From Burkholderiales bacterium (GTDB lineage: Bacteria > Pseudomonadota > Gammaproteobacteria > Burkholderiales > Casimicrobiaceae), in NCBI GenBank assembly GCA_020853025.1, contig JADYZP010000012.1:1-51629 (forward strand): 51,629 nt of DNA. The letters run 5' to 3'. Below are positions 1 to 51,629 of this stretch, in pieces. Both the position numbers and the translations under genes were made by a program. The notes under the pieces are model-generated. The model did no database searches. It was not told where the DNA came from and was given only the letters and a program-made list of their open reading frames with translations. Every line of letters begins with the position of its first letter. Positions within the stretch are counted from its first letter, which is position 1.

Positions 1-756
1 GCCGAGCAGCATGGTCGCGATCACCGTGACCGCGTAGGTTTCGAACAGGTCGGCGGCCATGCCGGCGCAGTCGCCGACGTTGTCGCCGACGTTGTCGGCG
101 ATCACCGCGGGGTTGCGCGGGTCGTCCTCGGGGATGCCCGCTTCGACCTTGCCCACCAGGTCGGCGCCGACGTCCGCGCCCTTGGTGAAGATGCCGCCAC
201 CCAAACGCGCGAAGATCGAGATCAGCGAGCCGCCGAAGGCCAGGCCGACCAGCGGCTGGATGATGTGATGCAGGCTGTCCCTGGTCGGATTGGGCGCCCA
301 TTGCGCCGTTCCGGTGAGGAACCAGTAAAAGCCGGCCACGCCCAGCAGGCCGAGGCCGACGACCAGCATGCCGGTGATCGCGCCGCCGCGAAAGGCGACC
401 GCCAGAGCCTCGTTCAGGCCCGTGCGCGCCGCTTCGGCCGTGCGCACGTTGGAGCGCACGGAGACGTTCATCCCGATATAGCCGGCGAGCCCCGACAGGA
501 TCGCGCCCAGCGCGAAACCGCCTGCCGTGCGGCCGCCCAGCGCCCACCAGATGATCGCGAACAGGACGACGCCGACGATGCCGATGGTCGTGTACTGGCG
601 GTTGAGATAGGCCTTGGCGCCGGCCTGGATGGCCGCCGCGATTTCCTGCATACGGGGATTGCCGGCGGGCTTGGCAAGGATCGTGTTGATCCAGACCGCA
701 CCGACGACGATCGCCGCCACAGCGCAGGCAAGCGCGAAGATGAGTCCTGTGGGCAT
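1..756 (-). CDS. hppA: Membrane-bound proton-translocating pyrophosphatase, N-terminal part (gene cut by window edge)
   Basis: Integral membrane pyrophosphatase that couples PPi hydrolysis to H+ (or Na+) export across the inner membrane. The window holds 252 residues from the ATG; the C-terminal two thirds lie beyond position 1. The family signature [11 protein letters not shown] is at residues 195-205 and the Mg-PPi-binding DNVGDNVGD at 221-229, so the catalytic face is intact as far as visible. Hydrophobic segments at about 5-25, 58-72, 80-98 and 125-147 match the first helices of the family. An AAGGGAG ribosome site lies about 11 nt before the start. The next gene upstream is a PPi-dependent phosphofructokinase, which fits a shared pyrophosphate economy. 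K+-dependence cannot be judged because the deciding residues are outside the window. Confidence 0.97.
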
Positions 757-917
757 GGCTGATTGTGCTCCCTTAAACGTGGCGAAAATGGCGCGCAGGC
801 CGCATTCGGTTAAAGCGCCCTGCGCGGGATCGGTCCCCGGCGCGTGACTGCCGCCTGAAGGTCGAACCTGGTTCCCCCTTGCCTGCCGGTGGGTAAGGCC
901 CGGCCGGCAAAAACACG

Positions 918-1022
918 CTATTTTGCCAGTTTGCGGACCAGGAAGTCCAACCGGCCCAGTCTTGAGAACCATTCGTCGCCGACGACGTAGGTCGGTGCGC
1001 CAAATACCTGGAGGTCGATTCT
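918..1022 (-). pseudogene. C-terminal remnant of a DsbA-fold oxidoreductase / 2-hydroxychromene-2-carboxylate isomerase
   Basis: Immediately after the stop codon of the PPi-phosphofructokinase gene an open frame reads 33 residues to a TAG at 920-918. The reading contains [14 protein letters not shown] followed by [12 protein letters not shown]. This is the ending expected of the HCCA isomerase / DsbA-like family: the cis-proline loop GAPTYVV, then the RLDFL helix. No start codon or upstream part of such a protein exists, because the phosphofructokinase coding sequence occupies that DNA in another frame. I read it as the stump of a gene whose front was lost when the upstream DNA was replaced. 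The family assignment is by motif only, and the stretch is short. Confidence 0.6.
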
Positions 1023-2286
1023 AGTCGAGCACGAAGGTAGCTTTGAGCTTCTTCGCCACCGGCACGTTCTTCAGGCGCACGTACTGCGGCAGCCCGTCCT
1101 TGAACGGTGGCGGATCCTCGCCCTTCATCAGCGGACCAAGGTAGGCGCGCGCCTTCGCGGTGATGCCGTAGCCGTCCCTGGAAATATAGTCGCGCGGCAG
1201 CATCTTTTCGACGTTGGCGACCTTCGACAGCGGCGCCTGCGTGATCTTCCAGCGATAGGGCTTGTCGGAAATACGCGTGATCGCCGGCATCACCGCATTG
1301 CCTCCGTCGAGCGCCATTTCCACTGCCGCCTTGCCCACCGCGTAGGCCTGCAGGACGTCGGTCTTCGACGCCAGATGCCGCGCGGCGCGCTGCAGATAGT
1401 CGGCCACCGCCCAGTGGTACTTGTACTTGAGCCGGTCCTTGACCAGCGCTGCGAGCAGCGGGCCGACGCCGCCCAGTTGCGCGTGGCCGAAGGCGTCGCG
1501 CGTGCCGGCGTCCGCCAGCAACTTGCCTTGCGCGTCGGAGAGCCCTTCCGACACACCGACGCAGCAGTAACCGAAGGCGCGGACCCTGGCGTCGACCGCC
1601 GCCAGGAACTTCGCCTCGTCGAAGGCGATTTCCGGAAACAGCAGCACCAGCGGGATCGGCGTCGCCGCATCGTCGGCCATGCCGACGGCCGCGGTGATCC
1701 ATCCGGCGTGGCGGCCCATCACCTCGAGCACGAACACCTTGGTCGATGTCTTGGCCATCGACGCGACGTCGAAAGCGGCCTCGCGCATCGACGTTGCAAC
1801 GTACTTGGCGACCGAGCCGAAGCCGGGACAGTTGTCGGTGACGGCGAGATCGTTGTCGACGGTCTTCGGCACGAGGATCGCCTGCAGCGGATAGCCGAGA
1901 TTTTCGGCGACCTGCGCCACCTTGAGGCAGGTGTCGGCCGAATCGTTGCCGCCGTTGTAGAAGAAGTAACCGATGTCGTGCGCTCGGAACACTTCGAGCA
2001 GCCGCTCGTACTGCGCACGGTTGGCGTCGACGCCGGCCAGCTTGTAGCGGCAGGAGCCGAAGGCACCGCCCGGCGTGTAGCGCAGCGCGGCGATTGAGCG
2101 CGCCGATTCGCGGCCGGTGTCGATCAGGTCCTCGGTCAGCGCGCCGATGATGCCGTTGCGGCCGGCGTAGACGCGGCCTATCCGGGCGCGGTGGCGCCGC
2201 GCCGTCTGGATCACTCCGGCGGCGCTGGCGTTGATGACGGCGGTGACGCCGCCGGATTGCGCGTAAAAGGCGTTGCGTTTGACCAT
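1021..2286 (-). CDS. pfp: Pyrophosphate-dependent 6-phosphofructokinase
   Basis: Reversibly phosphorylates fructose 6-phosphate with PPi instead of ATP, so it can work in glycolysis or gluconeogenesis. The product is 421 residues. The phosphoryl-donor loop reads GGND at 112-115 and the active-site strand PKTVDND at 140-146. Asp after GG-N and Lys before TVDND are the hallmarks of PPi use; ATP enzymes have GGDGS and GTIDND. MGRHAGW at 190-196 binds fructose 6-phosphate. The ATG at 2286 gives the family N-terminus (KRNAFYAQSGG); longer in-frame readings would overlap adk. It lies 23 bp downstream of adk and upstream of hppA, and is likely co-transcribed with adk. Its 3' end abuts an isomerase remnant. 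Confidence 0.95.
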   Translation of the reverse strand: MVKRNAFYAQSGGVTAVINASAAGVIQTARRHRARIGRVYAGRNGIIGALTEDLIDTGRESARSIAALRYTPGGAFGSCRYKLAGVDANRAQYERLLEVFRAHDIGYFFYNGGNDSADTCLKVAQVAENLGYPLQAILVPKTVDNDLAVTDNCPGFGSVAKYVATSMREAAFDVASMAKTSTKVFVLEVMGRHAGWITAAVGMADDAATPIPLVLLFPEIAFDEAKFLAAVDARVRAFGYCCVGVSEGLSDAQGKLLADAGTRDAFGHAQLGGVGPLLAALVKDRLKYKYHWAVADYLQRAARHLASKTDVLQAYAVGKAAVEMALDGGNAVMPAITRISDKPYRWKITQAPLSKVANVEKMLPRDYISRDGYGITAKARAYLGPLMKGEDPPPFKDGLPQYVRLKNVPVAKKLKATFVLD

Positions 2287-2309
2287 GTGTGAACTCCCGG
2301 TGCGAAGGG

Positions 2310-3017
<708 letters not shown>

Positions 3018-3131
3018 TCACCCGGGACCCGAGCGCAGCGCCCTTCAGGCCACCGCGTATGTTAACCCGACGCGCGGTTCGTCGCGCCACACCCGGCGCC
3101 TTCGGACCCGCGGCCGGCTTCGGCCGAACAT

Positions 3132-3902
3132 TCAATGCGCGGCGCCTGCCGCGTAGAGCGCTTGCACCCGCGCGAGGTCTTCGGGTGTGTCCACACCCGG
3201 CGCCGGCGTGCCACGCGTGATCTCGACGACGATACGGAAGCCGTGCCAGAGCGCACGCAACTGCTCCAACGCCTCGAAGCGCTCGATGGGCGCCGGGGCC
3301 AGTGCCGGAAACGCCCGCAGGAACCGCGTCCGATAGGCGTAGATCCCATAGTGACGGAACAGCGGCAGGCCAGGAGGCAGCGCATCCTTCGTCTGCGCGA
3401 AGTCGTCGCGCGCCCAGGGAATCGTCGCCCTGCTGAAGTAGAGCGCGTAGCCGGCGGCGTCGAGCACCACCTTGACGACGTTGGGATTGAAGGCCTCGGC
3501 GACATCCGCGATCGGGTGGCAGGCAGTGGCGATGGCCGCGTCGGGGTGCGCGGCGAGGGCTCCGGCCACCGCCTGCATCAGTGCCGGGTCGAGCAAGGGC
3601 TCGTCGCCCTGCACGTTGACGACGATTTCGTCGTCGGCGAGTCCGAGTGCTACCGCGGCTTCGGCGAGGCGATCGGTGCCGGTCGCGTGGTCGCCGCGCG
3701 TCATGCACGCGATGAAGCCATGCGCCTCAACGGCGCGCAGCACGCGCCGGTCGTCGGTCGCAACCACGACGCGCGAAGCGCCACTGGCGCGCGCGCGCTG
3801 GGCGACGCGCACGACCATCGGTTGGCCGGCGACGTCCGCGAGCGGCTTGCCGGGCAGGCGCGTCGACGCGTAGCGCGCGGGAATGAGGACGGTGAACGAC
3901 AA
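3132..3902 (-). CDS. kdsB: 3-deoxy-manno-octulosonate cytidylyltransferase (CMP-KDO synthetase)
   Basis: Activates KDO with CTP for inner-core lipopolysaccharide synthesis. The 256-residue product has the nucleotide-binding [13 protein letters not shown] at 8-20, [11 protein letters not shown] in the middle and HYGIYAYR near residue 180, all typical of KdsB. The start is a TTG at 3902: a TGA stop lies only two codons further upstream in frame, and the TTG gives the family N-terminus ([12 protein letters not shown]). No clear Shine-Dalgarno sequence precedes it, so translation may depend on coupling to the gene 74 bp upstream. It is the fifth gene of the exbB-exbD-lpxK-Trm112-like-kdsB group. 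Confidence 0.96.
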
Positions 3903-3976
3903 CGTCGTTCAGCCGCGGTGAGCAGCGACGGCGAGCTTTTCCGCACCGCGCACCGGACCCGCGATGCCCGCCGGTG

Positions 3977-4156
3977 TCACTCGGCTTCCTCCGGACCCAG
4001 GCGCCGCGCCTCTTCCTCCAGCATCACCGGAATGCCATCGCGGATCGGATAGGCGAGCCGTGCCGACTTCGACACCAGTTCCTGGCGCTCGCGATCGTAG
4101 ATCAGCGGACCCTTGGTCACCGGGCACACCAGCATTTCAAGCAGTTTGGAATCCAC
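3977..4156 (-). CDS. Trm112/YcaR-family small protein
   Basis: A 59-residue protein starting at GTG 4156, inside the last 20 bp of lpxK. It reads [17 protein letters not shown], then [20 protein letters not shown], which is the YcaR/UPF0434 (Trm112-like) pattern. Eukaryotic Trm112 proteins act as methyltransferase partners; the job of the bacterial ones is not settled. Only one cysteine is present, so zinc binding by a four-cysteine site is unlikely. The order lpxK - ycaR - kdsB is the same as in E. coli and other proteobacteria, which strongly supports this short gene. Confidence 0.9.
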
Positions 4157-5156
4157 GGATCCTGTTCTCCACGTAGGCCGGCAGCGCCGGATCGAGAACC
4201 GCGGACAGCGGCAGGTACCAGCAGCGTACGTCGGCCAAGCCGACGCATTTTACCGCGTCCTTCTGCGTCATCAGGATCGCCGCTGTCGCCGGGTACGCCA
4301 GATCGGCCGCGGTGAACGCGTGGTGGTCGGGCAGCGGATGTTCGAATGCGGCGATGCCCATCGAACGCAGCAGCGCGAAAAACCGCTGCGGATGCGCGAT
4401 GCCGGCGAGCGCATGCACGTCGCGCCCTCGCCAGGAGGCGACGTCGGCCACGCGCGTCGCGTCGACCAGGTTGCGCCACGGCAGCGGCTCGTAGGTCATC
4501 AATGTCTCGCGCGCGTCGCGCGCCGGACGCCGCGGCGCGTCGCGCGCGACCAGCCGCACCACCGCGTCGACCTCGGCCAACCTCCCCGGCGGCTCGCGTA
4601 ACGGTCCGGCCGGAAGCAGCATCCCGTTGCCGAAGCCGTACTCGGCATCGATGACGGCGATCTCGACGTCGCGCGCGAGCCGGTAGTGCTGAAGCCCGTC
4701 GTCGCAGAGCAGCACATCGCAGGCCGGATGCGCGGCGAGCAGTCCGCGCGCCGCCGCGACGCGATCGCGACCGATCCAAACCGGAAAACCGGTCGCCGCG
4801 AGGATCAGCGGCTCGTCGCCGACAATGCGCGGATCGTCGGCTCTGGACGCTGCGCGCGGCTCGCGCGCGCTGCCGCCGTAGCCGCGGCTGACGATCCCCG
4901 GGTGGAAGCCTCGTGCGTGCAGCTCCGCGGCCAGCGCGCAGGTCAGCGGCGTCTTGCCCGCGCCGCCGACATTGAGATTGCCGATCACGATCACTGGTAC
5001 AGGCAGCCGCGTGGAACGCAGCACGCCGGCGCGGAACAGCGTGCGGCGCGTCGCGACGACGGCGCGAAAGACGACGGACAGCGGCCACAACAGGGCCGCC
5101 AGCGCGGTCAGCCGCGGCGCGTACCAGGCGGCGGCGACGCGCTCAGCGAGGGTCAC
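4137..5156 (-). CDS. lpxK: Tetraacyldisaccharide 4'-kinase (lipid A biosynthesis)
   Basis: Phosphorylates the 4' position of the tetraacyldisaccharide 1-phosphate to form lipid IVA at the inner face of the inner membrane. The product has 339 residues with an N-terminal membrane-associated helix (about 16-35), the Walker A motif [12 protein letters not shown] at 59-70, SRGYGG, GDEPL and the DDGLQH motif that carries the catalytic residues. The start is GTG at 5156, overlapping the exbD stop by GTGA, so translation is probably coupled. The last 20 bp overlap the start of the Trm112-like gene. Confidence 0.97.
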
Positions 5157-5572
5157 TTGGCGGGCGTCTGCGTCGCAAAAGTGATGCGGACGAGCCCCGC
5201 TTGCCGGGCCGCCTCCATCACGTGAATCACCGACTGGTGCGTCGCATTGGCGTCGGCGTTGATGATGACCACCGGCTCTTTGGCGTCACCCGCCGTGCGC
5301 CTCAGCATGTCCGCCAGCGCCTCGGCCGTGGTGAACGTGAACACGGTCTTGTCGATGACGTAGCGGCCCTGGGCGTCGATGCCGACGTTGATTTCCTTCG
5401 GCCGCTGCTTGGCCGCGTCGGCCTCGGCCTCGGGCAGCGTGATCTGCAGCTCGGCCACCCGCTGGTAGGTCGTCGTCACCATCAGGAAGATGAGGATGAC
5501 GAGCAGAACGTCGATCAGCGGAATAAAATTGATCTCGGGGTCTTCGCGCCCCCGTGTGCCTCGCAAATTCAT
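5153..5572 (-). CDS. exbD: ExbD/TolR-family biopolymer transport protein
   Basis: Component of a proton-driven energy transducer that works with ExbB and a TonB- or TolA-like partner. The 139-residue protein has a short cytoplasmic head, one transmembrane helix (about 17-35) with the essential acidic residue D21 in PLIDVLLVILIF, and a periplasmic domain ending at 139. It follows exbB by 13 bp and overlaps lpxK by 4 bp. No tonB is nearby. Placement next to lpxK, common in betaproteobacteria, leaves the substrate of this particular system open. Confidence 0.95.
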   Translation of the reverse strand: MNLRGTRGREDPEINFIPLIDVLLVILIFLMVTTTYQRVAELQITLPEAEADAAKQRPKEINVGIDAQGRYVIDKTVFTFTTAEALADMLRRTAGDAKEPVVIINADANATHQSVIHVMEAARQAGLVRITFATQTPAK

Positions 5573-5585
5573 GGCTGCGCGCTTC

Positions 5586-6191
5586 CTAGCTGCGATCCCC
5601 GTGCGCGAAATCCACGAGCTTGATCGCCTGTTGCTCCATTTCGACGACCAGCGCGTCGACCTTGGCCCGGAAATGCCGGTAGAAGATCATCGACGGGATG
5701 GCGACGATCAGGCCCATCGCCGTGTTGTACAGCGCGATCGAAATACCCTGCGCGAGCTGGAGCGGGTTCGACGCCGACGAGCTCTGCGACGCAAAGATTT
5801 CGATCATGCCGACCACGGTGCCGAACAGGCCCAGCAGCGGCGACATCGCGGCGATGGTCCCGAGCGTGGTCAGGTAGCGTTCGAGATCGTGCGTGACGAC
5901 ACGACCCACTTCCTCGATCGCCTCGCGCATCACCGGGCGCGGCGACTTGACGTTGGCGAGTCCTGCGGCGAGGATGCGGCCCAGCGGACCCTGCGCCGCG
6001 GTTTTCGCGAGCAGTTCCGGTGTCGTGCCGAACTGCCGATAGTCATTGAGCACGCGGTCGACCATGCCGGGAGGCGCCACGACCGCGAGGCGCAGCGACC
6101 ACAGGCGCTCGAAAATGAGCGCCAGCGCAATGACGGAAGCCGCGATCAGCGGCCAGATCGGCCAGCCGGCGGCCTGGATGAGGGACCACAC
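5586..6191 (-). CDS. exbB: MotA/TolQ/ExbB-family proton channel protein
   Basis: Forms the proton channel together with ExbD. The product is 201 residues from GTG 6191, chosen because GGAG lies 9 nt before it and the reading WSLIQAAGWPIWPLI gives a first membrane helix. Two further hydrophobic helices lie at about 110-135 (containing GTIAAMSPLLGLFGTVVGM, the family signature) and 148-172 (ALYNTAMGLIVAIPSMIFY). A sigma-70 promoter lies about 26 bp upstream, so this is the first gene of the exbB-exbD-lpxK-Trm112-like-kdsB transcript. Confidence 0.95.
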   Translation of the reverse strand: MWSLIQAAGWPIWPLIAASVIALALIFERLWSLRLAVVAPPGMVDRVLNDYRQFGTTPELLAKTAAQGPLGRILAAGLANVKSPRPVMREAIEEVGRVVTHDLERYLTTLGTIAAMSPLLGLFGTVVGMIEIFASQSSSASNPLQLAQGISIALYNTAMGLIVAIPSMIFYRHFRAKVDALVVEMEQQAIKLVDFAHGDRS

Positions 6192-6223
6192 CTGAGAACA
6201 CTCCTTATGCGAGAAACGCCCGC

Positions 6224-6252
6224 AATGTAGCGTGCGCGCCGGGATTCGGCAA
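6224..6252 (-). promoter_or_regulatory. Sigma-70 promoter of the exbB-kdsB operon
   Basis: On the minus strand TTGCCG (6252-6247) and TACATT (6229-6224) are separated by exactly 17 bp. Transcription would start near 6217, giving a leader of about 25 nt before exbB. It lies wholly between yihY and exbB. Confidence 0.6.
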
Positions 6253-6262
6253 GAAAACGACG

Positions 6263-7150
6263 TCAGTCGCCGTGATCGGGATCGGCCAGCGACGCGGTGA
6301 TTGCGGCACCCGCCAGCACGATCATCCAGAACGCGAAGACCCAGGCCAGAAACAACGGAAACGCGGCCAGCGCGCCGTAGAGTATCTCGTAGGAAGGGGA
6401 GTGCACGACGTAGGATGCGAAACCGTAACGCACGGCCTCCGACGCGACCGCGGCAAGTGCGCCGCCGATCACCGCGTGCCGCCAAGCCACCTTGCGTGCC
6501 GGCGCGAATGCATAGAGCAGCGTGAAGCCGGCGACGGTGATCAGGAACGGAATCGCCGTACTGATCGCCTCGACCGCGCCTTTTTCGAAGGCGACCGCCG
6601 TGATCGACGTCGACAGCAGCCAGCTGATGAGCATGATGGCAGCACCCACCAGCACCGGACCCGCGGTGACGCCAATCGTGTAGATCAGGACCCGCCGCAG
6701 CAGCGGCCGCTTGCGGCGGATGCCCCAGATGGCGTTGATTTCCGATTCGATCTCGTTGGCGACCAGCACCGCGGTGATGGTGACAAAGACGATCCAGAAG
6801 CCCTTGTATTCAGCGGCCACCGTCGCCAGTCCGACGACGTATTCCTGAACAATGTCCCTGGCGTCATTCGGCAGCATGTAACGCAGCAGGTAGCTCTCGA
6901 GTATGTGCACGAAATCCTGGAACACGGGGAACTGGGCGACCACCGCGAACGCTACCGTTGCCAGCGGCACCAGTCCCAGCAGCGTCGTGTACGCGAGGCT
7001 GCCGGCCGCCCGTGTCCAGCCGATGCGGTTCAGGCGGGCGATGACTCGCCGCACCAGCGTGATCGGGCCTAGGAAAGCCAAAACGGACTCATCGGAAGCA
7101 AAGCATCGATCGGCGGGGACTATGAACGCATGGCAAATGCGCCGTGGCAC
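6263..7150 (-). CDS. YihY/BrkB-family inner membrane protein
   Basis: A 295-residue polytopic membrane protein of the YihY (UPF0761, old name BrkB or 'ribonuclease BN') family. About six membrane helices are visible, with the family landmarks AGSLAYTTLLGLVPL near residue 50, NEIESEINAIWGIRRKRP near 132-150, and YGALAAFPLFLAWVFAFWMIVLAGA near the end. The biochemical role is unknown; the RNase BN label has been withdrawn for this family. The first 25 residues before FLGPITLV look atypical, so the true start could be a TTG or GTG somewhat downstream of ATG 7150. Confidence 0.9.
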   Translation of the reverse strand: MPRRICHAFIVPADRCFASDESVLAFLGPITLVRRVIARLNRIGWTRAAGSLAYTTLLGLVPLATVAFAVVAQFPVFQDFVHILESYLLRYMLPNDARDIVQEYVVGLATVAAEYKGFWIVFVTITAVLVANEIESEINAIWGIRRKRPLLRRVLIYTIGVTAGPVLVGAAIMLISWLLSTSITAVAFEKGAVEAISTAIPFLITVAGFTLLYAFAPARKVAWRHAVIGGALAAVASEAVRYGFASYVVHSPSYEILYGALAAFPLFLAWVFAFWMIVLAGAAITASLADPDHGD

Positions 7151-7180
7151 GAGCGATTATCGCAGACGCTCAGTTTCGAT

Positions 7181-8362
7181 TCAGGCGGCGCGCTTGGTCA
7201 GCCAGCCGCCGGCTGCGAGACACAGGCCGACCGACCAGAACACCGGCGTCAGGCCCACCGCGCCGCCGAGCGCGCCGAAAGTGAGCGGCACGGCCACCGC
7301 CATCGATTGCACCAGCGACATGCGCACGCCAACTACCTCGCCCATCCGTCCCGGCGGCGCATGCGTGTGCAGCAGCGACATCACCATCGGCTGGCTCACT
7401 CCCAGCCCCAGACCCAGAGCGAAAGACAGCAACATCAACGTCGGCGCATCGTGGGAAAACGGAAACAGCATGTACACGAGCGCCGCCATCAGGAGCGCGC
7501 TGGTCAGCATCTGATGCTCGCTGAACCGACGCATGATCCAGCGCATCGAAAAGCGCACGACGAAAGTCGCTGCGGCGAAGGACGCGAGGATCAGGCCGAT
7601 CTGCGATGCGGACAGTCCGATCTGCGCGCCGTAGACGGGAATCACGATCGTGTTCAGGTCCCAGCCAAGCGCGAGCAGCACGTTGACGAAATACACGCGG
7701 CGAAGCTTGACGTGCATGAGCAGCGCCAGTGCGCCGCCTACGTGACCCGGATCGCGCGATGGATTTGGCCCCGGCAGCCGCAGGCGGTTGCGCGCCAGCA
7801 CGAACGCCGGGATCAGCGGCAGCACGGCGAGCACCGCGAAGGCGGCAGTGAAGCCGCCATGGTCGATGGTGAACCCCGCGAGCAGGGGCCCGACGAATCC
7901 GGAGATCGAATAGCCGAGCGCCAGCAGACTGAAGTTGTGCGCACGGTCGGTCGGAGCGCCCAGTTCTCCGGTCGCATTCTGCGACGCGACCTGAAACAGC
8001 ATGAACGACGTGCCGACGAGCACCGCGCAGGCGTAGAGCACGGCAAATCCCGACACGATCGCGGGCAGCGCGGCACCCAGCGCGAGCACGACCGAGCCGA
8101 CCAGCATCGGCCGGCGCACACCCACGCGGTCGGACATGCGGCCGGCCGCCACCGCGAAGAGCATCGGCAGCAGTCCGAACAGCGCCAGCAGCAAGCCGAC
8201 TACCGCCGTCGACGCACCCAACTGCAGTGCTTCCAGCGAGACGGTGACGCGGCAGCCGGTGAGGACGACGTGGTTGGCAATGCCGAGCCCGATCAGCGCG
8301 GCGAGCGTCGGGTTGCGGCCGGCCAGCCGCCGGATCACGGAGCGAGACGACCGACTTGCCAT
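7181..8362 (-). CDS. Major facilitator superfamily transporter
   Basis: A 393-residue protein with 12 predicted membrane helices. The loop between helices 2 and 3 carries [14 protein letters not shown], the MFS signature (G-x-x-x-D-R-x-G-R-R). The ATG at 8362 lies inside the last 28 bp of pdxH. It also gives the expected short cytoplasmic N-terminus, whereas longer readings would run through pdxH out of frame. The substrate cannot be told from the sequence; general resemblance is to drug- or sugar-efflux MFS members. Overlap with pdxH suggests co-transcription only. Confidence 0.88.
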
Positions 8363-8985
8363 CCGGCGCCTTGGCGCCGGTACACGATGCGATCGTGCAG
8401 GCGCGACGCGCGTCCCTGCCAGAACTCGAAGGACTCCGGCAGCAGCCGGTATCCGCCCCAGTACGGTGGCCGCGCGACGTCCTCGCCGGGGAAGCGTCGT
8501 TCGGCTTCCGCAAAGCGCGCTTCGAGCGCGGCGCGGTCGGGCAGCAACGCGCTCTGCGGTGAGGCCCAGGCGCCGAGACGCGACAGTCTCGGCCGGATCT
8601 TGAAATAGGCGTCGGCGATCGCCGGATCGACGCGCTCGACTGCGCCCTCGATACGCACCTGGCGCTCGAGTTCCGGCCAGAAGAAGAGCAGCGCGGCGAC
8701 CGGGTGCGCCGCCAGCTCGCGCCCCTTGCGGCTGTCGAAATTGGTATAGAACGTGAAGCCGCCCGCGTCGATCTCTTTCAGCAGCACGATGCGCGCCGCC
8801 GGCCTGCCCGATGCGTCGACCGTCGCCAATGTCATCGCGTTCGGTTCCGGCACTTGCGAACTCACCGCCGCGTCGAACCAGAGCGCGAACTGGCGCAGCG
8901 GATCGTGTTCGACGTCGCGCTCGTCGAGCGACGCCTGCCTGTAGTCGATCCGCAGGTGCGCGAGATTTTTGCGGGATTCGGTCAT
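8335..8985 (-). CDS. pdxH: Pyridoxamine 5'-phosphate oxidase
   Basis: FMN enzyme that oxidises pyridoxamine or pyridoxine 5'-phosphate to pyridoxal 5'-phosphate. The 216-residue product has the N-terminal LAHLRIDYR segment, [26 protein letters not shown] with FMN contacts, the [13 protein letters not shown] loop and the C-terminal [11 protein letters not shown] that binds substrate, so it is full length (E. coli 218). The downstream MFS gene overlaps its last 28 bp. Confidence 0.97.
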
Positions 8986-9087
8986 CCGTGGACGGAGGTG
9001 CGCGGCGCGAGCGTGCTTCGGAGTGTCGGCAGTCTACTCCAAGCCGGAGCATCGAACTCGCCGAAAGTCGACGGCGCTGAAATCGGC

Positions 9088-9093
9088 TACACT
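9088..9093 (+). promoter_or_regulatory. -10 element before gltS
   Basis: TACACT in the stretch GGCTACACTTCGCC, 23 bp before the gltS start. I see no good -35 hexamer at 16-18 bp, so only the -10 is called. Confidence 0.35.
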
Positions 9094-9116
9094 TCGCCGC
9101 CTCTCCCGAGGTGCGC

Positions 9117-10319
9117 ATGCCGCTCGACGCCCGCCAAACGCTGATCCTGGCCATCCTGGTTCTGTTCGCCGGGCGTCACGTCAATCGCCTCGTTCCGTTT
9201 CTGCGCAACTACAGCGTCCCGGAGCCGGTGACCGGCGGCCTGCTCGCGTCGATCGTGCTCTCGGTCGCCGGGGCGCTCGCCGGCATCGCGTTCACCTTCG
9301 ACCTGGGCGCGCGCGACACGCTGCTGATCGCGTTTTTCACGACCATCGGCCTGTCGGCGCGAGTGAGCCTCCTGCGCGCGGGCGGTATCGCACTGGTCGT
9401 GCTGACCGTCATCGCGGTCGTCAACCTGGTACTGCAGAACCTGATCGGCGTCGGCATGATGTCGGCATTCGGCTGGCCACCTGCCGCGGGGCTGCTCGCG
9501 GGATCCGCGGCGCTGTCGGGCGGCCACGGCACCGTGCTCGCCTGGGCGCCGATCGTTACCGCGAAATTCCCGATGCCATCGGCGGCCGAGTTCGGCGCCG
9601 CCGCCGCCACGATCGGACTGATCGCCGGTGGCCTGCTGGGCGGACCGCTGGGGCATTGGCTGATCGCGCGCCACCACCTGTCCGGGAAAGACGCGGAGGC
9701 GCTGACGGTCGGACTTCCGTTCGCCGACGAGGACAAGCCGAAGCTCGACGCCAACGGCGTCCTGATGTCGCTACTGGTCATCGCCATCGCCATGGGCGCG
9801 GGTGGCTACCTGAACGGCGCGCTGCGCCACTTCGGCATCACGCTGCCGCCCTTCGTGACGTCGCTGTTCGCCGGCATCGTGCTCTCCAACGTGGTGCCCC
9901 CGCTGTTTCCGAAGCTGGCGTGGCCTGCCGGGTCGCCATCGCTGGCACTCATCTCGGAGATGTCGCTCGGGCTGTTCCTGTCGATGTCGCTGATGACGCT
10001 CAACCTGGCATCGCTCGCCGCCGCCGCGCTGCCGCTGCTCGCGGTGCTCGCGGTTCAGGTCGCCGTCTGCTGGCTGCTGTTGACGCAGGTGGTGTTCCGG
10101 GTCCTGGGCGGGACCTACGATGCCGCCGTCACCACGTCCGGCTTTTTCGGCCTGGCGCTGGGCGCCACGCCCACGGCGGTGGCGATCATGACCGCGATCA
10201 CCAAGGCCCACGGCGCGTCGCCACGCTCGTTTCTGGTAGTGCCACTGGTCGGAGCATTCTTCGTCGACATCGCCAACGCGGCGGTGCTGCAGACGTTCCT
10301 CCACTGGCTGAGCGCCTGA
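9117..10319 (+). CDS. gltS: Sodium/glutamate symporter
   Basis: Na+-coupled glutamate uptake carrier of the ESS family in the inner membrane. The 400-residue product shows the family's repeated layout of about 10 helices plus two re-entrant loops: YSVPEPVTGGLL near residue 35, then ALSGGHGTVLAWAP near 140 and a second-half counterpart GLALGATPTAVAIMTAITK near 345. I chose ATG 9117 because GAGG lies 5-6 nt upstream; a GTG two codons earlier is possible. It is divergent from pdxH and stands alone. A hairpin with four U residues follows the stop codon. Confidence 0.93.
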   Translation: MPLDARQTLILAILVLFAGRHVNRLVPFLRNYSVPEPVTGGLLASIVLSVAGALAGIAFTFDLGARDTLLIAFFTTIGLSARVSLLRAGGIALVVLTVIAVVNLVLQNLIGVGMMSAFGWPPAAGLLAGSAALSGGHGTVLAWAPIVTAKFPMPSAAEFGAAAATIGLIAGGLLGGPLGHWLIARHHLSGKDAEALTVGLPFADEDKPKLDANGVLMSLLVIAIAMGAGGYLNGALRHFGITLPPFVTSLFAGIVLSNVVPPLFPKLAWPAGSPSLALISEMSLGLFLSMSLMTLNLASLAAAALPLLAVLAVQVAVCWLLLTQVVFRVLGGTYDAAVTTSGFFGLALGATPTAVAIMTAITKAHGASPRSFLVVPLVGAFFVDIANAAVLQTFLHWLSA

Positions 10320-10335
10320 TCGAGGCCTCCTTCGT

Positions 10336-10373
10336 ACGCGCCGCGCAACACTCGCGGTACCCGTGCGCGTTTT
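10336..10373 (+). terminator. Probable intrinsic terminator after gltS
   Basis: ACGCGCCGCG (10336-10345) can pair with CGCGG (10353-10357) and CGCGT (10366-10370) as a bulged GC-rich hairpin, followed by TTTT at 10370-10373. It starts 16 nt after the gltS stop. The bulge makes this a moderate call. Confidence 0.4.
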
Positions 10374-10410
10374 CCCTCGGCAAGCGCATTCCCTTACTCT
10401 GAAAATGCGG

Positions 10411-10416
10411 TATAGT
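10411..10416 (+). promoter_or_regulatory. -10 element before the H1-like/SWIB gene
   Basis: TATAGT, 91 bp before the start codon, in a locally less GC-rich stretch (GAAAATGCGGTATAGTCGG). The -35 region (around TTCCCT at 10389) is weak. The leader would be about 85 nt and ends in an AAGGAG ribosome site. Confidence 0.45.
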
Positions 10417-10507
10417 CGGCCGCGATGGAGCGCTATCCCTTGACAGGAGGGTCCGCTTCAGATCGATCGGCACAGTCCGCTCGTACCAAACGACAGGAAG
10501 GAGACCC

Positions 10508-10942
10508 ATGGCTACTGCCAAGAAAGCTGCGAAGAAGCCCGCCGCCAGGAAGCCCGCGGCGAAAAAAACCGCTGCCAAGAAACCCGCAGCGAAAAAAACC
10601 GCTGCCAAGAAACCCGCTGCCAAGAAGACCGCTGCCAAGAAGGCCGCCCCGGCCAAGAAGAAACCGGCCGCCAAGAAGACCGCCGCCAAGCGCAAGCCGA
10701 ATGCCGCGTTCATGAAAGCGATGACGCCTTCGGCGATGCTGGCCGCCGTCGTCGGCGCTTCGCCGATGCCGCGCACCGAAGTCACCAAGAAGATCTGGGA
10801 CTACATCAAGAAGAACAAGCTGCAGGACGAAGTCAACCGCCGGCTGATCAATGCCGACGAGAAGCTCCGCGCCGTATTTGGAGGCAAGGGCAAGGTCTCG
10901 ATGTTCGAGATGACCAAGCTCGTCTCGAATCACCTGAAGTAA
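10508..10942 (+). CDS. Histone H1-like lysine/alanine-rich tail fused to a SWIB/MDM2 domain
   Basis: A 144-residue basic protein. Residues 4-63 are an eukaryotic-H1-like tail of AAKK, PAAKK and TAAKK units, expected to be disordered and to bind DNA. Residues 68-144 form a SWIB domain (FMKAMTPSAMLAAVVG, then KKIWDYIKKNKLQD, ending GKGKVSMFEMTKLVSNHLK). The same two modules occur in chlamydial and many betaproteobacterial proteins. A role in nucleoid organisation is likely but unproven. The start ATG has GGAG six nt upstream. The coding DNA of the tail contains near-perfect 30-bp tandem repeats, so tail length probably varies between strains. Confidence 0.92.
   Translation: MATAKKAAKKPAARKPAAKKTAAKKPAAKKTAAKKPAAKKTAAKKAAPAKKKPAAKKTAAKRKPNAAFMKAMTPSAMLAAVVGASPMPRTEVTKKIWDYIKKNKLQDEVNRRLINADEKLRAVFGGKGKVSMFEMTKLVSNHLK
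10561..10620 (+). repeat. Two tandem 30-bp repeats in the H1-like tail
   Basis: Positions 10561-10590 and 10591-10620 are identical except for one base (CGCAGC versus CGCTGC at the end of the unit). Each encodes KKTAAKKPAA-type decapeptides. Degenerate half-units flank them on both sides (10531-10560 and 10621-10650). Confidence 0.9.
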
Positions 10943-10991
10943 TCCCCTTCGTCGCGGACGGCGCGTCACGCGCCCTTCGCCGTCGATTCTG

Positions 10992-11024
10992 CGGCCGGCC
11001 CCGTGGCAACGCGGGTGCCGGCCG
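10992..11024. terminator. Long GC hairpin between the convergent SWIB gene and the small acidic protein gene
   Basis: CGGCCGGC (10992-10999) pairs with GCCGGCCG (11017-11024), extended inward by CCCG/CGGG with one bulged T; the loop is 8 nt. On the plus side it is followed by ATTCGTTT, which is only weakly U-rich. It lies between two converging genes, so a bidirectional terminator is plausible. Confidence 0.4.
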
Positions 11025-11063
11025 ATTCGTTTGCGGACGCCGCCGGCGTCCTCGGGGGATCTT

Positions 11064-11276
11064 CTACCTTTTCGGCCAGTCGTCCTCGTCTTCGAGGATG
11101 CGGATGACGCGCGTGCGCTTGCCTCCGGCGTACTGCTCCATCTTCACCAGCACCGGGTAGCGTTCGGCGAGCGCCGCACGCGCCTCCTCCTCGCGCTCGA
11201 AGGTCAGCAGCTTGCCGTCGTCGGCGTAAATGTCGCTCCAGATACCCTTGTCGTCCTCGACTTCGATCTTGAACAT
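11064..11276 (-). CDS. Small conserved-looking protein of unknown function
   Basis: A 70-residue protein that I do not recognise. It starts FKIEVEDDKGIWSDIYADDGK, has an EREEEARAALAERYP helix, and ends with an acidic and basic tail (ILEDEDDWPKR). No membrane segment, signal peptide or cysteine is present. AAGGA lies about 11 nt before the ATG, and the reading has strong third-position GC, so it looks like a real gene. It sits 34 bp downstream of htpX on the same strand and may be co-transcribed with it. Confidence 0.6.
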   Translation of the reverse strand: MFKIEVEDDKGIWSDIYADDGKLLTFEREEEARAALAERYPVLVKMEQYAGGKRTRVIRILEDEDDWPKR

Positions 11277-11310
11277 GGCCGTCGGTTCCTTGGCTACACT
11301 GCGTGTGCTG

Positions 11311-12177
11311 CTAGGCGCGCGCCTGCAACGCCGCGATTCGCTGCTCGATCGGCGGGTGAGTGGAGAACAGCGCCATGAACCCGGTGCGGTCGGTGATGCC
11401 GAAGGCTTTCATCGCTTCCGGCAACCTGCCGGGCTCGACCCCGCCCAGGCGGCGCAGCGCGTTGACCATCGGCGTCGGTGAGCCCAGGTATCGGGCGGAA
11501 CCGGCGTCGGCGCGAAACTCGCGGTGCCGCGAGAACCAGGCGACGATCATCGACGCGAAGATGCCGAGAACGATCTGCAGCACGATCACCGTGATGAAGT
11601 AGCCGGGTCCGTTGCCTCGCTCGCTCTTGAACACGGCGCGGTCGACGATAGAGCCAATGACGCGCGCCAGGAAGATCACGAAAGTGTTGACCACGCCCTG
11701 GATCAGCGCCAGCGTGACCATGTCGCCGTTGGCTACGTGCGCGACCTCGTGCGCCAGCACCGCCTCGACTTCCTCCTTGTCCATCGACTGCAGCAGGCCC
11801 GTGGAGACGGCGACCAGCGCGGAGTTGCGGAAGGCGCCGGTCGCGAAGGCGTTGGGGTCGCCTTCGTAGATCGCCACTTCCGGCATCCCGATCCCCGCCT
11901 TCTGCGCGAGCCGCTCGACCGTCGCGACCAGCCATTGCTCGACGTCGTTTTGCGCGCGCCCGATGACCTGTGCGCCGGTCGACCACTTGGCCATCGACTT
12001 CGACATCAGCAGCGAAATGATCGACCCGGTGAAGCCGATCACCGCGGAAAACGCCAGCAGTTCGCCGTAGCCGGCGCCCGCGCGGCCCGCCTGGTCGAGG
12101 CCGAACAGGCGCAGCACGATCGACAGCACGACGATGACTGCGATGTTGGTGGCGAGGAAGAGAACGATGCGTTTCAT
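11311..12177 (-). CDS. htpX: Membrane-embedded zinc metalloprotease HtpX
   Basis: Heat-shock-linked inner membrane protease that clears misfolded membrane proteins. The 288-residue product has two N-terminal helices (about 4-24 and 38-57), the zinc motif HEVAH at 143-147, two more helices (about 155-175 and 190-215) and the third ligand region SRHREFRAD. The C-terminus [13 protein letters not shown] is the family ending. The ATG at 12177 gives the standard [10 protein letters not shown] start. Confidence 0.97.
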
Positions 12178-12291
12178 GAAGGATCCCGGAAAAAAGTCGG
12201 TGCCATGTTAGCGTGGCCGCAGCGCGCGTGGAAACAGAAGGGAAATGGGGGCGGCGCACAGGCGATGCAAGGCTTCGCCGCAGCAACCGCG

Positions 12292-14118
<1,827 letters not shown>

Positions 14119-14142
14119 GAACAAGACATGGGTATGGGACAT

Positions 14143-14536
14143 TCTAACCAACCGCGCGGGTCCCGTCATCGCCGGCCCCGAGGGCGCCGCGGCGATACGC
14201 CCGAAAACCGCACCGGGCAAGGCTTTCCGTGGCCCGACCCATACCACCGCCGTCCCGTTTTCCACAAATTCTGTGGATAGTAGTGTGCATATCTTGTAAA
14301 TTCGATGCCTAAGTGATGCCGGCGCACGGAAAAACCTGGGCTGCCCGAATAATCGCCGAAAATAGTCGTTGTTGAATCAATGAATTGCAATGAACTTGCT
14401 AGGGGTTAGCGGACCGTGCCGGCGCCCTCCGCCGCGTCTTGATCGATGCCGAGTTCAGTTCTGACATTATGGTTATGTCCTGGACAAATATCGTGTTGCA
14501 CCTGCGTTGCCCCACTCGCTTTCCAGCCTTCATCTG
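14143..14536. other. 394-bp divergent intergenic region between glnS and xseA
   Basis: No convincing gene. 14282-14400 is clearly richer in A+T than its surroundings. It must hold the promoters of both glnS (minus) and xseA (plus), but I could not fix either with a -35/-10 pair. At its glnS end lies an inverted pair of DnaA-box-like 9-mers (separate entry). A minus-strand open frame at 14166-14390 has no ribosome site or recognisable features and I do not call it. Confidence 0.6.
14258..14280. promoter_or_regulatory. Inverted pair of DnaA-box-like 9-mers
   Basis: TTTTCCACA (14258-14266) and, on the opposite strand, CTATCCACA (14280-14272) face each other across AATTC. The first fits the relaxed DnaA box TTWTNCACA; the second misses only at its first base. 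The core TCCACA-N5-TGTGGA is a perfect 6-bp dyad, so another dimeric regulator could equally be the reader. Confidence 0.4.
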
Positions 14537-15925
14537 ATGGCCGAAGACGCCTTCGACTCCGATCCAGCCCATGGCGCCGCGGCGGTCCCGCCTGCCGTCG
14601 CGGGTGGCGCGCCGGTGATTCCGGTGTCGCTGCTGGTGTCGTCGGCGAGGCTGCTCATCGAGCGCCATATCGGCCTTACTTGGGTCAGCGGCGAAATCTC
14701 GAACTTCACGCGCGCCGCGTCCGGCCATTGCTACTTCAACCTGAAGGACGCGCAGGCGCAGGTCCGCTGTGTCCTTTTCCGGCAGCGCGCGGCGAATGTC
14801 GCGTTCGCGCTGCGCGACGGCCTTTCGGTCGAGGTGCGCGCAACGCCTTCAATCTACGAGGCGCGCGGCGAATTCCAGTTGAACGTCGACAACCTGCGCC
14901 TGGCCGGCATCGGCGCGCTCTACGAACGCTATGCGCGGCTCAAGGCCCGGCTGGAGGCGGCCGGTTGGTTCGCCGCGGAGCGAAAGCGCCCGCTGCCTTC
15001 GTACCCGCGCGCCGTCGGTGTGGTCACCTCGATGCGTGCCGCGGCATTGCGCGACATCCTGACCACGCTCGAACGCCGCTGGCCCACCGTGCGCGTCATT
15101 GTCTATCCGACGCTGGTCCAGGGCGCCGATGCAGCTTCGGCAATCGCGCAGGCGATTCGCGACGCCAACGCGCGCGCCGAAGTCGACGTGCTGATCGTCG
15201 CCCGCGGTGGCGGCTCGATCGAGGACCTGTGGCCGTTCAACGAGGAGTCCGTCGCGCGGGCGCTGTTCGAATCGATGCTGCCAGTCGTCTCGGGTGTCGG
15301 TCACGAAACCGATTTCACCATCTGCGACTTCGTCGCCGACGCCCGCGCGCCAACACCCACGGCGGCGGCGGCGCTGGTGGTGCCCGACCGCCACGCGGTA
15401 GCGCAGCGGGTGCACGCGCAGCTGCTGCGACTCGCGCGGGCCGGGATGCACGCGCTCGAAACGCGCGCGCAGCGCCTCGACCGCGCCGCCCGGGGACTCG
15501 TTCATCCCGCCGCGCGCGTCGCGCAGCAAGGCCAGCGCAGCGCCGAGCTCGCGCGTCGCCTGGTCCATTTGGGACGCGCCGACGACACGGCACGCGGCGC
15601 GCGGTTCGCCGCGCTAAAAGGGCGTCTGCTGCGTGAAATGCGCGGGCCGCTTCCTGCCGCAGCCCGACTCCAGCATCTTGCCGAAGCGCTGGAACGCGCC
15701 GGACGCGAGCGCGTCACCCGCGCCGGCGAACGCGTGGCAAGGCTCGCGCAAAACGTGGCGCACCTGAATCCGCAGTCGGTGCTCGAGCGCGGCTACGCAA
15801 TCGTCGCTGCCGCCGACGGCGCCATCGTCGTCGATGCGCAGCAGGTCGACCACGGCGACGCGGTGACGCTGACGTTTGCACGCGGCGGCGCCGCCGCGAC
15901 GATCGTCCGAAGAGCATCCGGCTGA
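14537..15925 (+). CDS. xseA: Exodeoxyribonuclease VII large subunit
   Basis: Catalytic subunit of ExoVII, which degrades single-stranded DNA into oligonucleotides. The 462-residue product has the N-terminal OB-fold (about 28-115, LTWVSGEISNFTRAASGHCYFNLKD), the catalytic domain with RYPRAVGVVTS-like SYPRAVGVVTSMRAAALRDI and GGGSIEDLWPFN, then GVGHETDFTICDFVAD. A long alanine/arginine-rich coiled segment (about 290-400) and a short C-terminal domain starting LNPQSVLERGYAIV follow. ATG 14537 was chosen over a TTG ten codons upstream because it gives a normal N-terminus. It converges with aroC, with only 31 bp between the stops. Confidence 0.96.
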   Translation: MAEDAFDSDPAHGAAAVPPAVAGGAPVIPVSLLVSSARLLIERHIGLTWVSGEISNFTRAASGHCYFNLKDAQAQVRCVLFRQRAANVAFALRDGLSVEVRATPSIYEARGEFQLNVDNLRLAGIGALYERYARLKARLEAAGWFAAERKRPLPSYPRAVGVVTSMRAAALRDILTTLERRWPTVRVIVYPTLVQGADAASAIAQAIRDANARAEVDVLIVARGGGSIEDLWPFNEESVARALFESMLPVVSGVGHETDFTICDFVADARAPTPTAAAALVVPDRHAVAQRVHAQLLRLARAGMHALETRAQRLDRAARGLVHPAARVAQQGQRSAELARRLVHLGRADDTARGARFAALKGRLLREMRGPLPAAARLQHLAEALERAGRERVTRAGERVARLAQNVAHLNPQSVLERGYAIVAAADGAIVVDAQQVDHGDAVTLTFARGGAAATIVRRASG

Positions 15926-15956
15926 AGCCGAACCGACATGGCAGGCAGCGCCGCGG

Positions 15957-17120
15957 CTAGGCTTCGTCCGGATCCGGGTCGTCGACGGCCGCGGCGCGCG
16001 CGTGCTCGGCTGCGACCTCGGGCGGTGCGCTCGCCGCGATCCGCGGGGTCGTCACCTGCACGTCCGCGTTCTGCGCCCGGTGCCGCAGCGCGTGATCCAT
16101 CAGCACGACCGCCATCATCGCCTCGGCGATCGGCGTCGCGCGAATGCCGACGCATGGATCGTGGCGGCCATGCGTGTTCACGATCACCGGCCGCCCGGCC
16201 TTGTCGATCGAATGCCGATCAAGACGGATCGACGACGTCGGCTTGACGGCAATCGCCACGCGAATGTCCTGTCCGCTCGAAATGCCGCCGAGGATGCCGC
16301 CAGCGTGGTTGGACAGGTATCCGTGCGGTGTCATCTCGTCGGAGTGCTCGGTCCCGCGCTGCGCGACCGCCGCGAAGCCGGCGCCGATCTCGACTCCCTT
16401 CACCGCGTTGATGCCCATCATCGCGGCGGCGAGGTCGGAATCGAGCTTGCCGTAGACCGGTTCGCCCCATCCGACCGGCACACCGCTGGCGACGACCTCG
16501 ATGCGCGCGCCGACCGAGTCCCCGGACCGGCGCAACCGGTCCATGAACGCTTCGAGTTCGGCGACCCTCGTCGCGTTGGCGGCGAAGAATGGATTGCCGT
16601 ACACGTGTTCCCAGCCTTCGAAGGGAATCACGTTGGGACCCAGCTGCGTCATGTGGCCGCGGATGACGACACCGTAGCGCTCGGAGAGCCACTTGCGCGC
16701 GATCGCGCCGGCCGCCACCCGCACCGCGGTTTCGCGCGCCGATTGCCGGCCGCCACCGCGATGGTCGCGAATGCCGTACTTCTGCCAGTACGTATAGTCG
16801 GCATGACCCGGCCTGAAGGTGTCGGCGATGTTCGCGTAGTCCTTGCTGCGCGAATCCTGGTTGCGGATCAGAAGTCCAATCGGCGTCCCTGTCGTGCGGC
16901 CGTCGAAGACCCCGGACAGGATTTCCACGGTATCCGGTTCGCGCCGTTGCGTGACATGGCGCGAGGTTCCCGGTCGACGGCGGTCGAGCTCGTGCTGGAT
17001 GTCGGCTTCCGCCAACGACATCCCGGGCGGGCAGCCGTCGACAACGCAGCCGATCGCGGGACCGTGCGACTCGCCGAACGAGGTGAACGAGAACAGCATG
17101 CCGAACGTGTTGCCGGACAT
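15957..17120 (-). CDS. aroC: Chorismate synthase
   Basis: Converts 5-enolpyruvylshikimate 3-phosphate to chorismate, the last common step to aromatic amino acids and folate, using reduced FMN. The product is 387 residues with signatures [18 protein letters not shown] near the start, [14 protein letters not shown] near 125-138 and [13 protein letters not shown] near 330. The C-terminal tail (about 362-387) is an extra acidic/alanine-rich extension. ATG 17120 gives the usual SGNTFG start. The leader before it has no Shine-Dalgarno sequence and is U-rich. Confidence 0.97.
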
Positions 17121-17150
17121 GGCGAAAAACAAAAAAAGAGTGTGTTTTCG

Positions 17151-17156
17151 AGTGTA
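17151..17156 (-). promoter_or_regulatory. -10 element before aroC
   Basis: TACACT on the minus strand (in GTGCTACACTCG). Transcription would start near 17144, giving a leader of about 24 nt made mostly of U tracts (TTTTTTT and TTTTT) directly before the aroC start. No good -35 hexamer is visible. Confidence 0.4.
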
Positions 17157-17199
17157 GCACGCGGGTCCGCGCACGCCCCGGCGTCCTCTGGCTGCACTT

Positions 17200-19980
17200 C
17201 TACTGCGGCGGCAGCTCGTCGCTGCGCGCGGCGGCAGGAGGCAACGGCGCCAGATAACCGATCAGCAGCAGCAAGGCACCGACGCCCAGGAAGGCAACGA
17301 CACGCGGCAATCCGGACAGCGCCGAGAGGTCGACGACGAACAGCTTGACGACCACCGCACCCAGGAGGGCCGCGCCGACCATCCACAAGGGCCGCACCGC
17401 GCGGCGCGTGGCGACCAGCATCAGCGGCAGTGCAGTTGCCGTCCAGGCGAGCGTCAGCGTCGCCTGCAGCGGCTTGTACGCGAGCAGCGGAGGCAGCCTC
17501 CAGGGCACGTCCATCCATTGATGAACGGTACGGAACGCGATCGCATTGATGAGCAGGAACAGCGCTGCACCGAACCAGGCGTAGAGCGCGCGATCGGTCG
17601 CGCGCGTCGTATGCTGCGCCCAGCGGAAGAGCACGGCCAGCGCCGCGACCAGCGTCAGGTCGAGCGGGTTGACGATCGGTACAAACGGCAGCGGCGCCGT
17701 CGATCCGGGAGAAATGACGTTGACGATGGCGAACCAGACGCCGAGCAGTGCGCCGATCGCCGTACCCGCGCTGGTGGCGTAGGCATCGCGATAGACGGAA
17801 AGCGGCCAGGTCCGCGGATGCGCGTTGCGCACGACCAGCGCGAGATAGGCGATGGCCGGCCACGCGGCCGCGCACGCCATCCAGATCGTGCCCTCCGGAA
17901 ACTTGCGGCCAACCCACTCGCTCGCCTCCCAGGCGACCCAGGCGACCGCGGCGATCGCCGACGCGGCGTGCGCGACCTTCAGGACTTCGCCGATTCGCGC
18001 AGCGCCGCGCCCCGCTCCGTCGCCTTCGGCACGCAGCGCGTCGGCTGCCCGCAGCACCGCCCAGTGCGCGACCCAGGCGAGCGGCCACACCACCCAGCCG
18101 TAGGCTCGCAACGTCGTGCGCATGGCGTCCCAGTCGGCGAAGGCGACCCACGCCATGACCGGCAACACGGCGGCACCGAACCAGACCAGCCGCGGCCAGC
18201 GCAACCATCGCTGCAGCAGCAAGGCGACAGCGGCGCTGGACGTTGCGTACATCAAGATCGCGTTGCCCTCCGTGCGCGTCGGCAGCGCGCGTGCGAGGTC
18301 GAGCGCACCGGCGCCGTACCACCAGACGATGCCCCAGAGGAGAACGAAGGGAACGACCGCGCGCTCGCTGGCCGTGAGAGCGTCGCGATGGCGGTCCGCG
18401 TTGAACGCCGTTGCCAGCGCCGCCAACGCGATCATGGCGCTACCCATGTACGTCGCGTTGACAAACATACGGTCGCCCGCTTCCGTACCGCCGGCGACGA
18501 AGGCGAAAGCCGCCCCCAGCTGCAGCAAGAGGGCGAATCCGCGCGCCAGCCACTGTCGTTGCACGCAGCCGATCCAGTACACACCTGCCGCCTCCAGCGC
18601 CCACCAGGCGGACGTCCACTGCGGGTCGACGGCGAACGGTATCGCGATGGTCGCGAACAGGAACGCGAGTACGAGGAACGCGCGCGCGAGCAGCACCTGC
18701 GCTTCTTGCGGACGCCGGATCAGCGCCGCTGCGAGCACGCCATAGGTCGCGGCCATCGCCAGCGCGCTCCAGGCCACGCCGTAACGCGTGTCGCGCACCA
18801 GTCCCGCCTGCAGCGCGAAGGCGACCAAAGGCACGCCGAACACCAGCATCGCGTCGACCGGCGTCTTGGCTTCCAGCGCTCCGCGCTTCGCATAGAGCAC
18901 GGCGATCGTCACGTAGAACACGAAAAACAGCACCAGGAAAGGCTGCACCGTTGCAAAGTGCTCCGGCCGGTAATAGCGCTCGCCCCAGAAGACGCCGAGC
19001 ACGAAGGTGAATACGAAGCCGAGCGCGTTCAACGTGCGCCAGGCGCGCAACCACGCGAGCGCGAAAATCGCGCCGTTCAACACCGCGAAATAGCCGAACA
19101 GCAACGCAGGTGCGCCGGCCGACGTGGCGACCAGGAACGGCGCCAGGAAGCCGCCGGCGACCGCCAGTCCCGCCAGCGGCTGCGAATCGTTGCGGATCGC
19201 GAGCCACACCGTGAGCCCGGCAGCGGCGACCAGCAGCGCGAAAGCGGGTACCGCCGGCAGCACCTCGTAGAGCCGGAACGCGGCGAAGGTCGTCAGGTAA
19301 AGGATGCCAGCGCCCGCACCCTGCAACGACAATCCGTAGGCTGGACGCTTGCGCCCGAGACGCATCCCCAATGCGATCAGCGCGATGCCGGTCAACGCGA
19401 CACCCGAGAGCTTGACCGCGATCGGAACGGTGAAAACTTCGGCAAAGTAGCGCAGCAGGAACGCAACGCCGAAAAACAGCGCCACCACGCCGACGCGGGT
19501 GAGCACATTGCCGCCGGTGAACCATCCCAAAGGCGAATTGCGACGAGCGGGCGTCGCCGTCGCCGAGGCACCAGGCGCAGCGATCGCCGGCACCGCGTTC
19601 GGCGATGTCGAGGCGACCGGCGCGGCGGCGCTGCTGGTCGCCATCGAGTCCGGCGTCTCGATGGCTGCGGCGTCCGATGGAGGCACCTCTGGCGACTGCG
19701 CAATTCCGGCCATGCGCTCGAGCGCCGCGAGTCGCCGCTCGATATCGGCGAGCCTGGGGTCGCCGTCGGTTGCCGCCCGCGCATCGTCGCGCGCCAACGC
19801 CGGCTTCTGCAGCGACGCGCCTGGCGCCGCGACGCCATGCTGCATTCGCTCGCGTGCCTGCGTCCGCGACCGCCATACCATCGCCACGATGAAACCGATG
19901 AACGCGCCCGCGATGGCGCCGGACCAGCCCAGCACCAGCGCGCCGAAGATGAAACCAATGCCGATTGCCAGCGCGATCAT
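17200..19980 (-). CDS. Large polytopic membrane protein with DUF2339
   Basis: A 926-residue inner membrane protein. Residues 1-36 hold one or two helices ([29 protein letters not shown]). Residues 40-150 are a hydrophilic linker with a short coiled coil ([14 protein letters not shown]) and a low-complexity Ala/Ser/Pro stretch. From [27 protein letters not shown] (about 152-178) onward there are more than 20 hydrophobic segments. This matches the DUF2339 family, whose function is unknown. It ends 79 bp before aroC and starts 46 bp after the LplT-PlsC gene on the same strand. The calls rest on family pattern; no catalytic motif is visible. Confidence 0.85.
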
Positions 19981-20026
19981 CGTGCGTCCCTGGAAGTTGT
20001 TGCGGTCCCGTGCGGCTTGAAGCAGA

Positions 20027-21910
20027 TCAGCGATCGTCGCCGCGCAGCGCCAGCACGCGTGCCTGCAGCGCTTCCGGCGTAGCGTCGGACGGCGGCACCG
20101 GAGGTGCGACGATCAGCGCGATGCGCGAGAACACGCCGCGCAGGCGACGCATCGCGCGGCCCTCGCACGAACGGCTGAAGAAGCTGCCCCACAGACCCCG
20201 CAGCGCCATCGGTACCACCGGCACCGGCGTTTCCTGCACCATGCGCTCGATACCCGGACGAAAGGTCTGCAGCTCGCCGTCGGCAGTCAATGCGCCTTCC
20301 GGGAAAATGCCGACCGCCTCGCCGGCGCGCAGCGCCTTGGCCGCGGTGGAAAACGCCTCCTCCTTCAGGTTCGCGTCCTCGCGCGCCGAGGCCACCGGAA
20401 TCGCCTGCATGGTGCGGAACAGCCAGTTGAGCAGCGGCACCCGGAAGATGCGGTGGTCCATGATGAAGCGGATCGGGCGCCTTACCGAGGCGGCGATGAC
20501 GATCGCGTCGACGTAGCTCACGTGATTGCAGACGACGATGCAGCCGCCTTTCTCGGGCACGTTGTCCAGGCCCTCCTCGTGCACGCGATAAACGGTGTGG
20601 ATCAAGAGCCACGCGAGGAAGCGCATCAGGAACTCGGGCACCAGCTTGTAGATGAAAAGCGCAATCACCGCGTTGAGGATGCCGACGACCAGGAACAGAA
20701 AGGGAATCGAAAGCCCGGCGCGCAAGAGGACGATCGCAAGGCCGGCGGAGGCGACCATGAACAGTGCGTTCAGGATGTTGTTGGCGGCGATGATCCGCGA
20801 CCGGTACGCGGGATCCGAGCGTTGCTGGATCAGCGCGTACAGCGGCACGATGTAGAAGCCGCCGAAGAGGCCGATCAGCATCAGGTCGACGATGACGCGC
20901 CAGTGCGCGGGTTCGGACAGGAATACGCCGATCCCTGAAAGACCCGTGGCGTGCAGCGACCGGGTCGCGAACCACAGGTCGATTGCGAACAGCGTCAGCC
21001 CGATCGAGCCAAAAGGAACGAGCCCGATCTCGACCTTGCGGCCCGACAGCCGTTCGCACAGCAGCGAACCCGCGCCGATGCCCACCGAGAACAGCGCCAG
21101 CAGCAGCGTGACCACGTGTTCGTCGCCGCCCAGGATCTCCCTGGCGAAGTTGGGGAACTGGGTCAGGAACGCCGCGCCGTAGAACCAGAACCAGGAAATG
21201 CCGAGCATCGACAGCCACACGACGCGGTTGCCATACGCGAAGCGCAGGTTCTTCCAGGTCTCGGTGAAGGGGTTCCAGTTGAGTTTGAGATCCGGCGCCA
21301 CGGCCGGCGTCTCGGGAATGCCTCGGCTCACCAGCCAGCCGACGACGGCGACGGCGAACGCTGCCGCACCGGCCAACAGGGGTCCTATCCCCGGTACCGC
21401 CACCAGCAAACCGCCGGCGATGGTGCCAAGGAGGATCGCGACGAAGGTCCCCATCTCGACCAGGCCATTGCCGCCGACCAGCTCCTCGGGCGATAGCTGC
21501 TGCGGCAGAATCGCGTACTTGACGGGTCCGAACAGCGTCGATTGCACACCCAGCAATGTGAGCGCGACGAAGAGCAGCAGCAGATTCGACTGCCAAAAGC
21601 CGACGACGCCGATCACCATGATCGCGATCTCGAGCAGCTTGGTTGCCCGGATCAACCTCGATTTCTCGTACTTGTCGGCGAGCTGTCCCGCCGTCGCCGA
21701 CAGCAAGACGAAGGGCAGGATGAACAGGCCCGCGGCGAGGTTGACCAGCGTGTTGGCGTCGAGCGTCGAGTTCGCCGCCGCGTGAAAGGCGACGAAGATA
21801 ATCAGCGCGTTCTTGTAGAGATTGTCGTTGCCGGCACCGGCGAACTGCGTCCAGAAAAAAGGCGCGAAGCGGCGCTCGCGAAGCAGGTCGTACTGGCTGT
21901 GCGTGGACAT
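20027..21910 (-). CDS. Lysophospholipid transporter (LplT-like MFS) fused to a PlsC acyltransferase
   Basis: A 627-residue two-domain protein. Residues about 10-415 are a 12-helix MFS domain of the LplT type (QFAGAGNDNLYKNALIIF, GPVKYAILPQ). Residues about 420-600 are a PlsC-type acyltransferase with the catalytic CNHVSYVDA (NHx4D) and FPEGALT. Together they would flip lysophospholipid inward and re-acylate it. Related proteins often carry a third acyl-ACP synthetase domain (Aas); this one ends after the PlsC domain. ATG 21910 gives the STHSQYDLLRERRFAPFFW start; an upstream ATG (21991) adds unsupported residues. It is divergent from thyA. Confidence 0.9.
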   Translation of the reverse strand: MSTHSQYDLLRERRFAPFFWTQFAGAGNDNLYKNALIIFVAFHAAANSTLDANTLVNLAAGLFILPFVLLSATAGQLADKYEKSRLIRATKLLEIAIMVIGVVGFWQSNLLLLFVALTLLGVQSTLFGPVKYAILPQQLSPEELVGGNGLVEMGTFVAILLGTIAGGLLVAVPGIGPLLAGAAAFAVAVVGWLVSRGIPETPAVAPDLKLNWNPFTETWKNLRFAYGNRVVWLSMLGISWFWFYGAAFLTQFPNFAREILGGDEHVVTLLLALFSVGIGAGSLLCERLSGRKVEIGLVPFGSIGLTLFAIDLWFATRSLHATGLSGIGVFLSEPAHWRVIVDLMLIGLFGGFYIVPLYALIQQRSDPAYRSRIIAANNILNALFMVASAGLAIVLLRAGLSIPFLFLVVGILNAVIALFIYKLVPEFLMRFLAWLLIHTVYRVHEEGLDNVPEKGGCIVVCNHVSYVDAIVIAASVRRPIRFIMDHRIFRVPLLNWLFRTMQAIPVASAREDANLKEEAFSTAAKALRAGEAVGIFPEGALTADGELQTFRPGIERMVQETPVPVVPMALRGLWGSFFSRSCEGRAMRRLRGVFSRIALIVAPPVPPSDATPEALQARVLALRGDDR

Positions 21911-22023
21911 GGTCGCTTCGGTCGGTCGTAGGTACGGACGTGAATCGAGACGGACGCGCATCGAACTCCGGGCGCGCGACACCGTCGCCATTATTCACGA
22001 GACTGTGCCGCAAGACGATCGGC

Positions 22024-22029
22024 TACAAT
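22024..22029 (+). promoter_or_regulatory. -10 element before thyA
   Basis: TACAAT in GGCTACAATG, 41 bp before the thyA start; the -35 region is weak. Confidence 0.45.
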
Positions 22030-22070
22030 GAAATCGCCACGCCGAAGAACCCCGACCGACCGGCCCGCCG

Positions 22071-22865
22071 ATGCTCGCCTACCTCGATTTCATGCGCCTG
22101 GTGCGCGACCGCGGCCAGCGCAAGGACGACCGCACCGGCATCGGCACGCTGTCGGTGTTCGGGCACCAGATGCGTTTCGACCTGTCGCACGGCTTTCCGC
22201 TGCTGACGACCAAGAAAGTGCACACGCGGTCGATCATCCACGAATTGCTGTGGTTCCTTAACGGCGACACCAACATCGCCTACCTGAAGGCCAACGGGGT
22301 CTCGATCTGGGACGAGTGGGCCGACGCCAACGGCGACCTGGGACCGATCTACGGCTACCAGTGGCGGAGCTGGCCGGCGCCCGACGGCCGGCACATCGAC
22401 CAGTTCGCCAGCGTCGTCGCCGAGATCCGTCGCAACCCCGATTCGCGGCGGCTGATCGTCTCGGCGTGGAACGTCGGCGACCTGCCGCGGATGAAGCTGC
22501 CGCCGTGCCACGCGTTCTTCCAGTTCTACGTCGCGGACGGCCGGCTGTCGTGCCAGCTCTACCAGCGCAGCGCCGACATCTTCCTCGGCGTTCCGTTCAA
22601 CATCGCCTCCTACGCGCTGTTGACACACCTGGTCGCCCAGCAGTGCGATCTCGACGTCGGCGACTTCATCTGGACCGGCGGCGACTGCCACCTCTACGTC
22701 AACCACCTGGAACAGGTCGAGACGCAACTCGCACGGGAACCGTACCCACTGCCGCGACTGACGCTCAAGCGCCGTCCGCCGACGCTGTTCGACTACCGCT
22801 TCGACGATATCGCGATCGATGACTACCGGTGCCATCCGGCGCTGAAGGCGCCGGTCGCCGTCTGA
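22071..22865 (+). CDS. thyA: Thymidylate synthase
   Basis: Methylates dUMP to dTMP with methylene-tetrahydrofolate, yielding dihydrofolate. The 264 residues equal the E. coli length. The catalytic cysteine is C146 in [12 protein letters not shown], and [19 protein letters not shown] follows. In many betaproteobacteria folA, whose product recycles the dihydrofolate, lies directly next to thyA. Here folA is 4.4 kb away, with the glr locus between. Confidence 0.98.
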
Positions 22866-22949
22866 GAAGGGGACCTTGGCCAACGTGCAGTGCAGGACAT
22901 CGGCGATCCGCGCCACGTCTTCCGAAAACGGAATGGCGCTCGAAAAACC

Positions 22950-22981
22950 AAAAAAAGCCCGCCGGGAGGAATTGAGCGGGC
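22950..22981 (-). terminator. Strong intrinsic terminator of the sigma-54 unit
   Basis: Read on the minus strand, GCCCGC (22981-22976) pairs with GCGGGC (22962-22957) and is followed at once by seven Ts (22956-22950). There is no T run in the plus direction, so it does not serve thyA. It ends a leftward transcript whose only plausible origin is the sigma-54 promoter at 23266-23281. Confidence 0.8.
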
Positions 22982-23060
22982 AAGGGGGTTCCGATGACCG
23001 GAGCTTTGGACCCACTCCGCGAGGTTCCGGGACTTGCGCCGCCCGGAGGCGTAAAAAAGT

Positions 23061-23222
23061 TCAGACGACGCTGCGCGCAGCACTCACGCGTTCGGCGAGT
23101 TCTTCGAGTGCTGCCTGCTGCACCCCCGACTCCTCGTCGCGCTGCCGACGTTTGGCGTCGACGCGCGCTTCGGCGGCTTCGGGAAGCCAGAATCTCGAAA
23201 ACTCCGGTGCGAACGTGTCCAT
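23061..23222 (-). CDS. Putative 53-residue protein in the GlrR/sigma-54 unit
   Basis: A short open frame from ATG 23222 to TGA 23063. The product begins MDTFAPEFSRFWLPEAAEAR, continues with a very charged stretch (DAKRRQRDEESG) and ends in a second helix-like part (QQAALEELAERVSAARSVV). It has no signal peptide or cysteine, and I know no family for it. Support: it lies about 33 nt after the expected sigma-54 start site, it stops about 80 nt before a strong terminator, and its third codon positions are about 70% GC. Against: the ribosome site is weak (GAGA about 7 nt before the start). The transcript could instead be a non-coding regulator. Confidence 0.45.
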   Translation of the reverse strand: MDTFAPEFSRFWLPEAAEARVDAKRRQRDEESGVQQAALEELAERVSAARSVV

Positions 23223-23265
23223 TGCGGTCTCGATCTCGGGGGAAACTTCTGCTCACTCTCATTTA

Positions 23266-23281
23266 AGCAATCGATATGCCA
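23266..23281 (-). promoter_or_regulatory. Sigma-54 (-24/-12) promoter
   Basis: On the minus strand TGGCATATCGATTGCT: TGGCA (-24), six bases, TTGC (-12) and T. Spacing is exactly that of the RpoN consensus TGGCACRNNNNTTGCW, with C to T at one position. Transcription should start near 23255. Two GlrR-type operators lie about 148 and 213 bp upstream of that point, the usual range for a sigma-54 enhancer. A weak IHF-like sequence (GATCAACTCCTCG, 23296-23308, two mismatches) lies between promoter and operators. Confidence 0.7.
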
Positions 23282-23393
23282 GGAATGCGCAGCCTGATCA
23301 ACTCCTCGCTGATGCAGGGCGTTTCACGAGCGAAACACCAGCGGTCGCCATTGCAGCCGTCTCGTAGTCGCGTGCGCCGGAAAACTACTCGAA

Positions 23394-23411
23394 TGTCGCA
23401 CGTCGCCGACA
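23394..23411. promoter_or_regulatory. GlrR-type operator, proximal (TGTC-N10-GACA)
   Basis: TGTC at 23394-23397 and GACA at 23408-23411 with exactly ten bases between. This is the operator reported for GlrR upstream of glmY in E. coli and relatives. Its centre is about 148 bp before the expected start of the sigma-54 transcript. Confidence 0.65.
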
Positions 23412-23458
23412 GCGTTCATGACAATAGCATTAACGCACTGATTTCATGGGCTAAAGCT

Positions 23459-23476
23459 TGTCGTTTTCGCCCGACA
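23459..23476. promoter_or_regulatory. GlrR-type operator, distal (TGTC-N10-GACA)
   Basis: TGTC at 23459-23462 and GACA at 23473-23476, again with exactly ten bases between. It starts 17 bp after the end of glrR, and its centre is 65 bp from that of the proximal operator, so both may be bound by one GlrR oligomer. Confidence 0.65.
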
Positions 23477-23493
23477 GCGAAAAAAGTGCAAGG

Positions 23494-24864
23494 CTAGGCT
23501 TTGGCTTCCTTGAACATCCCCGGCTCGAGGCTGTGCCGCTGCAGAAGCTTGTAGAACTCGGTGCGGTTGCGCTTGGCGAGCTGTGCCGCCTGCGTGACGT
23601 TGCCGCCGGTGATCTTGAGCAGCCGAACCAGATAGTCGCGCTCGAAGGACTTGCGCGCCTCCTCGAACGGCACCAGCGCCGCGGCGTCCTCCTTCAGCGC
23701 GTTCTGCACCAGCGTGGACGAGATCATCGACGTCGTTGTCAACGCGAGTGTCTGTTCGAGCAGGTTCAGCAGCTGCCGCACGTTGCCGGGCCACGGCGCC
23801 GCCACCAGCATCGCCATCGCATCGGGCGCCAATGTCGGCGCCGGCTTGCGATAGCGCTCGGCCAGCCGCCGCAGGAAATGTGCGGCGAGCACCGGAATGT
23901 CCTCGCGGCGCTCGGCCAATGTGGGCATCTTCAGCGAAACGACATTGAGGCGATAGTAGAGGTCCTCGCGGAACTGCCCGGACGCCTTTTGCGCATCGAG
24001 ATCGCGATGCGTGGCCGAAATCACGCGCACGTCGACCGGAATCGCCTGCGTGGAACCCACGGGACGCACCTCACCTTCCTGCAGCACGCGTAACAACTTG
24101 ACCTGCAGCGTCAGCGGCATGTCGCCGATTTCGTCGAGCAGCAGCGTACCGCCGTCGGCCGCCTGGAACAGTCCCTTGTGCGCCTGGACGGCACCCGTGA
24201 ACGCACCGCGCGCATGCCCGAAGAGCTCGGACTCCAGGAGTTCGGCGGGGATCGCGCCGCAGTTCACCGCGATGAACGGGCGGTCGCGCCGCGGGCTCGC
24301 GCGGTGGATCGCCCGCGCCAAGAGCTCCTTCCCGGTGCCCGACTCGCCGTAGATGAGAACGCTGGCGTCCGATTCGGCGACGAGCTTCGCCTGCCGCAGC
24401 AGATCCTCGACCAGCGGGCTGCGGGTGATGAAACCCTCGCGCCACTCGCCGATGCCGGCGTCGCCGCGGCCGACGTCGTGGCCGGACAGCTTCAGCGCCG
24501 AGGCGACCTTGGCCAGCAGTTCCTGGCTGTCGAAGGGCTTGGTCAGGAACGCGAAGACGCCGCGCTGCGTCGCCGCGACCGCGTCCGGGATCGTGCCGTG
24601 CGCGGTCAGGATCAACACCGGCAATCCGGCGTACTGACGGCTTATGGCGTCGAAGAGCTGCAGGCCGTCGATTCCCGGCATCTTGAGATCGGTGACGACG
24701 ACCGCCGGACGGCGCACGGCGATCGCCGCCAGCGCGGTCCCGCCGCTTTCTGCCGTGCGGACGCGATAGCCGGCGGAAGTCAGACGCAGGCTGATCAGCT
24801 TCAGGAGATCCGGATCGTCGTCGACCAGGAGTATGTCTCCGGCCAATTCGTTTACGTTGGTCAT
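23494..24864 (-). CDS. glrR: Sigma-54-dependent response regulator GlrR (QseF)
   Basis: Two-component activator of sigma-54 promoters. The 456-residue product has a receiver domain (1-120; acidic pocket D15-D17, phospho-acceptor D59, T87, K109). The AAA+ domain follows, with Walker A GESGTGKE at 173-180, the sigma-54 contact loop GAFTGA at 220-225 and Walker B LLLDEIG at 241-247. The C-terminal helix-turn-helix is GNVTQAAQLAKRNRTEFYKL. The receiver GTIPDAVAATQRGVFAFLTKP and the HTH NRTEFYKLL match E. coli GlrR closely, which is why I name it. It is last in the glrK - lipoprotein - glrR operon. Two matching operators and a sigma-54 promoter lie just downstream. Confidence 0.93.
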   Translation of the reverse strand: MTNVNELAGDILLVDDDPDLLKLISLRLTSAGYRVRTAESGGTALAAIAVRRPAVVVTDLKMPGIDGLQLFDAISRQYAGLPVLILTAHGTIPDAVAATQRGVFAFLTKPFDSQELLAKVASALKLSGHDVGRGDAGIGEWREGFITRSPLVEDLLRQAKLVAESDASVLIYGESGTGKELLARAIHRASPRRDRPFIAVNCGAIPAELLESELFGHARGAFTGAVQAHKGLFQAADGGTLLLDEIGDMPLTLQVKLLRVLQEGEVRPVGSTQAIPVDVRVISATHRDLDAQKASGQFREDLYYRLNVVSLKMPTLAERREDIPVLAAHFLRRLAERYRKPAPTLAPDAMAMLVAAPWPGNVRQLLNLLEQTLALTTTSMISSTLVQNALKEDAAALVPFEEARKSFERDYLVRLLKITGGNVTQAAQLAKRNRTEFYKLLQRHSLEPGMFKEAKA

Positions 24865-24870
24865 TTGCCT

Positions 24871-25665
24871 CTAGCCCCCTCCACCGCTGCCGCCGCTGCC
24901 GCCACCGGAACCGCCGGATCCACCACTGCCGCCGCCACCGCCACCACCGCCGCTGCGGACACGATCACGCAGCAGGCTGCGTTCCATCTGCCGCAGTGCT
25001 TCGAGCTTTTGCAGCGCGGCGTCGGCCTTTTGCTGCTCTTCACGCACTGCGCGCTGGCGACCGGCGATCTGCAGATGCAGGACGAAGGCGAGCTGCTTCA
25101 CCGACGCCGAACCGCTGTGGTTCTTCGCAACATTGTCGAGAAGCTGCAGCGCCCGCTGGTCGTCCTGCGGGTTGGCGCGCGACAGCGTGAACAAGACCGC
25201 GAGACGCACGCGGTTCGCGTCGGTTCGCTGTCGCGACAGCGACTGCGTGGCGCTGGTGAGCTCGCGCTTCACTTCGTCGGGGGACAGCGCACCGTAGCGC
25301 TGCAGATCCGCAAGCAGCACGACGAGTTCGCTGTCTTCGACGACCGTCGGCGGCAGCACGACCGGCGGCGGCGTGATGAGCACCGACGGCGGCGCCGTCG
25401 CCACCGCGCCCGTCTGCTCCTGCGGGGCGGAAGCCGGCTCGGGCTGTGGCGAGGCCGCCGGAGACGTCGCGGCCGGTGCGGACTCCACCAGAGGCGGCTC
25501 GACCGGCTCGATCGGCGGGTACTCGACCAGCGGCGTCGGCACGGTGGCGAGCTCCGGCTGGTACTCCTCCTCGATCGTCAGTTGCGGCGGCGGCGTCGTC
25601 GCACAGCCAGCGAGCACCAGCCCGGCAACGACGAACACCACCGTCCGTTTCAGCAAGTCGCTCAC
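24871..25665 (-). CDS. YfhG/QseG-like lipoprotein with glycine-rich tail
   Basis: A 264-residue lipoprotein between the sensor kinase and the regulator, the place of yfhG/qseG in enterobacteria. The signal peptide ends in the lipobox LVLAGC with the modified Cys at 21. Residues 25-110 are a proline/alanine-rich extension. Residues 112-235 are helical (SRQRTDANRVRLAVLFTLSRAN, then REEQQKADAALQKLEALRQMERSLL), the part resembling QseG. The last 25 residues are almost pure Gly/Ser, which is unusual. It starts at GTG 25665, overlapping the glrK stop by GTGA, and ends 6 bp before glrR. QseG in E. coli lies in the outer membrane and activates the kinase; the same role is inferred here. Confidence 0.8.
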   Translation of the reverse strand: MSDLLKRTVVFVVAGLVLAGCATTPPPQLTIEEEYQPELATVPTPLVEYPPIEPVEPPLVESAPAATSPAASPQPEPASAPQEQTGAVATAPPSVLITPPPVVLPPTVVEDSELVVLLADLQRYGALSPDEVKRELTSATQSLSRQRTDANRVRLAVLFTLSRANPQDDQRALQLLDNVAKNHSGSASVKQLAFVLHLQIAGRQRAVREEQQKADAALQKLEALRQMERSLLRDRVRSGGGGGGGGSGGSGGSGGGSGGSGGGG

Positions 25666-27158
25666 GAATGGCCTTCGACGGCGGTCGCCGCAGCGACCTG
25701 CGTCGACGTCGCGTGATGGATCGCGTCGACACCGAGTGCCAGCGGCAGCGAAAGACGGAAACGAACGCCGCGGTGTCCGTCGCCGCGATCGAGAATCTCG
25801 ATGCGCCCGCCTTGCGCCAACGTGTATTCGCGGGCTATCGCGAGCCCGAGGCCGGAACCCTTGACCCTGCCGTCGACCGGCGCCGTACCCGAGTAAAAGG
25901 AGTCGAAGACGCGTTCGCGTTCAGCGGCCGCGATGCCGGGACCGTGATCGGCGACATCGAGCACCGCGAAGCCGTCGTTCTCGGTCAAGTCCAACTCGAT
26001 CACGCCGGAGCGAGGCGAATACTTGATGGCGTTCGAAATCAGGTTGTCGATGACCGTCCGGATCTTTTCCGCGTCGCCCACCACAACGGCCGCGGCGAGC
26101 TTCGACTCGAAGGTGATCATCCGCGCGACGGCCGCGAGCTTCTGCTCGCGCAAAACGCGCCGTACGACGTCGGCGACCGGTACCGGACCCAGCGTCGCGG
26201 GCTCCAGCGCGCGCGACTGGTGGTAGGTGAGCAGGTTCTCGATCAGCTTCTGCAGCGACAGCGTATTCTCGCGGACGATGCGCACGATGTCGTGCTGCTC
26301 CGGCGTCAAACGGCCGCCGACGCTATCGCGCAGCAATTCGACGCCTTCGCGGACCGCGGTGAGCGGCGTCTTCAGCTCGTGCGAGACGTGCCGCAAGAAG
26401 CGCGTCTGCTGCTGCTCGAGTTCACTCAGACGAGAGCGCAGCCATTCGAGTCTTTGCCCGACATAGCGCAGGTCCTGCGGACCGTTGACTTCGATCGCGT
26501 GCGAGAAGTCCGCCGTTCCCAATTGGCGGATTGCGAGGTCGAGCTGCCGGATCGGGCGCGCGATCAGCACGGCGAAGACGATGGCGAGCAGCAGCGCAAT
26601 CGCCACCGTCGACAACGCGAGGTAGAGCCATTTCTCGCGGCCCTGCGCCGCGGTGTCCTGCAGGCGCTCGATCGCACGCTGCGTCAACTGCGCGGTCGCA
26701 TTGAGCATCCCCTGTGTGCGCTCGACCAGGTTGGCGTAGCCATCGGCGAGCTGCGCCACGTCCTTGGGTGAGCGCTGCTGCGAGATCAGGATCTGGTGCA
26801 GATGGTTCTCGCGCTCGCGAATCTGGTCGAGTGCGGCGAGCTGCTTGGGCTCGAGCGGCAGCAGCGACAACTGGCGCGTGGTCTCGCGAAAGTCCTGGCG
26901 CATGCGGCCGTAGTCGTCGAGCAGCGCCGGGTCTTCGAGGATGATCTGTTGCCGCGCCAGTCGCTCGAGCGTGGTCACCTGCTCGAACAACAGCCGGCTC
27001 GAACGTCCGGCCGCCGAGGCCTGCAGCACCTCCTGCCGGCTTTGCGTCGCGAGCCGGTCGAGCGAGAGGACGAGTTCGCCCAGTGCGTAGACCAGCGGCA
27101 GGCTGACCAGCAGGAAGCCCAACAGGATGAACTTGAGGAACGAACGCGGGTAATACAC
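25662..27158 (-). CDS. glrK: Sensor histidine kinase GlrK (QseE)
   Basis: Membrane sensor kinase of the GlrKR system. The 498-residue product has a first membrane helix (about 8-30), a helical periplasmic domain of about 145 residues and a second helix (177-199). A HAMP-like linker follows (ARPIRQLDLAIRQLGTADF), then the H-box HVSHELKTPL with H260. The ATPase carries the N-box NLISNAIKYSP, DHGPGI and GSGLGLAIAREY. A short hydrophobic C-terminal extension follows the ATPase. The start is GTG 27158; a GATAAT -10 lies about 30 bp upstream. The signal it senses is unknown. Confidence 0.93.
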   Translation of the reverse strand: MYYPRSFLKFILLGFLLVSLPLVYALGELVLSLDRLATQSRQEVLQASAAGRSSRLLFEQVTTLERLARQQIILEDPALLDDYGRMRQDFRETTRQLSLLPLEPKQLAALDQIRERENHLHQILISQQRSPKDVAQLADGYANLVERTQGMLNATAQLTQRAIERLQDTAAQGREKWLYLALSTVAIALLLAIVFAVLIARPIRQLDLAIRQLGTADFSHAIEVNGPQDLRYVGQRLEWLRSRLSELEQQQTRFLRHVSHELKTPLTAVREGVELLRDSVGGRLTPEQHDIVRIVRENTLSLQKLIENLLTYHQSRALEPATLGPVPVADVVRRVLREQKLAAVARMITFESKLAAAVVVGDAEKIRTVIDNLISNAIKYSPRSGVIELDLTENDGFAVLDVADHGPGIAAAERERVFDSFYSGTAPVDGRVKGSGLGLAIAREYTLAQGGRIEILDRGDGHRGVRFRLSLPLALGVDAIHHATSTQVAAATAVEGHS

Positions 27159-27174
27159 GCGAGAGACACCCCGA

Positions 27175-27193
27175 TATAATCCGGGGCATTATC
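27175..27193. promoter_or_regulatory. Back-to-back -10 elements for folA and the glr operon
   Basis: TATAAT at 27175-27180 on the plus strand (towards folA, leader about 98 nt) and GATAAT at 27193-27188 on the minus strand (towards glrK, leader about 23 nt) are only 7 bp apart. Both are near-perfect -10 hexamers. -35 elements are weak on each side. Confidence 0.5.
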
Positions 27194-27284
27194 GCACCGC
27201 CGTCGACCGGACGGCGCTCGAAGCCCGGCCGTCGCGTCCGGTGCGGCCGCCTCCTGTCCCGATCGGCCGTCCCCGCCGCAACCG

Positions 27285-27809
27285 ATGACTGCAACCGCGT
27301 GCTTGTCCGAACATGACGCAGTCTCGCTCGCCGTGATCGCCGCGGTGGCCCGCAACGGCGTCATCGGCGCCGGCAACGCTCTTCCCTGGCGCCTGCCCGA
27401 GGACCTGAAGCGCTTTCGCACACTGACCATCGGGCACACGGTGATCATGGGCCGCAAGACCTGGGATTCGCTGCCGCGCGCGCTGCCCGGACGGCAGAAC
27501 ATCGTCGTCAGCCGCCGCGATGATTGGCGCGGCGACGGCGCCGAAGCCGCGCACTCCTTCGCCGACGCGCTGGCGCGCGTGCGCCTGCCCGCGCCGGCAT
27601 TCTGCATCGGCGGCGGCGAGCTCTATGCCGCATCGCTGCCGTACGCCGACGTGCTGCACGTCACCGAGATCGATCGCGACTTCGGCGGCGACGCCCGCTT
27701 TCCCCGAATCGATCGCGAAGTTTGGTGCGAGACCGGGCGCGTTCCCGGCCGCGGCGACGACGGCCTCGGCTACGCTTTTGTCACCTACGTGCGAACGGCG
27801 AAGCGCTAA
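27285..27809 (+). CDS. folA: Dihydrofolate reductase
   Basis: Reduces dihydrofolate to tetrahydrofolate with NADPH. The 174-residue product has ARNGVIGAGNALPWRLPEDLKRF with the catalytic acid D40, VIMGRKTWDSLP and FCIGGGELY. The first 13 residues extend beyond E. coli FolA, but no better in-frame start lies downstream, so the ATG at 27285 is kept. It works with ThyA, encoded 4.4 kb to the left. Confidence 0.96.
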   Translation: MTATACLSEHDAVSLAVIAAVARNGVIGAGNALPWRLPEDLKRFRTLTIGHTVIMGRKTWDSLPRALPGRQNIVVSRRDDWRGDGAEAAHSFADALARVRLPAPAFCIGGGELYAASLPYADVLHVTEIDRDFGGDARFPRIDREVWCETGRVPGRGDDGLGYAFVTYVRTAKR

Positions 27810-27838
27810 AGCTTCGTGCGTGCGACGAGGTTTTTGGC

Positions 27839-27844
27839 GATAAT
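27839..27844 (+). promoter_or_regulatory. -10 element before tRNA-Leu
   Basis: GATAAT, 86 bp before the mature tRNA. The -35 region is weak. The transcript could continue into queA because no terminator follows the tRNA. Confidence 0.3.
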
Positions 27845-27929
27845 GTCCAAGATGCCGCGAGACGACCGCCAGCCGCGCCTGCGTTCGAGACGACGCCGGC
27901 AGTGCGCGCGAGCGACGGGCACCTGCAGC

Positions 27930-28016
27930 GCCGGGATGACGGAACTGGTAGACGTAGCGGACTCAAAATCCGCCGGTGGCAACACCGTGGGGGTTCGATT
28001 CCCCCTCCCGGCACCA
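27930..28016 (+). tRNA. tRNA-Leu (anticodon CAA)
   Basis: An 87-nt cloverleaf. Acceptor GCCGGGA (27930-27936) pairs with TCCCGGC (28006-28012), followed by A and an encoded CCA (28014-28016). The anticodon stem-loop is GCGGA-CTCAAAA-TCCGC with anticodon CAA, which reads UUG. It has a long variable arm (around TGGCAACACCGTGG) as expected for leucine tRNA, and GGTTCGATTCC forms the T-loop. Confidence 0.98.
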
Positions 28017-28144
28017 AGCATCGTAAGCCAGCACCGAATGCGCGAAAACGACGGGAGTGGTGGCGCGCGCAGTTCAGGCTACCGATGCGTGCCGTGCAAA
28101 TGCATGTCCGACGCGCCCGCCCAAACGCCACCCTTCGCGCCGTC

Positions 28145-29194
28145 ATGGGCTATACCCTTTCCGATTTCGATTTCGAGCTGCCACCGGAGCTGATCGCACA
28201 AGTCCCTGCCGAGCAGCGCTCGGGCAGCCGCTTGCTGCACGTGGAAGGGGACCGGCGGACGGACCTTGGATTTCGCGATCTGTCCGCCCTTTTCGATGCC
28301 GGCGATCTCGTTGTCTTCAACGACACGCGCGTGGTGAAGGCACGCGTGCATGCGCAAAAGGAATCCGGCGGCAAGGTGGAAATGCTGGTCGAGCGCATCG
28401 CTGCCGACGACCGCGCCTGGGTCCAGCTGCGCGCGAGCCACCCGCCGCGACCGGGCACGGCGTTGCACCTGCCGGGCGGCGCGCGTGCGCAGGTGCTCGC
28501 GCGCGCAGGCGGCTTCTATCTACTCGCGTTCGAGGTGACCGAGCCGTTGCCGGCGTGGCTCGAAACCCACGGCGAGGTGCCGTTGCCGCCGTACGTCGAC
28601 CGCCCCGCCGACGGTGCCGACGAGTCGCGCTATCAGACGGTCTACGCGCGCGTGCCTGGCGCGGTGGCGGCGCCGACGGCAGGACTGCACTTCGACGACG
28701 AGGTGCTGGCGGCACTTGCCGCGCGCGGTGTTGCAAGCGCCTTTGTCACGCTGCACGTGGGTGCCGGCACTTTTCTGCCGGTGCGGCATGACGATCTCTC
28801 GCTGCACCGCATGCATACGGAGTCCTATTCGATTCCGCCGGAAACCACTGCCGCCATCGCCGCGGCGCGCGCGCGCGGCGGCCGCATCGTCGCCATCGGC
28901 ACGACGACGCTGCGGGCGCTGGAATCCGCGGCACAGGCGCTTGGCGATGTACGCGCGGGCGCGGCCGAGACCGCACTTTTCATCACGCCCGGGTATCGCT
29001 TCGCCATCGTCGATCGACTGCTGACCAATTTCCATCTGCCGCGCTCGACGCTGCTGATGCTGGTGTGCGCCTTCGCCGGATACGACGCGATCCGCGCCGC
29101 CTATGCGCATGCAATCGCCGCGCGTTACCGCTTCTTCAGCTACGGCGACGCCTTGCTGCTCGAACGTAATCCGGCCGTCGGCCCGGCCCGGTGA
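28145..29194 (+). CDS. queA: S-adenosylmethionine:tRNA ribosyltransferase-isomerase
   Basis: Transfers and rearranges the ribosyl part of S-adenosylmethionine onto 7-aminomethyl-7-deazaguanine in tRNA, making epoxyqueuosine. The 349-residue product starts TLSDFDFELPPELIAQVPAEQRSGSRLL and contains FNDTRVVKAR, PTAGLHFDD, LHVGAGTFLPV and NFHLPRSTLLMLV, all standard QueA blocks. The partner Tgt is encoded 1.1 kb downstream, past an inserted IPTL-CTERM gene. Confidence 0.97.
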   Translation: MGYTLSDFDFELPPELIAQVPAEQRSGSRLLHVEGDRRTDLGFRDLSALFDAGDLVVFNDTRVVKARVHAQKESGGKVEMLVERIAADDRAWVQLRASHPPRPGTALHLPGGARAQVLARAGGFYLLAFEVTEPLPAWLETHGEVPLPPYVDRPADGADESRYQTVYARVPGAVAAPTAGLHFDDEVLAALAARGVASAFVTLHVGAGTFLPVRHDDLSLHRMHTESYSIPPETTAAIAAARARGGRIVAIGTTTLRALESAAQALGDVRAGAAETALFITPGYRFAIVDRLLTNFHLPRSTLLMLVCAFAGYDAIRAAYAHAIAARYRFFSYGDALLLERNPAVGPAR

Positions 29195-29310
29195 CGCCAA
29201 AGCCCGACAACTCGCATTGCAAAAGCGTCGCCGACCAGCGACATTGCGGGATTCGACGGCTGACTTCGCAACAAAACTCCACCTGCGACGTTCGTTTGCC
29301 GGGAGATGAC

Positions 29311-29339
29311 TTGGCAGTGCATCGCGAACGCGCTACTCT
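29311..29339 (+). promoter_or_regulatory. Sigma-70 promoter of the IPTL-CTERM gene
   Basis: TTGGCA (29311-29316), exactly 17 bp, then TACTCT (29334-29339). Transcription would start near 29346, about 60 nt before the start codon. The surrounding 211-bp gap after queA holds nothing else I can identify. Confidence 0.6.
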
Positions 29340-29405
29340 TGGCGCAACTTGTTTCGTAGCGGAAAGCTCTTCGCATGCCAGTATTGCGAGGATTTCCGCG
29401 ATTCC

Positions 29406-30296
29406 ATGAAGCCTCGTCATCTGCGCGCCGTTTTCACTCGCGCCGTGTACGCCGCAGTCGCCGCCGCCGGCATCGCGACCGTCGCGACGCCGGCTACCGC
29501 CGCCCGCATCGGCATCTTGTCCAATCGCTTCGCGACCGAGACGGCCGCGGACTTCAATTCGCGCATTCCGGCGCACAGCTTCACCGCGATCAATACCGCT
29601 GCGTCGATCCCGACGTTGCAGACGCTCACCGATGCCTACGACGTGATCCTGGTGTTCGAGGACCAGACCTACGGCAACTCGACGGCGGTCGGCAACACCG
29701 CTGCGGCGTTCGCGACGTCCGGACGCGCGGTCGTCATCGGCGCCTTCTACGACCAGGACCGCTCCGACGGTCCAGCCGCCAACGCGCCGCACGGCTGGGG
29801 CGCGCTCGAGACTCTCGATCCCAACACCACCGACGGCGCCGGCACCCCCTATGCGCCGCGCACGCTGGACACGTCGACCATGGTCAGGCACGCGCTGACC
29901 GGCGGCGTCACCGCGCTATACAGCGCCAAGTTCGCCGGCGGCAATGCGGCGAAGCCGGGAACCAACGTCGTCGCGTGGTGGAGGCAGGCCAATGCGCGCG
30001 GACAGCCCGACCCGGCGATCGCGTTTCGTATCACCGGCGCCGCGTGCGTCGTTCAGGTGGCGATGGCGCCGAATTACCCGGCGACCGGCGTGGTTGGGAC
30101 CGACTACTCCGGCGACTTCCATCGTGTCTGGCAGAACGCCTTTGATTTCGGCGCCAACAAGTGCGTCTCGACGACGCGGGATTCGGAAACCCCCGGTGCC
30201 GAAGCGATTCCAACGCTGTCGCAGTGGGGCCTGGTGCTGACGATGCTGCTGGTCGGCGCAGTTGGCGCCCTGCAGCGCCGCCGCCGCGTGCGCTAG
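29406..30296 (+). CDS. Secreted protein with IPTL-CTERM sorting signal
   Basis: A 296-residue exported protein. A signal peptide (1 to about 33, hydrophobic AVYAAVAAAGIATVATPATA) is followed by a domain of about 230 residues that I do not recognise (RIGILSNRFATETAADF, VILVFEDQTYGNS, VVIGAFYDQDRSDGP). The C-terminus is IPTLSQWGL at 268-276, a membrane helix (VLTMLLVGAVGAL) and a basic tail QRRRRVR. That three-part ending is the IPTL-CTERM signal, thought to be handled by an exosortase-like enzyme; none is encoded in this window. It has its own promoter and splits queA from tgt. The body might bind a ligand or act at the surface; the sequence does not say. Confidence 0.85.
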   Translation: MKPRHLRAVFTRAVYAAVAAAGIATVATPATAARIGILSNRFATETAADFNSRIPAHSFTAINTAASIPTLQTLTDAYDVILVFEDQTYGNSTAVGNTAAAFATSGRAVVIGAFYDQDRSDGPAANAPHGWGALETLDPNTTDGAGTPYAPRTLDTSTMVRHALTGGVTALYSAKFAGGNAAKPGTNVVAWWRQANARGQPDPAIAFRITGAACVVQVAMAPNYPATGVVGTDYSGDFHRVWQNAFDFGANKCVSTTRDSETPGAEAIPTLSQWGLVLTMLLVGAVGALQRRRRVR

Positions 30297-31451
<1,155 letters not shown>

Positions 31452-31584
31452 GTTGTCCGCCGCCTGCATCGTCTGCCTGCGGGCCCGCATCGGACCGGCG
31501 CCCGGACGAGCGCGACGCGCGCGGTCGGCGGCCTGCATCGGTCAGGAGGCTCGCGACCGCGCCAAAGTCACTGGAGGGAATTTC

Positions 31585-31908
31585 GTGTTGATCAGCCCCG
31601 CATATGCCCAGGCCGCCGGCTCCTCGTCCGGCTCCGACCTGATGACGTTCCTGCCGATGATCGGCATTTTCGTCGTCTTCTACTTCCTGCTCATCCGCCC
31701 GCAGCAAAAGCGCTCCAAGGAAACCAAGGCAATGCTCGAAGCGCTGCAGAAGGGCGATGAGGTGATCACTGCAGGCGGCGTCGTCGGCAAGATCTCCAAG
31801 CTGACCGACCAGTACGCCGTGGTCGAGATCGCGCCCAGCGTCGAGATCAGCGTGCAGCGCGCGGCTATCTCGCAGTTGTTGCCCAAAGGCACGATCAAGG
31901 CCCTCTGA
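31585..31908 (+). CDS. yajC: Sec translocase accessory subunit YajC
   Basis: Small inner membrane partner of SecDF. The 107-residue product has a short N-terminus, one membrane helix (FLPMIGIFVVFYFLLIRPQQKR, about 23-44) and a cytoplasmic domain with GDEVITAGGVVGKI. The start is GTG 31585 with GGAGGG 7 nt upstream. The tgt - yajC - secD - secF order is standard. Confidence 0.95.
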   Translation: MLISPAYAQAAGSSSGSDLMTFLPMIGIFVVFYFLLIRPQQKRSKETKAMLEALQKGDEVITAGGVVGKISKLTDQYAVVEIAPSVEISVQRAAISQLLPKGTIKAL

Positions 31909-32045
31909 CGGCGGACCTGGCCGCGCGCGGCGCCTGAGGTCCTCCGGACGCGTCGACTTCGCATGGCACGTGCGCTCACGACCCACTCCAGTATCGACCG
32001 CGTCGTGCCCGCCGCTGGAATGAAACCAACCTCACGCCGCCCGCC

Positions 32046-33911
32046 ATGAACCGCTACGCGCTCTGGAAGTACATCGTCATCGCCGTCGCGTTGCTGATCG
32101 GCGCCCTGTACACGCTGCCCAACTTCTTCCCCGAGGTGCCGGCGGTGCAGGTCTCCTCGGCGAAGGCGAAGATCGACAATGCGCTGCTCGTCACGGTGGA
32201 GGAGGCGCTGAAGGCGGCGAACGTCACCTTCAGCGGCATCGCGCTCGATGCGACCGGCATCAAAGTCCGTCTCGCGGATCCCGATACGCAGTTGAAGGCC
32301 AAGGACACGCTGCAGGCCAAGCTGGGCGACAACTACATCGTTGCACTGAACCTGCTGTCGTCGTCGCCGCGATGGTTGTCCGCCCTGGGTGCGCTGCCGA
32401 TGTACCTGGGTCTCGATCTGCGCGGTGGCGTGCATTTCCTGCTCCAGGTCGACATGAAGGCAGCGGTCGACAAGGCCGCCGACCGCTATGCGACCGACCT
32501 GCGGTCGCTGCTGCGCAAGGAGAAGGTGCTCTATTCGGGCATCTCGCGCGAAGGCGGCAGCGTCGTCATGCGTTTCAAGGATAACGCCGAACGCGACAAG
32601 GCGCGGCTGGCGATCGAGAAGAACTATCCCGACCTGCAGTTCCGCGAGGCCGAGGGCGCTGGCGGTGAATTGCGCCTCATCGCCGGCCTCAAGCCCGAAG
32701 CGCAGAAGCGCATCCAGGACGGCGCCGTCGCGCAGAACATCCAGATCTTGCGCAATCGCGTCAACGAGCTTGGCGTGGCCGAGCCGATCATCCAGCAGCA
32801 GGGGGCGGAGCGCGTGGTCGTCCAGTTGCCGGGCGTGCAGGACACCGCGCGCGCGAAGGACATCCTCGGCCGCACCGCATCGCTGGAGATCCGCATGGTC
32901 AACGACGATCCGGGCGCGCTCGATGCCGCGCTGGCGGGCAACGTGCCCATCGGCAGCGATCTGTTCACCGAACGCGGCGGAACGCCACTGCTGGTCCGGC
33001 GGCAGGTCGTGCTGACCGGCGATCGGATCAACGACGCGCAGCCCGGCTTCGACCAGCGGTCCAACGAGCCAGCGGTCCATATCAATCTCGACGGTACCGG
33101 CGCCAACCTCTTCAAGGAAATCACGCGTGAGAACGTCGGCAAGCGCATGGCCATCGTGCTGGTCGAGAAGGGCAAGGCGGAGGTGATCACCGCCCCGGTC
33201 ATCCGCGAGGAGATCGGCGGCGGCCGCGTGCAGATCAGCGGCCGGATGACGACGCGGGAGGCCAACGATGTCGCACTCCTGATGCGCGCTGGTGCGTTGG
33301 CGGCGCCGATGGAAATCGTCGAGGAGCGAACGGTCGGCCCGTCGCTCGGCGCCGAGAACATCGACAAGGGCTTCAAGTCGGTGACCTACGGCTTCATTGT
33401 GCTGGTGATCTTCATGTGCCTCTATTACCAGCTGATGGGCGTGATATCTGCCATTTCGCTGTCGGTCAACCTGCTGCTGCTGGTCGCGATCCTGTCGATG
33501 CTGCAGGCGACGCTGACGTTGCCCGGCATCGCCGCCATCGCACTCACGCTCGGCATGGCGATCGACGCCAACGTGCTGATCAACGAGCGCATCCGGGAAG
33601 AGCTGCGCTGGGGAGCGACGCCGCACGCGGCGCTGCAGACGGGGTACGAGCGCGCGTGGGGCACGATTCTCGACTCCAACATCACGACGCTGATCGCGGG
33701 CGTCGCGCTGTTCCTGTTCGGCTCCGGACCGGTGCGCGGCTTCGCCGTCGTCCATTGCCTCGGCATCATGACGTCGATGTTCTCGGCGGTGTTCGTGTCG
33801 CGCGGGATGGTGGCGCTGATCTACGGCCATCGCAAGAAGCTCGACCGGATCTCGATCGGCCAGGTATGGAAGCCCGGTGCCGGACGACCGGCGGCGCCGA
33901 CCAAGGCCTGA
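32046..33911 (+). CDS. secD: Protein translocase subunit SecD
   Basis: Uses the proton gradient to pull proteins out on the periplasmic side of SecYEG. The 621-residue product has a first membrane helix (about 7-25), the large periplasmic region with LGLDLRGGVHFLLQVD near 120-135, and five C-terminal helices (about 450-600) with GIAAIALTLGMAIDANVLINERIREEL, the conserved TM4 region. Confidence 0.98.
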   Translation: MNRYALWKYIVIAVALLIGALYTLPNFFPEVPAVQVSSAKAKIDNALLVTVEEALKAANVTFSGIALDATGIKVRLADPDTQLKAKDTLQAKLGDNYIVALNLLSSSPRWLSALGALPMYLGLDLRGGVHFLLQVDMKAAVDKAADRYATDLRSLLRKEKVLYSGISREGGSVVMRFKDNAERDKARLAIEKNYPDLQFREAEGAGGELRLIAGLKPEAQKRIQDGAVAQNIQILRNRVNELGVAEPIIQQQGAERVVVQLPGVQDTARAKDILGRTASLEIRMVNDDPGALDAALAGNVPIGSDLFTERGGTPLLVRRQVVLTGDRINDAQPGFDQRSNEPAVHINLDGTGANLFKEITRENVGKRMAIVLVEKGKAEVITAPVIREEIGGGRVQISGRMTTREANDVALLMRAGALAAPMEIVEERTVGPSLGAENIDKGFKSVTYGFIVLVIFMCLYYQLMGVISAISLSVNLLLLVAILSMLQATLTLPGIAAIALTLGMAIDANVLINERIREELRWGATPHAALQTGYERAWGTILDSNITTLIAGVALFLFGSGPVRGFAVVHCLGIMTSMFSAVFVSRGMVALIYGHRKKLDRISIGQVWKPGAGRPAAPTKA

Positions 33912-33996
33912 CGCGAAGGCCAACAGCTGCCAAGACCACGGATCTCAAGCCCGGCCGCAGCCGGCACGGGAACGACGCAGGCTACAAGGAAACGCA

Positions 33997-34938
33997 ATGG
34001 AATTCTTCAGGATCAGCCGCGACATCCCGTTCATGCGGCATGCACTCGCGTTCAACGTGATCTCGATCGTGACCTTCGTGCTCGCCGTCGTCTTTCTGGC
34101 CGTAAGGGGCTTGAATCTCGGCGTCGATTTCCGTGGCGGTACGGTGATCGAAGTCACCTACAGCCACCCGGTGGATTTCAGCCGGCTGCGCGCCGCGCTG
34201 GACACTTTGAAGTTGTCCGAATATTCGGCGCAGTCCTTCGGGCGCTCGGACACCGCGTTGATCCGCCTACCGCTCGCCGAAGGGACGTCCAGCGCCGCGC
34301 TGTCCGAGCGCGTGATGGGCGTGCTGAAGGCGGATGATCCGTCTGCGACACAGCAGCGCGTGGAGTTCGTCGGGCCGCAGGTGGGCCGCGAGCTGTACGA
34401 AAATGGGGCGCTGGCGCTGCTGCTGGTGTCGCTCGGCATCATGGGTTACCTGGCGATGCGTTTCGAGTGGCGCTTCGCCGTGGCGGCGATCGTCGCCAAT
34501 CTCCACGACGTGGTCATCATTCTCGGCTTCTTCGCGCTGTTCCAGTGGGAGTTCTCGCTGCCGGTGCTCGCCGCGGTGCTCGCGGTCCTCGGTTATTCGG
34601 TCAACGAATCAGTGGTCATCGCCGATCGGATTCGCGAGAATTTCCGCAAGATGCGCAAGGCCAGCGTGACGCACGTGATCGACAACGCGATCACCAGCAC
34701 GATCTCGCGCACGATGATCACCCACGGCAGCACGCTGTTGATGGTGCTGTCGATCCTGTTTTTCGGCGGCGAGGCGCTTCATTATTTCGCGCTGGCGCTG
34801 ACCATCGGCATCTGTTTCGGCATCTATTCCTCGGTACTGGTGATGGCGCCGCTGGTGATGTGGATGGGTGTCTCGCGCGAGGACCTGGTCAAGCCGGAAA
34901 GAAAAGGCGGCGGCGCGGGTGACAAGATCCTGCCGTAA
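33997..34938 (+). CDS. secF: Protein translocase subunit SecF
   Basis: Partner of SecD. The 313-residue product has a first helix (about 21-38), LNLGVDFRGGTVIEV, a short periplasmic domain, and five helices with VLAVLGYSVNESVVIADRIRENFR in TM4. AAGGA lies 6 nt before ATG 33997. Six bp separate its stop from the DedA gene. Confidence 0.98.
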   Translation: MEFFRISRDIPFMRHALAFNVISIVTFVLAVVFLAVRGLNLGVDFRGGTVIEVTYSHPVDFSRLRAALDTLKLSEYSAQSFGRSDTALIRLPLAEGTSSAALSERVMGVLKADDPSATQQRVEFVGPQVGRELYENGALALLLVSLGIMGYLAMRFEWRFAVAAIVANLHDVVIILGFFALFQWEFSLPVLAAVLAVLGYSVNESVVIADRIRENFRKMRKASVTHVIDNAITSTISRTMITHGSTLLMVLSILFFGGEALHYFALALTIGICFGIYSSVLVMAPLVMWMGVSREDLVKPERKGGGAGDKILP

Positions 34939-34944
34939 TCGCCG

Positions 34945-35592
34945 GTGCTGACGGCGTTCTTCTACTCGCTGCTGTCTCTCGACCAGACGGTCGCGCAGAT
35001 TGCGACGCAGTACGGCGCCTGGGTCTACGCGCTGCTGTTCGCGATCATCTTCGCGGAAACCGGACTCGTTGTCTTCCCATTCCTGCCGGGCGACTCGATC
35101 CTGTTCATTGCCGGGACGGTAGTGGCGGCCGCCGGCCTCGACGTGCACCTGCTCGTCGCGCTGCTGATCACTGCCGCGATCCTCGGCGATTCGGTCAACT
35201 ACACGATCGGCCACTACATCGGACCCAGGGTCTACGACCGTCCGGATTCGCGCTGGTTTCGTCAGGAGCACCTGCGCCGCACGCAGGAGTTCTATGATCG
35301 CTACGGCGGGGTGACGATCATCATCGGTCGCTTCGTGCCGATCATCCGCACGTTTGCGCCGTTCCTCGCCGGAGTCGCCGGCATGTCGTATCGCCGCTTC
35401 CTCGCCTACAACGTCGTCGGCGGCATCGTCTGGGTGACGGCACTCGTCTACGCCGGTTATCTTTTCGGCAACATACCTTGGGTCAAGAGCAACCTGACGC
35501 TGATCGTGCTCGGCATCGTTGCCGTCTCGCTGATTCCCGCGGTAACGACGTTCATGCAGGAGCGCCGCCGGCGCGGCGCGCCGGGGCGGTGA
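34945..35592 (+). CDS. DedA-family membrane protein
   Basis: A 215-residue DedA (VTT/SNARE-associated fold) protein. FAIIFAETGLVVFPFLPGDSILFIAG near residue 35 and GRFVPIIRTFAPFLAGVAGM near 130 are the family marks, the latter with the essential arginines. The family helps keep the membrane potential, and some members flip lipid carriers such as undecaprenyl phosphate. Start GTG 34945 is 6 bp after secF, so it belongs to the sec operon. It converges with purB, with 3 bp between the stops. Confidence 0.92.
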   Translation: MLTAFFYSLLSLDQTVAQIATQYGAWVYALLFAIIFAETGLVVFPFLPGDSILFIAGTVVAAAGLDVHLLVALLITAAILGDSVNYTIGHYIGPRVYDRPDSRWFRQEHLRRTQEFYDRYGGVTIIIGRFVPIIRTFAPFLAGVAGMSYRRFLAYNVVGGIVWVTALVYAGYLFGNIPWVKSNLTLIVLGIVAVSLIPAVTTFMQERRRRGAPGR

Positions 35593-35595
35593 CCT

Positions 35596-37002
<1,407 letters not shown>

Positions 37003-37071
37003 CTAGCATGCCGAAAATCGTCCGGCTTCAGCCGGGCGCTCTTCTTCGTGCGGACAACCGGGCGCCAATGG

Positions 37072-37100
37072 AAAAGGCCCGCATCGCTGCGGGCCTTTTT
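37072..37100 (-). terminator. Intrinsic terminator after the symporter gene
   Basis: GGCCCGC (37076-37082) pairs with GCGGGCC (37089-37095) around ATCGCT. There is a T run on the plus side (TTTTT, 37096-37100) and an A run on the other (AAAA, 37072-37075), so it can work in both directions. Its use here is to stop leftward transcription from the symporter (stop at 37138) before purB. Confidence 0.75.
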
Positions 37101-37137
37101 CGTCCCGGCGTGGCCGAAACGCCGCTTCGAAAATGAA

Positions 37138-39249
37138 CTACGTCCCGACGGTGTTGATCGTGTCGCCGGCCAGGTTCGGATAGCGGACGTGCTCGACCAT
37201 GTCCTGCGTCTCGCGGTCCGGCGCCGGCGTCAACAGGCTGACCACGATGATCACGGCGAAGCCCAGCGGAACACCCCACAGGCCGGCCGAGATCGAAGCG
37301 ATACCCCACCAGATGTGATCCTGGACCGGGGTCGTCACTCCGAACACGCTGCGCAGCCAAGGTTGCGTCGTGGCCATGTAGTAGAACGTGATACCGAGGC
37401 CGGCGAGCATGCCGAAGATCGCGCCCCACTTGTTCGCCCGCTTCCAGAAGATCCCCAGCACCAGCGCCGGGAAGAACGACGCGGCCGCGAAGGAGAACGC
37501 GGCGGACACCAGGAACAGGATATCCGCCGGCTTCTGCGCGGCGATGATCGCGGCGAACACCGCGACCACCAGCAGCAGCGCCTTCGACACCGTCACCCGG
37601 CGCGTCGTCGACGCGCTGGGATCGAGCATCTTGTAGTAGAAGTCGTGCGACAGCGCGTTGGCGATCGTCAGCAGCAGGCCGTCGGCGGTCGACAGCGCCG
37701 CCGCCAGGCCGCCGGCGGCGACCAGACCCGAAATCACGTACGGCAGGCCCGCGATCTCGGGTGTGGCAAGCACGACGATGTCGCCGCCGATGGCGATTTC
37801 CGCCAGCTGGACAATGCCGTCGCGGTTGACGTCGATGATCGACAGCAGCGCCGGATCGACCTTCTGCCATGACGCCACCCACTGTGGAATCGCCGCGTAC
37901 GCGGTTCCGACCAAGTGGGTGTAGACGTTGTATTTCACCAGCACCGCAAGCGCCGGCGCCGTGAAATACAGCAGGAAGATGAAGAACAGCGACCAGAACA
38001 CCGACTGCCGCGCCTGTTGCACCGAGGGTGTCGTGTAGTAGCGCATCAGGATGTGAGGCAGAGCCGCCGTGCCGATCATCAGGCAGAAGACCAGCGCCAG
38101 GAAGTTTCGTCTCGATACGTCCCGCGCCGCCTCGTCCTTGCCGGGGAAGGGCTCCGCGTGGTGGATCGGCGGATTTGCCCGTTTCGCCAGCTGCGACTCC
38201 TTCGCCCACAAGGCCTTCGCCGTCGCAGCGTCCGACGGAAACGCCGCCAGCGCCTTCTTCGCGGCGTCGACGACATCCGGCGCGGCGTTGTCGGCTTCGG
38301 CCTTGGCGACTGCGGCGGCGAGCTCTGCCTTGCCGTCCGCATACGATTTTTCGACGTCCTTCAACTGGGCGGCGGCGGTCGCCGCGCGCTGCTTGAAGAT
38401 GTCGCGAACCTGGAGCTCCTTCGGATCCTTCGTCAGTTCCGCTTCGCGCGCCGAAACGCGCTCGAGCACCTTGCCGTAGACGAACTGTGGCAGCGGGATC
38501 CCGGTCTGCTTCACCGACAGCCACACCACCGGAATCATGTAGGCAATGATCAGGATGATGTACTGTGCGACCTGCGTCCAGGTAACCGCGCGCATGCCGC
38601 CCAGGAACGAGCAGACCAGGATGCCGGCCAGACCCAGGAAGACCCCGAGTTCCATCGGCACGCCGGTCAGCCGCGCCGTGATGATGCCGACGCCGTAGAT
38701 CTGTGCCACGACGTAGGTGAACGAGCACAGGATCGCCGCCAGCAGTCCGATCAGGCGGGGGATGTTGCCGCCGTAGCGCGCGCCCAGGAAGTCGGGAATC
38801 GTGAACTGGCCGAACTTGCGCAGGTAGGGTGCCAACAGCAGCGCCACCAGCACGTAGCCACCGGTCCAGCCGATGATGAACGCGAGCCCGTTGTAGCCCA
38901 GCAGATACAGCGTACCGGCCATGCCGATGAACGACGCGGCGCTCATCCAGTCGGCGCCGGTCGCCATGCCGTTGAACAGCGCCGGAACGCGCCGGCCGGC
39001 GACGTAATACTCAGTGGCGTCCGACGTCCGGCTCATCACGCCGATGCCGGCGTAGAGGCCGATGGTCGCGAACAGGAACAGGTAGCCGATCCAGTTCTTC
39101 GGCAGCCCCAGCTGCTCGAGGATCGCCAGTGCAGCAATGAAAAGGAGGAAGCCGCCGGTGTAGAACGCGTACACCTTCTTGATCTGGGCGTAGAACGCCC
39201 GTTGCGAACTGGCGGCGAAAATTCCGGTGCCTTGCGCGGGCGCGGCCAT
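37138..39249 (-). CDS. Sodium:solute symporter, VC_2705/ActP-like, with cytoplasmic insert and EF-hand-like loop
   Basis: A 703-residue SSS-family carrier, probably for acetate or another small carboxylate. Early helices include RTSDATEYYVAGRRVPALFNGMATGADWMSAASFIGM (family signature region, 74-110). Two features are notable. A hydrophilic insert of about 120 residues (259-380) is rich in Ala/Lys/Glu and probably a coiled coil. A loop at 473-484 reads DVNRDGIVQLAE, a complete EF-hand-type calcium pattern. The DUF4212 subunit gene overlaps its start by one base, and acs lies upstream on the same strand, which favours acetate as substrate. ATG 39249 was chosen for the DUF4212 junction. Confidence 0.88.
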   Translation of the reverse strand: MAAPAQGTGIFAASSQRAFYAQIKKVYAFYTGGFLLFIAALAILEQLGLPKNWIGYLFLFATIGLYAGIGVMSRTSDATEYYVAGRRVPALFNGMATGADWMSAASFIGMAGTLYLLGYNGLAFIIGWTGGYVLVALLLAPYLRKFGQFTIPDFLGARYGGNIPRLIGLLAAILCSFTYVVAQIYGVGIITARLTGVPMELGVFLGLAGILVCSFLGGMRAVTWTQVAQYIILIIAYMIPVVWLSVKQTGIPLPQFVYGKVLERVSAREAELTKDPKELQVRDIFKQRAATAAAQLKDVEKSYADGKAELAAAVAKAEADNAAPDVVDAAKKALAAFPSDAATAKALWAKESQLAKRANPPIHHAEPFPGKDEAARDVSRRNFLALVFCLMIGTAALPHILMRYYTTPSVQQARQSVFWSLFFIFLLYFTAPALAVLVKYNVYTHLVGTAYAAIPQWVASWQKVDPALLSIIDVNRDGIVQLAEIAIGGDIVVLATPEIAGLPYVISGLVAAGGLAAALSTADGLLLTIANALSHDFYYKMLDPSASTTRRVTVSKALLLVVAVFAAIIAAQKPADILFLVSAAFSFAAASFFPALVLGIFWKRANKWGAIFGMLAGLGITFYYMATTQPWLRSVFGVTTPVQDHIWWGIASISAGLWGVPLGFAVIIVVSLLTPAPDRETQDMVEHVRYPNLAGDTINTVGT

Positions 39250-39512
39250 CAGTCTTCCTCCCCTTCGTGCACGTCGTATTCGATGTCCAGCTTGTTCATG
39301 TAGCGCGCGTAATACCAGATGATGAACACGTAGATGATCAGCGATCCCTGCGCCGCCATGTAGAAGGCGAACGGCCAGCCGAAGAAATTGAACTGCAGGT
39401 CGCGCGCGAAGAACGTGACGACGAAGGTGACGACGAACCAGATGAACAGCAGTATCCCGGTGATCTGGAGATTCTTGCCCCAGTATTCCTGGTGCTTCTG
39501 AGTCAACTGCAT
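39249..39512 (-). CDS. DUF4212 small membrane subunit of the sodium:solute symporter
   Basis: An 87-residue protein with two membrane helices (about 15-35 and 47-66) and an acidic tail (YDVHEGEED). It reads KHQEYWGKNLQITGILLFIWFV, the DUF4212 pattern, and such proteins are always found before a VC_2705-type symporter. GGAGGAG lies about 9 nt before ATG 39512, and its stop overlaps the symporter start (TGATG). Confidence 0.92.
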   Translation of the reverse strand: MQLTQKHQEYWGKNLQITGILLFIWFVVTFVVTFFARDLQFNFFGWPFAFYMAAQGSLIIYVFIIWYYARYMNKLDIEYDVHEGEED

Positions 39513-39640
39513 GGCTTGGCTCCTCCACTGAAGTGACGACGGCAAACGCCGCGCTTCCACAAAGCCGGGCGGCCTGACGCTCTTGACGACGTCGTGGCCG
39601 AATTCGCCTTGACCGGTGACCCGGTAGCGAAATTGGTCGG

Positions 39641-39670
39641 AGTATAGACAGCTTTTTTGCAGGGAAACAA
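39641..39670 (-). promoter_or_regulatory. Sigma-70 promoter of the DUF4212-symporter pair
   Basis: On the minus strand TTGTTT (39670-39665), 18 bp, TATACT (39646-39641). Transcription would start near 39634, leaving a leader of about 120 nt whose content I cannot interpret. Confidence 0.5.
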
Positions 39671-39729
39671 GCCCGTTGGCGCCACGACGGCGAATTCTCC
39701 GACCGAAAACCCCGGCCGGCTCGCCGGTT

Positions 39730-40308
39730 TCAAGGCAAGGGCGGCACCCGCAGCCCGGTCTCACGTGCGAGTTGTGCGGCAACCTTGGGTTCGAAGGTCG
39801 TCAGGTGGTCGATGATCGCCTGTGCCTTGTCCGGCTTGCCGCGATCGAACTGGACGCGTGCCAGCTGATACCAGCCGTAGGGGCTCATCGGCTGCAGCCT
39901 CGTGTTGCGCTCGAGCGGCTGCACCGCCTCGTTGCCGCGGCGCAGCGCGATCAGCGACAACGCCTTGCCATACAGCGCGCGGTCGTGATCGGGATTGCGG
40001 GCGAGCGCGCGGTCGAAGGCCGCCAGCGCCGCCTCGTGATCGTTTTGCTCCTGCAGCAGGAAGCCGCGGCCGAACTGCACCTCCGGCCAGTCGGGCCGGA
40101 CGGTGACCGCCCGGTCGAACTTCGCCAGCGCCTCTCGCTTGCGTCCCAGCTGCAGCAGTTCGAAGCCCATGCTGGCGAGCACCTGCGGGTCATCGGGAAC
40201 CAGCGCCAGTGCGTAGCCGAAATACCGCAGCGCGATGTCCCGCTGCCTCAGCACGTGACACCAGTTGGCGAGTTGCACCCAGAACCAGCGCTGCAGGCGG
40301 ATGCTCAC
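39730..40308 (-). CDS. TPR-repeat protein
   Basis: A 192-residue soluble protein made of about four to five tetratricopeptide repeats: ALRYFGYALALVPDDPQ, ALAKFDRAVTVRPDWPE, ALAAFDRALARNPDHDR, then AVQPLERNTRLQP and a last helix pair. It probably serves as a protein-binding scaffold; the partner is unknown. I chose GTG 40308 because it starts 16 bp after the upstream gene; ATG 40356 would overlap that gene. It is the last gene of the acs - membrane protein - TPR group. Confidence 0.8.
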   Translation of the reverse strand: MSIRLQRWFWVQLANWCHVLRQRDIALRYFGYALALVPDDPQVLASMGFELLQLGRKREALAKFDRAVTVRPDWPEVQFGRGFLLQEQNDHEAALAAFDRALARNPDHDRALYGKALSLIALRRGNEAVQPLERNTRLQPMSPYGWYQLARVQFDRGKPDKAQAIIDHLTTFEPKVAAQLARETGLRVPPLP

Positions 40309-40324
40309 GCCGCAACCGACCGCA

Positions 40325-40597
40325 TCAGGGTTCGACCTGCGGAATGGCGACGGCAAGCCAGATGAAGATCACCGACAGGATGCAGAAGGTTGCGAAGGGA
40401 ATCACTCGATCCTCGAACACACGGGGCGTCAGCAGCCGCGTGAGCTTGACGAACGGCGATGGAATGATCCTGACGATCTGGTAGAAGAGGTTCCTTTCGC
40501 GTCCCGCCCCCGCCAGGATGTAGAGCACTCCTTGGCCGACCAGCCCCATCAATGCGATGGCGACGACCAACTGCACGACCCCCAGCAACTGCCGCAT
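40325..40597 (-). CDS. Small two-helix membrane protein, unknown function
   Basis: A 90-residue protein with hydrophobic helices at about 3-28 and 67-86, joined by a basic loop (NLFYQIVRIIPSPFVKLTRLLTPRV). I do not recognise a named family, although the RIIPSPFVKLTRLLTP loop looks conserved. It lies 24 bp after acs and 16 bp before the TPR gene, so the three are probably one transcript. Confidence 0.7.
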   Translation of the reverse strand: MRQLLGVVQLVVAIALMGLVGQGVLYILAGAGRERNLFYQIVRIIPSPFVKLTRLLTPRVFEDRVIPFATFCILSVIFIWLAVAIPQVEP

Positions 40598-40621
40598 CGC
40601 ACCTCCATCCCGCTTCGAGTG

Positions 40622-42589
40622 TCAGTTCAACTGCTTCAACTGGTCCAGGATCGCCGGATTCTCGAGCGTGGAAGTATCCTGCTTGATCTCCTCACCCTTG
40701 GCGATCGAACGCAGCAGCCGGCGCATGATCTTACCCGACCGCGTCTTCGGCAGGTTTTCGCCGAAGCGGATGTCTTTCGGCTTGGCGATCGGGCCGATCT
40801 CGCGCGCGACCCAGTCGCGCAGTTCCTTCGCGATGCGGTCGGCTTCCGGACCCGCGGGTCGTACCTGCTTCAGAACGACGAAGGCGCAGATCGCTTCGCC
40901 GGTCAGGTCGTCCGGCCGGCCGACGACCGCCGCTTCGGCGACCAGCGGATTGGCGACCAGCGCCGACTCGACCTCCATCGTGCCCAGGCGGTGCCCCGAC
41001 ACGTTGAGCACATCGTCGATACGGCCCATGATGCGGAAGTAGCCTTCGAGGTCGCGCGAAGCGCCGTCGCCGGCCAGGTAATACCTGCCCTGGAAATCGT
41101 CCGGGTAGTAGCTCTTGCGAAATCGCTCGGGGTCGCCCCAGATCGTGCGAATCATGCCCGGCCACGGCCGCTTGATCACCAGGATGCCCCCCTTGCCGAG
41201 CTCGACGCCGTGCCCGGTCTCGTCGACGATGTCGGCGAAGATCCCCGGCAGCGGGAACGTACACGATCCCGGCTTCAGCGGCGTCGCGCCCGGCAGCGGG
41301 TTGATCATGTGGCCTCCGGTCTCGGTCTGCCACCAAGTGTCGACCACCGGGCAGCGCCCGCCACCGACGGTCTGGTGGTACCACATCCACGCCTCCGGAT
41401 TGATCGGCTCGCCGACGGTGCCGAGGATGCGCAACCGCGACAGGTCGTATTTCTTCGGCAACTCGCCGCCGGCCTTGATCAGCGAGCGGATAGCGGTGGG
41501 CGCCGTGTAGAAGACGCTCACCTGGTGGTCCTGGATCATTTTCCAGAAGCGCCCGGCGTCCGGATACGTCGGCACCCCTTCGAACATGACTTCGGTCGCA
41601 CCGCAGGCCAGCGGGCCGTAGGTGATGTACGTGTGGCCGGTCACCCAGCCCACGTCGGCCGTGCACCAGAAGATGTCCGTGGGCTTGTAGTCGAAGGTCC
41701 ACTTCATGGTCAGGATCGCCTGCAGCAGATAGCCGCCGGTCGAGTGCTGAACGCCTTTCGGCTTGCCGGTGGACCCGGACGTATAGAGGATGAACAGCGG
41801 GTGCTCCGCGCTCACCCACGTGGGCTCGCAGGTGTCGGCTTCCGCAGCGACCACGTCGTGCCACCAGACGTCGCGCCCTGCGGTCATCGCGATCGCCGAT
41901 CCCGTGCGCTTCCACACGACAACGGTCTTGATGCCGTCGCAGCCACCCATGGCGAACGCCTCGTCGACGACCGGCTTCAGCGGGATCTCGCGACCGCCGC
42001 GGAACTGGCCATCCGCGGTGATGACCGCAACGGCGCCCGCGTCGACGATGCGCTCCTGGATGCTCTTGGCGGAAAAGCCTCCGAATACCACCGAATGCGT
42101 GGCACCGATGCGCGCGCAGGCCTGCATCGCGACCACCGCCTGGATCGACATCGGCATGTAGATGAGGACGCGATCCCCGCATGCGACGCCCCGCGCCTTG
42201 AGCGCGTTCGCCACCCGGCAGACCTCGTGGTAGAGCTCCTTGTAGGTGATCCGCGTGACGCGGCCGTCGTCCGCCTCGAAGATGATCGCGACCTTGTCGG
42301 GCTGCGTCTGCAAGTGCCGGTCGAGACAGTTGTACGAAGCGTTGAGTTCGCCGTCGTCGAACCACTTGAAGAACGGCGCCTTCGATTCGTCGAGCGTCCT
42401 TGTGAACGGTTTTTTCCACAGCAGTTCGGTGCGCGCGAGGCGCGCCCAGAAGCCCTCGAAATCACGTTCAGCCTCCGCGCACAGCGCGCGATAGGCATCC
42501 ATTCCGGAGATGTTCGCCTGCGCGACGAACGCCGGATCCGGGACAAACACACGGTTTTCGATCAATACCGATTCGATGGTGGACGACAT
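40622..42589 (-). CDS. acs: Acetyl-CoA synthetase (AMP-forming)
   Basis: Activates acetate to acetyl-CoA via acetyl-AMP. The 655-residue product has [11 protein letters not shown] at 269-279 (ATP loop), [16 protein letters not shown], and the C-terminal catalytic lysine K620 in [10 protein letters not shown], the site normally controlled by acetylation. The start ATG 42589 has AAGGAG 9 nt upstream. It is divergent from fumarase and upstream of the probable acetate carrier, which together suggest growth on acetate. Confidence 0.97.
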
Positions 42590-42746
42590 GCTGATGGGCT
42601 CCTTGCAGGAAATCGCTGGCGCGGCGGTCGACACAGGCGAGTCTACCCAATGGATTGCCGACGACGCAACGGAGCGGGCGGCGCGGTCCTTGGTCGCATC
42701 GCCGATGATAGACTTATTGGTTCGCCGGCTATCTCTGGATTATCCA

Positions 42747-44273
42747 ATGACCACGATCCGCCAGCAGGACCTGATCCAGAGTGTCGCCGATGCACTCCAG
42801 TTCATCTCCTACTACCACCCGGTCGACTACATCCAGGCGCTGGGCGCTGCCTACGAAGCCGAGGAATCGCCAGCCGCGAAAGACGCGATCGCGCAGATCC
42901 TGACCAATTCGCGGATGTGCGCCGAGGGCCATCGGCCGATCTGCCAGGACACCGGCATCGTCGTCGCCTTCGTCCGGGTCGGCATGGACGTGCGCTGGGA
43001 GGGCGCGACGCTTTCGCTCACGGAGATGATCAACGAAGGTGTGCGCCTCGCCTACCTCGATCCGGACAACCGGCTGCGCGCATCGGTCGTCGCCGACCCG
43101 GCGGGCACGCGGAAAAACACGAAGGACAACACGCCTGCGGTCGTTCACTTCGAAATCGTGCCCGGCAACACGGTCGACGTGAGAATCGCCGCCAAGGGTG
43201 GAGGCTCCGAAAACAAGGCGAAGTTCGTGATGCTGAATCCGTCGGATTCGATCGTCGACTGGGTGCTGAAGACGGTGCCGACGATGGGTGCGGGCTGGTG
43301 TCCGCCGGGCATGCTCGGGATCGGCATCGGGGGTTCGGCGGAAAAGGCGATGCTGCTCGCCAAGGAAGCGCTTATGGAGCCGATCGACATGCAGGCGCTG
43401 GTCCGCCGCGGCCCGGCGAACAGCACCGAGGAACTGCGCATCGAGCTCTACGAAAAGGTCAACGCGCTCGGCATCGGCGCCCAGGGCCTGGGCGGATTGT
43501 CGACGGTTCTCGACGTCAAGATCCTCGACTATCCGACGCACGCAGCGTCGAAGCCCGTTGCGATGATTCCCAACTGCGCCGCCACCCGGCATGCGCATTT
43601 CACGCTCGACGGCTCCGGCGCCGCGCACCTCGAACCGCCCGACCTCGCGCAGTGGCCCGCCGTGCACTGGCAGCCTTCGGCCGCCGCCAAGCGCGTGAAT
43701 CTCGACACGCTGACCCGTGAGGAGGCGTCGACGTGGCAGCCCGGCGACACGCTGCTGTTGAGCGGCAGGATGCTGACCGGACGCGACGCCGCGCACAAGC
43801 GTATCGCCGATTATTTCGCGCGCGGCGAAAAATTGCCGGATGGTGTGGATTTTCGCAATCGTGCGATCTACTACGTCGGCCCGGTCGACCCGGTGCGCGA
43901 CGAAGTCGTGGGCCCGGCCGGTCCCACCACCTCCACGAGGATGGACATGTTCACGCAGATGATGCTCGAGCATCACGGCCTGCTGGTGATGATCGGCAAG
44001 GCGGAACGCGGTCCCGCTGCGATCGAGGCGATCAGGAAGCACGGTGCGGTTTACCTGATGGCGGTCGGCGGCGCCGCGTATCTGGTGTCGAAGGCCATAC
44101 GCGCATCGCGCGTCGTCGCCTTCGCCGACCTGGGCATGGAGGCCATCTACGAATTCGACGTGCGTGACATGCCGGTAACCGTCGCCGTCGATGCGCGCGG
44201 CAAGTCGGTGCATCACACCGCGCCGAAGGAGTGGCAGGCACGCATCGGCAAGATACCGGTGACCATCGGATAG
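42747..44273 (+). CDS. Class I fumarate hydratase ([4Fe-4S])
   Basis: Hydrates fumarate to malate in the TCA cycle with an oxygen-sensitive iron-sulfur cluster. The 508-residue single chain joins the alpha-like and beta-like halves. The three cluster cysteines are C66 (ICQDTG), C185 (GWCPPG) and C277 (IPNCAATRHAHF), with spacing close to that of E. coli FumA (119 and 92 residues here). AGPTTSTRMDMFTQMMLEHHG and MAVGGAAYLVSKAI in the C-terminal part are typical. ATG 42747 was chosen; a longer reading frame upstream would run into the acs leader. Confidence 0.96.
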   Translation: MTTIRQQDLIQSVADALQFISYYHPVDYIQALGAAYEAEESPAAKDAIAQILTNSRMCAEGHRPICQDTGIVVAFVRVGMDVRWEGATLSLTEMINEGVRLAYLDPDNRLRASVVADPAGTRKNTKDNTPAVVHFEIVPGNTVDVRIAAKGGGSENKAKFVMLNPSDSIVDWVLKTVPTMGAGWCPPGMLGIGIGGSAEKAMLLAKEALMEPIDMQALVRRGPANSTEELRIELYEKVNALGIGAQGLGGLSTVLDVKILDYPTHAASKPVAMIPNCAATRHAHFTLDGSGAAHLEPPDLAQWPAVHWQPSAAAKRVNLDTLTREEASTWQPGDTLLLSGRMLTGRDAAHKRIADYFARGEKLPDGVDFRNRAIYYVGPVDPVRDEVVGPAGPTTSTRMDMFTQMMLEHHGLLVMIGKAERGPAAIEAIRKHGAVYLMAVGGAAYLVSKAIRASRVVAFADLGMEAIYEFDVRDMPVTVAVDARGKSVHHTAPKEWQARIGKIPVTIG

Positions 44274-44414
44274 GAGGGTTACGTGCGGGGGCTCGACCGT
44301 CCCGGCACGGGACTCTCCCGGAAGGCGGAGATCAGCCCCATGGCACAGAGTGTGCTTGATCGACGCGTGGCCTTTGGACGTATCCCCGCACCGCCTTTTC
44401 GTTGCCGTACGGCG

Positions 44415-45305
44415 ATGACGAAGGCCTTGCGTCTGGCGTTGGCCGTACTCGTCATCGCGCCGGCGGCCGCGAGCGCGGACGAACGCCTGCTGATTGTCGT
44501 CGCCAACGACACGCCGCGCTTCCGCCAGGCGCTCGCGGGCATCGAGCGCGCGGCAGCGCCGACGACGATCCTGGAGGTCGCAATCGCAGGTGAAGCCACA
44601 ATTCGCGAGGCATTGAGCGGCATCGGCCGCGGCGGGGCGATCATTACTCTGGGCGCCGCAGCCTCGGGGCTCGTCGCCCGCGCTGCACCAGCCGCGCCGG
44701 TCGTCGACTGCATGGCCGGCGACGCACTCGGTGCCAGGACGGCGCCCGGGACGCTGGTCGTCCCTGCCGATGTGCCTGTCGACTCGCGCATCCGGTGGTT
44801 GCGCCGGCTCCTGCCCGAGACCCGCAGCGTCGGCGTACTCTTCGACCCGGCGCGCGATCAGGTCCGAGCCCAGAACTTCTCCACGGCCCTGCTGCGCGGC
44901 GGTTATGTTCCGGTCCTCGAGCCCGTGGCCGACCCGACCGCGCTGCCGGGCGCGTTGGCGCGACTCGCCGGGCGCGTCGACGTGCTGCATGCCATTGCCG
45001 GCAGCACCGTGTACATGCGTGAGCATTCCCGCCCGCTGCTGCTGTTTTCGTTCCGCCGCCAGGTCCCGTTGGTCGGGCCGACCGAGGCGTGGGTGCGGGC
45101 CGGCGCGCTCTATGCGGTAGCCTGGGACTACGGCGACCTCGGCCGCTATTGCGCGGCACTCGCGAAGCGGCAGGCGGCTGGCGGCCGCGGAGCGCCACCC
45201 GCGCCGGCGCGCGAACGCGTCGTCGTCAACGCGCACAGCGCGCGCCTGCTGAACATCGCTTGGGATGCGCAGATGCTGCATTCGGTCGATCGGGTATACG
45301 AATGA
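44415..45305 (+). CDS. Periplasmic ABC-type substrate-binding-like protein (PF04392-like)
   Basis: A 296-residue exported protein. The signal peptide ends at A21 (VLVIAPAAASA). The mature part resembles the ABC_sub_bind family: an opening strand LLIVVANDTPRFRQALAGIE, IITLGAAASGL, ETRSVGVLFDPARDQVRAQNF and VDVLHAIAGSTVYMREHSRPLLLFSFR. No ABC permease or ATPase gene is nearby. Its stop overlaps the start of a GGDEF-EAL gene by ATGA, so the two are made together. The protein may sense a ligand in the periplasm and pass the signal to the c-di-GMP enzyme. Confidence 0.75.
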   Translation: MTKALRLALAVLVIAPAAASADERLLIVVANDTPRFRQALAGIERAAAPTTILEVAIAGEATIREALSGIGRGGAIITLGAAASGLVARAAPAAPVVDCMAGDALGARTAPGTLVVPADVPVDSRIRWLRRLLPETRSVGVLFDPARDQVRAQNFSTALLRGGYVPVLEPVADPTALPGALARLAGRVDVLHAIAGSTVYMREHSRPLLLFSFRRQVPLVGPTEAWVRAGALYAVAWDYGDLGRYCAALAKRQAAGGRGAPPAPARERVVVNAHSARLLNIAWDAQMLHSVDRVYE

Positions 45306-47605
45306 AGCGCGTTCGCCGCGCGCTGCGCAAGCATCTGTCGCCGCTCGCCGGCGATACGATGTCGATGCTCGACCTGCCGCCGGTGCGGATGGGGCTGCTC
45401 ACCAAGCTCAACCTGCTGACCATCGGCCTCATCTTCCTGACCGCGGTCGCGATCACCGCGTTCTACTTTGCGCAACGCTGGCGCGACGACGAAACGCAGT
45501 TGAAACAGCAAGCCGTATCACTGGTCACCGTGATGACCGAACTGGCCGAATACAGCCTGTATACGTCGGACAAGGAGTCGCTCGAGCACCTGCTGCAAAG
45601 CATCGGCACCGACCCGGAGGTAGCCTACGTCGTCGTGCTCGATCGCCAGCGCGTGGTGCTCGTCGAGCGTTCATTCCTGCCCGCGTTCGAACAATTGCCG
45701 ATCCCGCAGCTGACCGCCGAAGACACGCTTCCGCAACGGGGGGAATTGCGCTCGCTCGAGCATCAGCTCGACGGGCACAAGTACATCGAGCTGGTCGCAC
45801 CGGTCGTGAGCAGCGGCGCAGAGCCAAGCGCGCTGTCGATGGATGATGCACGGGCCACGATCCCGCCGCCCCTCACGGCGGGGCGACCGATCGGCTACAT
45901 CCGTCTGGGCATGACGCTCGACGTGCAGCGCAAGCAGTTTCGCGATCAGCTCGCCGGGGCGATCGGCGTCGTCGGCCTGCTGGTCGTGATCGCCATCGTC
46001 GCCTCGCTCTTGCTGACCCGCCGTCTGGTCGCGCCGATGCGTCGCCTGATGCGTGCTGCGCGCGCGGTGGGCGCGGGCCGCCTGGATGTCTACGTGCCGG
46101 CGCACTCGTCCGATGAACTGGGCCTGCTCACACACACCTTCAACCACATGACCCAGAAGCTATCGGAATCGCAATCCGAAGTCGCCGATTACCAGCGCAC
46201 GCTCGAGGACAAGGTCGTGCAGCGCACCCGCGAGCTGGAGGTTGCCACCGCGCAGGCCTACAAGCTCGCACAGCACGACATACTGACCGGGTTGCCCAAC
46301 CGGTCGCTGCTCAATCAGCGCCTGCGACAGATCCTCGCGCAGGCGCAGCGCGACGGCACGCACGTTGCCTGCCTGTTCCTCGACTTCGACCACTTCAAGC
46401 GAATCAACGATACGCTGGGCCACGACGCCGGCGACCAGCTGCTGCAGGCGATCGCGCAGCGGCTCGCCGACGCAGTGCGCGAGTCCGACACCGTCGCACG
46501 GCTGGGTGGCGACGAATTCGTCGTGATCCTGCCCGGCCTCGATCCGCAGCACGCCTCGTTCGAGATCATGACGGTACTGACCCGTGTCCGCGAGGCGTTT
46601 CATCCGCCATTCCGGCTCGCCGACCAGACGCCGACGCTCAACTGCTCGATCGGCGTTGCGATCTATCCGGCCGACGCGCCGGACGGCGTCGGCCTGATCA
46701 AGCTGGCCGACACCGCGATGTACGCGGCCAAGGACGCCGGCCGCAATGCGTATCGCTTCTTCACCGCCGACATGAACGCACGCGTGCAATCCCGGCTGCA
46801 ACTGGAGACCGACATGCGGCGCGGCCTGATGGACGACGAATTCTTCATTCTCTACCAGCCGCTGATCGAGATGCAGACTGGCAGGCCCTGCGGTGTCGAG
46901 GCGCTGCTGCGGTGGCGCGATCCGGAACACGGCGTCATCGGACCATCGGAATTCATACCGGTCGCCGAGGAGTCCGGCATGATCCAGGCATTGGGTGCGC
47001 GCGTACTGCGCGACGCCTGCCGCCAGGTCGTGCAATGGCACCGGCACGGAATGTCGCTGCGGCTGTCGGTGAACCTGTCGGTGCAGCAGCTGCAGCACGA
47101 CAGCTGGCTGTCGGTCGTCGAGGACGCGCTGACGACAAGCGGTCTCTCGCCTCGGTATCTCGACCTCGAGATCACCGAGAGCGTCATCATCACGCATCCG
47201 GAGAAGGCGGTTGCCACGCTGGTGAAGCTGAAGCAGATGGGCGTGTCGATCACCGTCGATGATTTCGGAACCGGCTACTCGAGTCTGTCCTATCTCGCCC
47301 GGCTGCCGATCCAGGGTGTGAAGATCGACCAGCGCTTCGTGCATGGTCTCGAAAGCAACAGGAACGACGAGGCGATCACGCAGGCGATCATCGCGCTGTC
47401 GCACTCGCTGGGATTGCGCTGCATCGCCGAAGGCGTCGAGACGGCGGCGCAGTTTGACTTCCTGAAGGCGCATGGCTGCGAGGAGGCGCAGGGCTTCCTG
47501 GTCGCCCATCCGCTGTCCGCGCTCGAACTTCGATCGTGGTGGCGTATCCAGGAGGAACTGCTGCAAAGCCGTGACCGGCAGCCCGACCTGTGGCAGCAGG
47601 CGTGA
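45302..47605 (+). CDS. Membrane-bound GGDEF-EAL protein (c-di-GMP cyclase/phosphodiesterase)
   Basis: A 767-residue inner membrane protein. Helix 1 (about 35-56) is followed by a periplasmic domain of about 160 residues, helix 2 (about 218-238) and a HAMP domain (TRRLVAPMRRLMRAARAVGAGRLD). A short coiled coil leads to GGDEF at 402-406 (RLGGDEFVVIL) and the EAL domain with EALLRW from 533. The EAL catalytic landmarks DLEITESV, DDFGTGYSSLSYL and AEGVET are all present, so both activities could be real. It is translationally coupled to a periplasmic binding protein. The architecture recalls YfiN plus its periplasmic partner YfiR, but the partner fold here is different. Confidence 0.93.
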   Translation: MKRVRRALRKHLSPLAGDTMSMLDLPPVRMGLLTKLNLLTIGLIFLTAVAITAFYFAQRWRDDETQLKQQAVSLVTVMTELAEYSLYTSDKESLEHLLQSIGTDPEVAYVVVLDRQRVVLVERSFLPAFEQLPIPQLTAEDTLPQRGELRSLEHQLDGHKYIELVAPVVSSGAEPSALSMDDARATIPPPLTAGRPIGYIRLGMTLDVQRKQFRDQLAGAIGVVGLLVVIAIVASLLLTRRLVAPMRRLMRAARAVGAGRLDVYVPAHSSDELGLLTHTFNHMTQKLSESQSEVADYQRTLEDKVVQRTRELEVATAQAYKLAQHDILTGLPNRSLLNQRLRQILAQAQRDGTHVACLFLDFDHFKRINDTLGHDAGDQLLQAIAQRLADAVRESDTVARLGGDEFVVILPGLDPQHASFEIMTVLTRVREAFHPPFRLADQTPTLNCSIGVAIYPADAPDGVGLIKLADTAMYAAKDAGRNAYRFFTADMNARVQSRLQLETDMRRGLMDDEFFILYQPLIEMQTGRPCGVEALLRWRDPEHGVIGPSEFIPVAEESGMIQALGARVLRDACRQVVQWHRHGMSLRLSVNLSVQQLQHDSWLSVVEDALTTSGLSPRYLDLEITESVIITHPEKAVATLVKLKQMGVSITVDDFGTGYSSLSYLARLPIQGVKIDQRFVHGLESNRNDEAITQAIIALSHSLGLRCIAEGVETAAQFDFLKAHGCEEAQGFLVAHPLSALELRSWWRIQEELLQSRDRQPDLWQQA

Positions 47606-47610
47606 GAAAG

Positions 47611-47629
47611 AGCAGGGCCAAACCCTGCT
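47611..47629. terminator. Hairpin between the convergent GGDEF-EAL and MobA-like genes
   Basis: AGCAGGG (47611-47617), loop CCAAA, CCCTGCT (47623-47629). Downstream sequence is ATTGCTGCTTT on the plus strand and CTTTCTC on the minus strand, both moderately U-rich. It starts 5 nt after the plus-strand stop and overlaps the minus-strand stop. Confidence 0.5.
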
Positions 47630-48236
47630 ATTGCTGCTTTCGCAGATCCTCCGGCCGGTCGACGTCGAGCAGCACGCCGGCATCGTCGACCTCGACCAGG
47701 CGCAATGCCCATCGGCGCGCCGCCAGCAGCGAGCGCGCCCCCTCGTCGCCGGTCAACTCGCGAAGCAGCGCACCGTAGGGGCGCGCAAAGCCGACCGGGT
47801 GCCCGCGCTCGCCACGGTACGAAGGCGCGGCAATCTCGGCGCCGTCGCCCAACGCGTCGGCCACCGCGGCGATGGTCGCCGGTGCGATCCACGGCATGTC
47901 GGCCAGCGCAACGAGCCAGCCGTCGGCATCGGCGCACTCCGCCACCGCGCAGGCAAGGCTCGCACCCATGCCTTCATCGGCGCGCTCGCAGACGACAGTG
48001 CGCGCGCCGGTCTCCGCCAGCGCCTGCTGCAGCAGGACGTCGCCCGGGCGGACGACGGCGACCACTTCGTTGAGCGCGGCCATCAGGTGCATTGCTGCCG
48101 CGACACCCAGCGCCGCGCCACCGGACACGCCATGCGAAGGCTCCGCAAGCGGCGCCAGCAGCTTGGCGTTGCCGAAGCGTGTACCCTTCCCGGCGGCCAG
48201 CAGAATGCCGACGATGCGCTTCGACGCGGACTTCAT
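47628..48236 (-). CDS. MobA/MocA-like nucleotidyltransferase
   Basis: A 202-residue cytoplasmic enzyme of the MobA-like NTP transferase family, which includes molybdenum-cofactor cytidylyl- and guanylyltransferases. It starts IVGILLAAGKGTRFGNAKLLAPL (nucleotide-binding loop), has EGMGASLACAVAE and ALADMPWIAPATIAAV, and ends LLDVDRPEDL. These features favour the MocA-like group. No molybdoenzyme genes are in the window, so the exact substrate is open. Confidence 0.85.
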   Translation of the reverse strand: MKSASKRIVGILLAAGKGTRFGNAKLLAPLAEPSHGVSGGAALGVAAAMHLMAALNEVVAVVRPGDVLLQQALAETGARTVVCERADEGMGASLACAVAECADADGWLVALADMPWIAPATIAAVADALGDGAEIAAPSYRGERGHPVGFARPYGALLRELTGDEGARSLLAARRWALRLVEVDDAGVLLDVDRPEDLRKQQ

Positions 48237-48276
48237 ATCCTCGGTGACCTATGCCATCGAATCCTGCGTGGCGCGA

Positions 48277-49449
48277 TCACGCGGCCTCACCTGCCGCATA
48301 CCCGGACGCCCACGCCCACTGAAAATTGTACCCGCCCAACCAGCCGGTGACGTCGACCACCTCGCCGATGAAATACAGATTTGGCACCGTGGTCGCGGCC
48401 ATGGTCGTGGATGACAGGTCGCGCGTGTCGACGCCACCCAGCGTCACTTCGGCCTTGTTGTAACCGAGCGTACCGGACGGCAGCACCTCCCAGCGCTTCA
48501 AGTGCGTCGCGATTTCGGTCAGTCGTTGCGCACCGAGCTCGCGCATCGGAGCTGTTGCATGCTCCGCCGCGCACCACGCCTGCGCTACGCGCCGCGGCAG
48601 GCGTTCGGCCAGCAGGTTGGGCAGGTGCACGCCGGATCCAGCGTGTGCACGCAGCCAGCCGCTCGCGTCGATGCCCGGCAGGAGATCGATCGTCAGCGGC
48701 ACCCGACCATCCCAATACGAGGAGATCTGCAGGATCGCCGGGCCGGACAGTCCGCGATGCGTGAACAGGATATTTTCGCGAAAGCGGCCCGCGCCGCAGC
48801 TGACTTCCGCATCGACGGACACGCCCGCCAGATCACCGTAGCGCGCAAGCGCATCGGGCGCCAGCGCGAGCGGCACCAACGCCGGCCGCGGCGCAATCAC
48901 GCGCAATCCGAACTGCTCGGCGACGCGGTAACCAAAAGGCGTTGCGCCGATCTTCGGGACCGTGAGTCCGCCGGTGGCGATCACCAGCGACGCGCAGCGA
49001 TATTTTTTCTTCGGTGTCGTGACGGTGAAGCCGCCGGCCCCGAGGGCGACACCGGAGACCGGGCAGGGCATCCGCCACTGGACCTGGCCGCGATCGCATT
49101 CGTCCTTCAGCATCGCGACGATGTCGAGAGCGGTGTTATCGCAGAAGAGCTGGCCCAGCTTCTTTTCGTGATACGCAATCCCATGGCGTTCGACCATGCG
49201 CACGAAATGCGCCGGTGTGTAGCGTGCCAGCGCCGAGCGGCAGAAATCGGGATTGGCCGAAAGGTAGTTCGCCGGACTCGCGTTGACGTTGGTGAAGTTG
49301 CACCGCCCACCGCCCGAGATGCGGATCTTCTCGCCCGTCAGGTGGTAGTGCTCGATCAGAAGCACGCGGCGGCCACGCTGTCCGGCCCGCGCTGCGCACA
49401 TCATGCCTGCGGCACCGGCGCCGATGACGATCACGTCATAGTTCGACAT
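48277..49449 (-). CDS. HI0933/BaiN-family NAD(P)/FAD-dependent flavoprotein
   Basis: A 390-residue flavoprotein. It has the FAD-binding Rossmann motif VIGAGAAGMMCAARAG at 8-23, then the family block KIRISGGGRCNFTN near 42-54, IATGGLTVPKIGATPFGY near 155, and the C-terminal GEVVDVTGWLGGYNFQWAWASG. The family (YhiN in E. coli) has no firmly fixed physiological role. It lies 13 bp downstream of dnaJ on the same strand. Confidence 0.92.
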   Translation of the reverse strand: MSNYDVIVIGAGAAGMMCAARAGQRGRRVLLIEHYHLTGEKIRISGGGRCNFTNVNASPANYLSANPDFCRSALARYTPAHFVRMVERHGIAYHEKKLGQLFCDNTALDIVAMLKDECDRGQVQWRMPCPVSGVALGAGGFTVTTPKKKYRCASLVIATGGLTVPKIGATPFGYRVAEQFGLRVIAPRPALVPLALAPDALARYGDLAGVSVDAEVSCGAGRFRENILFTHRGLSGPAILQISSYWDGRVPLTIDLLPGIDASGWLRAHAGSGVHLPNLLAERLPRRVAQAWCAAEHATAPMRELGAQRLTEIATHLKRWEVLPSGTLGYNKAEVTLGGVDTRDLSSTTMAATTVPNLYFIGEVVDVTGWLGGYNFQWAWASGYAAGEAA

Positions 49450-49462
49450 CGACGACCGGACA

Positions 49463-50590
49463 CTAATCGCCGAAGAATTCCTTGACCTTCTCGAACCAGC
49501 CCTTTGCGCGAGGATCGTGCCTGCCCGGGTCCTCCTGATTGAGCGCCTCCAGTTCGCGCAGCAACTCCTTCTGGCGCGTGGTCAGCTTGACCGGCGTTTC
49601 CACGGCGACGTGGCAGTAAAGGTCGCCCTGCGCCGAACCGCGGACGGGCCGGATGCCCTTGTTGCGCAGCCGGAAGGTCTGGCCGGTCTGCGTCTCTGGC
49701 GGGATCTTGATCGTGGCTTGTCCATCGAGCGTGGGGATCTCGAGTTCGCCGCCGAGCGCCGCCGTCGCGAAGCTGATCGGCATTTCGCAATGCAGGTCGG
49801 CACCCTCGCGCTGGAATACCGCGTGTTGCTTCAGGTTGACGACGACGTAGAGGTCTCCCGAAGGCCCGCCGTTCAATCCGGCCTCGCCTTCTCCGGTGAG
49901 TCGGATGCGGTCGTCCTGGTCGACGCCGGGGGGAATCTTGACCGACAGCGTCTTGTGCTTCTTGGTACGACCGGCACCGTGACAGGCCGCGCACGGGTCG
50001 GCCACGACCTTGCCTCGGCCGTGACAGTTCGGGCAGGTCTGCTGGATGGAAAAAAAACCCTGCGAGACACGGACTTCTCCGTGGCCATGGCAGGTCGGAC
50101 ACGTCTTCGGTTCGGTTCCGGGCTTCGCACCGGTGCCGTGACAGGTTTCGCAGCCCTCCATCGTCGGGATGCGGATCTTCACCTCGGCGCCGCGCGCGGC
50201 GTCCTCCAGCGACAGCTCGAGGTTGTAGCGCAGGTCGGCGCCGCGGTAGGCGCCGCTGCCCCTGCTGGCGCGGCCCTGCTGCCCGAAAATCTCGCCAAAG
50301 ATGTCGCCGAAGGCGTCGGCGAAGCCACCGAAGCCTTCGGGCCCTGCTCGCCCGCCCGCGGACTGATCGACACCGGCGTGGCCGAACTGGTCGTAGGCCG
50401 CGCGCTTGCGCGGATCCGTGAGGATCTCGTAGGCTTCCTTGGCCTCCTTGAACTTGGCTTCGGCGCCCTTGTCGTCCGGATTGCGATCCGGATGATGCTT
50501 CATCGCGAGCTTGCGGTAGGACTTCTTCAAATCCTCCTCGGTCGCGTCGCGATTGACGCCGAGGGTCGTGTAGTAGTCGCGTTTCGCCAT
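49463..50590 (-). CDS. dnaJ: Chaperone DnaJ (Hsp40)
   Basis: Co-chaperone that delivers substrates to DnaK and stimulates its ATPase. The 375-residue product (E. coli 376) has the J domain with HPD at 33-35, a Gly/Phe-rich linker, four zinc motifs ([32 protein letters not shown]) and two C-terminal beta domains. It follows dnaK by 208 bp. Confidence 0.98.
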
Positions 50591-50696
50591 GGGAAAGAGC
50601 AGATTCTATGTGAAGCCCAGAGGGCGAGAGTTGAACATCCGGCCTGACAAGCGACTCATGATTGCAGCAGCGAGCAAGCTTCGTTTGATACGACAA

Positions 50697-50741
50697 GGCC
50701 GAGCTGAGCGTCGCAGTATTTCACGATGCTCGAACTCGGCC
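50697..50741 (-). other. Inverted repeat in the dnaK-dnaJ gap
   Basis: GGCCGAG (50697-50703) and CTCGGCC (50735-50741) are perfect 7-bp arms, with GAGC/GCTC as a second inner pair. On the minus strand it is followed by TTGTCG rather than a T run. It might lower read-through from dnaK into dnaJ or protect the dnaK mRNA end, but it is not a standard terminator. Confidence 0.4.
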
Positions 50742-50798
50742 AGATCTTCCGTCGCGCGCTGCCGTCGATCTTCGTCGAACGCCCGCCACGACGGAATA

Positions 50799-51629
50799 TC
50801 ACTTCTTGTCGGATTTGACCTCGGTGAACTCCGCATCGACGACCTTCTCGTCGTTCTTGCCGCCATCGCCGCCGTGCGCGCCGTCGCCTGCACCGGCCGA
50901 CGCGCCACCCGCCGCACCGGCAGCCGCCTGCGCCTGCGCGTACATGAGCTCACCCAGCTTCTGTGCGGCCTTCCCGAGTTCCTCGGCCTTGGCTTCGAGT
51001 TGTTCCTTGCCTGCGTCCTTCTGCTTCAGCAGTTCCTCGGCGTCCTTGACCGCGGCTTCGATCTTCGCCTTCTCGTCGGCATCCACCTTGTCGCCGTACT
51101 CGCCAAGCGACTTGTTCACGCTGTGCACCAGGGCATCGAGGCCGTTGCGCGCCTGTACCGTCTCCATCAACTTGCGGTCATCCTCGGCGTGCGCCTCGGC
51201 ATCCTTGACCATCTTCTCGATCTCGCCTTCGGTCAATCCCGAATTCGCCTTGATGGTGATCTTGTTCTCCTTGCCGGTCGCCTTGTCCTTTGCCGACACG
51301 TGCAGGATGCCGTTGGCGTCGATGTCGAAGGTCACCTCGATCTGCGGCATGCCGCGGGGCGCCGGCGGGATGCCCTCGAGGTTGAACTGGCCGAGGCTCT
51401 TGTTGCCCGAGGCCATGTCGCGCTCGCCCTGCAGCACGTGGATCGTCACCGCGCCCTGGTTGTCGTCGGCGGTCGAGAACACCTGCTGCGCCTTGGTCGG
51501 GATCGTCGTGTTCTTCTGGATCAGCTTGGTCAGTACGCCGCCCAGCGTCTCGATGCCGAGCGACAGCGGCGTCACGTCGAGTAGCAACACGTCCTTGACG
51601 TCGCCCTTCAACACGCCGCCCTGGATCGC
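50799..51629 (-). CDS. dnaK: Chaperone DnaK (Hsp70), C-terminal part (gene cut by window edge)
   Basis: The last 276 residues of DnaK. The reading starts just before the linker [18 protein letters not shown], so the window holds the linker, the substrate-binding beta domain ([41 protein letters not shown]) and the helical lid. The disordered tail is Gly/Ala/Asp-rich and ends [12 protein letters not shown]. The ATPase domain lies beyond 51629. Confidence 0.98.

Follow-up and report, generated by a model that had tools for sequence, protein, structure and literature searches.

The window, a 51,629-nucleotide stretch of DNA from a member of the Casimicrobiaceae (Burkholderiales), carries genes for a sensor kinase, a middle protein and a response regulator in the order of E. 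coli glrK-qseG-glrR (27158-23494, minus strand; Table 1). The HAMP match of the kinase scores below its cut-off, and the middle gene has no match in Pfam. The regulator shares 61% identity and the NRTEFYKLL segment with E. coli GlrR; its top NCBIfam match, the GlrR model NF011695, reaches 638.6 bits, under the curated cut-off of 763 bits, and many bEBP models also score against the protein. Although the NCBIfam cut-off is missed, the regulator looks like GlrR by its identity, gene order and recognition segment, and the earlier sequence-only reading had named it so. Downstream of glrR and on its strand, two dyads begin after 17 bases, and a -24/-12 element, a frame of 53 codons and a terminator follow; thyA converges on the unit from the opposite side.

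Table 1. Genes and predicted regulatory elements of the glrR locus, in the direction of transcription of glrR.
Feature	Position	Strand	Basis
Sensor kinase gene, predicted glrK/qseE	25662..27158	-	HisKA, HATPase_c and HAMP matches; E. coli gene order
Middle gene, predicted qseG by position	24871..25665	-	Position as E. coli qseG
glrR/qseF response regulator gene	23494..24864	-	NCBIfam best match NF011695; identity to E. coli GlrR
Distal GlrR-type dyad TGTC-N10-GACA	23459..23476	.	Exact match
IHF-like site AATCAGTGCGTTA	23431..23443	-	13/13 to WATCARNNNNTTR; between dyads
Proximal GlrR-type dyad TGTC-N10-GACA	23394..23411	.	Exact match; 65 bp from distal dyad
Sigma-54 promoter -24/-12 element TGGCATATCGATTGCT	23266..23281	-	Sole exact TGGC-N7-TTGCW match in window
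Small gene, 53 residues, MDTFAPEFSRFWL...ALEELAERVSAARSVV	23061..23222	-	Conserved frame, third-position differences
CCCCCUU stretch, predicted first pairing site	22982..22988	-	Directly 5' of terminator; alignment A2, 24 loci
Terminator hairpin GCCCGC-UCAAUUCCUCCCG-GCGGGC	22957..22981	-	Stem-loop read in sequence
CCUCCC in terminator loop, predicted second pairing site (anti-Shine-Dalgarno)	22964..22969	-	Alignment A2, other families' loops
Terminator U run	22950..22956	-	Read in sequence

No exact TGTC-N10-GACA match besides the two dyads occurs in the window. The expected number is 0.68, but 14 of 100 shuffled sequences also reach 2, and the count by itself therefore lacks significance. For this reason, conservation was checked in relatives, and the significance of the elements rests on their arrangement and conservation. 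The -24/-12 pattern with one mismatch is matched 25 times in the window against 20 expected. Transcription is predicted to start near 23255. The site between the dyads corresponds at every position to WATCARNNNNTTR, the IHF consensus.

DNA of the interval matched 42 of the 61 genomes searched (the window's own counted), mostly through the glrR end, and the small protein was matched in 26 of them. The 27 protein matches, less a short contig fragment (L050) and a second match in G034 that lacks the dyads (L052), form a set of 25 family loci. All 25 carry the dyad pair, spaced by 65 bp in 23 loci, 66 bp in one and 67 bp in one; both dyads are exact in 14 loci, and a single mismatch affects one of the two in the other 11. 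The -24/-12 element (up to 2 mismatches) is likewise present throughout, and its start is 115-139 bp away from that of the second dyad. Scored against the IHF consensus, the best match lies at one fixed offset in 22 of the 25 loci, with a mean score of 12.0 versus 10.4 in shuffles. The sequence-only reading had described the perfect dyads, the sigma-54 element and the intrinsic terminator and had proposed to look for them in relatives; all three stand in the window, and they recur in the family, the terminator in all loci except one (see below). The loss of dyads or promoter in relatives, which would have spoken against that reading, is therefore not what the family shows.

In E. coli, three dyads of the TGTC-N10-GACA form lie upstream of glmY. 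Published work reports that the sigma-54-dependent glmY promoter is preceded by three such sites, to which QseF binds with the help of IHF (PMC6075780), and gives TGTCN10GACA as the QseF/GlrR consensus (PMC8745638), in agreement with the parallel to glmY control drawn in the sequence-only reading. GlrR control of the unit is thus predicted. The same reading had placed this target at the far end of the glr operon, which is where it lies in the window, but the placement does not extend to all relatives. The G012 unit, complete with its dyads, lies 5 kb away from glrR, and in the sister genus (g2), the protein profile located it approximately 32 kb from glrR in G022 and on another contig in G028. 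With the dyads kept at a distance from the regulator gene in G012 and in g2, the unit is not tied to the position of glrR.

The small gene is a frame of 48-57 residues in 25 of 25 family loci, with the consensus MDxFAPEFxxxWL ... ALEELAERVxAARSVV and, with start codons picked so as to align, five invariant columns (M1, L42, A48, A49 and R50). Differences at the three codon positions amount to 0.226, 0.219 and 0.396 in 23 close pairs, an excess at the third position. With E values of 0.01 or lower, the protein profile gave 1,214 matches in the database; none of the 120 matches listed carries a Pfam domain, and their named sources include Casimicrobiaceae and Betaproteobacteria MAGs. The window copy has no match in Pfam or NCBIfam. 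Among 300 sampled genomes of the order, the protein was found in 6, all from the window's own family (f1), and its predicted structure is mostly one long helix, at moderate confidence (pLDDT 78, pTM 0.42). The invariant residues, the third-position excess and the number of database matches all argue against the unit being a gene for a non-coding small RNA (sRNA) with an untranslated 53-codon frame. We regard that alternative as very improbable, even though the Shine-Dalgarno sequences look weak in many loci and the GlrR target known from enterobacteria, GlmY, is itself annotated as a regulatory sRNA.

Downstream of the frame, 24 of the 25 loci share a C-rich sequence that ends in CCCC..-GCCCGC-loop-GCGGG-U run, with the loop CUCCUCCC or a variant of it. 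A terminator consensus scan did not list the terminator of the window because the scan limited loops to 3-8 bases. This 3' module is near-invariant in the 24 loci, while the small proteins are about 50% identical, and the best DNA matches of the unit outside glrR are at its 3' end (examples are G007, with 87% over 113 bases, and G025, with 95% over 42), which speaks against a unit that serves the small protein only. In such a unit, the module would be a plain strong terminator and its CCUCCC loop would have no regulatory role, a possibility that we consider unlikely, though with several points in its favor: the small gene is conserved, a short operon needs a terminator, and G017 keeps the dyads, promoter and gene with the module missing. 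Moreover, in alignment A2 (24 loci, with L051, which lacks the module, left out), there is zero covariation in the window's genus because the terminator stem hardly varies.

Folding of the 54-nt module leaves CCCCCUU unpaired, with a stability relative to shuffles of z -1.84; against shuffles, the 107-nt and 310-nt folds show no gain in stability (z 0.05 and -0.94), and the shorter of the two has some of the 3' module paired elsewhere. The RNA pattern alone, run over the genome collection, retrieved 25 stretches, 14 betaproteobacterial and 11 others. All 14 betaproteobacterial stretches combine the small gene with a sigma-54-like site, and in 11 the dyad pair is present too; in the remaining three (L109, L114 and L115), the sequence starts no more than 460 bases from the match. 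The 11 other stretches lack both the small gene and the dyad pair, and 2 of them have a sigma-54-like site. With at least 10 of the 14 betaproteobacterial stretches coming from genomes already used, the scan is a specificity test rather than fresh evidence. The sequence-only reading had postulated an undescribed product encoded in about 305 nt. No Rfam or Pfam name attaches to the unit, in keeping with that proposal, but the product does not appear to be an RNA only, given the conserved 53-codon gene next to the CCCCCUU/CCUCCC module.

The module takes a different form in g2, where 15 of 17 genomes have the small gene and the following counts take in 14 of 15 loci (L249 was left out as not resolved). 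All 14 have two dyads, each with at most 1 mismatch, spaced by 65-66 bp, and a TGGCAC-type sigma-54 element, the -12 end of which is CCGC instead of TTGC in 13. Here, the CUCC motif lies in a separate hairpin, outside the terminator loop, and the stretch UUUCCUCCCCCGGUC is invariant in the 14 loci. The hairpin is followed by UCUCGUGA and, in 11 of the 14 loci, by UCCCC; the terminator that comes next varies in sequence. Of its 12 base pairs, 5 are changed on both sides (3 by our own count without the divergent L248), and 98.7% of the alignment cells pair. The covariation score of 0.249 compares with 0.047-0.088 for slid structures and is reached by 0 of 500 shuffles, a control that leaves relatedness in and is applied to a structure read from the same sequences. 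Compared to shuffles, the folds of L235 and L246 are far stabler (z -5.0 and -4.3), and that of L248 has z -0.5. Thus, the pairing sequence is kept while the stems covary in the g2 hairpin; in the window's genus, such covariation is missing because the stem hardly varies. The position of the motif in a covarying hairpin apart from the terminator further argues against the plain-terminator alternative, and the g2 hairpin is the best evidence for selection on the predicted RNA itself.

Searches across the order suggest that units of this type extend beyond the Casimicrobiaceae. Of 300 genomes sampled from the order, 49 have a dyad pair spaced by 60-72 bp and 2 match a reversed control pattern, and 24 of the 30 dyad-pair loci listed have a sigma-54-like site. 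Directly 3' of glrR, 22 of 58 loci, from 13 families, have a dyad pair and, after it, a sigma-54-like site (21 of 57 without L163, which had been fetched for its dyads), as do 0 of 230 controls; a sigma-54-like site by itself is found in 40 of the 58 loci versus 31 of the 230 controls. L203, L223 and L224, which gave no glrR end, and L225 were left out of these counts. This association with glrR, together with the same dyads at E. coli glmY, where QseF binding is published, makes it improbable that the dyads belong to another sigma-54 activator, such as a PrsR-type regulator, and lie near glrR by chance; for another activator speak the units of g2 and G012 that are not adjacent to glrR and the many bEBP models scoring against the regulator.

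In families f11, f12, f19, f24, f26 and f48, a sigma-54-like site after glrR is followed by other genes and by a terminator with a CCUCC loop. The genes differ between units and encode proteins with an N-terminal membrane segment and C-x2-CG motifs, glycine-zipper proteins, CsbD or DUF6627 proteins; further genes behind dyads were read by eye as OpgG/OpgH-like, BON-domain and cyanophycin-synthetase-like. Among 133 distinct terminator-like hairpins (119 sources, 466 kb), 13 have a CCUCC loop and 120 do not, a further point against the loop being an incidental part of a strong terminator. Of the 13, 12 end units of the sigma-54/GlrR type in f1, f48, f11, f12, f19, f24 and f26, with differing stems; 4 of the 13 come from the window that served as starting point or were retrieved by means of the RNA model. 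The other nine comprise 8 with a sigma-54-like site before the genes, 6 of those also with a dyad, and one (L186 in G022, approximately 1.5 kb 3' of glrR) with neither. The counted units of G107 and G105 have the sigma-54-like site, yet no dyad within one mismatch. Because the cross-family terminator alignment (A3) was misaligned, stems were tallied from the loop outward: 10 of the 11 positions common to more than one stem show at least 2 pair types, all of them standard. No CCUCC terminator was found in 48 of the 58 glrR loci of the order, with 2.6 kb searched.

The RNA model R1 matched 20 of 250 genomes, 3 in f1, 3 in f48 and 14 elsewhere (weak, 28.8-35.9 bits). In another f48 genus (L158; G165:C33), other genes separate the glrR end from a match of 43.7 bits approximately 2.9 kb further on, and a dyad pair also lies in between. 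Several other arrangements were seen in the order. Nine loci of f49, f20 and f42 (L054, L055, L057, L058 and L070-L074) have dyad pairs and sigma-54-like sites before OpgG/OpgH-like genes, read by eye as genes of periplasmic-glucan synthesis, and three loci of f38 (L076-L078) have them before a gene read by eye as cyanophycin-synthetase-like. Behind dyads 3' of glrR, L069 (G198) has a frame for 53 residues of GGFGGTGAP repeats, which bears no relation to the small protein in the window, and the L186 terminator sits behind a gene read by eye as a PfkB-type kinase.

Searches for targets and for known RNA families gave the following results. The glrR leader of the window contains GGAGGGGG, which complements the module, but feedback on glrR is not supported because most leaders of 12 relatives lack such a G-rich run, although L012 has a similar one (read by eye, with rough start positions). 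As for glmS, considered because of the parallel with GlmY, 12 starts were found in 13 loci of the window's genus, and 2 of these lie within 40 bases of at least one of four short complements, so that glmS is not supported as a target. In the genome of the window itself, 6 starts have GGGAGGAA sites versus 0 and 1 in controls; the genes differ, with no common theme by eye. No Rfam family scored above its cut-off at the window locus. At E up to 10, the matches were SorY, 6A and ar14, all far below their cut-offs, and no Rfam family was matched in ten loci of f11, f12, f19, f24, f26 and f48; GlmY was neither above its cut-off nor among these three, and RF02278 gave no match at E up to 10 either. 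Elsewhere in the same genome, L226 (G000:C46:19658-19721, minus strand) is a weak RF02278-like match with CUCCUCC, at 36.1 bits versus a cut-off of 50. Elsewhere in the window, the Rfam family Bcj11 (Burkholderia RNA 11) is matched at 21131-21252 on the minus strand (54.4 bits, cut-off 49), inside a transporter-acyltransferase gene on the same strand, and this match may be conserved coding sequence rather than RNA.

Among known systems, GlmY, as described in PMC6075780 and PMC8745638, resembles the window unit in its TGTC-N10-GACA sites, sigma-54 promoter, qseE-qseG-qseF neighborhood and RNA output, the last being predicted here, and its IHF dependence has a possible parallel in the IHF-like site. 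However, the GlmY gene lies 5' of glrK, whereas the window unit lies 3' of glrR, contains a conserved protein gene and has no Rfam GlmY match, and the glmS ribosome site is not a conserved match for its module. S17 of Bordetella pertussis has a small ORF, is processed by RNase E, yields a processed sRNA from its 3' part and complements ribosome sites (PMC11722255), and related double-hairpin RNAs are known as bdhR1 of Burkholderia, Rfam RF02278 (PMC5688073). S17 and bdhR1 share with the window module CU-rich pairing sites complementary to ribosome sites in Betaproteobacteria (predicted for the window), and the long form of S17 with its small ORF has a layout comparable to the small gene and predicted 3' sRNA of the window unit. 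By contrast, S17 has a sigma-A promoter, whereas the window unit has a sigma-54 element and lacks an RF02278 match.

Cuckoo RNAs show a CUCC-type loop motif. In alphaproteobacteria, the CcaF1-CcsR1-4/cuckoo RNA (CIN1) system has a small protein gene that is transcribed together with sRNAs, as PMC10253847 describes for CcaF1-CcsR of Rhodobacter, similar to the window unit with its predicted sRNA. It differs in its DUF1127 protein, RpoH promoter and four sRNAs, the window unit having a sigma-54 element and one module; Pfam DUF1127 does not match the 53-residue protein of the window. By the Rfam and Pfam tests, neither S17/RF02278 nor CcaF1-CcsR is a sequence relative of the window unit. The units of f11, f12, f19, f24, f26 and f48 share with it the sigma-54-like site, 3' of glrR or with dyads, and the CCUCC-loop terminator, but differ from it in their genes.

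By sequence, the interval 23476-22950 is a unit with a dyad pair, an IHF-like site, a sigma-54 element, a gene, a near-invariant module and counterparts in other families. We interpret it, with a probability of roughly 60%, as a conserved unit with a GlrR/sigma-54 signature and a dual output, a small protein and a 3' sRNA with Shine-Dalgarno sequences as its pairing partners, which would make it a counterpart of the GlmY pathway. On the model of glmY, the dyads would be bound by phosphorylated GlrR, IHF would bend the DNA, and sigma-54 polymerase would start near 23255, giving one transcript of approximately 306 nt. The 53-residue protein would be translated from this transcript, the final 50-110 nt of which may be excised or remain as an RNA of the Hfq type. 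Activity of the kinase would then let the CCCCCUU and CCUCCC stretches pair with GGGAGG or AAGGGGG ribosome sites, and translation of the mRNAs concerned would decrease. A broader interpretation, to which we give slightly less than even odds, is that GlrR of Burkholderiales drives a new class of sRNAs in seven families, in which the last hairpin carries an anti-Shine-Dalgarno loop (UUCCUCCC) while stems and protein genes are exchanged; the RNA end would then be the ancestral output, and GlmY an enterobacterial solution with an unrelated RNA.

No title or abstract opening describing the unit was found in a literature search that left out most subscription journals, and to our knowledge, little is known of GlrR targets in other bacteria than enterobacteria. 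With its paired sites, IHF-like site and sigma-54 element, the conserved target described here opens the GlrR regulon of Burkholderiales to direct tests. Neither Pfam nor NCBIfam has a name for the protein family that the unit adds, and its RNA module, for which Rfam gives no match at the window locus, would link envelope sensing to translation control. Such a link is the role of GlmY in enterobacteria, but here it would be built from unrelated parts.
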